From the NCBI RefSeq assembly GCF_003054195.1, contig NZ_QBKP01000009.1:145590-209589 (forward strand): DNA of 64,000 nt. Direction: 5' to 3'. Made by a program: the position numbers and the translations under genes. Of the stretch, positions 1-64,000 are shown piece after piece; the first letter of the stretch is position 1; every line of letters begins with the position of its first letter. This DNA comes from Gemmobacter caeni. Its GTDB lineage: Bacteria; Pseudomonadota; Alphaproteobacteria; Rhodobacterales; Rhodobacteraceae. The notes beneath the pieces were generated by a model. That model saw only the letters and a program-made list of their open reading frames with translations, ran no database searches and was not told the DNA's origin.

Positions 1-1
1 C

Positions 2-166
2 CGCGCGATGAATACCGCGATCAACAAGGGCATCGACCATGTGGCGCGCAAGGGCAAGCCGCCGGGGCAGATGACGGCGGACGAACGCAAACAGGCCAAC
101 GCGGCGCGCGACATGACCAAAAAGGCCCGCCAGGCGGCCCGCATCGCCCGCCGTCTGGGCCGCTGA
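2..166 (+). CDS. C-terminal end of an unrecognised basic protein (partial)
   Basis: An open frame enters from the left edge and stops at TGA 164-166. The visible 54 residues are rich in Lys, Arg, Ala and Gln and end in ARRLGR, so this is a basic, probably helical tail. An in-frame ATG at position 8 could also start a 52-residue protein, but no ribosome binding site can be judged so close to the edge. I do not recognise the family. It converges on dcd across a strong hairpin. Confidence 0.45.
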   Translation, partial: RAMNTAINKGIDHVARKGKPPGQMTADERKQANAARDMTKKARQAARIARRLGR

Positions 167-179
167 GCCGCATTTTCTG

Positions 180-232
180 TTGAGAAGTATCCTTGGGGGA
201 GGTGCCGTGGGGGCGGGCTGCCCCCATGGCAC
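180..232. terminator. Hairpin between convergent genes, possibly a half-copy of the local palindromic repeat
   Basis: Positions 202-214 pair with 220-232 in a 13-bp stem with one G-T wobble and a five-base loop. It lies between the stop of the first gene and the stop of dcd, where a bidirectional terminator is expected. The left part (about 183-200) reads on the minus strand like the CCCCC-AAGGATA arm of the repeats near 27214, 39695 and 50742. Termination is inferred; there is no long T run. Confidence 0.5.
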
Positions 233-244
233 ATTCAAGCCCGC

Positions 245-1324
245 TCAGGTGCGGAAATGCTTGGCAAGCTTCAGACCCTGCCCCTGATAGTTCGAGGCGA
301 TCCCGGCGCCATACAGTGTCTCGGGCCGCTCTGACATCCGCTCATAGACCAGCCGCCCCACGATCTGCCCATGCTCCAGCACGAAGGGCGCCTCGTGGCA
401 GCGTACCTCCAGCACACCGCGCGAGCCTGTGCCGCCTGCCGCCGAATGGCCGAAGCCGGGGTCGAAGAAGCCTGCGTAATGTACGCGGAACTCGCCCACC
501 ATCGCCAGATAGGGTGCCATTTCGGCGGCGTAATCCGGCGGGATCGTTACTGCCTCGCGGCTGACCAGAATGTAGAAGGCACCGGGATCGAGGATGATCC
601 TGCCGTCGCGGCTGCGGATTTCCTCCCAGAACTCGGCGGCCGGGTAATGGCCGATCCGGTCAAGGTCGATGACGCCGGTATGGGGCTTGGCGCGATAGCC
701 CACCAGATCATCCGGCCCCGGCCGCAGATCGACGGAAAAGCCCAGCCCTTCCGAGATCACCGCAGGCCCGTTTACCAGCGGTTCGCGCCCGTGCAATGCG
801 GTGAGGTCCGCATCCGACAGCACGGCCTGACCGTGGCGGAAGCGGATCTGGTTCAGCCGTTGCCCGGCCCGCGCCAGGACAGAGAAACTGCGCGGGCAGA
901 CCTCGGCATAAAGCGGGCCGCTGTAGCCCCCGGCGATGCGGTCGAACTCCACCCCGCCATCGGTGATGGTACGGGTGAGCAGGTCGAGCCGCCCGGTCGA
1001 GCTTTTGGCATTGGCGACGGCGGTGATGCCCTCGGGCAGCGCCAGCCGCTCCATCAGGGGAATCACATAGACGCAGCCCTTTTCCAGCACCGCACCGGCG
1101 CTGAGGTCCATGCGATGCATCTCGAATTCGGTGATCCGTTCGGCCACGCTGCGGCCCTGACCGGCGAGGAAGGAGGCGCGAACGCGATAGGCGACATCAC
1201 CCAGACGCAGGTCGAGACTGGCGGGCTGGATCTGTTCGGGAAGGATGGGCCGGTCGGCGCCGATCACGCCATCTTCGATCAGGCGGCGCAGGGTTTGCGC
1301 GGGCAGAACTCCGGTTTCAGTCAC
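245..1324 (-). CDS. dcd: 2'-deoxycytidine 5'-triphosphate deaminase
   Basis: Deaminates dCTP to dUTP, feeding dUMP and so dTMP synthesis. The protein is 359 residues, the long alphaproteobacterial form, about twice the E. coli enzyme (around 193). Near the N-terminus it has the family stretch QPASLDLRLGD, and later the NAKSSTGR segment typical of the dUTPase/DCD fold. The frame opens with GTG at 1324; the nearby ATG at 1329 is out of frame. It lies directly downstream of the tRNA-Pro terminator, so its promoter must be very close or it depends on readthrough. Confidence 0.9.
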   Translation of the reverse strand: MTETGVLPAQTLRRLIEDGVIGADRPILPEQIQPASLDLRLGDVAYRVRASFLAGQGRSVAERITEFEMHRMDLSAGAVLEKGCVYVIPLMERLALPEGITAVANAKSSTGRLDLLTRTITDGGVEFDRIAGGYSGPLYAEVCPRSFSVLARAGQRLNQIRFRHGQAVLSDADLTALHGREPLVNGPAVISEGLGFSVDLRPGPDDLVGYRAKPHTGVIDLDRIGHYPAAEFWEEIRSRDGRIILDPGAFYILVSREAVTIPPDYAAEMAPYLAMVGEFRVHYAGFFDPGFGHSAAGGTGSRGVLEVRCHEAPFVLEHGQIVGRLVYERMSERPETLYGAGIASNYQGQGLKLAKHFRT

Positions 1325-1352
1325 GCCATCCCCCGTGCATGGATCAGATACG

Positions 1353-1388
1353 AAAAAACCCGCGCCTTGTTTCCAAGGGCGGGCTTTT
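1353..1388 (-). terminator. Rho-independent terminator of tRNA-Pro
   Basis: Read on the minus strand, CCCGC-CCTTG, a GAAA loop, and CAAGG-C-GCGGG form a stem with one bulged base, followed by six T residues. It starts just beyond the tRNA-Pro 3' end and fits an intrinsic terminator for that gene. The dcd start is only about 30 bases further on. Confidence 0.8.
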
Positions 1389-1393
1389 CTCGG

Positions 1394-1471
1394 TGGTCGG
1401 GCCGGCGAGATTCGAACTCGCGACCTTCCGCCCCCCAGACGGACGCGCTAACCAGGCTGCGCCACGGCCCG
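1394..1471 (-). tRNA. tRNA-Pro (anticodon GGG)
   Basis: The minus strand folds as a cloverleaf of 78 nt with encoded CCA. Acceptor CGGGCCG pairs with CGGCCCG, the discriminator is A, the T arm contains GTTCGAATC, and the anticodon stem TCCGT/GCGGA frames loop CTGGGGG, which places GGG at 34-36. The gene reads CCC and CCU proline codons. Confidence 0.95.
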
Positions 1472-1532
1472 ACTGCGCGGATACATAACGATAATTCCGG
1501 CGGGGGCAAGCGCCAAATCGCATCGTGGCAAT

Positions 1533-2387
1533 TTATCCGCGCCGCGTCCGGCGGATCGCCTCCAGCCGCGCCTGAAGTGCTTGCAGACGCGGTTGTGCAG
1601 TGGTCAGTGCGGCCGCGCTGGCCATGCGGGCTTCTGGCGTCAGGCTCCGCAGAATCGCCGGAAGCCAGACCGGGTCCGATTCGGGCGGCGGGGCAGGTGG
1701 CGCCGCCCCGGCATTGGCGCTGGCCCCGGACGATTCGGCCCTGGTAGAATCGTCGGGCTCCGCCGCGGCTGTGTCTTCGGTCGGGCCGGGGTCCGTCTCT
1801 GCCGCTTCGGCCATCAGGTTTTCAGCCGGTGCGGCGGTTTCGTCCCCCTCGTCGGGCACCTCCCCGAAATCGAAAAGCGAGGGCTGGTCATCTGGCTGTC
1901 TGGGCATGTCCACCGCCGTCGTCATCTCGGGATCATCGGGTGCCGCGGCCTCGGCGGGCGGTGGCGCTTTCGGCGCGGCGCGGGCGGCGGCGGCCATTTC
2001 GGTGGAGATGGCCGCGATTTCCTGCCAGTCGTGCAAAGACACGACCTCGGCGACAGGCGGGGCATCATCGGTCGCATCCAGGGCCGCGTCAAAAGCCTCC
2101 AGATCGTCGGAAACATCCGTGCCCGACAGGCTCGCAACATGGCGAACGCCTTGCTCGCGCAGAATTTTCTGCACACCGCGAATCGTCATGCCTTCGTCGT
2201 GCAGAAGTTTGCGGATGCCTTGCAGCAGCGCGACATCGGTGGGGCGGTAATACCGCCGCCCCCCGGCACGCTTCACCGGCTTGATCTGCGGAAAGCGGCT
2301 TTCCCAGAACCGCAGCACATGGGCCGGGGTTTCCAGCTGATCGGCCACTTCGCTGATGGTGCGGAAGGCATCGGGCGATTTCTCCAT
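1533..2387 (-). CDS. MerR-family transcriptional regulator
   Basis: A 284-residue protein with an N-terminal winged-helix MerR domain at about residues 8-75: TISEVADQL, then VLRFWESRF and the wing [10 protein letters not shown]. It lacks the Cys ligands of metal-sensing MerR proteins. The rest is a long acidic, Pro/Ala-rich linker (about 120-245) and a short basic C-terminal segment, so no effector can be named. It is the last gene of the rpmF-plsX-fabH-ihfA cluster, an arrangement I know from Rhodobacteraceae. Confidence 0.85.
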
Positions 2388-2401
2388 GCCCCAGGCCCCT
2401 G

Positions 2402-2704
2402 TCAGCCTTTCGTGCCGCTGGCGACACGCTCTTTCATCAGATGCGACGGACGGAAGGTCAGCACGCGGCGCGGGCTGATCGGCACTTCATCGCCGGTCTT
2501 GGGATTGCGGCCCATGCGGGCCGACTTGTCGCGCACCGAGAAGGTGCCGAAGGACGAAATCTTGACCGTCTCGCCGCGTACCAGCGCATCCGAGACATGC
2601 TGGATCACGGTTTCCACCAGTTCGGCGGATTCATTGCGCGACAGCCCCACCTCGCGGAAGACGGCTTCGCTCAGATCCATGCGCGTCAGAGTCTTTTCAC
2701 TCAT
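2402..2704 (-). CDS. ihfA: Integration host factor subunit alpha
   Basis: DNA-bending histone-like protein that pairs with IHF-beta in recombination, replication and transcription. The 100-residue length matches the family (99 in E. coli). It shows the DNABII signature, with [11 protein letters not shown] and the arm segment [10 protein letters not shown] carrying the Pro that intercalates DNA. I chose ATG 2704, giving MSEKTLTR; a TTG two codons upstream is possible but unneeded. It lies 14 bp from the MerR start and downstream of fabH. Confidence 0.95.
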
Positions 2705-2848
2705 TCCCAAATCCCCCCCGGGTTTTCAGGAAGATTGAGGGCATTGGGTTTTCGAGTCAATATCAACCACTTGTGCGGGCAAGTTCAGATGGCGTTCCCG
2801 GGGCCAATCCGGGGCAATATGGCGGTATCCTGCGCAGGTTGCGAACAA

Positions 2849-3820
2849 TCACCAGCGCAGGACGACCGAACCCCAGGCCAGACCGCCGCCGATCGCCTCG
2901 GTCACAACCAGATCGCCGGGTTTGATCTGCCCGCGCGTCACGCCGACTGACAGCGCGAGCGGGATCGAAGCGGCCGAGGTATTGCCGTGGTCCTGCACGG
3001 TCACGACCACACGGTCCATCGGCACCTGCATCCGCTTGGCCGTGGCCTCGATGATGCGGATATTGGCCTGATGCGGCACGATCCAGTCCACATCCTCACC
3101 GCTGAGCCCGATCTTCTCCAGCGCGGTATGGGCGGTTTCGGCCAGCTTTTCGACCGCGTGGCGGAACACTTCCTTGCCCTGCATGCGCAGATGGCCGGTG
3201 GTGCCGGTCGACACCCCGCCATCGACATACAGTATATCGCGATGCCGCCCGTCGGAATTGAGGTCGACCGACAGGATGCCCCTGTCGGCAGGGGTGCCGG
3301 ACCCGTCATGCGCCTCAAGCACCAGCGCGCCCGCGCCGTCACCGAACAGCACGCAGGTGCCCCGGTCGGTCCAGTCCATCAGGCGGGAAAAGGTCTCGGC
3401 CCCGATCACCAGCGCCCGGCGCACCTGGCCCGAGACGATCAGCGCATTGGCATTGGCCAGCGCATAAACGAAACCGGCACAGACCGCCTGGACGTCATAG
3501 GCGAAACCGCGCGTCATCCCCAGGCGTGCCTGCACCATGGTGGCGGCGGAGGGGAAGGTCAGATCGGCGGTCGAGGTGGCGACAACAATCGCGTCAATAT
3601 CGTCGACCGTCAGCCCGGCATTGGCCAAAGCCGCCCCGGCCGCGCGGGCGGCAAGGTCCGAGGTCGTCTGACCCTCGGCCGCGAAATGCCGCCGCTCGAT
3701 TCCGGAACGGGAGCGAATCCATTCGTCTGACGTGTCGATGGTTTTCTCGAATTCGGCATTCTGAACCACCCGCTCGGGCAGATAATGCCCGACGCCCTTG
3801 ACCACGGCCCTGATTGTCAT
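2849..3820 (-). CDS. fabH: Beta-ketoacyl-ACP synthase III
   Basis: Condenses acetyl-CoA with malonyl-ACP to start fatty-acid synthesis. The 323-residue protein has the Cys-His-Asn triad: Cys114 in QAVCAGF, His in IVPHQAN and Asn in DHGNTSAAS. Length is normal. Its ATG overlaps the plsX stop by four bases (ATGA), so the two are probably translationally coupled, linking phospholipid and fatty-acid initiation. Confidence 0.96.
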
Positions 3821-4917
3821 TCCTGCCCGCCTCCTTCGACGGCGGCATCCTGCCCCGCGCGTCCGGCGGATGCAACCCGGGCCGCCAGCCGGTCGACAAA
3901 GCCCGAACGTGCCAGCTGCGCTGCCAGACGGATCGCGGCGGAAACGCCGGTCGCATCGGCGCCGCCGTGGCTTTTCACCACAGTGCCGTTCAGGCCAAGA
4001 AATACCCCGCCGTTCACCCGGCGCGGGTCGATCCGCTTTTGCAGGCGCTTCAGCGCCCCCAGCGCCAGCAGCGCCCCCAGCTTCGACAGAATACCCGAGG
4101 CAAAAGCCTCGCGCATGAAATCGGAGGACAGCTTCGCGGTGCCTTCGCCGGTTTTAAGGGCGATATTGCCGGTGAACCCGTCGGTCACGATGACATCGAC
4201 ACGGTTTGACGGAATGTCGCCGCCTTCGACGAATCCCACGAAATCGAACTCCGCAGCATCCTGCGCGGCGAGCATCCGGTCATGTGCCAGCTTCAGTTCT
4301 GCCCGGCCCTTGTGTTCCTCGGTGCCGACGTTCAGCAGACCGACACGCGGGCGCCGCAGATGCAGCCCGTTGCGCGCGTAGGCCGCGCCCATGGTGGCAT
4401 ATTGCAGAAGATCTTCGGCCTCGGCCTTGATGTCGGCACCAACGTCCAGCATCACATTGAACCCGCCGGGGTTGCGCGAGGGCCAGAGACAGGCAATGGC
4501 CGGCCGGTTCACCCCCGGCAGCTTGCGCAGCCGGATCATGCTGACCGCCATCAGCGCGCCGGTATTGCCGCAACTGACCGCAACAGCGGCCTCGCCATCC
4601 TTCACGCTGTCGATGGTGGACCACATCGAGGTGCCCGCGCCATGGCGCATCACCTGGCTGGGCTTGTCTTCCATTGTCACCACACGCGGGGCATGGCGAA
4701 TCTCGCAGCGATCCGCGATCTCGGCATGTTGCGAGACCAGCGGACGCAGCACCGCCTCGTCACCGTGCAGTAGAAAGGCCAGGTCGGCATCGGCACGCGC
4801 AGAATCAACAAGACCGGCAACAACCGCTGCCGGTCCGCGATCCCCGCCCATGGCGTCTACCGAAATGATCGTGCGCTGCTGAGCCTGCGCCGGACGTTCG
4901 CTTCCGTTCGTCGTCAT
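3817..4917 (-). CDS. plsX: Phosphate acyltransferase PlsX
   Basis: Makes acyl-phosphate from acyl-ACP and phosphate, the acyl donor for PlsY in membrane phospholipid synthesis. The 366-residue protein carries the family N-terminus [12 protein letters not shown] and the conserved segments [10 protein letters not shown] and [14 protein letters not shown]. It lies between rpmF and fabH, the widely conserved order, with a four-base overlap into fabH. Confidence 0.96.
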
Positions 4918-4941
4918 GGTCGGCCGGGGAGGGGAAGCGGC

Positions 4942-5148
4942 TTACGCCGCGTCCTCGTCCACGTCGACTTCGGTGGTCACAGCCACGACTTCACGCGAGT
5001 CGTAGTGGCCGCAGGCGCCGCAAACGTGGTGCGGACGCTTCAGTTCGCCGCAGTTCGGGCATTCCGACGGGTTGCCGGCGACGAGAGCGTCATGCGAGCG
5101 ACGCATGTTGCGGCGCGAACGGGTGACTCGGTTCTGAGGGACAGCCAT
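4942..5148 (-). CDS. rpmF: 50S ribosomal protein L32
   Basis: A 68-residue basic ribosomal protein starting [17 protein letters not shown], as in L32. It has a zinc ribbon of two CxxC pairs (CPNC and CGAC). The C-terminal tail is acidic, as often seen in Alphaproteobacteria. First gene of the plsX-fabH-ihfA-merR cluster; the DUF177 gene that often accompanies rpmF lies just downstream in window coordinates, on the same strand and upstream in transcription. Confidence 0.97.
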
Positions 5149-5312
5149 GTCTCAACCTCGGGTTAGTGAGGGGACAAGCCCCTGATTCTGTTCTGGGAAA
5201 AGCCAATTTCCGACCCTCTGGCACGGCGGCTTTTCACGGTGTTTGCGAGGCGCGGAACATAGTCGAATTCTGGCCGGGTGCAAGTCTTTTCTGCATCCGT
5301 TCCGGGTTCGCG

Positions 5313-5879
5313 TCACTCGGGTGTCGTATCGCCTTTTCCGAGCTTTTCCGCAAGCCCTGCCAGACCGGCAAAGGGGCGCAAATCCTCGTCGCGCAGCGGT
5401 TTTACTCCGGGTGCCGCGAAAACTGCCTCGCCTAGCTCGACATCGGGCGCGCGCGGATACATCGGCAACGCCAGCGCCAGCGCCTCCAGTGCCACCACGC
5501 CGGGGTCGACGATCTCTGGCAGCGGTTCCTGCGTGTCATCCTCGGGCATTTCCACCTCGTCCCCTTCGGGCACGGGCATCTCGGCCAGATAGCGGCGCCG
5601 GACCTCCTCGCGGATTTCGGTGATGACGGGAACAAGTGTGACGCAGCAGGGCTGTTCCACCACGGCAGCAAGCTCTGCCACCAGTTCCCAGTCGCGACGC
5701 CCCACCGGCCGCAGCTCACCCCGGAAGGTCAGTTCCGGGACGGCGGTGATTTCCAGCGCCTGCGCCACGGCGGCGCGGGTGTCGGCGTCGGGTTCCAGCC
5801 TGAACCGCGTGGGTTTGCGCGCCGCGAGGGCGGCGATGCGCAGCGGGTGGCTCAGGGCAGGGGTGGTCGGTTCGGTCAT
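5313..5879 (-). CDS. DUF177 (YceD/Rrp-associated) protein
   Basis: A 188-residue acidic protein beginning MTEPTTPALSHPLR. It has the DUF177 features: VTAVPELTFRGEL-like strands, the PCCVTLVPV segment with a family Cys pair, and the acidic stretch with DEVEMPEDD. DUF177 proteins are usually encoded next to rpmF, and plant and bacterial members have been linked to 23S rRNA accumulation. The frame stays open further upstream, but the ATG at 5879 gives the family-like start and keeps the divergent promoter space to bamE. Confidence 0.85.
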   Translation of the reverse strand: MTEPTTPALSHPLRIAALAARKPTRFRLEPDADTRAAVAQALEITAVPELTFRGELRPVGRRDWELVAELAAVVEQPCCVTLVPVITEIREEVRRRYLAEMPVPEGDEVEMPEDDTQEPLPEIVDPGVVALEALALALPMYPRAPDVELGEAVFAAPGVKPLRDEDLRPFAGLAGLAEKLGKGDTTPE

Positions 5880-6053
5880 TGGTGTCTCCGCAAGGCGGGG
5901 CGCGCGTTCCATTCTTGAACAGCGGCCCGACCTTCTGTAAGCCGGAAGGCAAGCCGGCCGGGCGTCATGCCGGAAGCGCGGCATCTGATGCGATCCGGGA
6001 TAAGTCCCATGCCGGTCAAAGGCAAGGGGCGCCCGGAAGGGACGGGAGAGAAC

Positions 6054-6524
6054 ATGGCTTCGGCAGGCAGCAGCATGCGGCGGATCGGGCTCTGGCTCGC
6101 GGGGGCACTGGTCGCGGGGGCCATGGCGGCCTGTGCGCCGGTCTATCGCAACCACGGGTATGTGCCGACGGACGACGAACTGGCCGAGGTGCAGGTGGGC
6201 GCCGACAACCGTGACAGCGTGGCGGAAAAACTTGGCCGTCCTTCGGCTGAGGGTCTGCTGAACGACGAGGGCTGGTTCTATGTCCAGAGCCGCTGGCGCC
6301 ACTATGGCGCGCAGGAGCCGCAGGAAATCGACCGTCAGGTCGTGTCGATCACCTTCGATCAGGGCGGCGTCGTGCGCAATGTCGAGCGGTTCGGTCTGGA
6401 TCGCGGCGAGGTCGTGGTGCTGTCGCGGCGTGTGACCGAAAGCAATATCAAGGGAATCGGCTTCCTGCGGCAGATCATGGGCAATCTGGGTCGGTTCCGC
6501 GCCGATCAGTTCCTGCAACAATAG
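6054..6524 (+). CDS. bamE: Outer-membrane protein assembly factor BamE-type lipoprotein
   Basis: A 156-residue SmpA/OmlA-family lipoprotein of the BAM complex that inserts beta-barrel proteins. The N-terminus has a hydrophobic signal (residues 11-26) and a lipobox ending MAAC with Cys27. The SmpA fold is visible as VQVGADNRDSVAEKLGRPS and later RQVVSITFDQGGVV. ATG 6054 follows GGGAGAGAAC, a good ribosome binding site, so the open frame further upstream is not needed. It is divergent from the DUF177 gene, a common arrangement in this group. Confidence 0.9.
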   Translation: MASAGSSMRRIGLWLAGALVAGAMAACAPVYRNHGYVPTDDELAEVQVGADNRDSVAEKLGRPSAEGLLNDEGWFYVQSRWRHYGAQEPQEIDRQVVSITFDQGGVVRNVERFGLDRGEVVVLSRRVTESNIKGIGFLRQIMGNLGRFRADQFLQQ

Positions 6525-6601
6525 CGCGGGCCGTCATCGGCCCGTCGCAGGCTTGTGGCAAACCGGGCGCGCAAGGCCCGGCAGACGGGCGGGAGGTCGG
6601 G

Positions 6602-7360
6602 GTGCAGCCGTTGCGCAAAGGTCGTCTGGTGGCGCGGGTGGCGCAGGAGGCGGGGGATGTGCAGCGCGCGCAGGCCCTGCGGCAGATGTGCTTTCGCGGC
6701 CCCGCTGCGACCGGGCTGGATACCGACCGCCACGATGCCGATTGCCTGCATGTTCTGGTCGAGGATACGGAAACCGGCGCGCTGGTCTGCTGCTACCGCC
6801 TGCTGCCGCTGACGGGCGGGGCCGAGATCGGGCGCAGCTATTCAGCGCAGTTCTATGACCTGCGCCCCTTGCACAGCTTTCCCGGCCCGATGGTGGAAAT
6901 GGGGCGCTTCTGCATCGCGCCCGGTCACCGTGACCCGGACATCCTGCGTCTTGCCTGGGGGGCGATGACCCGGATCGTCGATGCGATGGGGGCGGAACTG
7001 CTGTTCGGCTGTGCCTCGTTCCTCGGCACCGATGCCGACCGCCATGCCGAGGCTTTCACCCTGCTGCGCGCAGGCCATCTGGCGCCGCGCCGCTGGTTGC
7101 CGCGGGTCAAGGCGCCGCGGGTATTCCGCTTTGCCAAAGCTTTGGCGGGGCGCGAACCTGACCGCAAGCGCGGCATGCTGACCATGCCGCCCTTGTTGCG
7201 CACCTATCTGTCGATGGGGGGCTGGGTTTCGGATCACGCCGTAGTGGACGATCAGCTTGGCACCCTGCACGTCTTTACCGGCGTCGAGATCCGCGCGATT
7301 CCCGAGGCCCGCGCCCGTGCCCTGCGCATGGTCGCGAGCCCGGAACCCGGAGCGGCTTGA
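6602..7360 (+). CDS. olsB: L-ornithine N-alpha-acyltransferase (OlsB-type GNAT)
   Basis: Probably transfers a 3-hydroxyacyl chain from ACP to ornithine, the first step of ornithine-lipid synthesis. The 252-residue protein has the OlsB/hemolysin-type acetyltransferase core with CFRG, CYRLLPL, the MVEMGRFCIAPGHRDPDILRLAWGA region (cited in part: EMGRFCIAP) and LFGCASFLGTD. Start is GTG 6602 behind GGGAGG. The partner acyltransferase gene olsA, often adjacent, is not beside it; an ABC-F gene follows. Confidence 0.85.
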   Translation: MQPLRKGRLVARVAQEAGDVQRAQALRQMCFRGPAATGLDTDRHDADCLHVLVEDTETGALVCCYRLLPLTGGAEIGRSYSAQFYDLRPLHSFPGPMVEMGRFCIAPGHRDPDILRLAWGAMTRIVDAMGAELLFGCASFLGTDADRHAEAFTLLRAGHLAPRRWLPRVKAPRVFRFAKALAGREPDRKRGMLTMPPLLRTYLSMGGWVSDHAVVDDQLGTLHVFTGVEIRAIPEARARALRMVASPEPGAA

Positions 7361-7394
7361 CCTGCGGCCCCGGCGCCTTTACCTGCCGCCTATC

Positions 7395-9203
7395 ATGGCA
7401 CGCGCACCCCTTCTTCAGCTTTCCGGCATCTCGCTCACCTTTGGTGGCAATCCCTTATTTGACGGGCTCGACCTGACTGTGCAACCGGGCGACCGGGTGG
7501 CACTGGTCGGGCGCAACGGCTCGGGCAAATCCACGCTCATGAAAATCATGGCGGGGCTGGTCGAACCCGATCAGGGGCTGCGCACCGTGCCCCCCGGCGT
7601 CAGCGTCGGCTACATGGAACAGGACCCCGATCTTTCGGCCTATGCCGCGCTGGGCGATTATGCCGCGAGCGGCCTGCCTGCGGATGAAAGCTACAAGGTC
7701 GATGTGGTGGCCGAGGGGCTGAAATTCCGCCCCGATACGCCGGTTTCCAGTGCCTCGGGCGGAGAACGTCGCCGTGCGGCTTTGGCTAAGCTCATGGCCG
7801 AGGCGCCGGAACTCATGCTGCTGGACGAGCCGACCAACCATCTGGACATTCAGGCGATCCAGTGGCTTGAGCGCGAGCTTTCCGAAACCCGCACTGCCTT
7901 CGTGCTGATCAGCCACGACCGTGCCTTCCTGCGCGCGCTGACCCGCGCGACTCTTTGGGTCGACCGGGGCGAGGTGCGGCGGCGCGAACAGGGATTCGAG
8001 GGATTCGAGGAATGGCGCGAGCAGATCTGGGCCGAGGAGGATGACGCCCGGCACAAGCTGGAGCGCAAGATCAAGCACGAGGCCAAATGGGCGGTGGAGG
8101 GCATCAGCGCCCGCCGCAAGCGCAACATGGGCCGGGTGCGTGCGCTGCAAGACCTGCGGGCGCAGCGCGCCGCGATGATCCGCCGTCAGGGCACCGCCGC
8201 ACTGGATCTGGACAGCGGCCCGACCTCGGGCAAGAAGGTGATCGAGGCTAGGGGGCTGAGCAAGGCCTATGGCGACAAGCAGATCATCCGTGATTTCGAC
8301 CTGCGTGTGCTGCGCGGTGACCGGGTGGCCTTTGTCGGGCCGAACGGCATCGGCAAGACCACGCTGCTGAAAATGCTGATCGGGCAGGAAACGCCGGATG
8401 CGGGTACGGTGACGCTGGGCACCAACCTGCAAATTGCCGTGTTCGACCAGACCCGCGCGCGGCTGGACCCGGATGCGAGCCTTTGGGAAAACCTGACCGG
8501 CGATCCGCTGATGGCGGTTTCCGGCGCGTCGGATCAGGTGATGGTGCGCGGCACGCCCAAGCATGTTGTGGGCTATCTCAAGGATTTCCTGTTCAGCGAA
8601 TTGCAGGCCCGCGCGGCGGTCAAGTCGCTGTCGGGTGGCGAAAAAGCGCGGCTTCTGCTGGCCAAGCTCATGGCGCAGGAATCGAATCTGCTGATCCTTG
8701 ACGAACCGACCAACGATCTGGATGTCGAAACGCTTGATCTGTTGCAGGACATCCTCGGCGAATATGACGGCACCGTGCTGCTGGTCAGCCATGACCGTGA
8801 TTTCATCGACCGGGTGGCGACAACGACCATCGCGATGGAAGGCGAGGGCAGGGCAACCGTCTATGCCGGCGGCTGGAGCGATTATCAGAGCCAGCGCCCG
8901 GTTGATGCGCCTGCGCCAAAGGCTGCCGCGCCGAAGCCCGCCATTGCCGCAAGGCCCGACCCCGCGCCGAAGAAGGCCGAGGGCCTCAGCTTCACCGAAC
9001 GCAAGCGTCTGGATGAACTGCCCAATGTCATCGAGCGGCTGGAACATGAAATCGGCAAGCTGGGTGAATTGCTGGCAACGCCGGACCTCTTCACCAAAGA
9101 GCCGGTGAAGTTCCGCAAGGCCTCGGACATGCTGGCTGAACGGCAGCAGGCGCTGGCTGCGGCCGAGGAGGAATGGCTGGAACTGGAAGAAAAGGCCGGG
9201 TGA
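7395..9203 (+). CDS. ABC-F family ATPase (Uup-like)
   Basis: A 602-residue soluble protein with two ABC ATPase domains and no membrane segments, so an ABC-F translation or ribosome factor rather than a transporter. First Walker A is GRNGSGKST with signature SSASGGERRR and LLDEPTNHLD; second Walker A is GPNGIGKTT with SLSGGEKAR and ILDEPTNDLD. Between them is a charged linker, and the C-terminus carries a Pro/Ala linker plus a predicted coiled coil (about 530-602), as in Uup. ATG 7395 gives MARAPLLQL. Confidence 0.92.
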   Translation: MARAPLLQLSGISLTFGGNPLFDGLDLTVQPGDRVALVGRNGSGKSTLMKIMAGLVEPDQGLRTVPPGVSVGYMEQDPDLSAYAALGDYAASGLPADESYKVDVVAEGLKFRPDTPVSSASGGERRRAALAKLMAEAPELMLLDEPTNHLDIQAIQWLERELSETRTAFVLISHDRAFLRALTRATLWVDRGEVRRREQGFEGFEEWREQIWAEEDDARHKLERKIKHEAKWAVEGISARRKRNMGRVRALQDLRAQRAAMIRRQGTAALDLDSGPTSGKKVIEARGLSKAYGDKQIIRDFDLRVLRGDRVAFVGPNGIGKTTLLKMLIGQETPDAGTVTLGTNLQIAVFDQTRARLDPDASLWENLTGDPLMAVSGASDQVMVRGTPKHVVGYLKDFLFSELQARAAVKSLSGGEKARLLLAKLMAQESNLLILDEPTNDLDVETLDLLQDILGEYDGTVLLVSHDRDFIDRVATTTIAMEGEGRATVYAGGWSDYQSQRPVDAPAPKAAAPKPAIAARPDPAPKKAEGLSFTERKRLDELPNVIERLEHEIGKLGELLATPDLFTKEPVKFRKASDMLAERQQALAAAEEEWLELEEKAG

Positions 9204-9322
9204 TCGCAGGCAATCGCGGCGCTTCAAGGTGCCGTGATGAACTATTGAGTTCAGTTTCGTCAGGCGCCATCTCTGGCCCGACGCGGCGACAAAGACCGCC
9301 GTGATGGTAAGGAGAAAGACCG

Positions 9323-9913
9323 ATGAAACGCTTTGCCCTGGCTGTTCTGGCCCCGCTGACGCTTGCCGCGCCTGCCTTTGCGGGTGGGCTTGCAACCCCC
9401 GCCCCGGAACCCGTGGTAACCGCTCCCGTGCCGGTCGCGCCGGTGCGCGCCGATGGCAATTGGGGCGGCGCCTACGCCGGTGCGCACCTTGGCTATGCCG
9501 ATGTGAATGACCCCAATGCCGATGGCGCCTTCGGGGGCGCGCAACTGGGTTATCGCTGGGATCTGGGCACCACCGTTCTGGGCGTCGAGGCCGATGTGTC
9601 TGGCACCAATATCAAACCCTCCGCCGGGGGCGGCAAGGTTGATACGCTGGCCCATCTGAAGCTTCAGGCGGGTTATGATTTTGGTCGCACGCTGGTTTAT
9701 GCGACGGCGGGCGCAGCCTATGCCAAGGGCGATATCGGCGGCACCAATACCTCTGACACCGGCTATTTCGGCGGGATCGGCGTGGATTATCAGGTCAACG
9801 ACCAATGGACCGTCGGCGGCGAGGTTCTGGCCCATCGCTTCGACAATTTTGACGGAACCGGGCTTGACCCCGATGCGACGACCGCGGCGCTGCGGGTCAA
9901 CTATCGCTTCTGA
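9323..9913 (+). CDS. Outer-membrane beta-barrel protein (porin/OmpW-like opacity family)
   Basis: A 196-residue secreted protein. Residues 1-21 form a signal peptide cleaved after PAFA, followed by a Pro/Val-rich spacer and then alternating aromatic strands such as [14 protein letters not shown] and [11 protein letters not shown], ending LRVNYRF with terminal Phe, the hallmark of BAM substrates. It has the eight-stranded barrel length of the Omp25/Rops family in Alphaproteobacteria. The ribosome binding site is AAGGAGA. Function beyond outer-membrane structure is not visible. Confidence 0.85.
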
Positions 9914-9935
9914 TTGCCCGTCCGGGCAAGGCAGG

Positions 9936-9963
9936 GGGCGGCGGGGCGATCCGCCGCCCTTTC
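9936..9963 (+). terminator. Intrinsic terminator after the outer-membrane protein gene
   Basis: GGGCGGCGG at 9936-9944 pairs perfectly with CCGCCGCCC at 9951-9959 around a six-base loop and is followed by TTTC. It lies 23 bases after the stop codon and 70 bases before cysS. Confidence 0.75.
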
Positions 9964-10032
9964 GCATGCGGATCAAGGTTTCCAAGCCGCCGCGAAAGCG
10001 GTAAGTCGGCGCCATCCCAAAGGGAGAGCGAC

Positions 10033-11400
10033 ATGACCACGACGATCCGCCTGCACAACACCCGCACCCGCCAGACCGAAGATCTGGTGCCGCTGATCCC
10101 CGGCAAGGTGCGCATGTATGTCTGTGGGCCGACCGTCTATGACCGTGCCCATATCGGCAATGCCCGGCCCGTGGTGGTGTTCGACACGCTGTTCCGCCTG
10201 CTGCGCCATATCTACGGCGCGGAGCACGTCACATATGTGCGCAACTTCACCGACGTCGATGACAAGATCAACGCCAAGGCCGCCCAGACCGGCCGCCCGA
10301 TCCGCGACATCACGGATGAAACGATCGGCTGGTATCACGCCGATATGGATGCGCTTGGCGCCCTGCGCCCGACGCATGAGCCGCGCGCGACCGAATATAT
10401 CGGCGCGATGATCGCCATGATTTCGGACCTGATCGACCGGGGCCATGCCTATGCCGCCGAGGGTCATGTTCTGTTCGACGTGCGCAGCTATGCCGATTAC
10501 GGCAAGCTCTCGGGTCGGTCAGTCGATGACATGATCGCCGGCGCCCGGGTCGAGGTGGCCCCCTACAAGCGCGATCCGATGGATTTCGTGCTGTGGAAGC
10601 CCTCGGATGATACGCTGCCGGGCTGGGACAGCCCGTGGGGCCGGGGTCGCCCCGGCTGGCATATCGAATGCTCGGCCATGAGCAAGGCGCTTCTGGGCGA
10701 GACCTTTGACATCCACGGCGGCGGCATCGACCTGCAATTCCCGCACCACGAGAATGAAATCGCGCAAAGCTGCTGCGCCAACCATTCCGGCCAGTTCGCG
10801 AATATCTGGATGCATAACGAGATGCTTCAGGTCGAGGGCAAGAAGATGTCGAAATCGCTCGGCAATTTCTTTACCGTCCGCGACCTGCTGGATCAGGGCT
10901 ATCCGGGCGAGGTGATCCGGTTTGTTTATCTCGGCACGCATTACGCGCGGCCGATGGACTGGACGCATGAGAAGGCGACGCAGGCCGAAGGCACGCTGCG
11001 CAAATGGCGGGCGCTGACGAAAGGCGCGCAGCCGGGGCAGGTGGCCGATGCGGTGGTGGCGGCGTTGGCGGGCGATCTGAACACCGCGGGCGCGCTTGCC
11101 GAATTGCACCGTCTGGCGGGTGAGGGCGATGCCGCGGGGCTGCTCGCCTCGGCGCAGCTTCTGGGCCTGCTGTTGCCGGAACTCGGTGGCTGGGACGAGG
11201 CCGGGGTGGATCTTGCGCCTTGGGTGAACCGTCTGGCCGGGCTGCGGGCAGAGGCGATGGAGACCAAGAACTTCGCCCCCGTCGATGCGCTGAAAACCGC
11301 GCTGATGGCGGCGGGGCTGGAGGTGCGGATGTCGAAAGCGGGGGTGGAGCTGCTGCCCGGCCCCGGTTTCGATGTGGGCAAGCTTCCGGTGCTGGAATGA
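10033..11400 (+). CDS. cysS: Cysteinyl-tRNA synthetase
   Basis: Charges tRNA-Cys. The 455-residue class I enzyme shows HIGN at residues 40-43, the zinc-ligand Cys31 in CGPTVYD and KMSKS at 271-275 within [13 protein letters not shown] 10033 follows GGGAGAG. The stop overlaps the start of the cysteine desulfurase by four bases, which ties cysteine charging and cysteine sulfur mobilisation into one transcript. Confidence 0.97.
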
Positions 11401-12449
11401 AACCGCGCGCCTATCTCGACTGGAACGCGACCACGCCGCTGCGCCCTGAGGCGCGGGCGGCGATGATCGCGGCGATGGATCTGGTGGGCAACCCCTCCTC
11501 CGTCCATGCCGAGGGGCGGGCGGCGAAATCGCTGCTGGAACGCGCGCGCGGGCAGATCGCCGCCGCGCTCGGGGCCGATGGCGCCGACATCGTGTTCACC
11601 TCGGGCGCGACCGAGGCGGCGGCGCTGGCCTGTGCCGGGCGTGACCTGCATTGCGGCGACATTGAACACGAAGCCATCAGCGCCTGGTGCACCCCCGATC
11701 TGGCGGTCGATGCGGCGGGGCAGGTGACAGTGACCGACCCGACGAAAACCGCACTGCAATATGCCAATTCCGAAACCGGCATCGTGCAGGCGCTGCCCGA
11801 GGGGCTGGCGGTCTCCGACCTGACGCAGGCTTTTGGCAAGCTGCCCTTCGCCTTCAACTGGCTGGGCTGCGACATGGGCATCGTCTCGGCCCATAAACAC
11901 GGCGGGCCAAAGGGAATCGGCGCGCTGATCCTGCGGCGCGGGCTGGATGTTCCGGCGCAGCTGAAGGGCGGCGGGCAGGAGATGGGTCGCCGCGCCGGAA
12001 CCGAGAACCTGATCGGCATTGCAGGATTCGCTGCCGCCGCCGAAGCCGCCGCGCGGGATCTTGCGGACGGGGTCTGGGAGCGGGTGGCTGAATTTAGAAA
12101 TATTCTAGAGTCAGCATTGTCAGCCGCAGAGAATGAGACTATTTCTGTCGGGAAAGGAAGTGTTCGACTTCCGAACACCCTGTGCCTCGTCACCCCCGGC
12201 TGGAAGGGCGAGACGCAGGTGATGCAGATGGATCTGGTTGGTTTCGCCGTTTCGGCGGGCTCGGCCTGTTCCTCGGGCAAGGTTCGGGCCAGCCGGGTAC
12301 TGCGCGCCATGGGGTTTGACGAGACCGCCGCCGCCTCGGCGCTGCGCGTGTCGATCGGCCCCGAGACGACGGAAGAAGATGTGTTGCGCTTTGCCGATGC
12401 CTGGACAGCGCAATACCGCAAGGCCCGCAAGCGGGCGCAAGAGGGATAA
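11397..12449 (+). CDS. Cysteine desulfurase, IscS/NifS group
   Basis: PLP enzyme that takes sulfur from cysteine for Fe-S cluster assembly. The 350-residue class V aminotransferase has the PLP lysine K167 in [10 protein letters not shown] and the catalytic Cys291 in GSACSSGK, the latter typical of the IscS-like group I rather than SufS. ATG 11397 overlaps the cysS stop. A patch of about 90 bases (12088-12180) uses A/T-rich, rare codons unlike the rest of the gene. In related genomes this gene normally follows iscR; here it follows cysS. Confidence 0.92.
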
Positions 12450-12453
12450 GGCC

Positions 12454-13974
12454 ATGACGGCACTGGAAACCGAAGACCAGATCGAAGTGCGCGACGGCGT
12501 CGACCGCGAGACGATCGAAACCGTGCAGGCCATGGCCGGCAAATACAAATACGGCTGGGAAACCAGCATCGAGACTGAATATGCGCCGAAGGGGCTGAAC
12601 GAGGATATCGTGCGCCTCATCAGCGAAAAGAACGGCGAACCGGAATGGATGCTGGAATGGCGTCTGGCCGCTTATCGCCGCTGGCTCCAGATGGAAGAAC
12701 CTCGCTGGGCCATGCTGAACTACCCGGAAATCGACTATCAGGATCAGTATTACTACGCCAAGCCGAAGAGCATGGCGGTGAAACCGAAGTCTCTGGATGA
12801 GGTCGATCCGAAGCTGCTGGCGACCTATGAGAAGCTGGGGATTCCGTTGAAGGAACAGATGCTTCTGGCCGGTGTTGAAGGTGCCGACGAGCCGCGCAAG
12901 GTCGCGGTGGACGCGGTGTTTGACAGCGTTTCCGTGGGCACGACCTTCAAGGAAGAGCTGAAGAAGGCGGGCGTCATCTTCTGCTCGATCTCTGAAGCGA
13001 TCCGCGAATACCCGGAACTGGTGAAGAAATACCTTGGCACGGTGGTGCCGCAGTCGGATAACTTCTTTGCCACGCTGAACTGTGCCGTCTTCTCGGACGG
13101 GTCGTTTGTCTACATCCCCGAGGGCGTGCGCTGCCCGATGGAACTGTCGACCTATTTCCGCATCAACGCGGAAAACACCGGGCAATTCGAACGCACGCTG
13201 ATCATCGCCGACAAGGGCGCCTATGTCAGCTATCTGGAAGGCTGCACCGCCCCGAAGCGCGATACCCACCAGCTTCATGCTGCGGTGGTGGAGATTGTGG
13301 TGCTGGACGATGCCGAGGTGAAATATTCCACCGTCCAGAACTGGTATCCGGGTGACGAGGAAGGCCGGGGTGGCATCTACAACTTCGTGACCAAACGCGC
13401 CGATTGCCGGGGTGCACGCTCCAAGGTGATGTGGACGCAGGTGGAAACCGGCAGCGCGATCACCTGGAAATACCCGTCCTGCATCCTGCGCGGCGATGAC
13501 AGCCAGGGCGAGTTCTACTCCATCGCCATCGCCAACAATGCCCAGCAGGCCGATACCGGCACCAAGATGGTGCATCTGGGCAAGAACACCAAATCCCGCA
13601 TCGTGTCGAAGGGGATTTCGGCGGGGCGCGCGCAGAATACTTACCGCGGACTGGTAAGTATGCACCCGAAGGCATTGAATTCGCGGAACTATACGCAATG
13701 CGACAGCCTGCTGATCGGGGATAAATGTGGTGCGCATACCGTGCCCTATATCGAGGTGAAGAATAATTCCTCGCGGGTGGAGCATGAGGCGACCACCTCG
13801 AAGGTTGATGACGACCAGCTCTTCTACTGCCGTTCACGCGGGATGGACGAAGAGGAGGCCGTGGCGCTGGTGGTGAACGGCTTCTGCAAGGAAGTGCTGC
13901 AAGCGCTGCCGATGGAATTCGCCATGGAGGCGCAAAGCCTCGTGGCGATCTCACTGGAAGGCTCGGTCGGATGA
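12454..13974 (+). CDS. sufB: Fe-S cluster assembly scaffold SufB
   Basis: Scaffold subunit of the SufBC2D complex where Fe-S clusters are built. The 506-residue protein matches the long SufB form, with [10 protein letters not shown] near the start and the SufB/SufD core beta-helix region including [19 protein letters not shown] and QCDSLLIGD with its Cys. ATG 12454 is four bases after the desulfurase stop. A UPF0145 gene overlaps its 3' end. Confidence 0.97.
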
Positions 13975-14285
13975 TCGTCACGACGACCCCAACCATCGAA
14001 GGCCACCGCATCACCGCCTATCACGGGCTGGTGGTCGGCGAGGTCATCATGGGCGCCAATATCGTGCGTGATCTCTTTGCCTCGATCACCGATGTGATTG
14101 GCGGACGCTCGGGCGCCTATGAAAGCAAGCTGGCCGATGCCCGCGAAGAGGCCACGAAAGAATTGAAAGACCGCGCCCGTGCAATGGGCGCCAATGCCGT
14201 TGTCGGCGTGGATCTGGACTACGAAGTGGTCGGGAATTCCATGCTCATGGTGTCGATCTCGGGCACCGCCGTGACTGTCGACTGA
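13971..14285 (+). CDS. YbjQ/UPF0145 family protein
   Basis: A 104-residue protein of the YbjQ (DUF74) family, known from structures as pentameric rings; function is not established. Family marks are the N-terminal [18 protein letters not shown] and [13 protein letters not shown]. It overlaps the sufB stop by four bases and ends 8 bases before sufC, so it is embedded in the suf operon. A role in cluster assembly or metal handling is inference from position only. Confidence 0.88.
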
Positions 14286-14293
14286 GGAAAATC

Positions 14294-15049
14294 ATGCTGG
14301 AAATCAACAATCTGCACGTCAAACTTGAAGAGGATGACAAGGTTATCCTCAAGGGCGTGAACCTCAGGGTCGAGGCGGGCAAGGTCCACGCGATCATGGG
14401 TCCGAACGGCTCGGGCAAATCGACGCTGAGCTATGTGCTCTCGGGCCGCGACGGCTATGAGGTCACCGACGGCTCCGCCACGCTGGACGGGGTGGAACTG
14501 CTGGAGATGGAGCCCGAAGAACGCGCCGCCGCCGGCCTGTTCCTTGCCTTCCAGTATCCGGTGGAAATTCCGGGCGTTGGCAACATGACCTTCCTGCGCA
14601 CCGCTGTGAACGCGCAGCGCAAGTCGCGCGGGCAAGAGGAAATGAGCGCGGGCGAGTTTCTGAAAGTCGTGCGCGAAAAGGCCAAGGCACTGAAGATCGA
14701 CGCCGAGATGATGAAGCGCCCGGTCAACGTGGGCTTCTCTGGCGGTGAGAAGAAGCGGAACGAGATCCTCCAGATGGCCATGCTGGAGCCCAAGATGTGC
14801 ATTCTGGACGAGACTGACTCCGGTCTCGACGTCGATGCGATGAAACTGGTGGCCGACGGTGTGAACGCGCTGCGCAGCGAAGGCCGTGCATTCCTTGTTA
14901 TCACGCATTATCAACGGCTTCTTGACCATATCAAACCTGACGTCGTGCACATCATGGCGGATGGCCGCATCGTGAAGACAGGCGGGCCGGAACTGGCCCT
15001 GGAAGTCGAGAACAACGGTTACGCCGACATTCTGGCCGAGGTGCTGTGA
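14294..15049 (+). CDS. sufC: SufC ATPase of the SUF complex
   Basis: ABC-type ATPase that drives the SufBCD scaffold. The 251-residue protein shows Walker A GPNGSGKST, signature FSGGEKKR and Walker B LDETDSGLD with the following H-loop TH. There are no membrane segments. The ribosome binding site is GAGGAAA. Its TGA overlaps the sufD ATG. Confidence 0.97.
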   Translation: MLEINNLHVKLEEDDKVILKGVNLRVEAGKVHAIMGPNGSGKSTLSYVLSGRDGYEVTDGSATLDGVELLEMEPEERAAAGLFLAFQYPVEIPGVGNMTFLRTAVNAQRKSRGQEEMSAGEFLKVVREKAKALKIDAEMMKRPVNVGFSGGEKKRNEILQMAMLEPKMCILDETDSGLDVDAMKLVADGVNALRSEGRAFLVITHYQRLLDHIKPDVVHIMADGRIVKTGGPELALEVENNGYADILAEVL

Positions 15050-16326
15050 TGGCGGTCGCAGAGGCGAAACGCGACGCGGCGGAGGCGCGGCTTTCCGCGC
15101 TGGCGCTGCCGCAGGGCGGATGGGCCGGGGCCGCGCGGGCCGAAGCGCTGGCGCGGCTGCGCGCCATGGGCCTGCCCGGTAGGCGGGATGAGTACTGGCG
15201 TTATACCGATCCGTCGTCGCTGGTGCAGGCAGACGCGCCCAAGGCTTCGTTGTTCGACCCGAAGGACGAGCCGATGGCCTTTACCGGGTTCGACCGGGTG
15301 AAGGTTGTCTTTGTTGACGGTGTCTTCGATCCGGCGCAATCCGACGATCTGGAAGCGGCTGGGGTTGAACTGCTCAGCCGCCAGACGGCGGATATCCACT
15401 GGGCGCAGTCGCTGTATGGTGTGCTGGAGGCACGGGGTCAGACCCCGGTGCAACGCCCGCTGGCAGCGCTGAATTCCGCTGCGGCTACAGAAGGCGTTCT
15501 GATCCGCGTTACCGGCAGGGCCGTCAAGCCTGTTTCCCTGATTTATCTGCATAAATCAGAAACTTCCGATGCGATGCTTCATCATTGTGTGAAGCTGGAG
15601 GAAGGCGCCGAGCTGACTCTGCTGGAAAACGGCCCGGCCGCCGCGCGCTTTAACAAAGTGCTGGAAGTTGAGGTCGCCGATGGCGCCCGTTTCCACCATA
15701 TCCGTACCCAGGGCCGTGATCACGAACGGCGCGCCGTGACGCATATCTTTGCCCGTCTGGGTCGGGAATCGCTGTTCAAGAGTTTCACGCTGACCGCCAA
15801 TGGCGTGCTGACGCGCAACGAGGCGGTGATCGAACTGACCGGCGATGATGCGGTGGCGCATGTGGCGGGGGCCGCGGTCGGCGATGGCGACTTCCACCAT
15901 GACGACACGGTGTTCGTGACTCATGCGGCAGAACGCTGTGAAAGCCGTCAGGTGTTCAAGAAGGTGCTGAAGAATGGCGCCGTCGGCGTGTTCCAGGGCA
16001 AGATCCTTGTGAAGCCCGGCGCGCAAAAGACGGACGGATATCAGATTTCCCAAAGTCTGCTGCTGGATGACCATTCGCAGTTCCTTGCCAAGCCCGAGCT
16101 GGAAATCTACGCCGATGACGTGAAATGCTCGCACGGGTCCACCTCGGGCGCGATTGACGAGACGGCGCTTTACTACCTGCGCTCGCGCGGGGTCCCGCTG
16201 CGTCAGGCACAATCGCTTCTGGTGCTGGCCTTCCTCGCGGAAGCCATTCAGGAGATCGAGGACGAAGGACTGGCCGAAGATATTCGTGCCCGTCTGGAAA
16301 GCTGGCTGGCGCGGCACGGGCAGTAA
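15049..16326 (+). CDS. sufD: Fe-S cluster assembly protein SufD
   Basis: Partner of SufB in the SufBC2D scaffold, needed for iron entry. The 425-residue protein has the C-terminal SufBD region: GVFQGKILVKPGAQKTDGY and KCSHGSTSGAID with the His used by the family, and LRSRGVP. ATG 15049 overlaps the sufC stop; a GTG three bases earlier would also work. It has the lower N-terminal conservation usual for SufD. Confidence 0.96.
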   Translation: MAVAEAKRDAAEARLSALALPQGGWAGAARAEALARLRAMGLPGRRDEYWRYTDPSSLVQADAPKASLFDPKDEPMAFTGFDRVKVVFVDGVFDPAQSDDLEAAGVELLSRQTADIHWAQSLYGVLEARGQTPVQRPLAALNSAAATEGVLIRVTGRAVKPVSLIYLHKSETSDAMLHHCVKLEEGAELTLLENGPAAARFNKVLEVEVADGARFHHIRTQGRDHERRAVTHIFARLGRESLFKSFTLTANGVLTRNEAVIELTGDDAVAHVAGAAVGDGDFHHDDTVFVTHAAERCESRQVFKKVLKNGAVGVFQGKILVKPGAQKTDGYQISQSLLLDDHSQFLAKPELEIYADDVKCSHGSTSGAIDETALYYLRSRGVPLRQAQSLLVLAFLAEAIQEIEDEGLAEDIRARLESWLARHGQ

Positions 16327-16327
16327 G

Positions 16328-16810
16328 ATGGCGGTCACCTCGGATATCGTCGAAAGCTGGCGGCGCCCCCGCACGGTGCTGCGCCGTCATCTGGAACGCG
16401 GCGTGTCCGAGCCTTTCGCCTTCAGCCTGCTGTTCGTCTTTCTGCTGATCGCCTTCATCGCGCAATATCCGGTTGCGGCGCGCGAAACCGTAATGAACCC
16501 GGACAAGCCGCTGTCGGCGCAATTGCTGGCTGTGGGGCTGGGGCTGCTGGCGACGATCCCGGTGTTTTACCTGCTGGCGGCAGCGAGCCGTCTGGTGGGG
16601 CGTCTGAGCGGCGGGCGCGGCAGCTGGTATGGCGCACGGCTGGCGCTGTTCTGGGCGCTGGTCACTGTCACGCCGCTGGTGCTGCTGGTGGGGCTGGTCG
16701 CCGGAATGATCGGGCCGGGTCCGCAACTGACCGCCACCGGGCTGGTGGCTTTCGCCGGTTTTCTGTTCCAGTGGATCATGGGACTGAGCGTGGTGGAACA
16801 AGGGGCATGA
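16328..16810 (+). CDS. YIP1-family small membrane protein in the suf operon
   Basis: A 160-residue integral membrane protein with about four hydrophobic segments (roughly residues 28-48, 64-86, 102-125 and 135-155) and a basic N-terminus. It resembles the YIP1 (PF04893) group. It starts one base after the sufD stop and its own stop overlaps the sufS start, so it is co-translated with the SUF genes. Its task there is unknown; membrane tethering of the machinery or metal/redox transport are only possibilities. Confidence 0.78.
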   Translation: MAVTSDIVESWRRPRTVLRRHLERGVSEPFAFSLLFVFLLIAFIAQYPVAARETVMNPDKPLSAQLLAVGLGLLATIPVFYLLAAASRLVGRLSGGRGSWYGARLALFWALVTVTPLVLLVGLVAGMIGPGPQLTATGLVAFAGFLFQWIMGLSVVEQGA

Positions 16811-18033
16811 GCATGTTCGATGTGGCGAAGGTGCGCGCGGATTTCCCGATCCTCGGGCGCGAGGTGAACGGCAAGCCGCTGGTCTATCTGGACAACGGCG
16901 CTTCCGCGCAGAAGCCGCAATGCGTGATCGACGCGGTGACGCGGGCCTATTCCATGGAATATGCCAATGTTCACCGTGGCTTGCATTACCTTTCGAACCT
17001 TGCGACTGAAAAGTACGAAGCCGTGCGCGGTACCATCGCCCGCTTTCTGAACGCGGGAGACGAAGAGGAAATCGTCTTCGCCTCCGGCACGACCGAGGCA
17101 ATCAATCTCGTTTCCTACGCCTGGGCTGCGCCACGGCTCCAGCCCGGTGACGAGATCGTGCTGTCCATCATGGAGCATCACGCCAATATCGTGCCCTGGC
17201 ATTTCCTGCGGGAACGGCAGGGCGTGGTGCTCAAATGGGTGGAATGTGACGCCAACGGCGATCTGGACCCGCAGGCGGTGATCGACGCCATCGGCCCTCG
17301 CACCCGTCTGGTGGCGGTGACGCAGATGTCTAATGTGCTGGGCACTGTGGTTGATGTGGCCGCGATCTGCCGGGGCGCGCGCGAGAAGGGCGTGCCGGTG
17401 CTGGTCGATGGCAGTCAGGGCGCGGTGCATATGCCGGTCGATGTGCAGGCGATGGGCTGTGATTTCTATGCCATCACCGGGCACAAGCTCTATGGCCCGT
17501 CCGGCTCCGGCGCGATCTATATCCGGCGCGAGCGTCTGGCTGAGATGCGCCCCTTCCTCGGCGGCGGTGACATGATCCGCGAAGTGACACGCGATGCGGT
17601 AACCTATGCCGACCCGCCGATGAAATTCGAGGCAGGCACGCCCGGTATCGTGCAGCAGATCGGGCTGGGCGTGGCGCTGGATTACCTGATGACGCTGGGG
17701 ATGGAGAATGTCGCTGCGCACGAACGCCGGTTGCGCGATTATGCGCGGTCGCGGCTCGCCGGTCTCAACTGGCTGAACGTGCAGGGGAATTCAGCGGGGA
17801 AGGGCGCGATCTTCTCCTTCACGCTGCAAGGCCCGGCCCATGCGCATGACATCTCGACCGTGCTGGACAAGAAGGGTGTTGCCGTGCGTGCCGGTACCCA
17901 TTGCGCCATGCCGCTCCTGGAGCATATGGGCGTGGGCGCCACCTGCCGCGCCTCATTCGCGCTTTACAACACCGAGGCAGAGGTCGACCGGCTGGTCGAG
18001 GCGCTGGAACTCTGCCACGAACTTTTCGCCTGA
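16807..18033 (+). CDS. sufS: Cysteine desulfurase SufS
   Basis: Group II cysteine desulfurase supplying sulfur to SufBCD. The 408-residue protein has the PLP lysine K227 in TGHKLYGPSG and the catalytic Cys366 in RAGTHCAMP, within the short SufS-type loop. It starts at ATG 16807 overlapping the YIP1 stop; an ATG two codons later is also possible. The usual next genes, sufT (DUF59) and sufA, are absent; tRNA-Arg and an accessory island follow instead. Confidence 0.96.
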   Translation: MSMFDVAKVRADFPILGREVNGKPLVYLDNGASAQKPQCVIDAVTRAYSMEYANVHRGLHYLSNLATEKYEAVRGTIARFLNAGDEEEIVFASGTTEAINLVSYAWAAPRLQPGDEIVLSIMEHHANIVPWHFLRERQGVVLKWVECDANGDLDPQAVIDAIGPRTRLVAVTQMSNVLGTVVDVAAICRGAREKGVPVLVDGSQGAVHMPVDVQAMGCDFYAITGHKLYGPSGSGAIYIRRERLAEMRPFLGGGDMIREVTRDAVTYADPPMKFEAGTPGIVQQIGLGVALDYLMTLGMENVAAHERRLRDYARSRLAGLNWLNVQGNSAGKGAIFSFTLQGPAHAHDISTVLDKKGVAVRAGTHCAMPLLEHMGVGATCRASFALYNTEAEVDRLVEALELCHELFA

Positions 18034-18078
18034 TTCCGTGTTGCGCGCCCCTGCGGCTTGGTCTATTCAGGCCGCAAC

Positions 18079-18155
18079 GCACCCATAGCTCAGCTGGATA
18101 GAGCGTTGCCCTCCGAAGGCAAAGGTCGCACGTTCGAATCGTGCTGGGTGCGCCA
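18079..18155 (+). tRNA. tRNA-Arg (anticodon CCG)
   Basis: A 77-nt cloverleaf with encoded CCA: acceptor GCACCCA pairs with TGGGTGC, the T arm holds GTTCGAATC, and stem TTGCC/GGCAA frames loop CTCCGAA, so the anticodon is CCG. It reads CGG. It lies 45 bases after sufS and marks the left border of an accessory region, a frequent role for tRNA 3' ends. Confidence 0.96.
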
Positions 18156-18831
18156 TTATCTGTAAATTCCAAGACGTTATGCTGGTCGGTTTTTCAGGCC
18201 TGGCGCCTGTAAGCCAGCTTTGGGTCAGGCATGCCATTCAGCCACACCAGCGCATATTGGCTGCAAGGCTCAGTTGCCTCGTTCGGAAGACTTGCGAGCT
18301 CTGCGAGCAATGCCAGACGAAACGGAAGAGGGGTCCTGTTCGCAAATCGGATCAAGGTCCGAAGCAAGAGCTTGCTGTGCTCGTCGCTGAAACTCCCCGA
18401 GGTTCTCCCTGAAAACCGGACAGTGACGGAAGCCGCGATCTGATCTCTGCTGGTCGCCAGGAGGGATGAGGGAGAACATATCGAAACGCCGGAAACATGA
18501 AGCGGACTCAGCCACTATCATCTATTGATATCCTGAGAATCGTGCGATCCTTAGCGTGTCTTTCATGCAGATTTTCTGGCTGCCGCAGCAGATTTCGCGC
18601 CGCCTTTCGTCACACCCTTAACGTGGCGAGGAACGGTCGGACGGCAGTCAATAGGCCCAGCGGCCGGACGTAGAGCCAAGGGTCCGCCGCATGTCAGCCG
18701 GACAGCGTCCTGAGCGAAAAAGCTGGCTTACCGGATAGGCGAAAAAAGCCATCATGTTTCGTCGTTCGTTCTTGATTAAGGTGACTTATATAGACATTGT
18801 GTCAGAAAAATTCCCAGAGGTGCATCGGCAC
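18156..18831. other. Non-coding left edge of the accessory island
   Basis: About 675 bases without a gene I can support. No integrase or tRNA-end repeat is visible. On the minus strand a frame is open from about 18800 to a stop at 18563 and ends in a basic tail (KGGAKSAAAARKSA), but it lacks a plausible start and may be the remnant of a truncated gene. The right part holds the leader of the methyltransferase gene, with an A/T-rich TATATAG at about 18787 that could be a -10 element. Confidence 0.5.
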
Positions 18832-20058
18832 ATGCAGGCTGACTTTTCCACACTTCTGGCACAAGCCGGATACTCTGTGCCCGAGGCCGCGCGCGTGCTT
18901 GGCTATTCAGAAGGCCACATCTATCGCTGGAAACGCGGTGAGGAGATCCCCCGCGACAGCGTGATCCGTCTTCTGAACATGGAGATCGAGCGGCGGCGCG
19001 ATGCAGGCGATGCGGAAAAGACCTTTACGTTCATCGACCTGTTCGCGGGGATAGGCGGCCTGCGGCGGGCAATGGAGAGCGCGGGTGGGCGCTGCATCTT
19101 CACCTCTGAATGGGACAAATACGCCCAGCAGACCTATATGGCGAACTTTCCTGACAACCGGCTTCCGGTGGGCGACATCCGGGAGGTAGACGCCGAAGAC
19201 ATCCCCGCGCATGACGTGTTGGTTGCGGGCTTTCCCTGCCAGCCCTTCTCGATCGCCGGGGTGTCCAAGAAGAACGCACTCGGCCGCGCGCATGGCTTTG
19301 ACGATGAGACCCAGGGAACGCTGTTCTTCGATGTGCTGCGCATCCTCATGCACCACCGTCCTGCGGCCTTCATGCTGGAGAACGTCAAGAATCTGAAAAG
19401 CCACGATAAGGGCCGCACCTTCGAGGTGATCCGCCGCAAGCTGACCGAGGAACTCGGTTACACACTGGAGACCCGGATCATTGATGCCGGGCATTTCGTG
19501 CCGCAACATCGCGAACGGATTGTGATGGTCGGCTTCCGTGAAGCGACCGGGTTCAGCTTCGATGACGTGCATCTTCCGACTTACGGGACCAGGCGGATGC
19601 GCCATGTTCTGCACCCTGAAAATGGCACGGAGCAGCCCGAGGGGCATTTCACCGTTGGGCCGGATGCTGTGGTCAGCGATAAATACACCCTGACCGACAA
19701 ACTTTGGGCCTATCTGCAAGGCTATGCTGCAAAGCATAAGGCCAAGGGGAATGGGTTCGGCTTTGGCATGGTCGATGGTGACAGTATCTCGCGCACGTTG
19801 TCGGCCCGCTATTACAAAGACGGTTCCGAGATTCTGATCAGTCGGGGCGAAGGCAACAATCCGCGACGCCTCACGCCTCGTGAATGTGCGCGGCTGATGG
19901 GCTACCCCGATGACTTCCGGATTCCGGTGTCTGACACTCAGGCCTACAAGCAATTCGGCAACTCGGTGGCCGTGCCTGTATTTGCCGAGGTGGCAAAAGT
20001 CATGGCACCACATATCCTCGCACTGACGAGAGCTGAACCGCTTAAGAAAGTTGGCTGA
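18832..20058 (+). CDS. DNA (cytosine-5) methyltransferase, EcoRII/Dcm type
   Basis: Methylates cytosine, probably the inner C of CCWGG by analogy with M.EcoRII and Dcm. From ATG 18832 it has 408 residues: an N-terminal helix-turn-helix (about 14-50, PEAARVLGYSEGHIYRWKRG) as in M.EcoRII, which represses its own gene, then motif I DLFAGIGG (69-76), catalytic Cys136 in GFPCQPFS, ENV (183-185), the QHRER motif and C-terminal FGNSV. ATG 18832 follows CAGAGG; the frame is open for 26 more codons upstream, but without this match. Overlaps vsr by 8 bases. The specificity is inference. Confidence 0.93.
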   Translation: MQADFSTLLAQAGYSVPEAARVLGYSEGHIYRWKRGEEIPRDSVIRLLNMEIERRRDAGDAEKTFTFIDLFAGIGGLRRAMESAGGRCIFTSEWDKYAQQTYMANFPDNRLPVGDIREVDAEDIPAHDVLVAGFPCQPFSIAGVSKKNALGRAHGFDDETQGTLFFDVLRILMHHRPAAFMLENVKNLKSHDKGRTFEVIRRKLTEELGYTLETRIIDAGHFVPQHRERIVMVGFREATGFSFDDVHLPTYGTRRMRHVLHPENGTEQPEGHFTVGPDAVVSDKYTLTDKLWAYLQGYAAKHKAKGNGFGFGMVDGDSISRTLSARYYKDGSEILISRGEGNNPRRLTPRECARLMGYPDDFRIPVSDTQAYKQFGNSVAVPVFAEVAKVMAPHILALTRAEPLKKVG

Positions 20059-20527
20059 CGTTCACGACAGCAGGACCCGCAGCCGAAACATGGCGGCAAT
20101 CAAGGGGGCTGATACCAAACCGGAAATGCTGATCCGGCGCGGGCTTCATGCGCTTGGTTACCGCTACCGTCTCTACGACCGGAAACTGCCGGGTAGACCA
20201 GACATCGTGCTGCCAAAGCATGATGCGGTGATCTTTGTGAACGGCTGCTTCTGGCATGGGCACGCTTGCCCACTTTTTCGATGGCCTGCAACACGGCAGG
20301 ATTTCTGGCGCGCCAAGATCACCGGCAACATCGAGCGGGACGCCCGGAATATCGACATGCTGATCGTTGCCGGCTGGCGTGTTGCGACGGTCTGGGAATG
20401 TGCGCTGAAGGGGCGCGGCAGGTTGCCGTCGGAGGCGGTGATTGACTCCCTTGCCCTATGGATATGTTCTGGCGACCAACGGCTGGATATCGAAGGTCAG
20501 CATACAGAAACAGGCGGCCAGATTTGA
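20051..20527 (+). CDS. vsr: Very short patch repair endonuclease Vsr
   Basis: Nicks beside T:G mismatches produced when 5-methylcytosine deaminates, so it protects the sites methylated by the preceding enzyme. The 158-residue protein starts at TTG 20051, inside the methyltransferase gene; this start is supported because MADVHDSRTRSRNM aligns with the E. coli Vsr N-terminus MADVHD...TRSKNM. Other family motifs are LPGRPD with the catalytic Asp, NGCFWHGHAC with zinc ligands, PATRQDFW and WRVATVWECAL. Its stop overlaps the start of the endonuclease. Confidence 0.95.
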   Translation: MADVHDSRTRSRNMAAIKGADTKPEMLIRRGLHALGYRYRLYDRKLPGRPDIVLPKHDAVIFVNGCFWHGHACPLFRWPATRQDFWRAKITGNIERDARNIDMLIVAGWRVATVWECALKGRGRLPSEAVIDSLALWICSGDQRLDIEGQHTETGGQI

Positions 20528-21894
20528 GCGTGCAGGGTATTTTCGATTTTGACGAGGACGGCGGCGGTCAGGCCGGGCTTCTGACGGACCTGCTCAGCCG
20601 GGCTGAGCGGGTATTGCTCAAGAAGCTCTCGAACAATGACCGTGACTGGGCGCGTTATGCCAATAAGCACCAGGCCGGGGTTTATATTCCGGCGGAACAG
20701 CGCGAGGGCGGGTTTTTTCCACCGCTGGAGGCCAAACCGCGCAAAGACCCGGATGCGGCCCCGATCCGGGAGGCCTGGTTCGATACGCTCTGGCCACAGG
20801 CTTCAGGCGATGAGCGCAATAAACATACCCGGATCGTACACTACACGAGTAAGGGCCCTGAGACGCATATGACACGCCTGCCGAAAGAGTGCTTTGAGCA
20901 TCTCTCGCCGGCTTCTTTCCTGATGATGGGGCGGTATCGGCAGGGCGAAGATACTGTCTACGAATGCCTGACCATTGATTCCGCCAGCGAGGAAGCGGAT
21001 CTGCTTCTCCTGCAGCTCGACATCACACCGGATTTCCTGATTGGTGAGTTTGAACCCGCTGAGGTCAGGGCAAAGGAACAGGACCGGGTTCTTGATTTCG
21101 CGGAAGAACTGATCGCGGCCTGGAAGGCTGGTACGATCGTCGAGTTCGGCCTCGCCCGTGCTGCCATGCCGAAAACCGAAGAACTGGCCGGGCTGGCGCG
21201 CGACCGTTACCTCGAGATCTACGGACTGACCAGCCTCGATCCCTTCGCCATCGAACGCCCGGGTGATGCGCTCCGCGAGATCAGCCGCAGTATCGAATGG
21301 GATATGTTCCGAGACTTCCAGCGCCGCGAGCGGGCCGTCGAACTGGTACGCATCGCCCTTGGCGACGCACCGCGCGACATGACCATCGCAGAGATCATCC
21401 GGCAGCTGATCAATGAACTGCCCCGGATCGACGCGCTGATGCTGTCGGCCAGCCAGCAGAGGAAATCGAGGGCGGGCTATTCCTACGAACACCATATTGA
21501 AGCGATGCTGAGCGGGGGAAAAATCCCGTTTGAAAAACAGGTCGTAATCGAGGCGAAGAAGCGCCCCGACTTCATTCTTCCCTCACTGGCCTTCATCAGC
21601 AGCGGCGAAGTCATCGCCGCAACCGGTCTGATCCTGAGTGCGAAGACCACCCTGCGCGAACGCTGGAAGCAGGTTGAGCGGGAGAAAGGCGAGCGCAGGC
21701 TTTACCTGACCACGGTCGATGAAAACATCGCGGGCAATGCCATTCAGGATATGGCAGGCATCGGCGTGCAACTGGTGATCCCCGAAAGCCTGATGGACGC
21801 CAAAGAGACCGAATACGCCGGACACGCGAATGTGCTGACCTTCCGGCGGCTCTGCGATGAAGTCATTCTGCCGAACCTGAAAGTATGGGTTTAG
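20524..21894 (+). CDS. Type II restriction endonuclease, EcoRII family
   Basis: Cuts unmodified DNA, expected at CCWGG. From TTG 20524 it has 456 residues (EcoRII has 404). The N-terminal half contains a stretch like the EcoRII B3-type effector-binding domain (HQAGVYIPAEQ, 49-59). The C-terminal catalytic domain has RKSRAG (313-318), Glu322, PD at 348-349 in KKRPDFILPS and Lys374 in SAKTTLRERWKQ, then GVQLVIPESL. The start overlaps the vsr stop (TTGA); GTG 20530 is an alternative. Weak start codons here and in vsr could keep nuclease below methylase. Confidence 0.92.
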   Translation: MSVQGIFDFDEDGGGQAGLLTDLLSRAERVLLKKLSNNDRDWARYANKHQAGVYIPAEQREGGFFPPLEAKPRKDPDAAPIREAWFDTLWPQASGDERNKHTRIVHYTSKGPETHMTRLPKECFEHLSPASFLMMGRYRQGEDTVYECLTIDSASEEADLLLLQLDITPDFLIGEFEPAEVRAKEQDRVLDFAEELIAAWKAGTIVEFGLARAAMPKTEELAGLARDRYLEIYGLTSLDPFAIERPGDALREISRSIEWDMFRDFQRRERAVELVRIALGDAPRDMTIAEIIRQLINELPRIDALMLSASQQRKSRAGYSYEHHIEAMLSGGKIPFEKQVVIEAKKRPDFILPSLAFISSGEVIAATGLILSAKTTLRERWKQVEREKGERRLYLTTVDENIAGNAIQDMAGIGVQLVIPESLMDAKETEYAGHANVLTFRRLCDEVILPNLKVWV

Positions 21895-22455
21895 CAACGA
21901 GATCGGTTTTCTGGGATAGGGTCTGCAAGGGGCCGCCCATTGCGCAGCGGAGAAATCGCTGCGTAGCGTCGTATGTATGCCTCAGTCGCGAGCGGCTTGA
22001 TCTGTGATGCCGTGTCTGCTTTCAGGGTGGTAGCTGCTGAATGTGGGTACGGCGTAGCCCTGGTTAGTTAAGCACTGTTACATCTCCACCTGATGGCAAG
22101 ATATGCCCGGAGGCGCTACCACTCTGACGATGCCGGCAGGAGGAGGGTCTCCAGGCCCGCGGCACTGCCTTGAGGGCCGAGCCCTCTGCGCTCACCGACC
22201 AGAAAGCTTTGTCTTGGGCTGATGCAGGCGTCGGCTGGTGTTCTTGCGGAAGGTGTTGCGGAGACCGTTGCAATCAGGCGGGGTCCATATACCATCCACA
22301 CAGGACGTTCGCCGCGCTTGTCACGAATGACTGCAGTGCGTCAAGAGAACCAGAATTTATTTAGTACATGTTGAGAATATGTTGTGTGAGGACCGCGCTT
22401 GAGGGCCTTAGGTTACTTGCCCACTGCCTTGGGGTGGTGGGGTTTAGTCTTTCGG
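21895..22455. other. Gene-free stretch between convergent restriction and DUF6119 genes
   Basis: About 560 bases. No frame has a credible start, ribosome binding site or family match. Both neighbouring genes end into it, so it may hold terminators or the scar of an earlier insertion, but I see no long hairpin with a T run, no transposase fragment and no repeat array. Confidence 0.5.
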
Positions 22456-24111
22456 TTATTCTATAACCTCCGCATCCTCTTCAGCGGCTTTCTTGGATCG
22501 TTTTGCTTTCGCCTTTGCGCCAGACTTCGGCTTCTCGATCCAGGCGAAAGCCCATTTGTAGCCGAGCGCGTGCAATTCGCGCGCAGCCTGGCGGAACGAC
22601 ACCAAGCTGAAGAAGGGGAGTTTCGGCTTATCAGATGCAGCAATGACGCTGTAGACGACGGTGAAATCACCACGGGTGAAGTCATTCCCGGAATTCGGAA
22701 TGATGTCCTGGTAGCCGGTCTGTCCGGTTTCAGCCTGGACTGCGATCACTTCGTTCCGAACGCTGTCGCGCGACGGTGGGTCGGTCGCGAGGACACGTGC
22801 GGAGACGGTCCCTTGGCTGAAAAGGTGACTGAGTCGAGACGAGGACGTCTTGTCCTTAACGTGGATCAGTTGACGCTCACGGCCGAGAAAGTCGCAAGCT
22901 TCGATCTTGCTCGCCGCACCTGTTGGCTTGATGAGCCGACGGTCTAAGCAGATCATGTCCGCATCCAGACCGGCGACACGCTTGTTGTAGGTCTCTTCTG
23001 TCTCGTCAGCCTCAGCGGCAGGCATGTCGACCTTGCTTGTCATGTCGAAAAAATCCTGTACCTCTTTGGCGAGGTTCTGGTCAATCTGGTACCAGCGGCC
23101 TCCAGAGAAGACGTAGGTCGTGCCATCGAGTTCTGTTTCGAACACGATGCATTCCCGCAACTTCCACTTCCCACCACAGTCGTGGCCATCATCATCGACT
23201 TCGTGGACGGTGTGATTGCGGAGGTCCTCGTCCGAATAGCCGGCTTTCTCGCGCTCCTTCAATGCGTCGAGGTAACCGGGCAAGTCGAGGTCGGCATAAA
23301 GCTGCCAGCTGCGAAAACCCTTGTAGCGGATGAGGCTTGATTTCTCAGGGTCGTAAATGACCGGAAACGCGAGGTGAATACCGTCGGTCTCGCCTTCGTC
23401 AACCGCCTTCGCCAAAGCTTCAACCAGCCTGGCGTCCAGCTTGTCGATCAATTCTTGCTCGCGGATGTGGCGAATCTGGTCGATCCATCCGAAGTCGGTC
23501 TTGTAGTCGGTCTTCTGGTAGATTGCATACGTGTCCGCGCAAGCCTTGGCGAGTTCCGCAATCTCAAGCTTTCGGTTGAGCGTCAGGCCGTCGGTCCCCG
23601 CCACATAGGAGCCGAAGCCTGCATCCTTGGGCGTCCCCGCCAGACCACGGACAAGGTCACGCTCGATGTCGATGGCGAAGGCAGTCTGATCGGAGCCCCG
23701 GCTGGTCTGCGTACGGCGGGAAAGGGTATTCTCATCCGGTGTCCGAACGTCCGCGCTTTTTAACTGCTTCGGGTCAACCGAGTTGAGAACGACCCGAAGC
23801 CCAAAATCCTGCTCGAACGCCGCAGGATCAAGCTTGACGTGACCCATGCCAAAAGACACGGCGAACCAGCGCCCTGACGCCTGGACGAACACGAGTCCGA
23901 AGGCTGTGTGGTTGAAAACCTTCTTCTTCTCGTCTTCTGACAGTTCGAGAAATCCCGCCCATTTCGGCGCACCGCCGCCGAGCGTTGCCAATGAAATGAG
24001 TGCGCCTTCCAGCTTGTCCCATGGTGTTAGGTCTACACCGTCGCGCACTGCGTCAGCGGGGGCGAGGCGATCTCGAAGTAGGCGAATTGAAAGCTTCTGA
24101 GTATTGCTCAT
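22456..24111 (-). CDS. DUF6119/TIGR04141-type sporadically distributed protein
   Basis: A 551-residue soluble protein. The N-terminal LSIRLLRD, the mid-region GFVFVQ-like segment with HTAFGLVFVQ and a C-terminal end reading PFFSLVSFRQAARELHALGY (cited as FFSLVSF and LGYKWAFAWI) match what I recall of TIGR04141/DUF6119, a patchily distributed bacterial family of about this length. The last 25 residues are Lys/Ala-rich. It begins four bases inside the preceding gene, so the two are co-translated. The function is unknown; neighbouring restriction genes suggest phage defence. Base composition is visibly lower in G+C than in the flanking core genes. Confidence 0.7.
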   Translation of the reverse strand: MSNTQKLSIRLLRDRLAPADAVRDGVDLTPWDKLEGALISLATLGGGAPKWAGFLELSEDEKKKVFNHTAFGLVFVQASGRWFAVSFGMGHVKLDPAAFEQDFGLRVVLNSVDPKQLKSADVRTPDENTLSRRTQTSRGSDQTAFAIDIERDLVRGLAGTPKDAGFGSYVAGTDGLTLNRKLEIAELAKACADTYAIYQKTDYKTDFGWIDQIRHIREQELIDKLDARLVEALAKAVDEGETDGIHLAFPVIYDPEKSSLIRYKGFRSWQLYADLDLPGYLDALKEREKAGYSDEDLRNHTVHEVDDDGHDCGGKWKLRECIVFETELDGTTYVFSGGRWYQIDQNLAKEVQDFFDMTSKVDMPAAEADETEETYNKRVAGLDADMICLDRRLIKPTGAASKIEACDFLGRERQLIHVKDKTSSSRLSHLFSQGTVSARVLATDPPSRDSVRNEVIAVQAETGQTGYQDIIPNSGNDFTRGDFTVVYSVIAASDKPKLPFFSLVSFRQAARELHALGYKWAFAWIEKPKSGAKAKAKRSKKAAEEDAEVIE

Positions 24112-25448
24112 TCAGCGGCCTCCATTTCGGACGCGTGAGGAGGCGAGGTGTGCTTGATGGCGATCGTGACGGTCTTCCCTGTTTCCAGCACCTGCCGGAC
24201 AATCTCGCTGAGTACAGCGGATTGCTCTATCGACGTGCCTACCCACGATCCAGCTACGAGCCCGACAAACTCCGAATTGTTGATTCGACGACCGACGTTC
24301 TTGAAGGTCAGAACCTTGCCGCCGCGCGGTCCCTTGAACAGACCAGCGGCATCCGCTCGTTTCCATAAATCGAGAGGCAGATAGATACCCTTGAAGAGTC
24401 CCTTGTCGTCGGGGTTGAAGACGACGCGCGGACAGAACTTTAGGAAAAACGGATTGTCCGAGAAGCGGAACCCATCAGGGTGCTCACCGCTTGGGAGCTT
24501 CCTGAGCTCGGCCAGTAGGGTTTCCATCCGCTGAACTTCGTCGCAGAACTGATCCTTCGCCCGCCAACGAAATTCCACCTCGTCTTCGCGCTTCTCCATC
24601 GCCTTGTATTGGACCATCACGAAGCTGCGGTAGGCTTCGTTGAAGTAGATGAGGTCGGCGCCAGTCTGTTGTTCGAGGGGCAGACGGTTGGCCATGATCA
24701 CCGTCAACCGCTTCGACGAATCCTCTTCGCTCGCGAACACCTTCGAGCCGTAGTGGGTGGTCTCGCCCATAGCTTCAAAGCCCGGCACGGTCGAGAAGTC
24801 GGACAAAAGCATAGCATCTTCCCGAACCTGTGCGCCCGGCAGTCCATCAAGGAAGGATTGCTGTGAAGCGTCCGTCGGGGTCCACGCCAAAAGGTCATCT
24901 CGCGACATGCCAGCAATCTCGAGTGCGAGGCCGAGCGTTTCCTTCTGGTAGGCGAGGTTTTCGCGGGCACGGGGCTCGAGCCGCCGCAGCGCTTGGGCGC
25001 GGCGCTCGGAATAGCGCGCAAGGCGTGGGCTGACGGTCTCATCGAGTTGCGTGATACGATCAACAAATGCGCCGAGCGACTTTGGTGGGAGCAGGCCGCC
25101 TGTTTCCAAGCGTTGCTTGACGTGCCGGGCAACGCGTATGTCGATACCAGCAAGGATCTCATCGAAGCTCACGGGCCGCTTCAGCGGTTGGAGTTCTTCG
25201 AGATTCAGCCGGACGAGGCCTGTGCCCGCTGACTGTCCTTTTCGTCCGCCGGCGATGTGAGTGATGAAGCCATCCTCGAAGGACGCGAAGACGGCAAGCG
25301 GCGCGCGACGGCTGTGGTCGAAGCGCGGAACAGGTTCCGAGACAAAGGGTTTCGGCGAATAAAACGAACCGCCATGTTCGGCTTCGTTGAGCAGCAACTC
25401 TCTCCTTTGCTTCGGGACCCGAAGAATGTAGCCACCAGCCGCCACCAT
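24108..25448 (-). CDS. Unrecognised protein with possible PD-(D/E)xK-like nuclease core
   Basis: I do not recognise the family. From ATG 25448, which follows AAGGA at nine bases, it has 446 residues; an ATG at 25502 would add 18 but lacks a ribosome binding site. No signal or membrane segment is seen. Residues 140-175 are charged and helical. Around 259-282 the order Glu259 (LPLEQQ), Gly-Ala-Asp265 (TGADLIYF) and Gln280-x-Lys282 (MVQYK) resembles the core of PD-(D/E)xK nucleases of the Mrr type, where QxK replaces ExK. It is the first gene of an operon with the DUF6119-type gene (ATGA overlap). The nuclease assignment is inference. Confidence 0.6.
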   Translation of the reverse strand: MVAAGGYILRVPKQRRELLLNEAEHGGSFYSPKPFVSEPVPRFDHSRRAPLAVFASFEDGFITHIAGGRKGQSAGTGLVRLNLEELQPLKRPVSFDEILAGIDIRVARHVKQRLETGGLLPPKSLGAFVDRITQLDETVSPRLARYSERRAQALRRLEPRARENLAYQKETLGLALEIAGMSRDDLLAWTPTDASQQSFLDGLPGAQVREDAMLLSDFSTVPGFEAMGETTHYGSKVFASEEDSSKRLTVIMANRLPLEQQTGADLIYFNEAYRSFVMVQYKAMEKREDEVEFRWRAKDQFCDEVQRMETLLAELRKLPSGEHPDGFRFSDNPFFLKFCPRVVFNPDDKGLFKGIYLPLDLWKRADAAGLFKGPRGGKVLTFKNVGRRINNSEFVGLVAGSWVGTSIEQSAVLSEIVRQVLETGKTVTIAIKHTSPPHASEMEAAE

Positions 25449-25846
25449 CGTTTTATGTCCTTCTTCGTAGAGCGGGCGCCAAAGCAAAAAACTCCAAAGC
25501 ATTAAGGCTTACGGCTAGCCGGAAAAGACTCGAGATAATAATCCAATAAGCTTGACTTGTATTGATCGCGTCCGCAACTAACTTTGGTCTTCGCGCTCAC
25601 TCGAAATAATTTGAAAGTACCCAGGGTCTGCTTTTCGGATGTCGCGTTGCAGAGACTCCGGCTATGGCCAATGTCCGCGATGGGCCGGAGGCGTAGATAT
25701 TCAAGCGTGCAGAATCCTCCTTGCCCTGAATAAGTTCCCACCGGGTTTCATACGGATTTTGGCAGTCCGTTCCCACCCTGAACGGGGCAGGTCGGGTCAC
25801 TCTATGTGCAGGCCTGATCAGGCGACGATGTCCGCGTCACCCGGCC

Positions 25847-26140
25847 TCAGCCGGACCCAAGCGAAAGCAGCGCGCGACGAAATTCCGGCTCGCTTAGCAC
25901 CACCTCGCCCGCACCAAGCGCCTCGGCGTGGCTGAGGGCGCGGGCGGTTAGGGTCTGGGCGGTCTCGATGGCGCGGGGCAGGGCAAGGCCCCGCCCGATG
26001 GCCGACAACGGGATGGCTGGCGTTTCGACTTCCATCATCTTCACCAGAAGTCCGGGGCACTGTCGCCCTTCAAGCGGTTTGCCTTCGAGCTTTGCGACAT
26101 CATCCGGCGGCAGCCGCTGCCGGGCCGAGCGCTGGACGCA
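25847..26140 (-). pseudogene. Fragment of an unrecognised gene
   Basis: A minus-strand frame stays open to the stop at 25847 and codes a protein-like sequence (DDVAKLEG, LLVKMMEVETP, RAIETAQTL, VVLSEPEFRRALLSLG). Upstream it hits a stop near 26145, and continuation seems to need a frameshift. A GTG at 26044 could start a 65-residue product, but no ribosome binding site supports it. I read it as the 3' remnant of a broken gene; the family is unknown. Confidence 0.3.
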
Positions 26141-26214
26141 GCTCGATCGTCAGTTGCTGCGGGATGCGGGGCGTTCGCGCATCCTCGACATGGCGCCGGA
26201 TGCGGATCGGCACC

Positions 26215-26394
26215 ATAGCCGATTTCCGCAATGGCGCGGACCGGATTGATCTTGGGGATGGCCTGCGGTTCTGCGATGTGAACGAGACCTCGATCCCCGG
26301 CGTGGTCCGGCTGACTTTCGACGGGGCGCCGGGGCTGTCGCTCACCGTCATGGGGATCACGGCCGCGCAGCTTGGGGCCGAGGATTTCCTCTGA
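26215..26394 (+). pseudogene. Remnant of an RTX/hemolysin-type C-terminus
   Basis: The translated end reads IADFRNGADRIDLGDG, then VRLTFDGAPGLSLTV and ends ITAAQLGAEDFL. The pattern of an ADxIDL strand followed by a final QLxAEDF-like end is typical of the C-terminal part of RTX and peptidase-M10-type calcium-binding proteins. No GGxGxDxLx repeats precede it; upstream the frame is a meaningless Arg/Ser-rich sequence, so the rest of the gene has been lost. Confidence 0.35.
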
Positions 26395-26418
26395 CAGGCA
26401 ACCGTTGCCGGGCGCGGT

Positions 26419-27114
26419 TCAGATCCGCGCCACGAAGGCCCGGGCCAGCATCAGGCCATTGCGGTCAGCCTCAACCCCGACCCGCGCGGCCTCTTGCGGG
26501 TGCCGGTCCAGCCAGCCGGGAGACATGCCTTCCATCACCGCCGGAAATCCGCGCGCCCAGTCAGCCACCACGCCGCGATGCGCCTCGAAATGGAACTGCG
26601 TGGCATAGGTGGCCCGGCCCAGACGAAAGGCTTGCTGCGTGGCACCGGCCGAGCGCGCCAGATGAAGCGCCCCTTCGGGCAGGGTGAAGGTGTCGGAATG
26701 CCACTGGAAACTGATGAAGCGTTCGGGCAGGCAGCCCAGCACCGGATCGGCGGTTCCCTCCGGGGTCAGTTCGACGCTGCACCAGCCAAATTCCGGCGCC
26801 GTTCCGATCCGGTTCTCCGCCCCGAAACCGCGCGCAAGAAGCTGGCTGCCAAGGCAGATGCCCAGAACGGCGCGATCCGCCCCGGAAAAAGCCCGCATCC
26901 GGCGGGCGAGTTCGGGCAGGTAGGGGTGGCTGTCATCGGCCCGCGCGTGCTGTTCGCCGCCGAAGACGACCAGCGCATCGTAATCGGCGGGATCAGGCAA
27001 CTGGCCATCGACCCAGGGCTTGTAGAGCCCGATCCGCGCCGCGGCCTCGTGCAGGGCGACGCCGACCTGACCGTGATGGGTGACCTTCGTATTCTCGACA
27101 ATGGCGACGCGCAT
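26419..27114 (-). CDS. Type 1 glutamine amidotransferase (GMP-synthase-like class I)
   Basis: A 231-residue single-domain class I glutaminase related to the GATase part of GMP synthase. Nucleophile Cys87 lies in GICLGSQLL, with His175 and Glu177 in QFHFEAH, so the triad is complete. No synthetase domain follows, so the acceptor is unknown; such proteins have been tied to gamma-glutamyl peptide cleavage. ATG 27114 gives MRVAIVENT. It is divergent from guaB across a repeat element; a link to GMP synthesis is suggested only by that position. Confidence 0.85.
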   Translation of the reverse strand: MRVAIVENTKVTHHGQVGVALHEAAARIGLYKPWVDGQLPDPADYDALVVFGGEQHARADDSHPYLPELARRMRAFSGADRAVLGICLGSQLLARGFGAENRIGTAPEFGWCSVELTPEGTADPVLGCLPERFISFQWHSDTFTLPEGALHLARSAGATQQAFRLGRATYATQFHFEAHRGVVADWARGFPAVMEGMSPGWLDRHPQEAARVGVEADRNGLMLARAFVARI

Positions 27115-27164
27115 CCTGCCCTCCGTTCCGCCGCGCCATCCTGCACGTCCGGGCGGGACACTCA

Positions 27165-27350
27165 AGCCCCGCTGGAAAGGGGGCTTTCCGCCCCCTCTTG
27201 CCTTCGGCAATTCACCCCCGAGGATATTTGGACCAAGGTAAACGGACCTGCTTTTATCTTGGCAACAATATCCCCGGGGGTGAGCCCCGGAGGGCCGAGG
27301 GGGCCGACAGCCGCCTTGCGGCCCCTCCGCCCGCAGCGCGCATGATTTCC
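27165..27350. repeat. Palindromic intergenic repeat (GGATATTT arm family)
   Basis: The centre is a long inverted repeat: CACCCCCGAGGATATTTGG (27213-27231) is answered by AATATCCCCGGGGGTG at 27267-27282, with an inner CCAAG/CTTGG pair. Smaller G/C hairpins flank it (about 27165-27195 and 27284-27345). Related elements occur near 180, 39695 and 50742. It lies between divergent genes, so it is more likely a mobile or structural repeat than a simple terminator. Confidence 0.7.
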
Positions 27351-27375
27351 CCTTGCGCTTCCTTGCGCCCCGTGA

Positions 27376-28874
<1,499 letters not shown>

Positions 28875-28875
<1 letters not shown>

Positions 28876-29660
28876 TGCGGGCAACGGGCGATACCCTGCG
28901 CTGGGACGGGGCAGAGCTGATCCGGCTTTATGACGGCGCCGTGCGCTTCGGGCAGGATTTCTTTCCCGACCCGCGCGGCACTGCCTTGCCGGACGAAGTT
29001 GTCCTGCCGGTGCAGGCCTATCTGCTGCGTCGTCCGGGTGCCGCGCCGCTGCTGATCGATACCGGCTCGGGCGCGCTATATGGCGACAAAGGCGGGCGTG
29101 TGGCCAGGGCGTTGGCCGCGCTGGGGCTGGCACCGGATGATATCGGCGATCTGGTCCTCACCCATCTGCATGGCGATCATTGCGGTGGGCTGCTGAGCGA
29201 TGGATATTCCGCTTCCCGGCTGCATGTCGGAGCGGTGGAAGCCGATTACTGGGCCGCACAGGATCATGCAGCCTCGGGTCGTGTGCTGGCGGAAAACGCC
29301 AGCCGCATTCGCCGCGCGCAGGACGGCGAGGAAATTGCGCCCGGTGTCCGGGCCTGGGGCTTGCCCGGCCATACGCCCGGTCAGATCGGGCTGGTGATCG
29401 ATGATCGCGTGGCGGTGGTGGGCGACATGCTGCACCGCGCCGATATCCAGCTTGCCGATCCGCGGATCGCCACCAAATTCGACGTCGACCCGGCGCAGGC
29501 GGTGGCGACCCGTCTCGCCGCGCTGGAGCGGATCGCTGCGGAAGGCTGGGTTTTCTGCGCCGGTCACGCGCGTCTGCCGGGGCAGGAGGAAGGCGCAACG
29601 GGCCAGCCCTTCCTGCGGCTGCAACGTGCCGGAACAGGCTGGCAGGCGGTGGCGGCATGA
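28875..29660 (+). CDS. MBL-fold metallo-hydrolase
   Basis: A 261-residue metallo-beta-lactamase-fold hydrolase with the metal motif THLHGDHCGG (HxHxDH) and later GHTPGQ and CAGHAR supplying further His ligands. No signal peptide, so cytoplasmic. The substrate cannot be told from sequence; glyoxalase-II-like and quorum-lactonase-like members share this layout. ATG 28875 overlaps the guaB stop, and its end overlaps the next gene by four bases. Confidence 0.88.
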
Positions 29661-30805
29661 CGCCTGCCGCCCGCCTCTCTGCTGCCATCGGCATTCTGGA
29701 TCGTATTCTGGCGGGCTCACCCGCCGAACAGACGCTGACAAACTGGGGCCGAGCCTCGCGTTTTGCCGGATCTGGCGACCGGAATGCGGTGCGTGATCTG
29801 GTGTTCGACGCGCTGCGCTGTCGGCGGAGTTTCGCCGCGCTCGGTGGCGGTGAGACCGGGCGCGGGCTGATCCTCGGCGGCTTGCGTTCGGCAGGGCAAG
29901 ACCCCGAGAGTTTTTTCAGCGGCGAGGGCCATGCGCCCGCGCCGCTGACATCGGCGGATGCGGGCCAGACGCCCGAAGGTTATGCCGCGCACGATCTGCC
30001 TGACTGGCTCGGCCCCCGGATGGAACAGGATCTGGGCACCGATTTCCGGGCAATTGCCGAAGCCCTGCGCCACCGTGCGCCCGTGTTCCTGCGGGTGAAT
30101 ACCGCACGCTGTGCGCTCTCTGACGCGCAGGCTGCGCTGGCGGCTGAGGGGATCGAAACCGTCCCGCATCCGCTGTCGCCCACCGCACTGCAAGTGACGG
30201 GCGGCGCCCGCAAGGTGGCCGGATCGGCCGCCTATGCCGATGGGATTGTGGAGTTGCAGGATGCCGCTTCGCAGGCGGTGGTGGATGCGCTGCCGCTGGC
30301 GGATGGCCAGCGCGTGCTTGAATATTGCGCGGGCGGCGGCGGCAAGACTCTGGCCATGGCGGCGCGGGCGCGGCTGAAGCTGTTTGCCCATGACGCCGAT
30401 CCGCGCCGGATGCGCGACCTGCCCGCGCGGGCGAAACGTGCCGGAGCGCGCGTGACGCTGACCGAGGCGCCGCAGGGTCCTTTTGATCTTGTCCTCGCCG
30501 ATGCGCCCTGTTCCGGTTCCGGCAGCTGGCGCCGCGCGCCCGAGGGCAAGTGGCTGCTGACGCCCGATCGGCTTGCTGGAGTGATCGCGGTGCAGGAGCA
30601 GATTCTTGACCGTATCGCCACACTGGTCGCGCCCGGTGGTGTGCTGGCCTATGCCACCTGTTCGCTGCTGCGGGCCGAAAACGAGGCCCAGATCGCTGCG
30701 TTTCAGGCCAGATCACCGGGTTGGAGCCTCGCGAGCCAGCGCCGCCTGACCCCGCTGGATGGTGGCGATGGCTTCTTCGTCGCCGTGCTGCGGCGCGATC
30801 AGTAA
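29657..30805 (+). CDS. RsmB-type rRNA (cytosine-5) methyltransferase
   Basis: SAM-dependent RNA m5C methyltransferase of the RsmB/Nop2/Sun family, probably acting on 16S rRNA. In the 382-residue protein, SAM motif I is EYCAGGGGKT, motif IV DAPCSGSG holds Cys285 and motif VI ATCSLL holds the nucleophile Cys335. The N-terminal NusB-like domain is short or divergent compared with E. coli RsmB (429 residues). It starts inside the MBL gene (ATGA). Confidence 0.88.
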   Translation: MTPAARLSAAIGILDRILAGSPAEQTLTNWGRASRFAGSGDRNAVRDLVFDALRCRRSFAALGGGETGRGLILGGLRSAGQDPESFFSGEGHAPAPLTSADAGQTPEGYAAHDLPDWLGPRMEQDLGTDFRAIAEALRHRAPVFLRVNTARCALSDAQAALAAEGIETVPHPLSPTALQVTGGARKVAGSAAYADGIVELQDAASQAVVDALPLADGQRVLEYCAGGGGKTLAMAARARLKLFAHDADPRRMRDLPARAKRAGARVTLTEAPQGPFDLVLADAPCSGSGSWRRAPEGKWLLTPDRLAGVIAVQEQILDRIATLVAPGGVLAYATCSLLRAENEAQIAAFQARSPGWSLASQRRLTPLDGGDGFFVAVLRRDQ

Positions 30806-30901
30806 AGCTCGAAACAAAGAGCTGTGGGAGGCCGACGTCGGTTAAGCGGCGGTTAACCTTTTCCCTGCCGAATGGTGCCAGACGATTCCCGGAGAGGGCG
30901 G

Positions 30902-33223
30902 ATGGTGGACAGGAACCTTGTGGGCGCAGGCATCTCGCGGCGTCCACTGGCCGAAACGGTGACGGCCTTCGCGCAAAGGCTGGGCCAGGGGGCCTGGCTT
31001 CTGCTGGCCGCGGCACTGGGCTGCGCGGTGACGGTCGCTCTGGCGCCGCCGGGGCAGAACCGGCTGATTGCCGCCAGTGTCGGCATGACGCTCTGCCTGC
31101 TGGTCCTTGGCCTGCGCGGCATAACCCTGGCGCAGGCGCTGCGCCTGCGTCGGCTGGAACGCGATCTGGGCCTGCTGATGGGGCAGGATGCGACCCCATG
31201 TTTTTCCACGGACGGCGTGGGTGTGATCCGTTTTCAGAATGCCGCCGCGCGGGCCAGATTTGGACCCCGCGACGGGACCACGCTGATGGCCTCGCTTCAG
31301 GATCACTTCGTCAGCCCGGCTTCGGTGCTTTATCGGCTGCAAAGCCGCGCCATGAACGGCGGCGCCGCGCGCGAGGATGTGGTGACCCGCAATGCCCATA
31401 CCCGGCTCAGTTGTCACCGGATCGGTCCCACAATGTTCCTGTGGCGGCTGGAGGAATTTCTGGATCGCACGGGCGTCGGTCGTGGTGCTGAAACGCTCAG
31501 CCTTCCCATGCTGGTGGCAAACAAGGCCGGGGTAATCCTGTTCAGCAACGAGGCGATGCGGCGGCTCGCGGGCGGGCGCCCCCGGCATCTGGACCGGATT
31601 TTTACCACCACGCGCCTGCGCAGCGGCGAGGAGATCGAGGTTGACGGGGCGGACGGCAAGATCCGGGCCATTCTGGCCGAGATCGAGGGGCCGGGCGAAC
31701 GGCGTGAGATCTATCTTCTGCCGATGCCGGGACAGGCCGAACTGACATCAACCGATTTCGAAACGGTCCCCGTGGCCCTTCTGAAATTCGCGGCGGACGG
31801 GGCCCTCATGTCCGCCAATCGCGCGGCGCGCGAGGCGATCGGGCTGGCACCCGATCAGGATATCAGTATTGCCGACCTGTTCGAGGGGCTGGGACGTCCG
31901 GTCACCGACTGGCTGGCCGACGTCATGGCAGAGCGTGTGCCATCGGGGGCCGAGGTGTTGCGGCTTGGCACGGCAGAGACAGACCGTTTTTTCCAGATCA
32001 CATTACGTCGCATCGTCGAAGGCGGCAGACCACTGGCATTGGCTGTCCTGACCGATGCAACCGCGCTCAAAACCTTGGAAGCCCAGTTTGTCCAGAGCCA
32101 GAAAATGCAGGCCATCGGACAACTCGCCGGGGGGATTGCCCATGATTTCAACAATCTGCTGACCGCGATATCCGGGCATTGCGATCTTCTGCTGTTGCGG
32201 CATGACTGCGCCGATCCCGAATATGCCGATCTGGTGCAGATCCATCAGAACGCGAACCGTGCGGCGAGTCTGGTCGGTCAGTTACTGGCCTTCTCGCGTA
32301 AACAGACCCTGAAGCCAGAGCGGCTGGACCTGCAGGAACTGCTTTCTGACCTGACGCATTTGCTCAACCGGCTGGTTGGTGAACGGATCAGTCTGAGCCT
32401 GGCCCATGCACCGGACCTCGGCCCGATCCGGGCCGACAAGCGCCAGTTGGAGCAGGTACTGATGAATCTTGTCGTCAATGCGCGGGATGCCATGCCGGAC
32501 GGTGGAACGATCCGTATCGAGACCGAGGCGTTGACCCTGAAAGAAGAGCTTCGGCGCGACCGCGCCGTGGTTCCGCCTGGCGACTATGCCGTGATCCGTG
32601 TGCTCGATACCGGCTGCGGCATATCGCCAGAGAGGTTGCAGAAAGTTTTTGAGCCCTTCTACACAACCAAGCGGGTCGGCGAGGGGACGGGGCTTGGCCT
32701 CTCTACGGCCTATGGAATCGTCAAACAGTCCGGTGGCTTCATCTTCGTGGACAGCGAAGTCGGCCACGGCACCGTGTTCCATCTCTATTTCCCGATCAAT
32801 TCCGCCGGGAGCACGGTACAGAAAACAGCACCTTCTCGTCGTAATCCGGCCCGGTTGGGGGAAGGGGTGGTCCTGCTGGTCGAGGACGAGGCCCCGGTGC
32901 GTGCTTTTGCGAGCCGCGCGCTTCGCCTGCGCGGCTATACGGTGCTTGAGGCCGACAGCGCCGAAGCTGCCCTCAAAACGCTGGAAGACCCGGCGGTGAA
33001 TGTCGATATCTTCGTGACCGACGTGGTGATGCCCGGGATGGACGGGCCAAGCTGGGTCCGGCAGGCACTGGAAACGCGGCCGAATGTGCGGGTGGTCTTT
33101 GTGTCCGGCTATGCCGAAGATTGCCTGTCACAGTCGCAGGCGCGCATCCCAAATTCGGTATTCCTTCCGAAACCCTTCTCGCTCAGCGATCTGACCGATA
33201 CGGTGCAGCAGCAGTTGCACTGA
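30902..33223 (+). CDS. cckA: Hybrid histidine kinase CckA
   Basis: Hybrid kinase/phosphatase that feeds the ChpT-CtrA phosphorelay; in Rhodobacterales this controls motility, gene-transfer agents and similar traits. The 773-residue protein has two N-terminal membrane helices (about 30-50 and 58-75), PAS-like sensor regions, HisKA with His414 in GIAHDFNNLL, the ATPase domain (NLVVNARDAM, DTGCGIS, GTGLGLS) and a C-terminal receiver with Asp707 in FVTDVVMPGMDG and Lys in PKPFS. ATG 30902 follows GGAGAGGGCGG. Confidence 0.92.
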   Translation: MVDRNLVGAGISRRPLAETVTAFAQRLGQGAWLLLAAALGCAVTVALAPPGQNRLIAASVGMTLCLLVLGLRGITLAQALRLRRLERDLGLLMGQDATPCFSTDGVGVIRFQNAAARARFGPRDGTTLMASLQDHFVSPASVLYRLQSRAMNGGAAREDVVTRNAHTRLSCHRIGPTMFLWRLEEFLDRTGVGRGAETLSLPMLVANKAGVILFSNEAMRRLAGGRPRHLDRIFTTTRLRSGEEIEVDGADGKIRAILAEIEGPGERREIYLLPMPGQAELTSTDFETVPVALLKFAADGALMSANRAAREAIGLAPDQDISIADLFEGLGRPVTDWLADVMAERVPSGAEVLRLGTAETDRFFQITLRRIVEGGRPLALAVLTDATALKTLEAQFVQSQKMQAIGQLAGGIAHDFNNLLTAISGHCDLLLLRHDCADPEYADLVQIHQNANRAASLVGQLLAFSRKQTLKPERLDLQELLSDLTHLLNRLVGERISLSLAHAPDLGPIRADKRQLEQVLMNLVVNARDAMPDGGTIRIETEALTLKEELRRDRAVVPPGDYAVIRVLDTGCGISPERLQKVFEPFYTTKRVGEGTGLGLSTAYGIVKQSGGFIFVDSEVGHGTVFHLYFPINSAGSTVQKTAPSRRNPARLGEGVVLLVEDEAPVRAFASRALRLRGYTVLEADSAEAALKTLEDPAVNVDIFVTDVVMPGMDGPSWVRQALETRPNVRVVFVSGYAEDCLSQSQARIPNSVFLPKPFSLSDLTDTVQQQLH

Positions 33224-33235
33224 AATATCGGGTGC

Positions 33236-33835
33236 TTAGCCCTGGCTGGCGACAGTGTCGTATAGCTCGAACTCCATGGCGGCGACCTTGCGCAGCAGCT
33301 TTTCGGTTGCAGGGTCCAGCCCGAGTTCCATGACGGGCGAGACATTCAGCCTGGGCAGAAGGATCTCACAGTTCAGCCGGTCCTCCAGAAACTGGATCAG
33401 ATCCTCGATCCTCTCATAGCGGAACAGTCGGGTCAGACCCTTTTCATTCTTCGGCGCCAGAAACTGCGACTGCGCGCCGACGGCGGCATAGGCGGGTGGG
33501 GCATCGGAGCAATAGTCGCGAACAAACTGATCAAAACTGATCCCGGCGGTGCTTTTCGCCGCGTCGCCAATATCCTCGCGCTGACGATAGCGATACCAGC
33601 TTCCAAGCCAGTCCAGAGGCTCCCGGATCGTCGCGATCACGTCGAACGGCGCCCCCGCGGCGCTTTCCAGCCAGGGTCCGATAAAGCGGTGATATTTGCG
33701 GAGGTTCGCATGTTTCAATTGCGGGGGCCGCTGAATCGCCAGATGAGCAAGCGATTCGAGCGCGGCCTCGATAGCGGTGGTCCCTGTCTTGGGCGTCGCC
33801 AGCATGGTCAGTCGCTGGTGCCAGAAAACGAGCAT
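33236..33835 (-). CDS. Sulfotransferase-like protein
   Basis: A 199-residue protein with the 5'-phosphosulfate loop ATPKTGTTAIE near the N-terminus and a 3'-phosphate binding-like IREPLDWLGSW later, the two marks of PAPS-dependent sulfotransferases. Homologues in this group are sometimes mislabelled gamma-glutamyl kinase. The acceptor is unknown. It is convergent with cckA (12 bases between stops) and divergent from recA. Confidence 0.75.
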   Translation of the reverse strand: MLVFWHQRLTMLATPKTGTTAIEAALESLAHLAIQRPPQLKHANLRKYHRFIGPWLESAAGAPFDVIATIREPLDWLGSWYRYRQREDIGDAAKSTAGISFDQFVRDYCSDAPPAYAAVGAQSQFLAPKNEKGLTRLFRYERIEDLIQFLEDRLNCEILLPRLNVSPVMELGLDPATEKLLRKVAAMEFELYDTVASQG

Positions 33836-33938
33836 TCCTGCCTCTTTTTTACATCGGGATGCCTCTGACCCCGCCCTTGTAAACTATCTCTTAACCCGAA
33901 TGGGAAAAAGCTGATTTTACGGAAGAGACAGAAGATTT

Positions 33939-33953
33939 GTTCTTGTTTTGATC
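33939..33953 (+). promoter_or_regulatory. LexA (SOS) box upstream of recA
   Basis: GTTC, seven bases, then GATC, about 87 bases before the recA ATG. GTTC-N7-GTTC is the alphaproteobacterial LexA box, and the GTTC-N7-GATC variant has been reported for Rhodobacter recA. The surrounding A/T-rich stretch would hold the promoter. Confidence 0.75.
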
Positions 33954-34039
33954 TGGAAAATCTGGAACAAGAGGGGAACAAGCTGCAAAGCGCCCGCACA
34001 TTGCCCAGACCGTGCGGCTATGGGATAAGGACCGAAGAA

Positions 34040-35110
34040 ATGGCAACGGCAACCCTGCTCGATCTGAACGGAAAGCGCGATATGGACAAGCAGAAGGCGC
34101 TCGAAAGTGCGCTGGCACAAATTGAACGGCAGTTCGGCAAGGGCTCGATCATGAAGCTCGGTGCCGAGAACCCGGCGATGGAGATCGAGGCGACCTCGAC
34201 CGGCTCGCTGGGGCTGGATATCGCGCTGGGGATCGGCGGGCTGCCGAAAGGCCGCATTGTCGAAATCTATGGGCCTGAAAGCTCCGGCAAGACCACGCTG
34301 ACCCTGCATGTGGTGGCGGAAGAGCAGAAGAAGGGTGGGGTTTGTGCCTTTGTCGATGCCGAGCATGCACTGGACCCAAGCTACGCGCGTAAGCTGGGTG
34401 TTAATCTTGATGAACTTCTGATCAGCCAGCCCGACACCGGCGAACAGGCGCTGGAGATCGTGGATACGCTGGTGCGTTCCGGCGCCGTCAGTCTCGTGGT
34501 GGTCGACTCGGTCGCGGCGCTGACCCCGAAGGCCGAGATTGAGGGCGACATGGGTGACGCCACAGTTGGCGCGCAGGCCCGCCTGATGAGCCAGGCGATG
34601 CGCAAGCTGACCGCCTCGATTGGCCGCTCGAACTGCATGGTAATTTTCATTAACCAGATCCGTATGAAAATCGGCGTGATGTTCGGCAATCCCGAAACCA
34701 CCACCGGCGGTCATGCGCTGAAGTTCTACGCCAGCGTTCGTCTGGATATCCGCCGCATCGGTGCGATCAAGGAGCGCGACGAGGTGGTGGGCAACTCAAC
34801 TCGTGTGAAGGTGGTGAAGAACAAGGTGGCCCCGCCGTTCAAGCAGGTTGAATTCGACATCATGTATGGTGAGGGGATCTCGAAAACCGGCGAGCTGATC
34901 GACATCGGCGTCAAGGCCGGCGTGGTCGAGAAATCGGGTTCGTGGTATTCCTATGGGGATGAGCGCATCGGCCAGGGGCGTGAGAATGCCAAGAATTTTC
35001 TGAAGGCCAATCCCACCGTCGCCATGGAAATCGAAGACAAGATCCGTGCCGCCAACGGGCTCGATTTCCACATGTCAGAGCCCGGCTCGGAAGACGTTGT
35101 GGATATGTGA
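34040..35110 (+). CDS. recA: Recombinase RecA
   Basis: Strand-exchange protein and LexA co-protease. The 356-residue protein has Walker [10 protein letters not shown] (78-86), the [11 protein letters not shown] segment, Walker [11 protein letters not shown] and the L2 loop [17 protein letters not shown] (cited in part). ATG 34040 gives MATATLLDL; the frame is open further upstream but without ribosome binding site. Expression is presumably SOS-regulated through the box at 33939. A terminator follows at 35144. Confidence 0.98.
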
Positions 35111-35143
35111 TCAAATTCAGTCCGCAAGCGACGACACTCAAGG

Positions 35144-35170
35144 GGCGGTCTGGTGACGGACCGCCTTTTT
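35144..35170 (+). terminator. Intrinsic terminator of recA
   Basis: GGCGGTC at 35144-35150 pairs with GACCGCC at 35159-35165 around an eight-base loop, followed directly by five T residues, 34 bases after the recA stop. Confidence 0.9.
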
Positions 35171-35283
35171 GCATGTGCCCGTGCCCTGTGACCCTTGCAA
35201 TGGTGGACAGCCCCGCGCCACGCCGCTAAACGGATCGCAACAGCATTCCCGCCCTAGGGGCGCAGCCGCGGAGCCTCGACATC

Positions 35284-37938
35284 ATGCCGTCGTTGAACGA
35301 CATCCGGTCCACCTATCTCGATTACTTCCGCCGTAACGGTCACACGGTCGTGGACTCGAGCCCGCTCGTACCCCGCAATGACCCGACGCTGATGTTCACC
35401 AACTCGGGCATGGTGCAGTTCAAGAACTGCTTCACCGGCGTGGAAAAACGCGACTATGTGCGCGCCACGACGGCGCAGAAATGCGTGCGGGCGGGCGGCA
35501 AGCACAACGATCTGGACAATGTCGGCTATACGGCGCGGCACCACACCTTCTTCGAAATGCTCGGCAACTTCTCGTTCGGCGATTACTTCAAATCCGAGGC
35601 GATCCCTTTCGCATGGGAACTGCTGACCAAGGATTTCGATATCCCGAAGGAACGGCTGCTGGTCACCGTCTATCACACCGATGACGAGGCGGCGAATATC
35701 TGGAAGAAGGTCGCGGGCCTGTCTGATGACCGGATCATCCGCATCCCGACCAACGACAATTTCTGGATGATGGGGCCGACCGGGCCCTGTGGCCCCTGCA
35801 CCGAGATTTTCTTCGATCACGGCGACAAGATCTGGGGTGGCCCGCCTGGCAGCGCCGAGGAGGATGGCGACCGTTTCATCGAGATCTGGAACCTCGTGTT
35901 CATGCAATATGAACAGTTCGAGGATGGCTCGAAGCGCGAGCTGGACATGCAGTCGATCGACACCGGCATGGGGCTGGAACGGATCGGCGCGCTGCTTCAG
36001 GGCAAGCACGACAATTATGACACCGATCTGATGCGCGCGCTGATCGAGGCTTCGGCCAATGTCACCAACGGCGACCCGGACGGCCCCGGCAAGGTGCATC
36101 ACCGCGTCATCGCCGATCACCTGCGTTCAACCTCCTTCCTGATCGCAGATGGCGTGATGCCCTCGAACGAGGGGCGCGGCTATGTGCTGCGCCGCATCAT
36201 GCGCCGCGCGATGCGGCATGCGCATATGCTGGGTGCCCAGGACCCGGTGATGTACCGGCTGGTCCCGGCGCTGGTGCGGCAGATGGGCGGGCATTACCCG
36301 GAACTGACCCGCGCGCAGGCCCTGATCGAAGAGACGCTGAAGCTGGAGGAAACCCGGTTCCGCACCACGCTGGATCGTGGCCTTCGGCTGCTGGATGACG
36401 AACTCGCGCGGCTGCCGGAAGGCGGCGATCTGCCGGGGGCGGCGGCCTTCAAGCTTTACGATACCTACGGCTTCCCGCTGGATCTGACGCAGGATGCGCT
36501 GCGCGAGAAAGGCCGGGCGGTGGATGTCGCCGGTTTCGACGTGGCAATGGAGGAACAGCGCGCCAAGGCGCGTGCGTCCTGGGCGGGCTCGGGCGAGGCC
36601 AGGGATGCCGCGATCTGGTTCGAACTGGCCGAGGCGCATGGTACGACCGAATTCCTTGGCTATGACACCGAAACTGCTGAGGGGCAGATCCTGGCGCTGG
36701 TGAAGGATGGTGCGGCGATTGGCGATGCGGCGCAAGGCGCTGCCGTGCAGATCGTGGTGAACCAGACGCCCTTCTATGCCGAAAGCGGCGGTCAGGTCGG
36801 CGACAGCGGGCTGATCCGCACCGATACCGGCCTTGCGCGTGTGACCGACACCAAGAAGGCTGCCGGTGTGTTCATCCATATGACCGAGGTGGTCGAAGGG
36901 TCGATCCTGCGCGGCCAGCCCGCCAAGCTGGAGGTCGAGCACAAGCGTCGCGGCGCGATCCGCGCAAATCACTCTGCCACACACCTGCTGAACGAGGCGC
37001 TGCGCCGGATTCTGGGTGATCACGTCGCGCAGCGTGGCTCGTTGAACGCGGCGGACCGGCTGCGCTTTGACTTCGCCCATGCCAAGGCGCTGTCGCCCGA
37101 GGAACTGGCGCAGGTCGAGGCGGAGGTGAATGCTTTCATCCGCCAGAACGGTGCCGTGGAAACCCGGGTGATGACCCCGGATGATGCGCGTGGCCTGGGC
37201 GCACAGGCGCTGTTTGGCGAGAAATACGGTGACGAGGTGCGCGTCGTTTCGATGGGCACGCTGCCGGGTTCAGGCAAGGGCACCGATGGGCATACCTATA
37301 GCCTTGAACTTTGTGGCGGCACCCATGTCGCCCGTCTGGGCGAGATCGGCGCCTTCCTTCTGCTCAGCGATAGTGCTTCGTCGGCCGGTGTGCGGCGGAT
37401 CGAGGCGCTGACGGGCGAGGGGGCTCTGGCCTATGTCGCGGAACAGCAGAAGCTGCTGGCAGATGTGGCCGCGGTCCTGAAGGCGCCCGCAACCGAACTG
37501 GCCGACCGCGCACGCGCGCTGCTGGACGAACGCCGCAAGCTGGAGAACGAGGTTGCCACCCTGCGCCGCGAACTGGCGATGGGTGGTAAATCCGGCGGAC
37601 CGGAAGCCAGGGAAATCAACGGTGTGAAGCTGATTGCTCAGGTCATGCAGGGGGTTTCCGGCAAGGATCTGCCCGGCCTCATCGACGAGATGAAGGCCCG
37701 TATCGGCTCGGGTGCGGTGCTGCTGATCGCTGATACCGGCGCGAAGCCGGCCGTGGCGGCCGGGGTGACGGCGGATCTGACCGATCGCCTGTCGGCGGTG
37801 ACACTGGTCAAGGCTGCGGCCGAGGCGCTGGGTGGCAAGGGAGGCGGTGGCCGGCCCGACATGGCGCAGGCAGGTGGTGCCGACATCACGCTGGCCGATC
37901 AGGCCATTGCCGCCGTTGAAACCGTGATTGGAGGCTGA
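35284..37938 (+). CDS. alaS: Alanyl-tRNA synthetase
   Basis: Charges tRNA-Ala and edits Ser/Gly mischarging. The 884-residue protein has the class II core at the N-terminus ([26 protein letters not shown]), the editing-domain metal motif HSATHLL and the second zinc motif CGGTHV, then the C-Ala domain with coiled coil (about 720-770) ending in the [16 protein letters not shown] signature (cited in part). Normal length. recA-alaS adjacency is common in bacteria. Confidence 0.98.
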
Positions 37939-37942
37939 CCCG

Positions 37943-38233
37943 ATGCCGACTGCCCTGTGGATTGCTCATGTGACCGTCACCGACGCCGAAGCTTACGGCA
38001 AATACGCCAAGGAGGCCGGCCCGGCCATCGCCGCGCATGGTGGGGCCTTCCTCGCCCGCGGCGGCCGTTATGTGCAGCTGGAAGGCAATGACCGCGCGCG
38101 CAATGTGGTTGCCCGCTTCCCCTCGCTGGAGGCTGCCGTTGCCTGCTACAACAGCGACGCCTATCAGGCGGCGCTGGCCCATGCAAAAGGCGCCAGCATT
38201 CGCGATCTGTGTGTCGTCGAAGAAGCCGAATGA
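37943..38233 (+). CDS. DUF1330 family protein
   Basis: A 96-residue dimeric alpha/beta-barrel type protein of the DUF1330 family: YGKYAKEAGPAIAAHGGAFLARGG (cited as YGKYAKEAGP and GGAFLARGG), then RFPSLEAAVACYNSDAYQ. The function is unestablished. ATG 37943 follows GGAGG that lies at the end of alaS, four bases after its stop, so it is probably read from the alaS transcript. Confidence 0.88.
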   Translation: MPTALWIAHVTVTDAEAYGKYAKEAGPAIAAHGGAFLARGGRYVQLEGNDRARNVVARFPSLEAAVACYNSDAYQAALAHAKGASIRDLCVVEEAE

Positions 38234-38252
38234 TCTTTGGCGCCGCGCTGCC

Positions 38253-38711
38253 TCAGACCGGCAGCGCGGTGGTCTCCTTGGTCTCCTCCATCACAAAGCT
38301 GGAGGAGACATCGTGCAGTTCGACTCGCGCGATCAGATCCTTGTAAAGCCGGTCGAACGCCTTCACATCCGCCACTCGCGCGCGGATCAGGTAATCCAGA
38401 TCGCCGGTCATCCGGTAGGCGCCCAGAATTTCCGGCATGTCGCGCGTGGCGCGGGTGAATTTCTCCAGCCAGTCGGGGGTATGACGCTCGGCCCGGATCA
38501 TCATGAAGACGGTCAGGCCCAGCCCGAGCTTTTCCGGGTCCAGCAGCGCGACACGGGCACGTATCACGCCGCTTTCCTCCAGCGCCCTGACCCGGCGCCA
38601 GACCGCATTGCGGGACAGGCCGATCCTTTCGCCCAGATCCTCCAGCGAAAGACTGGCGTCCCTTTGCAGGATGGCGAGGATGCGGCGGTCGATATGGTCA
38701 AGTTTCTCCAT
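38253..38711 (-). CDS. Lrp/AsnC family transcriptional regulator
   Basis: A 152-residue feast/famine regulator: N-terminal helix-turn-helix (LDHIDRRILAILQRD, LGERIGLSRNAVWRRV) followed by the RAM/AsnC effector domain. Probably binds an amino acid; the ligand is unknown. I chose ATG 38711 (MEKLDHIDRR), the usual Lrp-type start, although the frame is open 26 codons further. A perfect inverted repeat lies 15 bases upstream and may be its own operator. Confidence 0.9.
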   Translation of the reverse strand: MEKLDHIDRRILAILQRDASLSLEDLGERIGLSRNAVWRRVRALEESGVIRARVALLDPEKLGLGLTVFMMIRAERHTPDWLEKFTRATRDMPEILGAYRMTGDLDYLIRARVADVKAFDRLYKDLIARVELHDVSSSFVMEETKETTALPV

Positions 38712-38725
38712 ATTTCGTAGGATCG

Positions 38726-38740
38726 CGGGAATTGTTCCCG
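38726..38740. promoter_or_regulatory. Inverted repeat upstream of the Lrp-type gene
   Basis: CGGGAA, TTG, TTCCCG: a 15-base sequence with perfect dyad symmetry, 15 to 29 bases upstream of the Lrp-type start codon. Lrp/AsnC proteins often autoregulate through such sites; binding is inference. Confidence 0.4.
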
Positions 38741-38862
38741 TTTTCAAGCGCGGACAAGGCGTCATGCCATCTTCATTTTTCTGCCACATGCTGTAGGATG
38801 CGAGTGCAGAAACCCCGCAATACAGGCGACGACCGGATCAACCGGCCGCAGGAGTGATGTGA

Positions 38863-39657
38863 ATGTGCCGTTGGGCCGCCTATATTGGCGCACCGATCTT
38901 TCTGGAAGATATCGTCAGCCGCCCCGGCCATTCCCTGATCCACCAAAGCCAGTGCGCCACCGAATGCCGCACCGCGATCAATGCCGACGGGTTTGGCATC
39001 GCCTGGTATGGCGACCGGCCTGAGCCGGGGCTTTACCGCGATGTCATGCCGGCCTGGAGTGACCCAAATCTGCGCAGCCTTGTGGCGACGGTGAAATCCG
39101 GCCTTTTCCTCGCCCATGTCCGCGCGTCAACCGGCACCGCAACCAGCCGCAACAATTGCCACCCTTTCACCTGGGGGCGATGGAGCTTCATGCACAACGG
39201 GCAGGTCGGCGGCTATGACAATTTCCGTCGCCATGCCGAAATGCTGATCCCCGATACGCTTTACCCGGCACGCAAAGGTGCGACCGACAGCGAGGCCTTG
39301 TTCCTCGCGGCCGTGGCGGAGGGACTGGAAGAAGATCCGCGTGGTGCGATGGAACGCGCGGCGGCAGCTTTTATCCGGCTGGCCCGTGAAAAGGGCGATG
39401 CCCCGCATTTGCGCCTGACCGTCGCAATGTCCGATGGCCAGCGGCTCTATGCCATGCGCTATGCCACTGACGAACAGGCGCCCAGCCTCTATCACCGCTG
39501 GTCCCCGACACGGGGGGGCCGTGCCGTGGTGTCCGAGCCGCTGGAACGCGGCGAACAGGACTGGCTCGAAATCCCGGAGGCCAGCTTCTGTACCTTTGAA
39601 GGCGATGGCCTCACGGTCGAACCGTTCCTCCCCTGCCGACTGGCCGCAGCCGCATGA
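38863..39657 (+). CDS. Class II glutamine amidotransferase (YafJ/EgtC-like)
   Basis: A 264-residue N-terminal-nucleophile amidohydrolase beginning MCRW, so Cys2 becomes the catalytic N-terminal residue after Met removal. Family motifs are NADGFGIAWYG, HVRASTGTATSRNNCHPF (cited as AHVRAST and NCHPF) and WSFMHNGQVGG. No synthetase domain is attached; the substrate is unknown, with YafJ and EgtC (ergothioneine path) the nearest known types. There are no ergothioneine genes nearby. Confidence 0.88.
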   Translation: MCRWAAYIGAPIFLEDIVSRPGHSLIHQSQCATECRTAINADGFGIAWYGDRPEPGLYRDVMPAWSDPNLRSLVATVKSGLFLAHVRASTGTATSRNNCHPFTWGRWSFMHNGQVGGYDNFRRHAEMLIPDTLYPARKGATDSEALFLAAVAEGLEEDPRGAMERAAAAFIRLAREKGDAPHLRLTVAMSDGQRLYAMRYATDEQAPSLYHRWSPTRGGRAVVSEPLERGEQDWLEIPEASFCTFEGDGLTVEPFLPCRLAAAA

Positions 39658-39659
39658 AA

Positions 39660-39784
39660 AAAGGGGGGCATTGCCCCCCTCGGCTTCGCCTCACCCCCCA
39701 GAGTATTTGGACAAGGAGCAAGATGATTTGCTTCTTGCCTGAAATACTCCGGGGGAGCGCCGCATGCGCGGGGGCAGAGCCCCC
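39660..39784. repeat. Palindromic intergenic repeat (GAGTATTT arm family)
   Basis: CCCCCCAGAGTATTT and AAGGAGCAAGA on the left are mirrored by TTGCTTCTTG and GAAATACTCCGGGGG on the right (39695-39756). Smaller hairpins GGGGGGCA-TTGCCCCCC (39663-39680) and a G/C-rich one at about 39757-39783 flank it. It sits between two convergent genes and probably also stops transcription. It shares arms with the copy at 50742. Confidence 0.75.
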
Positions 39785-41602
39785 TTATTCGGCGCGGGCC
39801 TGGCGCTTGCGCTCGTGCGGGTCCAGTTCGCGTTTGCGAAGGCGCACGATCTTCGGCGTGACCTCGACCAGTTCGTCATCGTCGATATAGGCAATAGCTT
39901 CTTCCAGCGACATGCGGACCGGCGGTGTCAGGCGCACGGCTTCGTCGGTGCCGGAGGCGCGGACGTTGGTCAGCTTCTTGCCTTTCAGCGGGTTCACTTC
40001 CAGATCGTTGTCGCGCGAATGTTCACCGATCAGCATGCCGACATAGACGGCTTCCTGCGCGCCGATGAACATCTTGCCGCGTTCCTCGAGGTTCCACAGT
40101 GCATAGGCGACCGAGGTGCCGTTCTCCATCGAGATCAGCACACCCTGACGGCGGCCCTGGATCGGACCCTTGTGCGGCGCCCAGTCGTGGAAGATGCGGT
40201 TCAGCACGCCGGTGCCGCGTGTATCGGTCAGGAACTGGCCGTGATAGCCGATCAGACCGCGCGAGGGGACGTGGGCCACGATCCGGGTCTTGCCGACGCC
40301 TGCCGGCTTCATCTCGACCAGATCGCCCTTGCGCTCGCCCGTCAGCTTGTCGATCACGGCGCCGGAATATTCGTCATCCACATCGACGATGACCTCCTCG
40401 ATCGGTTCGAGGCGCTGGCCGCCTTCCTCGCGGAAGATCACGCGCGGGCGCGAGATCGACAGTTCGAACCCTTCGCGGCGCATATTCTCGATCAGCACAC
40501 CCATCTGAAGTTCGCCGCGGCCCGAGACGATGAAGGCCTCGCCGCCGGGGGTGTCCTCGATGCGGATCGCGACGTTGGTTTCGGCCTCTTTCATCAGCCG
40601 TTCGCGGATGACGCGCGACTGCACCTTGTTACCGTCGCGGCCTGCCAGTGGGCTGTCATTGATGCCGAACGTCACCGAGATGGTGGGCGGGTCGATAGGC
40701 TGGGCGGGCAGGGCGGTATCGACCGACAGATCGCAGAGCGTATCGGCCACGGTTGCCTTGGTCATGCCGGCGATGGTGACGATGTCACCTGCCACCGCCT
40801 CGTCGATGGGTTGCTGGCCGAGGCCGCGGAAAGCGAGGATCTTGGTGACGCGGAACTGTTCGATCCGCTCGCCCGTGCGGGTCAGCGCCTTCAGCGAAGC
40901 ACCGACTTTCAGCGTGCCTGCCTCGACCCGGCCGGTCAGGATACGGCCGATGAACGGGTCGGCCGACAGGGTGGTGGCGAGCATCTGGAACGGCTCACCC
41001 GCCTTGGCGAGCTGTTTCGGCGCCGGAACGTGGCGCACGACTAGTTCGAACAGCGCGGTCAGATCCTTGCGCGGGCCGTCAAGGCTGTCATCGGCCCAGC
41101 CAGCGCGGCCCGAGGCATAGAGATGCGGAAAGTCGAGTTGTTCGTCGCTGGCGCCGAGGTTGGCAAAGAGGTCGAACACTTCGTTCAGCGCACGGTCGGG
41201 TTCGGCATCGGGTTTATCGACCTTGTTCAGCACCACGATGGGGCGCAGGCCGAGGGCGAGTGCCTTGGATGTCACGAATTTGGTCTGCGGCATCGGGCCT
41301 TCGGCGGCATCGACCAGCAGCACCACACCATCCACCATGTTCAGGATGCGTTCGACTTCGCCGCCGAAATCGGCGTGACCGGGGGTGTCGACGATGTTGA
41401 TGCGGTTGCCATTCCATTCGACCGAGGTGGCCTTGGCCAGAATGGTGATCCCGCGCTCACGCTCGATATCGTTGCTGTCCATGGCGCGTTCGCTGACGGC
41501 CTGATTCTCGCGGAAAGCGCCGGACTGTTTCAGCAATTCGTCCACGAGGGTCGTCTTGCCATGGTCAACGTGCGCGATGATCGCGATGTTGCGAAGCTCC
41601 AT
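39785..41602 (-). CDS. typA: Ribosome-binding GTPase TypA/BipA
   Basis: Translational GTPase related to EF-G that acts on ribosomes under stress and in 50S assembly. The 605-residue protein has G1 AHVDHGKTT (10-18), G3 [14 protein letters not shown]4 NKVDKPDA, domain II, and the BipA-specific C-terminal domain. ATG 41602 gives [11 protein letters not shown] as in the family; a GTG six codons upstream is less likely. Confidence 0.97.
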
Positions 41603-41690
41603 CGGAGGGGTCTCTTTCACAGAATGGGTTTGGGGGCGCCTTACAGGAGGTCAGGCGGAAACGCCAGTGAAACCTGTGCAAAAGGCCGGT

Positions 41691-42305
41691 TCAGGTGACG
41701 ATATACCAGTCGCGGCGATGGTTCATGGCCACGATGAAATTCAGAATGGCCGCGCCGAGCGCCGACCACAGCACCCTGTCGAGGGGCAGGACAGTGAGAG
41801 CAATGAGGAACAGGGTGACGTCGAACCCCAGCTGGACCCAGCCCGCGCGAAGGCCCAGCCGATCTTGCAGGATCAGCGCCACGATGGACACGCCGCCAAG
41901 GCTGGAGGCGTGCCGGAACAGGCCCAGCAGGCCGACACCCGCGACCACGCCAAACAGGATCGCGGCGACGGCGGGATGAATGCCGGGAAGCGGCAGCCAT
42001 GTTACAAGCGCGCTGGCCAGAAGCGAGACGGCGGTGACGGTCACGAAGCTCTTCAGGGCAAAGACTGCGCCGCGCCGCATCCAGGCGAAGGCATAGAAGG
42101 GCAGGTTGACGGCGAAGAAGGTCAGACCGAAGTTCCACCCTGTCGCATAAGACAGCAACAGCGCGACCCCGGCGGTGCCGCCTGTGATCAAGCCGGCTGC
42201 ACGCAGCAGGTGGATACCCAGAGCCGCCTGTATGGCGGCGGCGGTCAAGCCCTGGGCATCTTCCAGCAGCGAGTGGCGTGGGGTGAATTGAAGGTCAGTA
42301 TTCAT
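41691..42305 (-). CDS. YitT-family membrane protein (copy 1)
   Basis: A 204-residue integral membrane protein with about five helices, belonging to the YitT/DUF161 group: GITGGTAGVALLLSYATGWNFG region (cited as GLITGGTAG and LSYATGWNFG), FFAVNLPFY, and GGVSIVALILQDRLGLRAGWVQL (cited as RAGWVQLG). Only the membrane part is present, not the C-terminal DUF2179 domain of longer members. It is a paralogue of the next gene. Transport function is suspected in the family but unproven. Confidence 0.85.
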   Translation of the reverse strand: MNTDLQFTPRHSLLEDAQGLTAAAIQAALGIHLLRAAGLITGGTAGVALLLSYATGWNFGLTFFAVNLPFYAFAWMRRGAVFALKSFVTVTAVSLLASALVTWLPLPGIHPAVAAILFGVVAGVGLLGLFRHASSLGGVSIVALILQDRLGLRAGWVQLGFDVTLFLIALTVLPLDRVLWSALGAAILNFIVAMNHRRDWYIVT

Positions 42306-42393
42306 GACCTAAATATGCCGCATCGCAGCGAAATGAGCAGCGCGCATTCTGCAAGGCTGCTCTGTGTGCCGTGCAGGGCCAGGCCCGCGGGAG

Positions 42394-43005
42394 TCAGGCG
42401 ACGATATAGCGGTCGCGGCGGTGATTGATTGCGATGACCAGATTGACCACCACCGCACCCATGAAGCTGAGCGCGACCGTCGGCACATCCCGCAGGCAGA
42501 GGGCGATAGTGAACAACAGCGCATCAAAACCCAGCTGCACCCAGCCCGCGCGAAACCCCCAGCGATCCTGGATCATCAGGCCAAGAATTCCGATTCCGCC
42601 AAGGCTCGCCCCGTGGCGGAACAGTGCCAGCAGCGCCGAACCGGAGGCCAGGCCGAACAGCACCGCGCCGAAAACCGGGTTCAGATGCTCAAAGCCGATC
42701 CAGCCGGGCATGACCATGCTCAGCCCCGACAGGGAGGCAACGGCGAGGAAGGTCTTGATCGTGAAGGCCGGACCCATACGCAGCCAGCCCAGCAGATAGA
42801 AGGGCAGGTTGATTGCAAAGAACACCGGGCCGAACCCCCAGCCGGTCGCGTAAGAGATCAGCACCGCAAGCCCCGCCGTTTGCCCGGTGACAAGGCCCAG
42901 ATGCGTCAGGATCACGATGCCGAAGGAAGCCATGACGGTACCATAGGCAATCCCTTGGGCATCCTCGATCATCGAATGGCGGCTGACCTTGGCGGTCTGG
43001 GTCAT
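42394..43005 (-). CDS. YitT-family membrane protein (copy 2)
   Basis: A 203-residue paralogue of the preceding protein with the same layout: HSMIEDAQGIAYG at the start, LISYATGWGFGPVFFAINLPFYLLGW (cited as LISYATGWGFG), RWGFRAGWVQLG and the C-terminal NHRRDRYIV. The two genes are tandem in the same orientation with 88 bases between them, so they come from a duplication and probably have separate promoters. No substrate is known. Confidence 0.85.
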   Translation of the reverse strand: MTQTAKVSRHSMIEDAQGIAYGTVMASFGIVILTHLGLVTGQTAGLAVLISYATGWGFGPVFFAINLPFYLLGWLRMGPAFTIKTFLAVASLSGLSMVMPGWIGFEHLNPVFGAVLFGLASGSALLALFRHGASLGGIGILGLMIQDRWGFRAGWVQLGFDALLFTIALCLRDVPTVALSFMGAVVVNLVIAINHRRDRYIVA

Positions 43006-43146
43006 TGGGCGCTCCTGTATCGGCGCTGTTGCGCTGAAGCCACGTCAGCAGTGCAGAACGGCCACGTCGGGCGAATTCCTTTGCCCCGGACGGGGCTGCC
43101 GTGCAAGCAGGGTCGCATCCGGCAATTCAGACAGGGAGGGCGGATC

Positions 43147-43242
43147 ATGGCTTACAACGCATACGCCCTTTCGACCGGCGTGAACTCGGCAGCAGCCATT
43201 GCCCGAGCTTCGCAGCGAACCCGCGTCTTGGCCCGAGCCTGA
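43147..43242 (+). CDS. Possible 31-residue peptide, DUF1127-like N-terminus
   Basis: ATG 43147 follows a strong AGGGAGGG at seven bases and opens a 31-residue frame beginning MAYNAYALSTG and ending in a basic RTRVLARA. The MAYN start resembles the N-terminus of short DUF1127 proteins in this family, and a DUF1127-like protein follows 160 bases on. It could be a genuine small protein, or a DUF1127 gene cut short by mutation. Confidence 0.4.
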   Translation: MAYNAYALSTGVNSAAAIARASQRTRVLARA

Positions 43243-43402
43243 CCGCAGTTCACCGGCCCCATGTGGCCAACCGTCTGAACCCCTGACCGGACTTCTTTCA
43301 CAAAGCGCGCGTGACGGGCCATTGGCCGTGATGTCGCACCTCTGTCCGGTCATTTTCAACCTAACAGCAGAGGCCGGTTGCGTGATCCGCACCGGAAATC
43401 CC

Positions 43403-43627
43403 ATGACCAAAGATGAAAGCCTTCCGGCAATCCATGCCCTGATCCACAGCCTTGGTGCGCGCCGCGTGTTCATCGCCGCCGCGCTGGCGCTGCTGCGCCC
43501 CGCACCCCGGCGGCCACTGGCGGCGCAGTTCCAGGATCTTGATGACCGCATGCGCCGTGACATCGGCCTGCCGCCAAAAGCGGCCTCGCCCCCGATGCCG
43601 CTGGGGATGCAGCATACGCTGTGGTGA
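43403..43627 (+). CDS. Small DUF1127-like protein
   Basis: A 74-residue protein starting MTKDESLPAIHAL. Its end carries the DUF1127 (YjiS) mark LDDRMRRDIGLP, found in short Arg-rich bacterial proteins; some act with small RNAs or in phosphate and stress responses. A further 17 residues follow this motif, more than usual. The start is uncertain: no strong ribosome binding site precedes ATG 43403, and the frame is open upstream. It converges on icd. Confidence 0.6.
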   Translation: MTKDESLPAIHALIHSLGARRVFIAAALALLRPAPRRPLAAQFQDLDDRMRRDIGLPPKAASPPMPLGMQHTLW

Positions 43628-43635
43628 AACGAGAA

Positions 43636-43657
43636 GGGGCGGCCCGAAGGCCGCCCC
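43636..43657 (-). terminator. Terminator of icd
   Basis: Read on the minus strand, GGGGCGGCC and GGCCGCCCC form a perfect nine-base stem closed by a TTCG tetraloop and followed by TTCTCGTTT. It lies 10 bases after the icd stop and also between convergent genes. Confidence 0.85.
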
Positions 43658-43666
43658 GCTCCGGCG

Positions 43667-44881
43667 TCAGCCCGCCAGAGCCTTGTTGAGGTATTCGTCC
43701 ACCTTTTCGAGGTAGCCCATGGTGGTGAGCCACTTCTGGTCGGGGCCGACCAGCAGCGCCAGATCCTTGGTCATCCAGCCGTCTTCGACGGTCTGCACGC
43801 AGACCTTTTCCAGCGTGGTGGCGAAGTTGGCCAGCGCCTCATTGCCATCCAGTTTCGCGCGGTGCTTCAGGCCGCCGGTCCAGGCGAAGATCGACGCGAT
43901 GGAGTTGGTCGAGGTTTCCTTGCCCGCCTGATGCTGACGGTAGTGACGGGTCACGGTGCCGTGCGCGGCTTCCGCCTCGACCGTCTTGCCATCGGGCGTC
44001 ATCAGCACCGAGGTCATCAGGCCCAGCGAACCGAAACCCTGCGCCACGGTATCCGACTGCACGTCGCCGTCATAGTTCTTGCAGGCCCAGATATAGCCAC
44101 CCGACCATTTCAGCGCCGAAGCCACCATGTCGTCGATCAGGCGGTGTTCGTAATGGATGCCAGCGGCCTTGAACTTGTCTTCAAACTCTTCGGCATAGAC
44201 CTTGGCGAACAGATCCTTGAAGCGGCCGTCATAGGCCTTGAGGATGGTGTTCTTGGTCGACAGATAGACCGGCCAGCCCTTCATGAGGCCATAGTTCATC
44301 GAGGACCGGGCGAAGTCGATGATCGACTGGTCGAGGTTGTACATCCCCATGGCCACACCGGCGGCGGGGGCGTCGAACACATCACGTTCGATCACGGTGC
44401 CGTCTTCGCCCACGAATTTCATCGTGAGCTTGCCCTTGCCCGGGAACAGGAAGTCGGTGGCGCGATACTGGTCGCCAAAGGCGTGACGGCCGACGACGAT
44501 CGGCTGGGTCCAGCCCGGAACCAGACGCGGCACGTTCTTGCAGATGATCGGCTCGCGGAAGATCACGCCGCCGAGGATATTGCGGATGGTGCCGTTCGGC
44601 GACTTCCACATCTGTTTCAGGCCGAATTCCTCGACCCGCTGTTCATCGGGGGTGATGGTGGCGCATTTCACCGCCACGCCGACTTCCTTGGTCTTCAGCG
44701 CGGAATCGATGGTGATCTGGTCATTGGTGCGGTCACGTTCTTCGATGCCGAGATCGTAATAGAGCAGGTCGACATCCAGATAGGGCAGGATCAGCTTCTT
44801 CTTGATGAAATCCCAGATGATCCGGGTCATTTCATCGCCGTCCATCTCGACGATGGGGTTCGCCACCTTGATCTTGGTCAT
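43667..44881 (-). CDS. icd: NADP-dependent isocitrate dehydrogenase
   Basis: Oxidises isocitrate to 2-oxoglutarate in the TCA cycle. The 404-residue protein is of the homodimeric, eukaryote-like type II form found in Alphaproteobacteria: start [33 protein letters not shown], and [19 protein letters not shown] (cited as YDGDVQSD) with the metal-binding Asp residues, then [12 protein letters not shown] for NADP. ATG 44881 is the family start. Confidence 0.97.
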
Positions 44882-45011
44882 GCGCCTGGCCTTTTCAGGT
44901 TGAGGATTCGGATGGAGGCTGCATAAAGGAAAAACTGCGGCAAGGGAAGCCCGGTATGCAATTGCATACCAAAATGCGCCGATGGGTCGGTGCCGCAACG
45001 GGGAGTGGGCA

Positions 45012-45677
45012 GTGAAACGGTTCTGGCTGGCGGGTGTCGTGGCAGCAATCCTGTTCGGGATGCCTGTGCAGGCGGGTCTGTTGCCCAGCCGAGAGGGTAT
45101 GACCGAGGTTGCGCCGGGTCTCTGGATCGACCGCGCGGCGAAACCGGCGGCGATTGCCCGAATCCGGCGGGATATTGCCGCGGCCGAAAAGGTGGTCGGC
45201 AAGGCGCTGGGGGGCGTGGCGCGCCCGGAATGGCTGGTGTGCACCACGCGGGCCTGCGACCGGCGGAACAATTATACCACGCGGGGTATGACCTATGGCT
45301 ACAGCCTCATCACCGTGAATTCGAAGGGCGCGAAGTCGGCGGGGGTGTTCAGTCACGAGCTGACCCATGCCACGCTGCACAGCGCCATTCCGCCCTTGGG
45401 CCTGTTGACCGGCGCCTTGCCGATCTGGTTCGACGAGGGCGCGGCGGTGCTGATTTCGGGCGAGCCCGCGCAGGCAGCCGATGCGGCGGCCTGTGCGGGG
45501 CGGCAGGTGCCGCTGCCGCGAAATCACCGCGAGTTTTCCCGCCGATCCGGGGTGAAGGGCGAAGGGGCGCTGGCGCTTTATGTGGCGTCCACCTGCGCAG
45601 TGCGCGGCTGGCTGGCGCAGGGGAACACCCTGCGCGACATGCTGCCGCAGATGCAACAGAAGGGGAGGCTGCCCTGA
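45012..45677 (+). CDS. Putative secreted zinc peptidase (HExxH)
   Basis: A 221-residue protein with a signal peptide (residues 1-21, ending PVQAG). HELTH at 115-119 is a zincin motif, and Glu142 in IWFDEGAAV, 23 residues on, is placed like the third ligand of gluzincins. Four Cys (77, 82, 161, 195) could form periplasmic disulfides. I do not recognise a named family. Start is GTG 45012 behind GGGAGTGGG. It is divergent from icd and convergent with the tandem-HD gene. Confidence 0.65.
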
Positions 45678-46829
45678 TCAGGTGCCAAAGAACGGCGCTG
45701 CCTGCGCCCGCACCCAAGGCCAGAGAGCGGGCGCCCCGCGCGCGACTTTCACACCCACGCGGGATTCAAGCTGCGTGGCGGTGACCTGATAGGTGATCCA
45801 CGTCCCGCCGCCCGACATCAGGTTCGCCATCACCGGCTGCACCCGGTCAAGGCTTTTGGCGAAAACGGCATCGGGGCTCTCAGCCGCCTCAAACTCTTCC
45901 CACAGGGCGCGCAGATGGGTGCCGGTGGCGACGGGCAGCAGGCCGAACAGCCGGTCCGCAGCGGCGGCTTCGGCGGCCTGTGTCTGGGTCGAGCCATGCG
46001 CCTTGCCATCCGCCGAATGAATCGGCACATCGCCCACGTCGATTTCCACCAGATCGTGCAGGATCAGCATTCGCATCACCCGCGCAATATCGACTGCGGG
46101 CGCCGCCTGATCGGCCAGCACCAGCGCATAAAGCGCCAGATGCCAGCTGTGTTCGCCCGAAGTTTCGCAGCGCGAGCCACCCACCAGCGTGGTGGCGCGG
46201 GTCACCGATTTCAGCCGGTCCGCCTCGGCCAGAAAGGCCAGCCGTGCGCGCAGGTCGGGGCCTGCGGTGCCCGGACCACCCGCCAGAAGGTCAACCGCAT
46301 GGGTGTAGAACTCCGGCCATTCCTGCCGGAACCGTGCGGCGCGGCCGGTGGCAAGATTGTCGCGCACGACATCCAGATGATCGGCGGGCGGGCAGGGCGA
46401 CATCAGCACCTGCAGCAGCGGCTGCGCATGATCCAGCCGCTTGGCCAGGCGCGCGGCGGGTGTCGTGCCCGCCTCGAATTCATCCCAAAGGGCGCGCAAT
46501 GGTGCGGCCAGATCGGGCGGCGCATGGCCAAAAATCCGGTCTGCCGCCGCTGCCTCGGCTTGTGCGACCTTATCGGGGTTGTCGATCAGATGAATGGGAT
46601 GGTCGCCGCAATAGACCTCGGGCAGATCATGCAGCACCAGCATGGCCAGCGCCCGGTCAAGCTCGGGCAGACCATGGCCCAGCACCAGCGCCCAAAGCGC
46701 CAGATGCCAGCTATGTTCGGCGCTGTTCTCCGCCCGGCTGCCATCCATCAGCACATTGGCGCGGTCCACCGATTTCAGGCCATCGGCGGCATTCAGAAAG
46801 GCGAACTGCGCGGTCAGCCGGTCGGTCAC
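45678..46829 (-). CDS. Protein with two tandem HD domains (YfbR-like)
   Basis: A 383-residue protein made of two homologous halves, each an HD hydrolase of the HD_3/YfbR-type. First half: EHSWHLALWALVL with His39 and LHDLPE with His-Asp 67-68; second half: EHSWHLALYALVL with His227 and LHDLVE with 258-259. Both metal sites look intact. YfbR relatives are 5'-deoxynucleotidases, so nucleotide hydrolysis is likely. The ATG overlaps the next upstream gene by four bases. Confidence 0.85.
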   Translation of the reverse strand: MTDRLTAQFAFLNAADGLKSVDRANVLMDGSRAENSAEHSWHLALWALVLGHGLPELDRALAMLVLHDLPEVYCGDHPIHLIDNPDKVAQAEAAAADRIFGHAPPDLAAPLRALWDEFEAGTTPAARLAKRLDHAQPLLQVLMSPCPPADHLDVVRDNLATGRAARFRQEWPEFYTHAVDLLAGGPGTAGPDLRARLAFLAEADRLKSVTRATTLVGGSRCETSGEHSWHLALYALVLADQAAPAVDIARVMRMLILHDLVEIDVGDVPIHSADGKAHGSTQTQAAEAAAADRLFGLLPVATGTHLRALWEEFEAAESPDAVFAKSLDRVQPVMANLMSGGGTWITYQVTATQLESRVGVKVARGAPALWPWVRAQAAPFFGT

Positions 46830-47056
46830 CCGGCGGCTCCCTTGCGATGGGCGCCAAGGCGGCGGTTGAGGTAGTCGCGCGCCCGGCGTTCGGCCAGACG
46901 CACGCGCACAGCGGTCATGAACGCCTCTTCCATCGAAGGCGAGACGGTGGCGAGCATCTTGGCGACATCGAGATAGAAACGCTCCTGCTCCATCTCGTCC
47001 TGTGCGGCCAGAACGTCGCGGGCAAGGGCGTCGGCCAGATCCTCGGTCACGCCCAT
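46826..47056 (-). CDS. Conserved small protein of unknown function
   Basis: A 76-residue, mostly helical protein (LADALARDVLAAQDEMEQE, then SMEEAFMTAVRVRLAERRARDYL, shown as separate segments) with a basic C-terminus. I do not recognise it. It starts one base beyond the stop of the alpha/beta hydrolase and overlaps the tandem-HD gene, so the three form one operon. Confidence 0.65.
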   Translation of the reverse strand: MGVTEDLADALARDVLAAQDEMEQERFYLDVAKMLATVSPSMEEAFMTAVRVRLAERRARDYLNRRLGAHRKGAAG

Positions 47057-47057
47057 G

Positions 47058-47717
47058 TCAGCGGCTGCCTTCCCCCAGACGGCGGGTCACATAGCTGGAC
47101 ACCGTGTCGATCATGGGCTTCATATGCGCCTCTTCATTGCTGAAGAAGTGATCCGCGCCCTCGATCTGTTCGTGGGTGATGGTGATGCCCTTCTGCTCGT
47201 GCAGCTTGTTCACGAGGCTCACGGTATCCTTCGGCGGTGCCACGCGGTCGGCGGTGCCATTGATGATGAGACCCGAGGACGGGCAGGGCGCGAGGAAGCT
47301 GAAATCATACATGTTCGCCGGCGGCGCCACGCTGATGAAGCCGGTGATCTCTGGCCGCCGCATCAGAAGCTGCATGCCGATCCAGGCGCCGAAGCTGAAG
47401 CCGGCGACCCAGCAATGCTTGGCGTTCTGGTTCATGCTTTGCAGGTAATCCAGCGCCGAGGCGGCGTCCGACAGCTCGCCAATGCCCTGATCATACTCGC
47501 CCTGGCTGCGCCCCACGCCGCGGAAGTTGAACCGCAGCACGGTGAAGCCCATGTTGTAGAAGGCGTAATGAAGGTTGTAGACTACCTTGTTGTTCATCGT
47601 GCCGCCGAATTGCGGGTGCGGATGCAGGACGATGGCAATCGGGGCGTCGCGTTCCTTTTGCGGGTGGTAACGGCCTTCAAGACGGCCTTCCGGGCCGGCA
47701 AAGATCACTTCGGGCAT
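47058..47717 (-). CDS. Alpha/beta hydrolase
   Basis: A 219-residue alpha/beta hydrolase of the short dienelactone-hydrolase-like type: HPHPQFGGTMNNKVV, nucleophile in GFSFGAWIG (Ser), Asp in NGTADRVAPP and His in IEGADHFF. Substrate unknown. ATG 47717 (MPEVIFAGPEGR) is the family start. Such a hydrolase is next to iscR in many Rhodobacteraceae; here too it is divergent from iscR. Confidence 0.87.
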   Translation of the reverse strand: MPEVIFAGPEGRLEGRYHPQKERDAPIAIVLHPHPQFGGTMNNKVVYNLHYAFYNMGFTVLRFNFRGVGRSQGEYDQGIGELSDAASALDYLQSMNQNAKHCWVAGFSFGAWIGMQLLMRRPEITGFISVAPPANMYDFSFLAPCPSSGLIINGTADRVAPPKDTVSLVNKLHEQKGITITHEQIEGADHFFSNEEAHMKPMIDTVSSYVTRRLGEGSR

Positions 47718-47859
47718 TTCGTCGCCTTTACTGTCGTCCGCCCTTCGGAGATTGCGCAATCCGGGCGGTTCCATTAAGTCCCGTCGGGCAAGGCCCCGGG
47801 GGTTCAGGTGAGTTAAGCGCCCCTGCCGGTGGCGTCAATGGATTTGGGGGAAGCGGGCG

Positions 47860-48321
47860 ATGAAACTGTCGACGAAAGGCCGCTATGCCATGGTGGCTCT
47901 GGCCGATCTGGCGCTGGCGAAACCCGAGGATCTGGTGTCGCTGGCCGAGATTTCGAAGCGTCAGGATATTTCGCTGCCCTATCTGGAACAGCTTTTCGTC
48001 AAGCTGCGCCGTGCCGGTCTGGTGGAGGCGGTGCGCGGCCCCGGCGGCGGCTACCGCCTGTCGCGAAGCCCCTCGGACATCCGCGTGTCCGAGGTGATGG
48101 AGGCGGTCGAGGAAACCGTGAACGCCATGCACACCGGGGCCGGGGCCTCGGGCGGTGTGTCGGGGTCGCGGGCGCAATCGCTGACCAACCGGCTGTGGGA
48201 GGGTCTTTCGGCGCATGTCTATGTGTTCCTGCACCAGACCCGCCTGTCGGATGTGATCCGCAACGAGATGCGCCCGTGCCCTGCCGTGCCCGCGATCTTC
48301 CGCGTGGTCGATGAAGACTGA
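47860..48321 (+). CDS. iscR: Fe-S/iron-responsive regulator IscR (Rrf2 family)
   Basis: A 153-residue Rrf2-family winged-helix regulator: MKLSTKGRYAMVALADLAL, then SLPYLEQLFVKLR and RGPGGGYRL. Only one Cys (Cys140) is present; the three-Cys cluster of enterobacterial IscR is missing. IscR of Rhodobacter is also reported to have a single Cys. The expected target is the suf operon, which lies 30 kb away at 11397-18033 instead of downstream. cimA starts one base after its stop. Confidence 0.88.
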   Translation: MKLSTKGRYAMVALADLALAKPEDLVSLAEISKRQDISLPYLEQLFVKLRRAGLVEAVRGPGGGYRLSRSPSDIRVSEVMEAVEETVNAMHTGAGASGGVSGSRAQSLTNRLWEGLSAHVYVFLHQTRLSDVIRNEMRPCPAVPAIFRVVDED

Positions 48322-49959
48322 ATGACCGAAAGCCAGCCTGTCATGCGCGAGCATCTTTACCTGTTCGACACCACCCTGCGCGATGGCCAGCAGACGCAGG
48401 GCGTGCAATTCTCGCTGTCGGAAAAACAGCAGATCGCCCGCGCGCTGGATGCGCTGGGGGTGGATTACATCGAGGGCGGCTGGCCTGGCGCCAACCCGAC
48501 CGACAGTGATTTCTTCCGCGACCGTCCGCAAACCCGCGCCACCTTCACCGCCTTCGGCATGACGAAACGCGCAGGTCGCTCGGCCGAGAATGACGATGTG
48601 CTGGCGGCGGTACTGGATGCGGAAACCCCTGCGGTCTGTCTGGTCGGCAAAACCCATGACTTCCATGTCACCACCGCGCTCGGCATCACCCTGTCCGAGA
48701 ATGTGGAGAATATCCGCGCCTCCGTGGCCCATGTGGTCACGAAGGGGCGGGAGGCGCTGTTTGATGCCGAACATTTCTTCGACGGCTACAAGGCCAACCC
48801 GGATTATGCGCTGGACTGTCTGAAAGCCGCGTTCGGGGCGGGGGCGCGCTGGATCGTGCTTTGCGATACCAACGGCGGCACATTGCCCGAAGAAGTGGGC
48901 ACCATCACCCGCGCCGTGATCGCGGCTGGCATTCCGGGCGACCGGCTGGGCATCCATTGCCATGACGATACCGGCAATGCGGTGGCCAATTCGCTGGCTG
49001 CCGTGCTGGCGGGCGCGCGGCAGGTGCAGGGCACGCTGAACGGCCTGGGCGAGCGCTGCGGCAATGCCAACCTCACCACGCTGATCCCGACGCTGATGCT
49101 GAAGGCGCCGTTCCGTGACAGGCTGGACACCGGCGTCAGCGACGCGGCACTTGCGGGGCTGGTCAAGACCTCGCGCATGCTCGACGATATCCTGAACCGG
49201 GTACCCCTGCGCAGCGCCCCTTATGTCGGCGCTTCGGCCTTTGCCCACAAGGCGGGGCTGCATGCCAGCGCCATCGTGAAAGACCCCACGACCTACGAAC
49301 ATATCGACCCTGCGCTGGTAGGGAACGAGCGGCTGATCCCGATGTCCAATCAGGCCGGGCAATCGAACCTGCGCGCCCGGCTGGCGGCGGCGGGGATCGA
49401 GGTTGCGCCGAACGACCCGCGCCTTGCCCTGATCCTCGACAAGATCAAGACCCGCGAGGACGAGGGATACGCCTATGACGGCGCGCAGGCGAGTTTCGAG
49501 CTGCTGGCGCGGCGCGAACTGGGCCTCTGCCCTGAATTCTTCGAGGTGAAACGCTACCGTGTCACTGTCGAGCGGCGGAAGAACAAATACGACCGCATGG
49601 TTTCCCTGTCGGAAGCGGTGGTGGTGGTGAAGATCGACGGTCACAAGATGCTGTCCGTCTCGGAAAGCATGGATGAGGCTGGCACCGACCGCGGCCCGGT
49701 CAACGCGCTTTACAAGGCGCTGGCCAAGGATCTGGGACCGTATCAGGCCTGTATCGACGACATGAAGCTGGTGGACTTCAAGGTCCGCATCACCCAGGGC
49801 GGCACCGAGGCGGTCACGCGTGTCATCATCGACAGCGAGGATGGTCAGGGTCGGCGCTGGTCTACCGTGGGTGTCAGCCCGAATATCGTGGACGCGAGCT
49901 TCGAGGCGCTGCTCGATGCGATCCAGTGGAAGCTGATCCGCGATCAGGGCGCCGCATGA
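48322..49959 (+). CDS. cimA: Citramalate synthase
   Basis: Condenses pyruvate and acetyl-CoA to (R)-citramalate, a threonine-independent start to isoleucine. The 545-residue protein resembles the long CimA/LeuA2 type: DTTLRDGQQTQGVQFS, the metal motif with His in GIHCHDDTGNAVANS (cited as IHCHDDTG), GLGERCGNANL and the C-terminal LeuA-type regulatory domain (about 410-535). It follows iscR directly and is overlapped by a squalene/phytoene-synthase-like gene. Confidence 0.92.
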   Translation: MTESQPVMREHLYLFDTTLRDGQQTQGVQFSLSEKQQIARALDALGVDYIEGGWPGANPTDSDFFRDRPQTRATFTAFGMTKRAGRSAENDDVLAAVLDAETPAVCLVGKTHDFHVTTALGITLSENVENIRASVAHVVTKGREALFDAEHFFDGYKANPDYALDCLKAAFGAGARWIVLCDTNGGTLPEEVGTITRAVIAAGIPGDRLGIHCHDDTGNAVANSLAAVLAGARQVQGTLNGLGERCGNANLTTLIPTLMLKAPFRDRLDTGVSDAALAGLVKTSRMLDDILNRVPLRSAPYVGASAFAHKAGLHASAIVKDPTTYEHIDPALVGNERLIPMSNQAGQSNLRARLAAAGIEVAPNDPRLALILDKIKTREDEGYAYDGAQASFELLARRELGLCPEFFEVKRYRVTVERRKNKYDRMVSLSEAVVVVKIDGHKMLSVSESMDEAGTDRGPVNALYKALAKDLGPYQACIDDMKLVDFKVRITQGGTEAVTRVIIDSEDGQGRRWSTVGVSPNIVDASFEALLDAIQWKLIRDQGAA

Positions 49960-50708
49960 GCGAGGCCTGCGCCGAAATCGTGCAGCGCGCCGACCCGGAG
50001 CGTTTCGCCGCATTGATGGCTGCGCCGGTGGCGGATCGCCCGGCGCTGGCGGTGCTCTACGCCTTCAATGCCGAGGTTGCGCGTGCGCCCTGGGCGAGCA
50101 AAGAGCCGATGATCGCCGAAATGCGCCTGCAATGGTGGCGCGATGCGGTCGAGGCCGCAGCGGCAGGTGGCGGGCAGCCGCATGAGGTCATGACCCCGCT
50201 GGGAAATATGATCCGTGACAAAGGCTTGCCGGTCGAAGCTCTGGACGGGATGGTCGCCGCACGTCAATGGGATGTCTGGCGCGAACCACATGCCGATGCC
50301 GCCGCGCTGTGGCGGTATCTTGAGGAAACTGGCGGGGCTTTGCTGTGGCTCGCGGCGAAAGCTCTGGGCGCGCCGGACCGGGCGGAGCCCGCAGCGCGCA
50401 GTCTGGGCGCTGCGCAGGCCCTGGCCAATTACCTGCGCGCGGTGCCCCAGCTTGAAACGCTGGGACGCATTCCGCTGGTTGACGGGACGCCTGCTGGCGT
50501 CGCAGCGCTGGCCCGCGAAGGGCTTGCGCGCCTCGATACAGTGCGCGGCCCTATCCCACGCGGTGCGGCACTGGCCGCCTTCCTGACGCGGCCAGTTCTT
50601 GCGTTTGCCGCACAGGAACCCGCACGGGTGGCGGATGGCTCCCTGGATCTGTCCGAGTTCACGCGCCGCAAACGTCTTCTTTGGCAAAGCCTTACCGGGC
50701 GTTTCTAA
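49956..50708 (+). CDS. Squalene/phytoene synthase family protein
   Basis: A 250-residue protein of the SQS/PSY fold, closest in pattern to the short NDUFAF6-like branch: FNAEVARAPW, MRLQWWRDAVE and YLRAVPQLETLGRIPL. The second Asp-rich motif of true synthases (DxxxD) is not preserved as such, so prenyl synthesis is doubtful; mitochondrial relatives help assemble respiratory complex I. ATG 49956 overlaps the cimA stop. Confidence 0.82.
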   Translation: MSEACAEIVQRADPERFAALMAAPVADRPALAVLYAFNAEVARAPWASKEPMIAEMRLQWWRDAVEAAAAGGGQPHEVMTPLGNMIRDKGLPVEALDGMVAARQWDVWREPHADAAALWRYLEETGGALLWLAAKALGAPDRAEPAARSLGAAQALANYLRAVPQLETLGRIPLVDGTPAGVAALAREGLARLDTVRGPIPRGAALAAFLTRPVLAFAAQEPARVADGSLDLSEFTRRKRLLWQSLTGRF

Positions 50709-50741
50709 CTTCCGGCGGCAAGCTTGCGGCGCTGTCGGATG

Positions 50742-50806
50742 CCTCCGGCGGGAGTATTTTTTCAAGAAGCAAGACCGGGTGCGCCTTGCTTCTTGCCCAA
50801 ATACTC
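50742..50806. repeat. Palindromic intergenic repeat (GAGTATTT arm family)
   Basis: GGAGTATTTTTTCAAGAAGC with AAGA on the left is mirrored by TTGCTTCTTGCCCAAATACTC on the right (shown as TTGCTTCTTG and AAATACTC). It lies between two convergent genes and shares its arms with the copy at 39695. Probable dual role as repeat element and terminator. Confidence 0.75.
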
Positions 50807-50811
50807 AAATC

Positions 50812-51468
50812 TCAGCCGGGCAGCTTGTCATGCAGGAAGGACAGGGCGACTTGCAGCCCGTCGGGGGCAATGCCGTGACCAGTGCCTTTCATGACATGGC
50901 CATAAACTTCGAACCCGGCCGAGACCAGAGCGTCGCCGGCGCGGCCCATATCCTCGAACGGCACGACCTCGTCGGCATCGCCGTGGATCAGCAGGATTGG
51001 CGGCTTCACCTGCGCTTCAGCGCCGAGCAGTTCCGGCACCAGCAGGCGGCCCGAGAAACCGACAACGCCCGCCATGGCGCTGTCGCGGCGCGGAGCCAGA
51101 TGCAGGCTCATCATCGTGCCTTGCGAAAATCCAACCAGGGCAAGGGCTTCGATGCCGATCTTCTCTTCCGCCAGCTTCGCGTCGATGAAAGAATTCAGCT
51201 TTTCAAGCGAGACGGCCATGGAGGCCTGCGCCGCTTCTTCCGAAGATCCGTCCAGCCACGGGATCGGGAACCACTGATAGCCGAAAGGGTTGCCGACGCA
51301 GGGTTCGGGAGCGTTGGGGCTGTAGAACACGGTATCGGGCAGATGCGGCGCCAGCGGGTCGGCGAGACCCAGCAGGTCATCGCCGTCGGCGCCATAGCCA
51401 TGGACGAAGATCACCATGGATTTCGCCTTGCCCGATTGCGGCGCCTTGCGTTTCGATTGCAGCATCAT
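50812..51468 (-). CDS. Phospholipase/carboxylesterase family hydrolase
   Basis: A 218-residue alpha/beta hydrolase of the YtpA/acyl-protein-thioesterase-like carboxylesterase group: VIFVHGYGADGDDLLGL, nucleophile Ser in GFSQGTMMSLHL, Asp in HGDADEVVPF and His in GTGHGIAPDG. The triad is complete; substrate is unknown. ATG 51468 overlaps the stop of the DNA glycosylase gene, so both are co-translated. Confidence 0.9.
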   Translation of the reverse strand: MMLQSKRKAPQSGKAKSMVIFVHGYGADGDDLLGLADPLAPHLPDTVFYSPNAPEPCVGNPFGYQWFPIPWLDGSSEEAAQASMAVSLEKLNSFIDAKLAEEKIGIEALALVGFSQGTMMSLHLAPRRDSAMAGVVGFSGRLLVPELLGAEAQVKPPILLIHGDADEVVPFEDMGRAGDALVSAGFEVYGHVMKGTGHGIAPDGLQVALSFLHDKLPG

Positions 51469-52094
51469 CTGATCCCTTCGCGGTCCTTTGCCACACGGTA
51501 GTAGGCCCAGAGCAGCCGCGCTGCAACCGCCCGCCACGGTGACCATTCGGCGGCGATCACGCGCATCTCACGTTCATTGGGGCGCTTTTCGAGATTGAAC
51601 AGCAGCCGCGCCGCCTCCTGCAAGGCGAGGTCGTTATGAGCGAATACATCGGCGCGGCCGAGGCTGAACATAGCGTAGATTTCAGCGGTCCACCGGCCAA
51701 TCCCTGGCAGTTCAACAAGTTGCGTGATGATCCTGTCATCCGGCATCGCCCGCAGCGCCGGGAAATCCAGCCCCGAATCCGCAAGCGCCCGCGCATAGCG
51801 CAGTTTCGGGCGGGAGAGACCGCAACCGCGCAGGTCTTCGTCGCAGGCCGTCTGCACTGCTTCGGGGGTGGTGAAGCCCGCCGCCTCCATCCGGCCCCAG
51901 ATGGCGCGGGCGGAGGCGACCGAAACCTGCTGGCTGACGATGGCGGACAGGAGTTCGGCAAAGCCCTCGGGGCGTCGGCGCAGCGGCAGATCGCCGGTCA
52001 GAGCATGTGCCTCGGCGAATCTGCGGTCATGGCGGCTCAGCCAGTCCATGCCCTCGGCAATATCTGCCGGTCCCTCAATGATACGTCCGACCAT
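51465..52094 (-). CDS. DNA-3-methyladenine glycosylase II-like (AlkA type)
   Basis: Removes alkylated bases from DNA. The 209-residue HhH-GPD protein has the helix-hairpin-helix with LPGIGRWTAEIYAMF and the catalytic Asp in VFAHNDLAL. It lacks the N-terminal domain of E. coli AlkA (282 residues), like the short bacterial AlkA/MagIII-type forms. No Fe-S cluster Cys motif at the end, so it is not a Nth or MutY type. Divergent from the MFS gene. Confidence 0.9.
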   Translation of the reverse strand: MVGRIIEGPADIAEGMDWLSRHDRRFAEAHALTGDLPLRRRPEGFAELLSAIVSQQVSVASARAIWGRMEAAGFTTPEAVQTACDEDLRGCGLSRPKLRYARALADSGLDFPALRAMPDDRIITQLVELPGIGRWTAEIYAMFSLGRADVFAHNDLALQEAARLLFNLEKRPNEREMRVIAAEWSPWRAVAARLLWAYYRVAKDREGIR

Positions 52095-52170
52095 GGTTCC
52101 CCCGATTTGCCGCAGGTTAGGGGCGCGCTTGCCCCTTGCGCAAGGGCGCACGGGCGGATTAGCTGCCGCC

Positions 52171-53388
52171 ATGAGCGTGACATCCCTTCCGAATGACAGC
52201 ATCGCCCGCCGCAACATGTGGGTTCTCGTGGCCGCGCAGGCGGTTCTGGGCGCCCAGATGCCGGTGATCTTTACAATCGGCGGGCTGGCGGGCAGCCAGC
52301 TGGCGGGCAACCCGTGCTGGGCCACATTGCCGATCTCGCTGACCGTCATCGGGTCCATGCTCTGGGCACAGCCGCTGTCGGCGGTGATGCAGCGCTGGGG
52401 GCGGCGCGTCGGTTTCGTGCTGGGCGCGCTGGCCGGGGCGGCCGGGGCGGCGGTGGCTGCCTACGGGCTGTATATCGGATCATTCGCTGTGTTTTCGGCG
52501 GCGAGCCTGCTGACCGGCGGCTATATGTCGGCGCAGGGTTTTTACCGTTTCGCGGCAGCCGATGCGGCGTCAGAGGCGTTCCGGCCCAAGGCGATTTCCG
52601 GGGTGATGGCGGGGGGGCTGGCCTCGGCCATCTTCGGGCCGCAGCTGGTGAAGCTGACCTCGCAGGCCATGGTCGTGCCGTTCCTTGGCAGCTATCTGAC
52701 GGTGATCGTACTGAACCTCGTAGGGCTGTTCCTGTTCGGGGCGCTGAAAAGCACCCGTCCGGCGGTGCGCGGGGCCGGGGCAGCAGCGGGGCGCACACGG
52801 CGCGAGCTGCTGCGCGATCCGGCGATTATCGTCGCCATGGTCTGCGCCACCGTCAGCTATGCGCTGATGAACCTGGTGATGACCTCTTCGCCGCTGGCGG
52901 TGGTGGGCTGCGGCTTCGAAACCTCGGATGCGGCGAATATCGTGTCTGCCCATGTGCTTGCCATGTATGCGCCATCTTTCGTGACCGGCCATATCATCGC
53001 GCGCCTCGGGGTGGAGAAGGTGATTGCGCTTGGTCTGCTGATCCTTGCCGGATCGGGGGCGGTGGCCATGTCCGGGGTGAACCTTGAGAACTTCTATATC
53101 GCGCTGGTCCTTCTGGGGATTGGCTGGAACTTCGGCTTCATCGGCGCCACCAGCATGCTGGCGGGGCATCACGCCGCGGCAGAGCGCGGCACCATGCAGG
53201 GGCTGAACGATTTCGTGGTTTTCGGCGGGGTGTCGATGGCCTCCTTCGCCTCGGGCGGATTGATGAACTGCTCGGGCGGTTCGGTGCAGGCGGGCTGGTC
53301 GGCGGTCAACATGGCGATGCTGCCCTTCCTCGTTCTGGCCGGCGGCGCGCTGATCTGGTTTGCGCTGCGCCCGAAAGAGACGCGCTGA
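52171..53388 (+). CDS. MFS transporter
   Basis: A 405-residue membrane protein with about 12 helices and the loop motif RWGRRVGFVLGALAG between helices 2 and 3, a variant of the MFS GxxxDRxGRR motif. The half containing AIIVAMVCATVSYALMNLVM (cited as VCATVSYALMN) and MLAGHHAAAERGTMQG is like uncharacterised YcaD/riboflavin-type exporters of this group. Substrate unknown. ATG 52171 follows the divergent spacer to the glycosylase gene. Confidence 0.88.
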   Translation: MSVTSLPNDSIARRNMWVLVAAQAVLGAQMPVIFTIGGLAGSQLAGNPCWATLPISLTVIGSMLWAQPLSAVMQRWGRRVGFVLGALAGAAGAAVAAYGLYIGSFAVFSAASLLTGGYMSAQGFYRFAAADAASEAFRPKAISGVMAGGLASAIFGPQLVKLTSQAMVVPFLGSYLTVIVLNLVGLFLFGALKSTRPAVRGAGAAAGRTRRELLRDPAIIVAMVCATVSYALMNLVMTSSPLAVVGCGFETSDAANIVSAHVLAMYAPSFVTGHIIARLGVEKVIALGLLILAGSGAVAMSGVNLENFYIALVLLGIGWNFGFIGATSMLAGHHAAAERGTMQGLNDFVVFGGVSMASFASGGLMNCSGGSVQAGWSAVNMAMLPFLVLAGGALIWFALRPKETR

Positions 53389-53558
53389 GCCGGACATCTG
53401 CCGCTTTCGTCATCACGACGTTACAGGGCCCTGCCAGAACCATGCCCGACACTATGGGGCTTGCCTGTCGCCGGACGCGATATATAGTTTCTCCTGTCGG
53501 GGCGGACTCCCCGCCCTGACTGCCGGGACGGCAGGCGGGACGATGGCGGAGTCGATGA

Positions 53559-54143
53559 ATGGACGGTGATTTCAGAACCAGTTTCGTGCGGGAACCCGTG
53601 GCGTTGCGGCATTACCCTGCGCTTGTGCTGAATGCCGATTATCGCCCCTTGTCCTATTATCCGCTCAGCCTCTGGCCCTGGCAGGAAACCATCAAGGCGG
53701 TTTGTCTGGACCGGGTGCAGATCCTCGCCGAATATGATGCGGTGGTGCACAGTCAGAGGGCCGAGTTCCGCATCCCCTCGGTCGTCGTGCTGAAAGAATT
53801 CGTCAAACCCCAGAAGCGCGTGGCTTTCACGCGCTTCAATCTTTTTCTGAGGGATGAATTCAAATGCCAGTACTGCGGATCGAAGGGCGATCTGACGTTT
53901 GACCATGTGCTGCCACGGTCCAAGGGGGGCATTACGAGCTGGGAAAATGTGGTTGCCGCCTGCTCGCCCTGCAATCTGAAGAAGGGCAACAAGACGCTGA
54001 AACAGGTCGGCATGCGCCTGATGCGCAAACCCGTGCCGCCGAGCGCGGAAGAGATGCAGGCCCACGGCCGGCGCTTCCCGCCGAACCATCTGCATGAAAG
54101 CTGGATGGATTATCTGTACTGGGATGCCGAGCTGGAGGCCTGA
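53559..54143 (+). CDS. HNH endonuclease
   Basis: A 194-residue protein with a C-terminal HNH domain: zinc Cys pair FKCQYCGSKGDL, catalytic DHVLPRSKGG, Asn in SWENVVAACSPCN and a second Cys pair CSPCN. The N-terminal part (ALVLNADYRPLSYYPLSLWPW, shown in part as NADYRPLSYYP) is typical of the chromosomal housekeeping HNH proteins widely conserved in Alphaproteobacteria. Role unknown; it is unlikely to be phage-derived because its context is core genome. Confidence 0.88.
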   Translation: MDGDFRTSFVREPVALRHYPALVLNADYRPLSYYPLSLWPWQETIKAVCLDRVQILAEYDAVVHSQRAEFRIPSVVVLKEFVKPQKRVAFTRFNLFLRDEFKCQYCGSKGDLTFDHVLPRSKGGITSWENVVAACSPCNLKKGNKTLKQVGMRLMRKPVPPSAEEMQAHGRRFPPNHLHESWMDYLYWDAELEA

Positions 54144-54232
54144 GCAGCTTCTTGCGATGAAAGCGCCACGCCATTCCGCTTTCCCGCAGCGAGTGCTAGA
54201 CTTGCGGATGCGAAGCGGCTAAAAGGCGGATC

Positions 54233-54244
54233 GTTAGCGCTAAC
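54233..54244. promoter_or_regulatory. Operator-like palindrome upstream of zwf
   Basis: GTTAGCGCTAAC, a perfect 12-base palindrome with central CG, 41 bases before the zwf start. TGTTAGCGCTAACA-type sites are bound by LacI-family sugar regulators in Rhodobacterales Entner-Doudoroff operons. The regulator gene is not in the window. Confidence 0.75.
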
Positions 54245-54285
54245 ATACTTGCGGCGCAGCGCCGCAAAGCTGCGAGGAGAGGCCC

Positions 54286-55740
54286 ATGGTTTCACGCGTC
54301 ATCCCGGTCGAAACGTTCGACCTCGTGATTTTCGGAGCCACCGGCGATCTGGCGCGCCGCAAGATCCTTCCCGGCCTCTATCGCCGCTATCTGGCAGGAC
54401 AGGTGCCCGCAGACAGCCGGATCATCGGCGCCGCGCGGTCCGCGATGGACAGGGCCGGGTTTCAGGCGCTGGTGCGTGAGGCGATCGAGGAGTTTGTGGC
54501 CGGTGACAAGCTGGACCCGGCTGCCATTGCAGAGTTTCTGAGCCGTCTGGACTATGTGGCCATTGATGCCAAAGGGGAAGACGGCTGGCCCGCGCTGGCC
54601 GCGCTGATGCGGCAGGGTGCGGTGCGCGCCTTCTATTTCTCGGTCGCGCCCGCGCTGTTCGGCGATCTGGCGGAGCGTCTGCATCTGCATGGCATCGCCG
54701 ATGCCGACAGCCGCATCGTGGTGGAAAAACCCTTCGGCCGCGATCTTGCCACCGCCCGCGCGCTGAACGAGACTCTGGCCACGCATTTTGCAGAGCATCA
54801 GATTTACCGCATCGACCATTATCTTGGCAAAGAAACGGTGCAGAATCTGATGGCAGTGCGGTTTGCCAATATCCTGTTCGAGCCGCTGTGGAACAGCCAG
54901 TTCGTTGATCATGTGCAGATCACCGTGGCCGAGACCGTGGGTGTTGAAGGCCGCGGCGCCTATTACGACAAGTCCGGCGCCATGCGCGATATGGTGCAGA
55001 ACCATATGATGCAACTGCTTTGCCTGATTGCGATGGAGCCGCCGTTCCACTTTGACCCTGATACTGTTCGGGATGAAAAGCTGAAGGTTATCCGTGCTTT
55101 GCAGCCCGTTCCTGCCGAGGATATCGTGCGTGGGCAATATCTGGCCACAGGCGGCGCACCCGGCTATCTGGACGATGCGGAAAACCCGGACAGTCTGACG
55201 GAAAGCTATATCGCGCTGAAAGTTCAGGTGGCGAACTGGCGCTGGAAGGGCACGCCATTCTATCTGCGTACCGGCAAGAAGCTGCGTGCGCGGGCCTCTG
55301 AAATCGCGATCACCTTCAAGGAGCCCCCGCATTCGATTTTTGACGATGCCTCGGGCTGGCGCGAGAATGTGCTGGTGATCCGGCTGCAACCGAATGAGGG
55401 CATGAACCTCAAGGTGATGATTAAAGAGCCGGGCCCGGGCGGCATGCGTCTGACGCAGGTGCCGCTGGACATGAGCTTTACCGAGGCTTTCGGGGAAGAG
55501 GGCACTGACATGCCCGACGCCTATGAACGGCTGATCATGGATGTGATCCGCGGCAATCAGACCCTGTTCATGCGCGGCGACGAAGTGGAGGCCGCCTGGG
55601 CCTGGACCGATCCGATCATCCAGGGTTGGGAAGCACGCGGCGACCGGCCAAAGGGCTATGACGCGGGAGCCTCGGGGCCGGAAGATGCGTTGATGCTGAT
55701 GCACCGCGACGGGCGGCGCTGGCGGGAGATCAAGGCATGA
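54286..55740 (+). CDS. zwf: Glucose-6-phosphate 1-dehydrogenase
   Basis: Oxidises glucose-6-phosphate to 6-phosphogluconolactone with NADP, the entry to Entner-Doudoroff and pentose-phosphate routes. The 484-residue protein shows the NADP motif IFGATGDLARRKI and the substrate signature RIDHYLGKETVQN with the catalytic His region. Ribosome binding site GAGGAGAG. First gene of zwf-pgl-pgi, behind a GTTAGCGCTAAC operator. Confidence 0.97.
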   Translation: MVSRVIPVETFDLVIFGATGDLARRKILPGLYRRYLAGQVPADSRIIGAARSAMDRAGFQALVREAIEEFVAGDKLDPAAIAEFLSRLDYVAIDAKGEDGWPALAALMRQGAVRAFYFSVAPALFGDLAERLHLHGIADADSRIVVEKPFGRDLATARALNETLATHFAEHQIYRIDHYLGKETVQNLMAVRFANILFEPLWNSQFVDHVQITVAETVGVEGRGAYYDKSGAMRDMVQNHMMQLLCLIAMEPPFHFDPDTVRDEKLKVIRALQPVPAEDIVRGQYLATGGAPGYLDDAENPDSLTESYIALKVQVANWRWKGTPFYLRTGKKLRARASEIAITFKEPPHSIFDDASGWRENVLVIRLQPNEGMNLKVMIKEPGPGGMRLTQVPLDMSFTEAFGEEGTDMPDAYERLIMDVIRGNQTLFMRGDEVEAAWAWTDPIIQGWEARGDRPKGYDAGASGPEDALMLMHRDGRRWREIKA

Positions 55741-56408
55741 ACTTCGTTGAATACCCTGACCGTGAACTGATGATGCTGGCGCTGGCCGACAAGCTGGCGG
55801 GTGAACTGGCGGATTTTCTGCGCCGCGAGGACCGCGCCTCGTTCTGTGTGCCGGGTGGCACCACGCCGGGGCCGATTTTCGACACTCTGTCAGGGGTCGA
55901 TCTGGACTGGGACAAGGTGTCGGTCTTTCTGAACGACGAACGCTGGGTGCCGGAAGACAGCCCACGCTCCAACACCCGGCTGTTGCGGGAAAGGCTGTTG
56001 CGCGGCAAGGCTTTGCGAGCCAATCTTGTGCCGCTTTATCAACCTGCGCCGCAGCCCGAGGATTTTCTTGCGGATCTGGAGGCGCAGCTTGCGCCGCATC
56101 TGCCAATCTCGGTCCTTCTTCTGGGCATGGGGGCGGATATGCACACTGCCAGCCTGTTTCCGGGCGCTGATCGTCTGGCCGAGGCGCTGGCCCCGGATGC
56201 GCCCGTACTGCTGCCGATGCGTGCCGAAGCGGCAGGTGAGCCGCGGATCACCCTCACGGCGCCGGTTCTGGCAGGGGCCATGCATATCCATATCCTGATC
56301 ACCGGCGCGGAAAAGCGCGCAGCGGTGGAGCGTGCGGCGGGCATGGACCCCCTTGAGGCTCCGGTCGCGGCGGTGTTGAAGAATGCGACGGTCCATTGGG
56401 CCGAGTGA
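55737..56408 (+). CDS. pgl: 6-phosphogluconolactonase
   Basis: Hydrolyses the lactone made by Zwf. The 223-residue protein has the family segments FCVPGGTTPGPIFDTL, FLNDERWVPEDSPRSN (cited in part) and LLGMGADMHTASLFPGA. Its start overlaps the zwf stop by four bases, and pgi follows 30 bases downstream. Confidence 0.95.
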   Translation: MNFVEYPDRELMMLALADKLAGELADFLRREDRASFCVPGGTTPGPIFDTLSGVDLDWDKVSVFLNDERWVPEDSPRSNTRLLRERLLRGKALRANLVPLYQPAPQPEDFLADLEAQLAPHLPISVLLLGMGADMHTASLFPGADRLAEALAPDAPVLLPMRAEAAGEPRITLTAPVLAGAMHIHILITGAEKRAAVERAAGMDPLEAPVAAVLKNATVHWAE

Positions 56409-56438
56409 CCCGGCGGATTCAGCCAAGAGGATCTTTTG

Positions 56439-58040
56439 ATGACCACGAAATTTGACGCGCTTCTGGCCCATCGCAGCCGGACCGCTGCGACCACGATCAG
56501 CGACCTCATGTCGTCGAAGGATCGGGCACAGGCATTTTCGGCGCGGCGCGGCGAAATGCTGTTTGATTTCTCCAAGACACAGATCGACGCAGAAGCCTTT
56601 GATCTTCTGGTGAAACTTGCCGAAGGGGCAGGGGTTTCCGACAGGCGCGAGGCCATGTTCTCAGGGGCGAAGATCAACGAGACCGAGGGGCGTGCCGTTC
56701 TCCATACCGCGCTGCGCAACCTCTCTGGCAGCGTCCTTGTCGACGGGCTGGATGTCATGCCCGAAGTCCGCGCGATCCATGCCCGCTGCGAAGCATTCGC
56801 CCGCGATGTGCGCGAAGGCCACTTCACCGGCCAGGGCGGGCGCATCACAGATGTCGTCAATATCGGAATTGGCGGTTCGGACCTTGGCCCGGCCATGGCC
56901 TGTCTGGCGCTGTCCCCCTATGCCGACGGGCCGCGGTGCCATTTCGTGTCAAACGTCGATGGCGCGCATATTGCAGATACGCTGAAGCACCTGAACCCCG
57001 AAACCACGCTGGTCATCGTGGCCTCCAAGACCTTCACCACGATTGAAACCATGACCAACGCCAATACGGCAAAGGCATGGATGGCGGAAAAGGTCACAAA
57101 TCCTGCCGCGCAGTTCGTCGCCGTGTCGACGGCCGGTGATAAGACGGCAGCATATGGCATTGATCCTGCGCGTGTTTTCGGTTTCGAAGACTGGGTAGGC
57201 GGCCGCTATTCCATGTGGGGGCCAATCGGTCTGTCGCTGATGATCGCCATTGGTCCCGAGGATTTCACTGAATTTCTGCGCGGCGGTGCCGATATGGACA
57301 CGCATTACCGCGAGGCGCCCTTTGCCGAGAACCTGCCGGTTCTGCTGGCTCTGGTCGGGATCTGGCACAACCAGATCTGCGGTCATGCCACCCGCGCCGT
57401 GCTGCCCTACGACCAGCGTCTTGGCCGTCTGCCCGCCTACCTCCAACAGCTGGAAATGGAATCGAACGGCAAGAGGGTCAGCATGGATGGCATTGATCTG
57501 CCTTACGAATCCGGCCCGGTGGTCTGGGGAGAGCCGGGGACCAACGGCCAGCACGCCTTCTACCAGCTGATCCATCAGGGCACCCGTGTCGTGCCTTGTG
57601 AATTCATCGTGGCGCGAGAGGGTCACGAACCTGCTTTGGCGCATCAGCATCTGTTGCTGGTTGCAAATTGCCTTGCGCAATCCGAGGCGCTGATGCGAGG
57701 CCGCAGTCTGGAAGAAGCCCGTGCCATCATGGCGAAGAAGGGTCTGACCGGGGCGGAACTGGAGCGTCAGGCGCGGCACCGCGTCTTTCCGGGCAACCGG
57801 CCATCCACTACGCTGGCGATCCCGAAGCTTACGCCCTTCACCCTGGGTCAGATCATCGCGCTTTACGAACACCGCGTGTTTGTCGAGGGCGTGATTCTGG
57901 GCATCAACAGCTATGACCAATGGGGGGTCGAATTGGGCAAGGAACTGGCGCTGGCGCTGCAACCGATCCTTGAGGGGCGCGAAAGCGCCGAGGGCAAGGA
58001 CAGTTCGACCCGGCAACTGGTCGCCTATCTGCGCAGCTAG
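56439..58040 (+). CDS. pgi: Glucose-6-phosphate isomerase
   Basis: Interconverts glucose-6-phosphate and fructose-6-phosphate. The 533-residue protein carries [13 protein letters not shown], the signature [10 protein letters not shown] and the C-terminal active-site Lys region [14 protein letters not shown] 56439 follows AAGAGG. Third gene of the zwf operon; this supplies substrate for Entner-Doudoroff use of fructose-6-phosphate or for its cycling. Confidence 0.97.
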
Positions 58041-58070
58041 GAAAAAGAGGGCCGCTCTGGCCCCCCTTCA
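58041..58070. terminator. Probable bidirectional terminator between pgi and ridA
   Basis: GGGCC (58049-58053) pairs with GGCCC (58059-58063) around a five-base loop, with an A run on the left and C/T on the right. It is short, and lies exactly between two convergent stops. Confidence 0.4.
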
Positions 58071-58074
58071 CATC

Positions 58075-58428
58075 TCACTTCAGTGCGGCGGTCACGATGA
58101 CCTCGACCCGGTATTCCGGCGCGGCCAGCTTGGCCTCGCCAGTGGCGCGGGCGGGCGTATGGCCCTGTGGCACCCAGGAATCCCAGACCGCGTTCATTTC
58201 GGCAAAATCCGCCATGTCGGCCAGCCAGATCTGGGTCGACAGGATGCGGGTCTTGTCGGTGCCCGCTTCGGCGAGGATACGGTCGACCTCGGCGAGACAG
58301 GTGCGGGTCTGATCTGCCACGCTGTCACCGGGGTTGCCAACCTGACCGGCCAGCCAGACGATGCCATTGTAGCAGACGCCTTCGCTCATCCGGGCGCCGG
58401 TGCCGATGCGTTTGATATCGGTATTCAT
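58075..58428 (-). CDS. RidA-family protein
   Basis: A 117-residue YjgF/RidA-family protein: MNTDIKRIGTGARMSEGV, VWLAGQVGNPGDS and a C-terminal LAAPEYRVEVIVTAA with the Arg that binds substrate carboxylate in enamine/imine deaminases. It is of the RidA-subfamily set rather than a certain RidA; the WLADMADF segment differs from archetypes. ATG 58428 follows AGGAGG. Confidence 0.88.
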   Translation of the reverse strand: MNTDIKRIGTGARMSEGVCYNGIVWLAGQVGNPGDSVADQTRTCLAEVDRILAEAGTDKTRILSTQIWLADMADFAEMNAVWDSWVPQGHTPARATGEAKLAAPEYRVEVIVTAALK

Positions 58429-58633
58429 GCGAGCCTCCTGTGGAACTACAGGCGTCGTGCTAGCCGTTGAACCGGGGAAAGGAAAGCCCGTTCCCGACAG
58501 GCTCTGCACCGGGCAGGACACGGGCCGGGACGGGGACAGTGGCGGATATCTGCTCAGCGGAAATTCTCGCAGTTGCGGCATTGGCGGCCGCTGTGCCAAA
58601 CGGAAGCCGCACCGAAACAATAGACCGTTGACC

Positions 58634-59236
58634 ATGATCCGCCCCCTCAGCGCCGCGCTTCTGGCCCTCAGCCTGATCGTTCCCCCGACTGCCAGTTTTG
58701 CCGAACGGCATGAGCCAGCCATCAAGGCCAGCAATGCCCGTGTCAGCACCTCAAACGGTCCGAAGAAGCAAAGCCGCACGGCGCTGCACAAGGCCGCGAA
58801 AGAAACCGACCAGCGACGGGCCGAACTGAAGTCTGCCGTCGCGGCGGCGAAGGCGTCGCTGAAGCCCGTGCGTGGCCGTATCTGGTGCGTGCCCTTCGCC
58901 CGCGCTGTCACCGGGATCGAGATTCGTGGCAATGCCCGTACCTGGTGGAATCAGGCCGCTGGCAAGTATCAGCGCGGCTCGGAGCCGAAAATCGGTGCGG
59001 TGATGAATTTTAGCGGCAGCCGGAAAATGCCGATGGGGCATGTGGCGGTGGTCTCGAATGTCGTCGACAGTCGCCGCGTTCTGGTGGATCAGGCGAACTG
59101 GGAACGAAACCGCATCACCCAGGACACGCTGGTGGTCGATGTCTCCGCCCGCAACGACTGGTCGCAGGTGCGCGTCGCCAATCCCAACGGCACCCTCGGC
59201 CGCGTCAATCCGGTTTACGGTTTCATCTACCGCTGA
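58634..59236 (+). CDS. Secreted CHAP-domain protein
   Basis: A 200-residue protein with a signal peptide (1-23, ending SFAE) and a charged helical spacer (45-80). The CHAP amidase domain follows, with Cys85 in RIWCVPFAR and His136 in MGHVAVV, the catalytic pair of NlpC/P60-like peptidoglycan hydrolases. This arrangement is common in Rhodobacteraceae periplasmic proteins. It probably trims cell wall; targets are not known. Confidence 0.85.
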   Translation: MIRPLSAALLALSLIVPPTASFAERHEPAIKASNARVSTSNGPKKQSRTALHKAAKETDQRRAELKSAVAAAKASLKPVRGRIWCVPFARAVTGIEIRGNARTWWNQAAGKYQRGSEPKIGAVMNFSGSRKMPMGHVAVVSNVVDSRRVLVDQANWERNRITQDTLVVDVSARNDWSQVRVANPNGTLGRVNPVYGFIYR

Positions 59237-59275
59237 TCGCTGAATGCCTGTCAGGCCGCAGGGCCTGTGCAGGGG

Positions 59276-59386
59276 TCACATCGCCAGAGCCAGCCACCCG
59301 CTAAGAAGCCCCAGCATCGCGCCGATCATCAGGAACGGCAGGGGTTGGGGTGTTGCTTTGGCCATGACTTTTGCTTGCCGCGACAT
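59276..59386 (-). CDS. Small single-helix membrane protein
   Basis: A 36-residue frame starting MSRQAKVMAKATPQP, then a hydrophobic helix PFLMIGAMLGLLSGWLALAM to the end. ATG 59386 lies seven bases after GGGAG; an ATG two codons earlier would add MD. Basic N-terminus and C-terminal helix fit a small inner-membrane protein with cytoplasmic tail. It is just outside the prophage attachment fragment. Function unknown. Confidence 0.55.
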   Translation of the reverse strand: MSRQAKVMAKATPQPLPFLMIGAMLGLLSGWLALAM

Positions 59387-59500
59387 ATCCATTCTCCCAC
59401 TTCTTTCGCAGGATCAACGCGCCGGACGCATTCGGGTTCCGACGCATTGCAAAATGCAGCGCATTGGACCGTGCCAGGGATGGAGCGCGAAACAGGATAT

Positions 59501-59545
59501 TGGAGCGGGTGAAGGGAATCGAACCCTCGTCATCAGCTTGGGAAG
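59501..59545 (-). other. Attachment site: 3' fragment of tRNA-Gly
   Basis: The minus strand reads as the 3' half of a glycine tRNA: loop TTCCCAA (anticodon CCC), 3' anticodon stem, variable loop, T arm GGTTCGATTCC and acceptor end with TCCA. The 5' half is missing; the expected 5' anticodon-stem bases are not present beyond 59545. A tRNA 3' end next to an integrase is a typical left or right attachment site, with the complete tRNA at the far end of the element. Confidence 0.8.
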
Positions 59546-59565
59546 AAAATCGCGCTTCAATGAAA

Positions 59566-60645
59566 TCAATGGCTTGCGCGTGACTTCGGGGATTTCTTCG
59601 GGACTTGTCCGGTGACGGAATAGCTGTCCAGCGCGTCCCGCATATCATCGTCCAGAACATGCGCATAGCGCATCGTCGTCTCGATCTGCGTGTGGCCGAG
59701 AAGCTTGCTTACCAGCTTCAGGTTGCCGGTCTGGCGCAAGAGTCGGGTGGCGAAGGTGTGCCGCAGATCGTGGAACCGGAAGTCTTCGATTTCCGCTGCG
59801 ACACAGGCCGCGCGAAACACCTCCATGATGCCGCCGCCCTGGGTGATGCGCCAGCGCGGCTGTCCCTTGGCCTTGTGATTGATGTAGGTCAGCACGAAGC
59901 GGGCATGGGGCAGGGTGTCGGCGCGCGGAAGCGATGACAGGAACGCCCGCAACTCGCTGTTGATCGGGAAGAAGCGGGTGCGCTGCCCCTTCTGCACGAT
60001 CTTGATGCGGCCGGTGTCCAGATCGACCGCGGGCCATTGCATTTCCACCAGCTCGGCCAGTCGCAGGCCGGTCGCCAGCGCCATGGTCGCCAGCGGGTGC
60101 AAATCCGGACGCAGTTCATTGAACAGCCGCGCCTGTTCGTCGCGTGTCAGTTCGCGGACACGCTCTTCAGCCTCGGCCACCTGAGCGGATTTCAGGTCCA
60201 CATCTGCCGGCAGGGTCGCCTTGTGCACGCGGGCCATGTGCCGCATCGCGCGGCCGAGCAATTGCAGTTCCCGGTTCACAGTGCCATTCGCGCAGGTCGC
60301 GCGGCGGGTGGTGACGTAGCGCTGCACCTCGGCCATGGTCAGATCGGCAAGGGCCATCTTCGGCTTCAGGATCGACAGCAGCGCCTTGGTCTGTGACAAG
60401 GTGGTGCGGGCCGAGGGCTGGTGTTCGGCGATGTCAGCGTAATAGGTGCCCAAGGCCTCGGACAAGGTGAACACGCCGGGCTGCACGGCCTTCCGGTCGA
60501 GGCTGTCCCGCGCAGTGACGCGGGCCTTTGCCTCTACCGCTTTGGCCTCTTCGAAGTCCGCCGTGCTGCAAGATCCATGAAATCGACAACCCCTGATCTG
60601 GAAGTCATAGTGCCAGAAGCGCGAATTTTTGGGGCGGAATGGCAT
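59566..60645 (-). CDS. int: Tyrosine-type site-specific integrase
   Basis: A 359-residue phage-type recombinase. N-terminal arm-binding segment (FWHYDFQIRGCRFHGSC, part of residues 10-26), SAM-like core-binding domain (60-145), and catalytic domain with Arg195 in TGLRLAEL, HxxR at 292-295 (HDLRHTFAT), His318 (LGHTQ) and nucleophile Tyr327 (MRYAHV). It ends 20 bases from the tRNA-Gly fragment. Its first 112 bases overlap the excisionase-type gene in another frame. Confidence 0.95.
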   Translation of the reverse strand: MPFRPKNSRFWHYDFQIRGCRFHGSCSTADFEEAKAVEAKARVTARDSLDRKAVQPGVFTLSEALGTYYADIAEHQPSARTTLSQTKALLSILKPKMALADLTMAEVQRYVTTRRATCANGTVNRELQLLGRAMRHMARVHKATLPADVDLKSAQVAEAEERVRELTRDEQARLFNELRPDLHPLATMALATGLRLAELVEMQWPAVDLDTGRIKIVQKGQRTRFFPINSELRAFLSSLPRADTLPHARFVLTYINHKAKGQPRWRITQGGGIMEVFRAACVAAEIEDFRFHDLRHTFATRLLRQTGNLKLVSKLLGHTQIETTMRYAHVLDDDMRDALDSYSVTGQVPKKSPKSRASH

Positions 60646-60815
60646 GTGGTCTTGGCCTCAATGAATGCGTCCAGATCGTCCTGCCGGTAGCGGATCGTGC
60701 CAGCCCGCAGCCGCACGAACTTTAGCCCTTCATCCCGCATGCGGCGCAAGGTCTTTGTCGAGACTGTCAGGATCTTGGCCGCTTCGACCGGCGTCAACAG
60801 GGTCGGCGTGGTCAT
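60534..60815 (-). CDS. Excisionase-type helix-turn-helix protein
   Basis: A 93-residue protein with an N-terminal MerR/AlpA-like winged helix: LLTPVEAAKILTVSTKTLRRM (shown as PVEAAKILTVS), then the wing IRYRQDDLDAFIEAK. The rest is encoded inside the integrase start and is low in recognisable features, so the working protein may be the first 55 residues. AGGAGG precedes ATG 60815. Position before int fits a recombination directionality factor. Confidence 0.75.
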   Translation of the reverse strand: MTTPTLLTPVEAAKILTVSTKTLRRMRDEGLKFVRLRAGTIRYRQDDLDAFIEAKTTCHSAPKIRASGTMTSRSGVVDFMDLAARRTSKRPKR

Positions 60816-61531
60816 GCGGACCTCCTGATTTCTTCGGTCGCATATCCGCCCCATTGCTCCGCCATCGCTGCGGCGATGCCGGGGAAGAACCGCGCACGAT
60901 CTGCGGCGCGATCTTCGCTCGGGGTAGCCTCATGAATTTCCGGGCGGGCAGTTGACCCGTCCAATGTGCCGGTGCGCGTCAGCTGCGGCAGGCCGCGCAG
61001 CCACAGGCAAATTCGCTTCTTCACGTTGTCGGGGCCGTCTTCGGTCGTTCCGAAGTGCCAAGGCTGGACGCTCTGCGCATGCGGCTGAAATCCGATGATC
61101 CGCTGTTTCGCGTGGCGGTGCATCACCGGGTTCTCGACTGCGATCCGGTCAATCGGTGCATTCCAGCACGCCGAAAACAGGGCGGCGCCATCTTCAAGGC
61201 TGCGCCACATGAAAACCAGCCGCTCGGCCTCGTCCATCTGCGCATATGCCTCGCGCTCGGCCCGGCTGTAGTTGCTGGTCAGCTTGCCCGGAGGGCTTTT
61301 CAGCCACCGCACGCCACTGTTTGCAAGTCTGGTGCAGGGTGGGTGCATCACCGCCAGCAGATCCCAGTCCATGTGCAGGTAGTCGCGCACGTCCCCTACA
61401 AAATGCCGGTTGCTGCCGTCCTCGGCGGGCTTCAGGTCAACCGACCAAGCATCGTGCCCAAGCGCAGAAAACGCCCGGCGGACCATGCCGCTGCATTCAC
61501 AGCCGATCAGGACGCGGAGAGGGTCAGGCAT
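60812..61531 (-). CDS. Phage-type DNA cytosine methyltransferase-like protein
   Basis: A 239-residue protein built like a minimal C5 methyltransferase: SAM-binding VLIGCECSGMVRRAF, an Asp-containing WSVDLKP, Cys66 in HPPCTRLANSG at the place of motif IV (PC), and VENP at motif VI (ENV). The target-recognition and motif IX-X regions are short. Members of this group are found in phages; whether it methylates is unproven. Overlaps neighbours on both sides. Confidence 0.65.
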   Translation of the reverse strand: MPDPLRVLIGCECSGMVRRAFSALGHDAWSVDLKPAEDGSNRHFVGDVRDYLHMDWDLLAVMHPPCTRLANSGVRWLKSPPGKLTSNYSRAEREAYAQMDEAERLVFMWRSLEDGAALFSACWNAPIDRIAVENPVMHRHAKQRIIGFQPHAQSVQPWHFGTTEDGPDNVKKRICLWLRGLPQLTRTGTLDGSTARPEIHEATPSEDRAADRARFFPGIAAAMAEQWGGYATEEIRRSA

Positions 61532-61811
61532 GCCGCGCCTCCCCATCGCACTCCGCGTGATGCGCTTCTACAAGCTCGATCACAGCTGGAAATCCACCAA
61601 GCGCGTCGGCCGCATCCTCTGCGCTGCCCTTGTCAAACACCATGTTTCTGGCGAGCAGTGTCCGCAGTCTTGCCGCCTCGGCAACCGTCGCGCGCAACTC
61701 GCCAAGCGGCACAAGCACGGTGAGGCTGTCATCGCAGATCGCGCGTTCGGCCACGCGGCAGCGGAGGTTTGCCGCGAGGGCGGTGTGGTCTGTGGTGTGG
61801 GTGTCAGGCAT
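61524..61811 (-). CDS. Unrecognised prophage protein
   Basis: A 95-residue protein, mostly helical: TDHTALAANLRCRVAER, then TVLVPLGELRATVAEAARLR and an acidic end. I do not recognise it. It overlaps the methyltransferase-like gene by eight bases. Confidence 0.55.
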   Translation of the reverse strand: MPDTHTTDHTALAANLRCRVAERAICDDSLTVLVPLGELRATVAEAARLRTLLARNMVFDKGSAEDAADALGGFPAVIELVEAHHAECDGEARHA

Positions 61812-61826
61812 GGGTGGCCTCGCGGG

Positions 61827-62003
61827 TTACTTGGACTGGTTGAAAATGCCGGCCGCGAGCGCCGCCAGTAGGACACCATCGCCGTGGCGCGGGTTCGCAA
61901 GGATCGGCCTCGCCTTGGCGTCAAACCGTGCCTTCTGGGCCAGCTTCGCATTCAGCTTTTCCTGGCGCTTTCGCGCGGCCGGGCGGGCGTTCTTTCTGGG
62001 CAT
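61827..62003 (-). CDS. Unrecognised small basic prophage protein
   Basis: A 58-residue frame: very basic N-terminus (MPRKNARPAARKRQEKLNAK in the first 20 residues), then RPILANPRHGDGVLLAALAAG and end NQSK. ATG 62003 lies behind AGATAGGAGA-type purines. The basic part could bind nucleic acid. I do not recognise it. Confidence 0.5.
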   Translation of the reverse strand: MPRKNARPAARKRQEKLNAKLAQKARFDAKARPILANPRHGDGVLLAALAAGIFNQSK

Positions 62004-62028
62004 GATGGCCTATCTCCTATCTGGCCCT

Positions 62029-62070
62029 CTGGATGCCGCCCGGCGTGCGGGCGGTCACCGGAAGGTCAGG
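62029..62070. repeat. 42-bp direct repeat with stem-loop, copy 1
   Basis: Identical over 42 bases to 62365-62406. It contains the inverted repeat CCGCCCG-GCGTG-CGGGCGG and ends with the bases that form the stop codon of the minus-strand gene at 62066. It therefore lies just downstream of that gene in transcription. Confidence 0.85.
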
Positions 62071-62320
62071 CGGTGATATGGCGGACGGCGCGCATCACTG
62101 CGTCCTCGGCGTGGGTCTGGGCCAATGCCAGATCGCGGGATGCGAGACGGTCACCCGCCGGGTCCGTCCCGCCAATCTCGTGCAGCTTGCCGATGAAGGC
62201 TGCGCCCATATCCTTGACATCCTGCATTTGCGCCTTCTCGGCATCGGTCAGGGTCCGATAGGTGTGCCGCACGGCATTGTTGGCGGTGCGCTGATCGCTT
62301 GTGCTGTCGATGGTGTTCAT
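62066..62320 (-). CDS. Acb2/Tad1-hairpin-like small protein (candidate anti-CBASS)
   Basis: An 84-residue protein with two predicted helices: YRTLTDAEKAQMQDVKDMG (21-39) running to FIGKLHEIG, and RDLALAQTHAEDAVMRAVRH (62-81) with end HITA. The pattern YRxLT/S-x-E, then SRELSLAxTxxEEAVMWAVxHIT matches what I recall of the Acb2/Tad1 hairpin proteins of phages, sponges that bind cyclic oligonucleotides and block CBASS. Start ATG 62320 follows GAGGA; a 42-bp repeat lies on each side. Assignment is from memory of the family pattern. Confidence 0.65.
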   Translation of the reverse strand: MNTIDSTSDQRTANNAVRHTYRTLTDAEKAQMQDVKDMGAAFIGKLHEIGGTDPAGDRLASRDLALAQTHAEDAVMRAVRHITA

Positions 62321-62364
62321 TGGCAATCCTCGTTTGCGTTCCCGGTGCCGCCGGGTCGGTTTGC

Positions 62365-62406
62365 CTGGATGCCGCCCGGCGTGCGGGCGGTCACCGGAAG
62401 GTCAGG
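62365..62406. repeat. 42-bp direct repeat with stem-loop, copy 2
   Basis: Second perfect copy of the 42-base repeat. Its end supplies the stop codon of the DUF2303 gene, so the stem-loop lies between that gene and the Acb2-like gene in the transcript. Confidence 0.85.
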
Positions 62407-63262
62407 TGGCCTTGCGACCCATGATCCACGGCAGGCCGGTTTCTTCGGCAGCGGTGCTGGCGATCTGTGCGAAGTGGGCGCGGCGCTGGTATTCAACGCG
62501 ATGCCACTGGAAACCGAGGGCGACGGCCCCGCCGCCCACTGCGCGCCAGCGGAACAGGGCGGTGAGCGTGTCGGGTTCTTCACCGTTGTAGATCGGGATG
62601 TTCAGCGTGAACCGCTCGGGGATGATCACATCGTTCATCACCTTGGTTTCGCTTTCGAAGCGCAGCTTGCGGTCTCCATTGTCCAGCCGCACGCTGGACT
62701 TGTAGCTTTGGCCCACCGTCGCCTCGAAATCGCGGCTGATTTCCACCATGGTCGCGGCCTCGGGATAGCCGACGTCGCTGCTGTTCTCTTCGAGGAACCG
62801 CGCGAATTCCTCCTGCGGGTGCACCTTGCCCTCCATCGCATCCCAGCGCTGGAATTCCTCGGACGCGCGCAGCTTCAGCGTGACCGAGTGTTTCAGCGCG
62901 CCGCTTTGGCCGAAGCTGTCGGGCATGGCGTTGTGCGGGTGCCAGTCGAGATGCGCCGCGATTTCCAGCGCGTCGAAGTCGGCCACGATAATCGAGCGAT
63001 CATCGCGGAAGCGGTTGGCATAGGTCACAAGGCTGGCACGGTCATCCACGATGACGCGCTGCGCCGGGATCGCCGGCAGGCGGGTGTCGTCGGGCAGTTG
63101 CGACAGGTTGAAGTCGCGCGGGACAAAGACATGCCGGCGCCCGTCGGGGCCGTCGATCACGGGATCGGCGAGGCGCGCGGCGCGGATCGCGGCCTCAAGT
63201 TCCTCGCCTGCGCTGATCACGGGCAGCGCAGGCGAGGCAGTGGTTTCAATCTTCTGTGCCAT
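62402..63262 (-). CDS. DUF2303 family (YfdQ-like) prophage protein
   Basis: A 286-residue protein of the DUF2303 family, known from E. coli cryptic prophage YfdQ: N-terminal HVFVPRDFNL, SLVTYANRF, and FDWHPHN-like DWHPHNAM, then SETKVMNDVIIPERF and PIYNGEEP. Function is unknown; such genes lie in the early regions of prophages, next to recombination or exclusion genes. The end overlaps the 42-bp repeat. Confidence 0.8.
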   Translation of the reverse strand: MAQKIETTASPALPVISAGEELEAAIRAARLADPVIDGPDGRRHVFVPRDFNLSQLPDDTRLPAIPAQRVIVDDRASLVTYANRFRDDRSIIVADFDALEIAAHLDWHPHNAMPDSFGQSGALKHSVTLKLRASEEFQRWDAMEGKVHPQEEFARFLEENSSDVGYPEAATMVEISRDFEATVGQSYKSSVRLDNGDRKLRFESETKVMNDVIIPERFTLNIPIYNGEEPDTLTALFRWRAVGGGAVALGFQWHRVEYQRRAHFAQIASTAAEETGLPWIMGRKAT

Positions 63263-63288
63263 TTGAGGCGTCCTTTCTGGGTGAAAAA

Positions 63289-63657
63289 TCAGGTATCGCT
63301 GCCGCGCCGCCGCTCGATTTCATCCTCGATGTCGAGTTGGTTGGGATCGCGCCGGGTCAGGCGACCGTCATCGGTGGCGTAGTAAATGCCGGTGCCGATG
63401 GCGCGCTGCGGGCGCTTGATCGACAGGTCGGGCGTGATTTCCAGCTGGCCTGCCTTGTTGACCTTGAAGTTGAACTTCAGGGTTAGGCTGCCGCCCTGGC
63501 CGGTTTCGCGGATCGCCTCCATCAACTCGGTCAGACGGCCATCGCCTGCGGCCAGCAATTCGCCGCGCCGAAAGGTCTGGAGGAATTCGAGGAAGTTCAG
63601 TTCGTGGCGCAACATTGCGGCGGCTCCGATCTGGGGGTGGGGTTTCAGCGCGTGCAT
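63289..63657 (-). CDS. Unrecognised prophage protein
   Basis: From ATG 63657 a 122-residue protein, MHALKPHPQIGAAAML, with a helical N-terminal half (LNFLEFLQTFRRGELLAAG, part) and a beta-rich LTLKFNFKVN segment followed by ATDDGRLTRRDPNQLDIED. An inner ATG (MLRHELNF) is also possible. I do not recognise it; it lies 26 bases upstream of the DUF2303 gene and the two probably work together. Confidence 0.6.
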   Translation of the reverse strand: MHALKPHPQIGAAAMLRHELNFLEFLQTFRRGELLAAGDGRLTELMEAIRETGQGGSLTLKFNFKVNKAGQLEITPDLSIKRPQRAIGTGIYYATDDGRLTRRDPNQLDIEDEIERRRGSDT

Positions 63658-63686
63658 CGCGGGCTCTCCGGTTGGTGGCGGTTCGA

Positions 63687-63884
63687 TCACATCCCCCCGC
63701 GTTCGGTGGCCTGATCCAGCACGGCGGGCATGCCAATCGCGTTGGCGATGGCGGTGCGGGCGATTACCAGCGCGCCGCCGGTCATGGTCAGCACCAGCGC
63801 GACGGTCGCCGCGAAATGCAGGATCTGCGACCACTGGTCGGCGCGGGCGGCGGCGGTGTTCAAATGGATTTGAGGCGCTTTCAT
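63687..63884 (-). CDS. Small membrane protein of the prophage
   Basis: A 65-residue protein with one hydrophobic helix (IGHFAATVALVLTMTGGALVIA region, about residues 21-44, cited as ATVALVLTMTGGALVIA). No family known. It lies just upstream of the previous gene in the same direction. Confidence 0.5.
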   Translation of the reverse strand: MKAPQIHLNTAAARADQWSQILHFAATVALVLTMTGGALVIARTAIANAIGMPAVLDQATERGGM

Positions 63885-63951
63885 GGGCTTGCCTTCGGTG
63901 ATGTGGAGGGGTTCGGGATGGGGGCGGCGCGCCGCCCCGCACCGGAGCCTC

Positions 63952-64000
63952 TCAGGCGACCGCCGGGCGGGCGGTGCGGAGCGGGTCTGGCAGGTTGATC
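63952..64000 (-). CDS. C-terminal end of a prophage gene (partial)
   Basis: A minus-strand frame enters from the right edge and stops at 63952, giving a visible tail INLPDPLRTARPAVA. Too short to identify. Confidence 0.3.
   Translation of the reverse strand, partial: INLPDPLRTARPAVA

Follow-up and report, generated by a model that had tools for sequence, protein, structure and literature searches.

A mobile gene pair encoding a predicted reader-nuclease and a DUF6119 protein, a candidate modification-dependent restriction unit from Gemmobacter caeni

Our analysis of a 64,000-nucleotide stretch of Gemmobacter caeni DNA, here referred to as the window, revealed two overlapping genes, A and B, that recur jointly as one block in several genera and in varied genomic settings. 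Protein A is predicted to join a reader domain of the PUA superfamily to a PD-(D/E)xK nuclease, and protein B is predicted to be a second nuclease of the same kind. We give an even chance to the reading that the reader-nuclease A and the nuclease B jointly form a type IV-like restriction unit that depends on DNA modification. The sequence observations behind this reading are the recurring block, the gene overlap, the conserved residues, purifying selection, and the placements in type I operons, in BREX-like operons and beside Gabija; we infer that modified DNA is the target, that A and B cooperate and that the unit serves phage defence.

Genes and predicted domains of the pair

The open reading frames confirmed the two minus-strand genes, their 4-base overlap and their coordinates (Table 1) as given in the original prediction. 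Read from its first ATG, gene A would span 24108-25502(-), while the later ATG used in that prediction gives 24108-25448(-) and a protein of 446 aa. The later start is favoured because the top-ranked relatives are approximately 446 aa long, because the homology of the window to the loci L002, L003 and L005 starts at position 25448, and because a ribosome-binding-like AGAAGGAC lies upstream of this ATG. Compared with six block relatives, dN/dS amounted to 0.085-0.140 for A and 0.053-0.097 for B, and such low values (0.05-0.14) indicate that purifying selection acts on both as genuine coding genes. Scans for promoters and terminators gave a yield no higher than that from shuffles.

Table 1. Features of the gene pair and its surroundings (positions within the window)
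Feature	Position	Strand	Remark
tRNA-Arg(ccg)	18079..18155	+	on the side faced by the B 3' end
EcoRII-type cassette (context, outside the pair)	18754..21894	+	C5 methyltransferase, Vsr, REase
7 bases after the B stop	22449..22455	-	match the hsdR coding start of type I-embedded copies; possible remnant
Gene B, 551 aa	22456..24111	-	DUF6119/TIGR04141 protein
B residues 371-528	22528..23001	-	predicted PD-(D/E)xK nuclease domain
B H417-V-K419, HxK motif	22855..22863	-	K419 conserved 32/32, H417 30/32
B Asp407	22891..22893	-	conserved 32/32
B Glu372	22996..22998	-	conserved 32/32
ATGA overlap (4 bases), A stop / B start	24108..24111	-	same ATGA in L001-L005, L007, L030
Gene A, 446 aa	24108..25448	-	predicted PUA-superfamily reader and PD-(D/E)xK nuclease; without known family
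A residues 235-300, predicted PD-(D/E)xK nuclease core	24549..24746	-	secondary-structure order; top conservation among five stretches compared
A Q280-Y281-K282, QxK motif	24603..24611	-	Q280 and K282 in 54/54 and 16/16
A Asp265, candidate metal ligand	24654..24656	-	conserved 53/54 and 15/16
A Glu259, candidate helix-A catalytic residue	24672..24674	-	conserved 54/54 and 16/16
A residues 1-140	25029..25448	-	predicted EVE/ASCH/YTH-like (PUA superfamily) domain

A PD-(D/E)xK core had been proposed for protein A on the basis of Glu259, GAD(263-265) and Q280-Y-K282; all of these were found at the residues named, and both the structural model and the residue conservation support such a core. In the model, Glu259 lies in helix 257-262, Asp265 beside strand 266-270 and QYK282 in strand 275-287, and the conserved Glu, Asp and (D/E/Q)xK residues follow the helix-strand-strand order of this fold. 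Conservation was counted in two alignments: A2 (54 rows), which consists of the window, 33 of the 120 listed A clusters and 20 frames from A loci, and A4 (16 rows), which excludes the diverged copies L082 and L083 and the plasmid matches H2, H3, H4 and H8. The earlier domain picture missed the putative reader: the predicted fold of residues 1-140 matches EVE, ASCH or YTH domains, which places it in the PUA superfamily. Both folds of A are model predictions. At the sequence level, A gave zero matches to Pfam and NCBIfam families, its PDB sequence search returned nothing at an E value of 1, the Pfam families EVE, ASCH and YTH were absent among the matches of the 54 A members at an E value of 0.1, and PDB and Pfam sequence searches with A members gave nothing useful. 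Neither A nor B had a PADLOC profile match at an E value of 1. A PADLOC scan of the 54 A members yielded JetB2 for 2 of them (best E value of 0.0027) and two single weak matches, all of which we dismissed as chance. Locus L027 holds two neighbouring A paralogues (5566-7056 and 8001-9314), the first of which has Ser at the equivalent of Asp265.

Protein B bears the proposed DUF6119/TIGR04141 resemblance over its full length, with profile matches above the curated cut-offs to both DUF6119 (PF19614; E value of 6e-153, 510.6 bits versus a cut-off of 27, profile positions 1-524 of 524) and TIGR04141 (E value of 1.5e-132, 442.8 bits versus a cut-off of 35, profile positions 46-516 of 516). What the original prediction had overlooked is that B is itself a predicted PD-(D/E)xK nuclease: the modelled core comprises helix 372-380 with Glu372, strand 408-410 and strand 414-419 with Lys419, and the conserved acidic residues and the xK motif appear in core order. 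The 32 rows counted for B omit L073, in which tblastn found no B match, and near-identical copies except L003, while alignment A3 (48 rows) consists of the window, 46 of the 120 listed B relatives and L009. PDB sequence searches with B produced chance-level matches only, and a structure search against viral models returned nothing under an E value of 0.001. A profile comparison of A with B showed no relation, which by this test speaks against an origin of the pair by gene duplication. The function of DUF6119 is unassigned in Pfam, its NCBIfam title names no role, and searches of open-licence papers found none bearing on it; a single wheat gene-family paper among those listed contains the term once.

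The A-B block and its type I setting

The A-B block was found in eight copies (the window, L001-L005, L007 and L030) in at least four surroundings, with the ATGA overlap identical in all eight; the mobility that had been suggested for the pair is supported. Homology between the window and L002 (Mesorhizobium), L003 (Stappia) and L005 (Pleomorphomonas) begins at the preferred A ATG, and that with L007 (Croceicoccus) begins 19 bases before it; in all four, it stops at 22443-22449, 7-13 bases beyond the B stop, and identity amounts to 93-95%. The flanks of these four loci are unlike those of the window, except for the tRNA in L005, and the flanks of L002, L003 and L007 are common to one another, so that these three were counted as one setting. 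Locus L001 (Rhodovulum visakhapatnamense) matches the window at 99.8% and possibly represents the same locus. A slightly longer block, from 22303 to 25526 or 25562, is common to the window, L001, L004 (Paracoccus) and L030 (Paracoccus plasmid pAMI8).

On the opposite strand of the window, the neighbouring cassette encodes a C5 methyltransferase (18754-20058), Vsr (20051-20527) and an REase (20458-21894). It had been described as a complete EcoRII-type cassette; the strand and the three components were recovered, but within the REase the EcoRII C-terminal domain (residues 314-463) alone passes the Pfam cut-off and the preceding part matches nothing above it. The lower G+C content claimed for the region holds against the direct flanks (0.56-0.59 in all eight 1-kb steps from 18 to 26 kb versus 0.63-0.64 before and 0.64-0.69 after) but is not unique, as a few other steps of the window, e.g., 33-36 kb, are equally G+C-poor. 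The low-G+C stretch starts beside the tRNA-Arg(ccg) gene (18079-18155), and a search for direct repeats for excision listed no far-side repeat of the tRNA end. In relatives of the genus, the tRNA-Arg stretch and the guaB stretch are far apart or on separate contigs, and no empty site could be defined. The genome of the window has a single A match and is the sole carrier of A among 11 genomes of the genus. A plus-strand open reading frame (26092-26394) with no Pfam match is located at the margin of the low-G+C stretch; its end, we presume, resembles the C terminus of secreted proteins of the RTX or serralysin type.

Three copies of the block (L002, L003 and L007) are embedded in type I operons with the gene order hsdM, PDC-S14 candidate, hsdS, A, B, hsdR and SprT-like, in which A starts on the final hsdS base and the B stop and the hsdR start overlap in ATGA. 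The PADLOC candidate PDC-S14 between hsdM and hsdS spans 5894-6832 in L003 and 4645-5583 in L007. The exact order hsdS-B-hsdR, with 4-base B/hsdR overlaps, was also found in four DUF6119 plasmid or phage records (L035, L036, L086 and L092), and in L076 the hsdR match begins 12 bases past the B stop. In the window, the B stop reads ATAA and is followed by CCGAAAG, a short trace of 7 bases identical to the hsdR bases of L003. In L005, 34 bases of L003 homology continue beyond the B stop and tRNA-Arg(ccg) begins 340 bases past B; tblastn with a small hand-made reference set found no hsdR within the 17 kb of this locus. These traces fit an inferred movement in which the block left a type I operon and entered a tRNA-Arg site.

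With considerably more doubt than confidence, we suggest that A-B could be a detachable nuclease module plugged between hsdS and hsdR, which would turn the type I operon into a dual-specificity machine against both unmodified and disguised-base DNA; the module would also leave as a block and work alone, and BREX-like, Gabija and type I settings would employ its halves individually. If this were true, restriction operons would have in DUF6119 a nuclease subunit that has so far gone unrecognised. The same setting could mean that A and B are accessory type I subunits, acting on HsdR-translocated DNA or replacing its nuclease step, and that the window copy was freed and lost its partner. The position of B next to hsdR in the plasmid and phage records and in L076, the occupation of the hsdS-hsdR slot by A-B and the 7-base hsdR-like trace kept in the window would all suit accessory subunits. 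This explanation is nevertheless unlikely, because the copies outside type I operons (window, L001, L004, L005 and L030) retain both genes open and, together with the dN/dS values, make A and B seem useful without HsdR; moreover, solo A occurs within BREX-like loci and beside Gabija instead. The wider distribution of B points the same way, since type I genes lie within approximately 8 kb of the gene in 3 of the 16 other DUF6119 genome loci (L066, L075 and L076) and the reference set used detected none in the other 13. Type I genes were present in 6 of the 15 DUF6119 plasmid or phage records examined, of 30 found.

Genes A and B apart and their neighbours

A relative of B adjoins A in 7 of the 28 genome loci of A; six of these relatives are close, and the seventh (L009) is a distant B head to head with a distant A (54%). 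In the class sample, A was carried by 3 and B by 9 of 289 genomes, and in the phylum sample by 4 and 11 of 398 genomes, respectively; in both samples, the window's own genome alone carries A and B together. The genome samples contradict our initial expectation that A and B form an obligatory pair, and homologues do lie largely apart, an outcome that the original prediction had named as refuting it. Given the adjacency at 7 of 28 loci and the co-carriage in the window genome only, the pair is, by the sequences sampled, one arrangement of two separable modules that are also found apart, often in or near defence operons. Such a distribution might arise from two independent single-gene defences hitchhiking on one mobile block, as each gene is found alone in or near defence operons and sampled co-occurrence is confined to a single genome. 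We regard hitchhiking as decidedly unlikely, however, because eight copies in at least four surroundings keep the same overlap and because even the distant A and B of L009 stand side by side.

Restriction or other defence genes lie near many relatives of A, as had been proposed, and were counted at 16 of the 28 A loci, without a matched control and with some loci closely related. They comprise type I genes at four loci (L002, L003, L007 and L008), BrxC before and PglX after A at six (L012-L017), GajAB beside A at two (L018 and L024) and other defence-type genes at four (L010, L020, L023 and L026). Three loci (L001, L006 and L022) are on contigs under 6 kb, and in the remaining 9 of the 28 no defence genes were detected with the references used, a small hand-made tblastn set that makes this a weak negative. 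The PADLOC neighbour scans covered 20 hand-picked genes. In L012-L017, which we take to be BREX type 3 loci, the gaps from A to the adjoining frames range from -8 to +11 bases (excluding the downstream gap of L013). GajAB also adjoins A on the plasmids L031 and L032 and, in diverged form, lies near the copies L082 and L083. In L032 (9454-15206; Pelagibacterium plasmid), a segment carrying two transposase genes interrupts the GajA match beside A. Upstream of A, the loci L018 (5306-7171), L019 (1639-3504), L025 (6053-7918) and L031 (6124-7989) encode a 621-aa protein that is 85-99% alike between them; two of these four loci have GajAB, and the L018 copy has no PADLOC match.

The least probable of the readings weighed is an abortive-infection or toxin-antitoxin-like unit in which one partner keeps the other's nuclease in check until infection: the overlapping genes and defence neighbours would suit it, and partner-restrained nuclease effectors are known, e.g., HamA restrained by HamB (PMC12278908), but many loci and genomes carry one of the two genes and lack its partner, which is awkward for an antidote-dependent toxin, and with nuclease-type residues in both proteins neither resembles a plain antidote.

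Proposed activity and comparison with known systems

In a modification-dependent restriction unit, A would use its PUA-superfamily domain to flip a base out for inspection and, upon meeting a modification foreign to the host, would cut with the attached nuclease (E259, D265, QYK282). B (E372, D407, HVK419) would add a second cutting activity, which could act on the same DNA or be complexed with A. Such a unit would catch phages with base alterations that overcome neighbouring methylation-based restriction, and the placement of A-B beside methylation-based systems would be sensible if the unit removed phages that those systems miss. Methyltransferases of other systems are present near many A or B loci and none lies within the block. 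As A must spare the marks of its neighbours, its target would presumably be unusual phage bases or special contexts.

Fusions of a PUA-superfamily sensor with a nuclease are described as a common form of modification-dependent restriction enzymes, without accompanying methyltransferases (PMC7897488), and EVE-PD(D/E)XK fusions have already been predicted to be type IV enzymes (PMC7641849). In its architecture, A is of this already known kind; its family is unrecognised by the libraries used. Like A with its predicted domains, the EVE-PD(D/E)XK and EVE-HNH type IV enzymes, including VcaM4I, carry an N-terminal PUA-superfamily domain followed by a nuclease, form a unit without a methyltransferase and reside in defence islands (PMC7641849, PMC7897488). 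Unlike VcaM4I with its HNH domain, A has a predicted PD-(D/E)xK core with QxK (PMC7641849, PMC7897488). A further differs from the EVE enzymes in that Pfam does not detect EVE in it, no conserved W or Y pocket was seen, and the gene overlaps a second nuclease-type gene and occurs within type I and BREX-like operons as well as next to Gabija. The EVE-PD(D/E)XK fusions of the EVE survey may include A relatives (PMC7641849). MspJI (SRA + PD-(D/E)XK) likewise places a reader and a PD-(D/E)xK nuclease on a single chain (PMC7897488), but its reader belongs to a different PUA-superfamily branch and MspJI was not among the PDB sequence-search matches.

According to the account of Hachiman, HamA (DUF1837) has D-E(X)K and pairs with the helicase HamB (PMC12278908), whereas B has D407 and HxK and an N-terminal part of 350 residues for which no fold match was listed. 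DarTG2 of the RRDM island, located between hsdS and hsdR, resembles A-B in adding a defence unit to a type I operon at the same position, but it is a toxin-antitoxin system (PMC12255303), whereas A-B consists of two predicted nucleases and also occurs outside type I operons. The auxiliary PD-(D/E)XK nucleases of BREX loci are, like the predicted nuclease A, extra nucleases within or beside a BREX operon; the main text of the paper describing them does not mention DUF6119, and the section consulted names no PUA-PD-(D/E)xK fusion (PMC12839542). Within the open-licence literature, we found neither the A family, nor its split use in type I, BREX-like and Gabija settings, nor its mobile pair with DUF6119, nor a nuclease role of DUF6119, although an earlier mention is possible. 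The A family, which numbers at least 1,227 protein clusters, and DUF6119 would gain a testable enzymatic role. The presence of the block both inside and outside restriction operons makes the bacterial capture of disguised-DNA phages directly testable, and new modification-dependent cutters would be useful base-mapping reagents. A pattern-based search of viral contigs found no A or B relatives, and the phage records held no A and one DUF6119 gene; the latter, from Pseudomonas phage vB_PaeS-D14B (L039, 5797-7506), neighbours an integrase gene close to the end of the genome.
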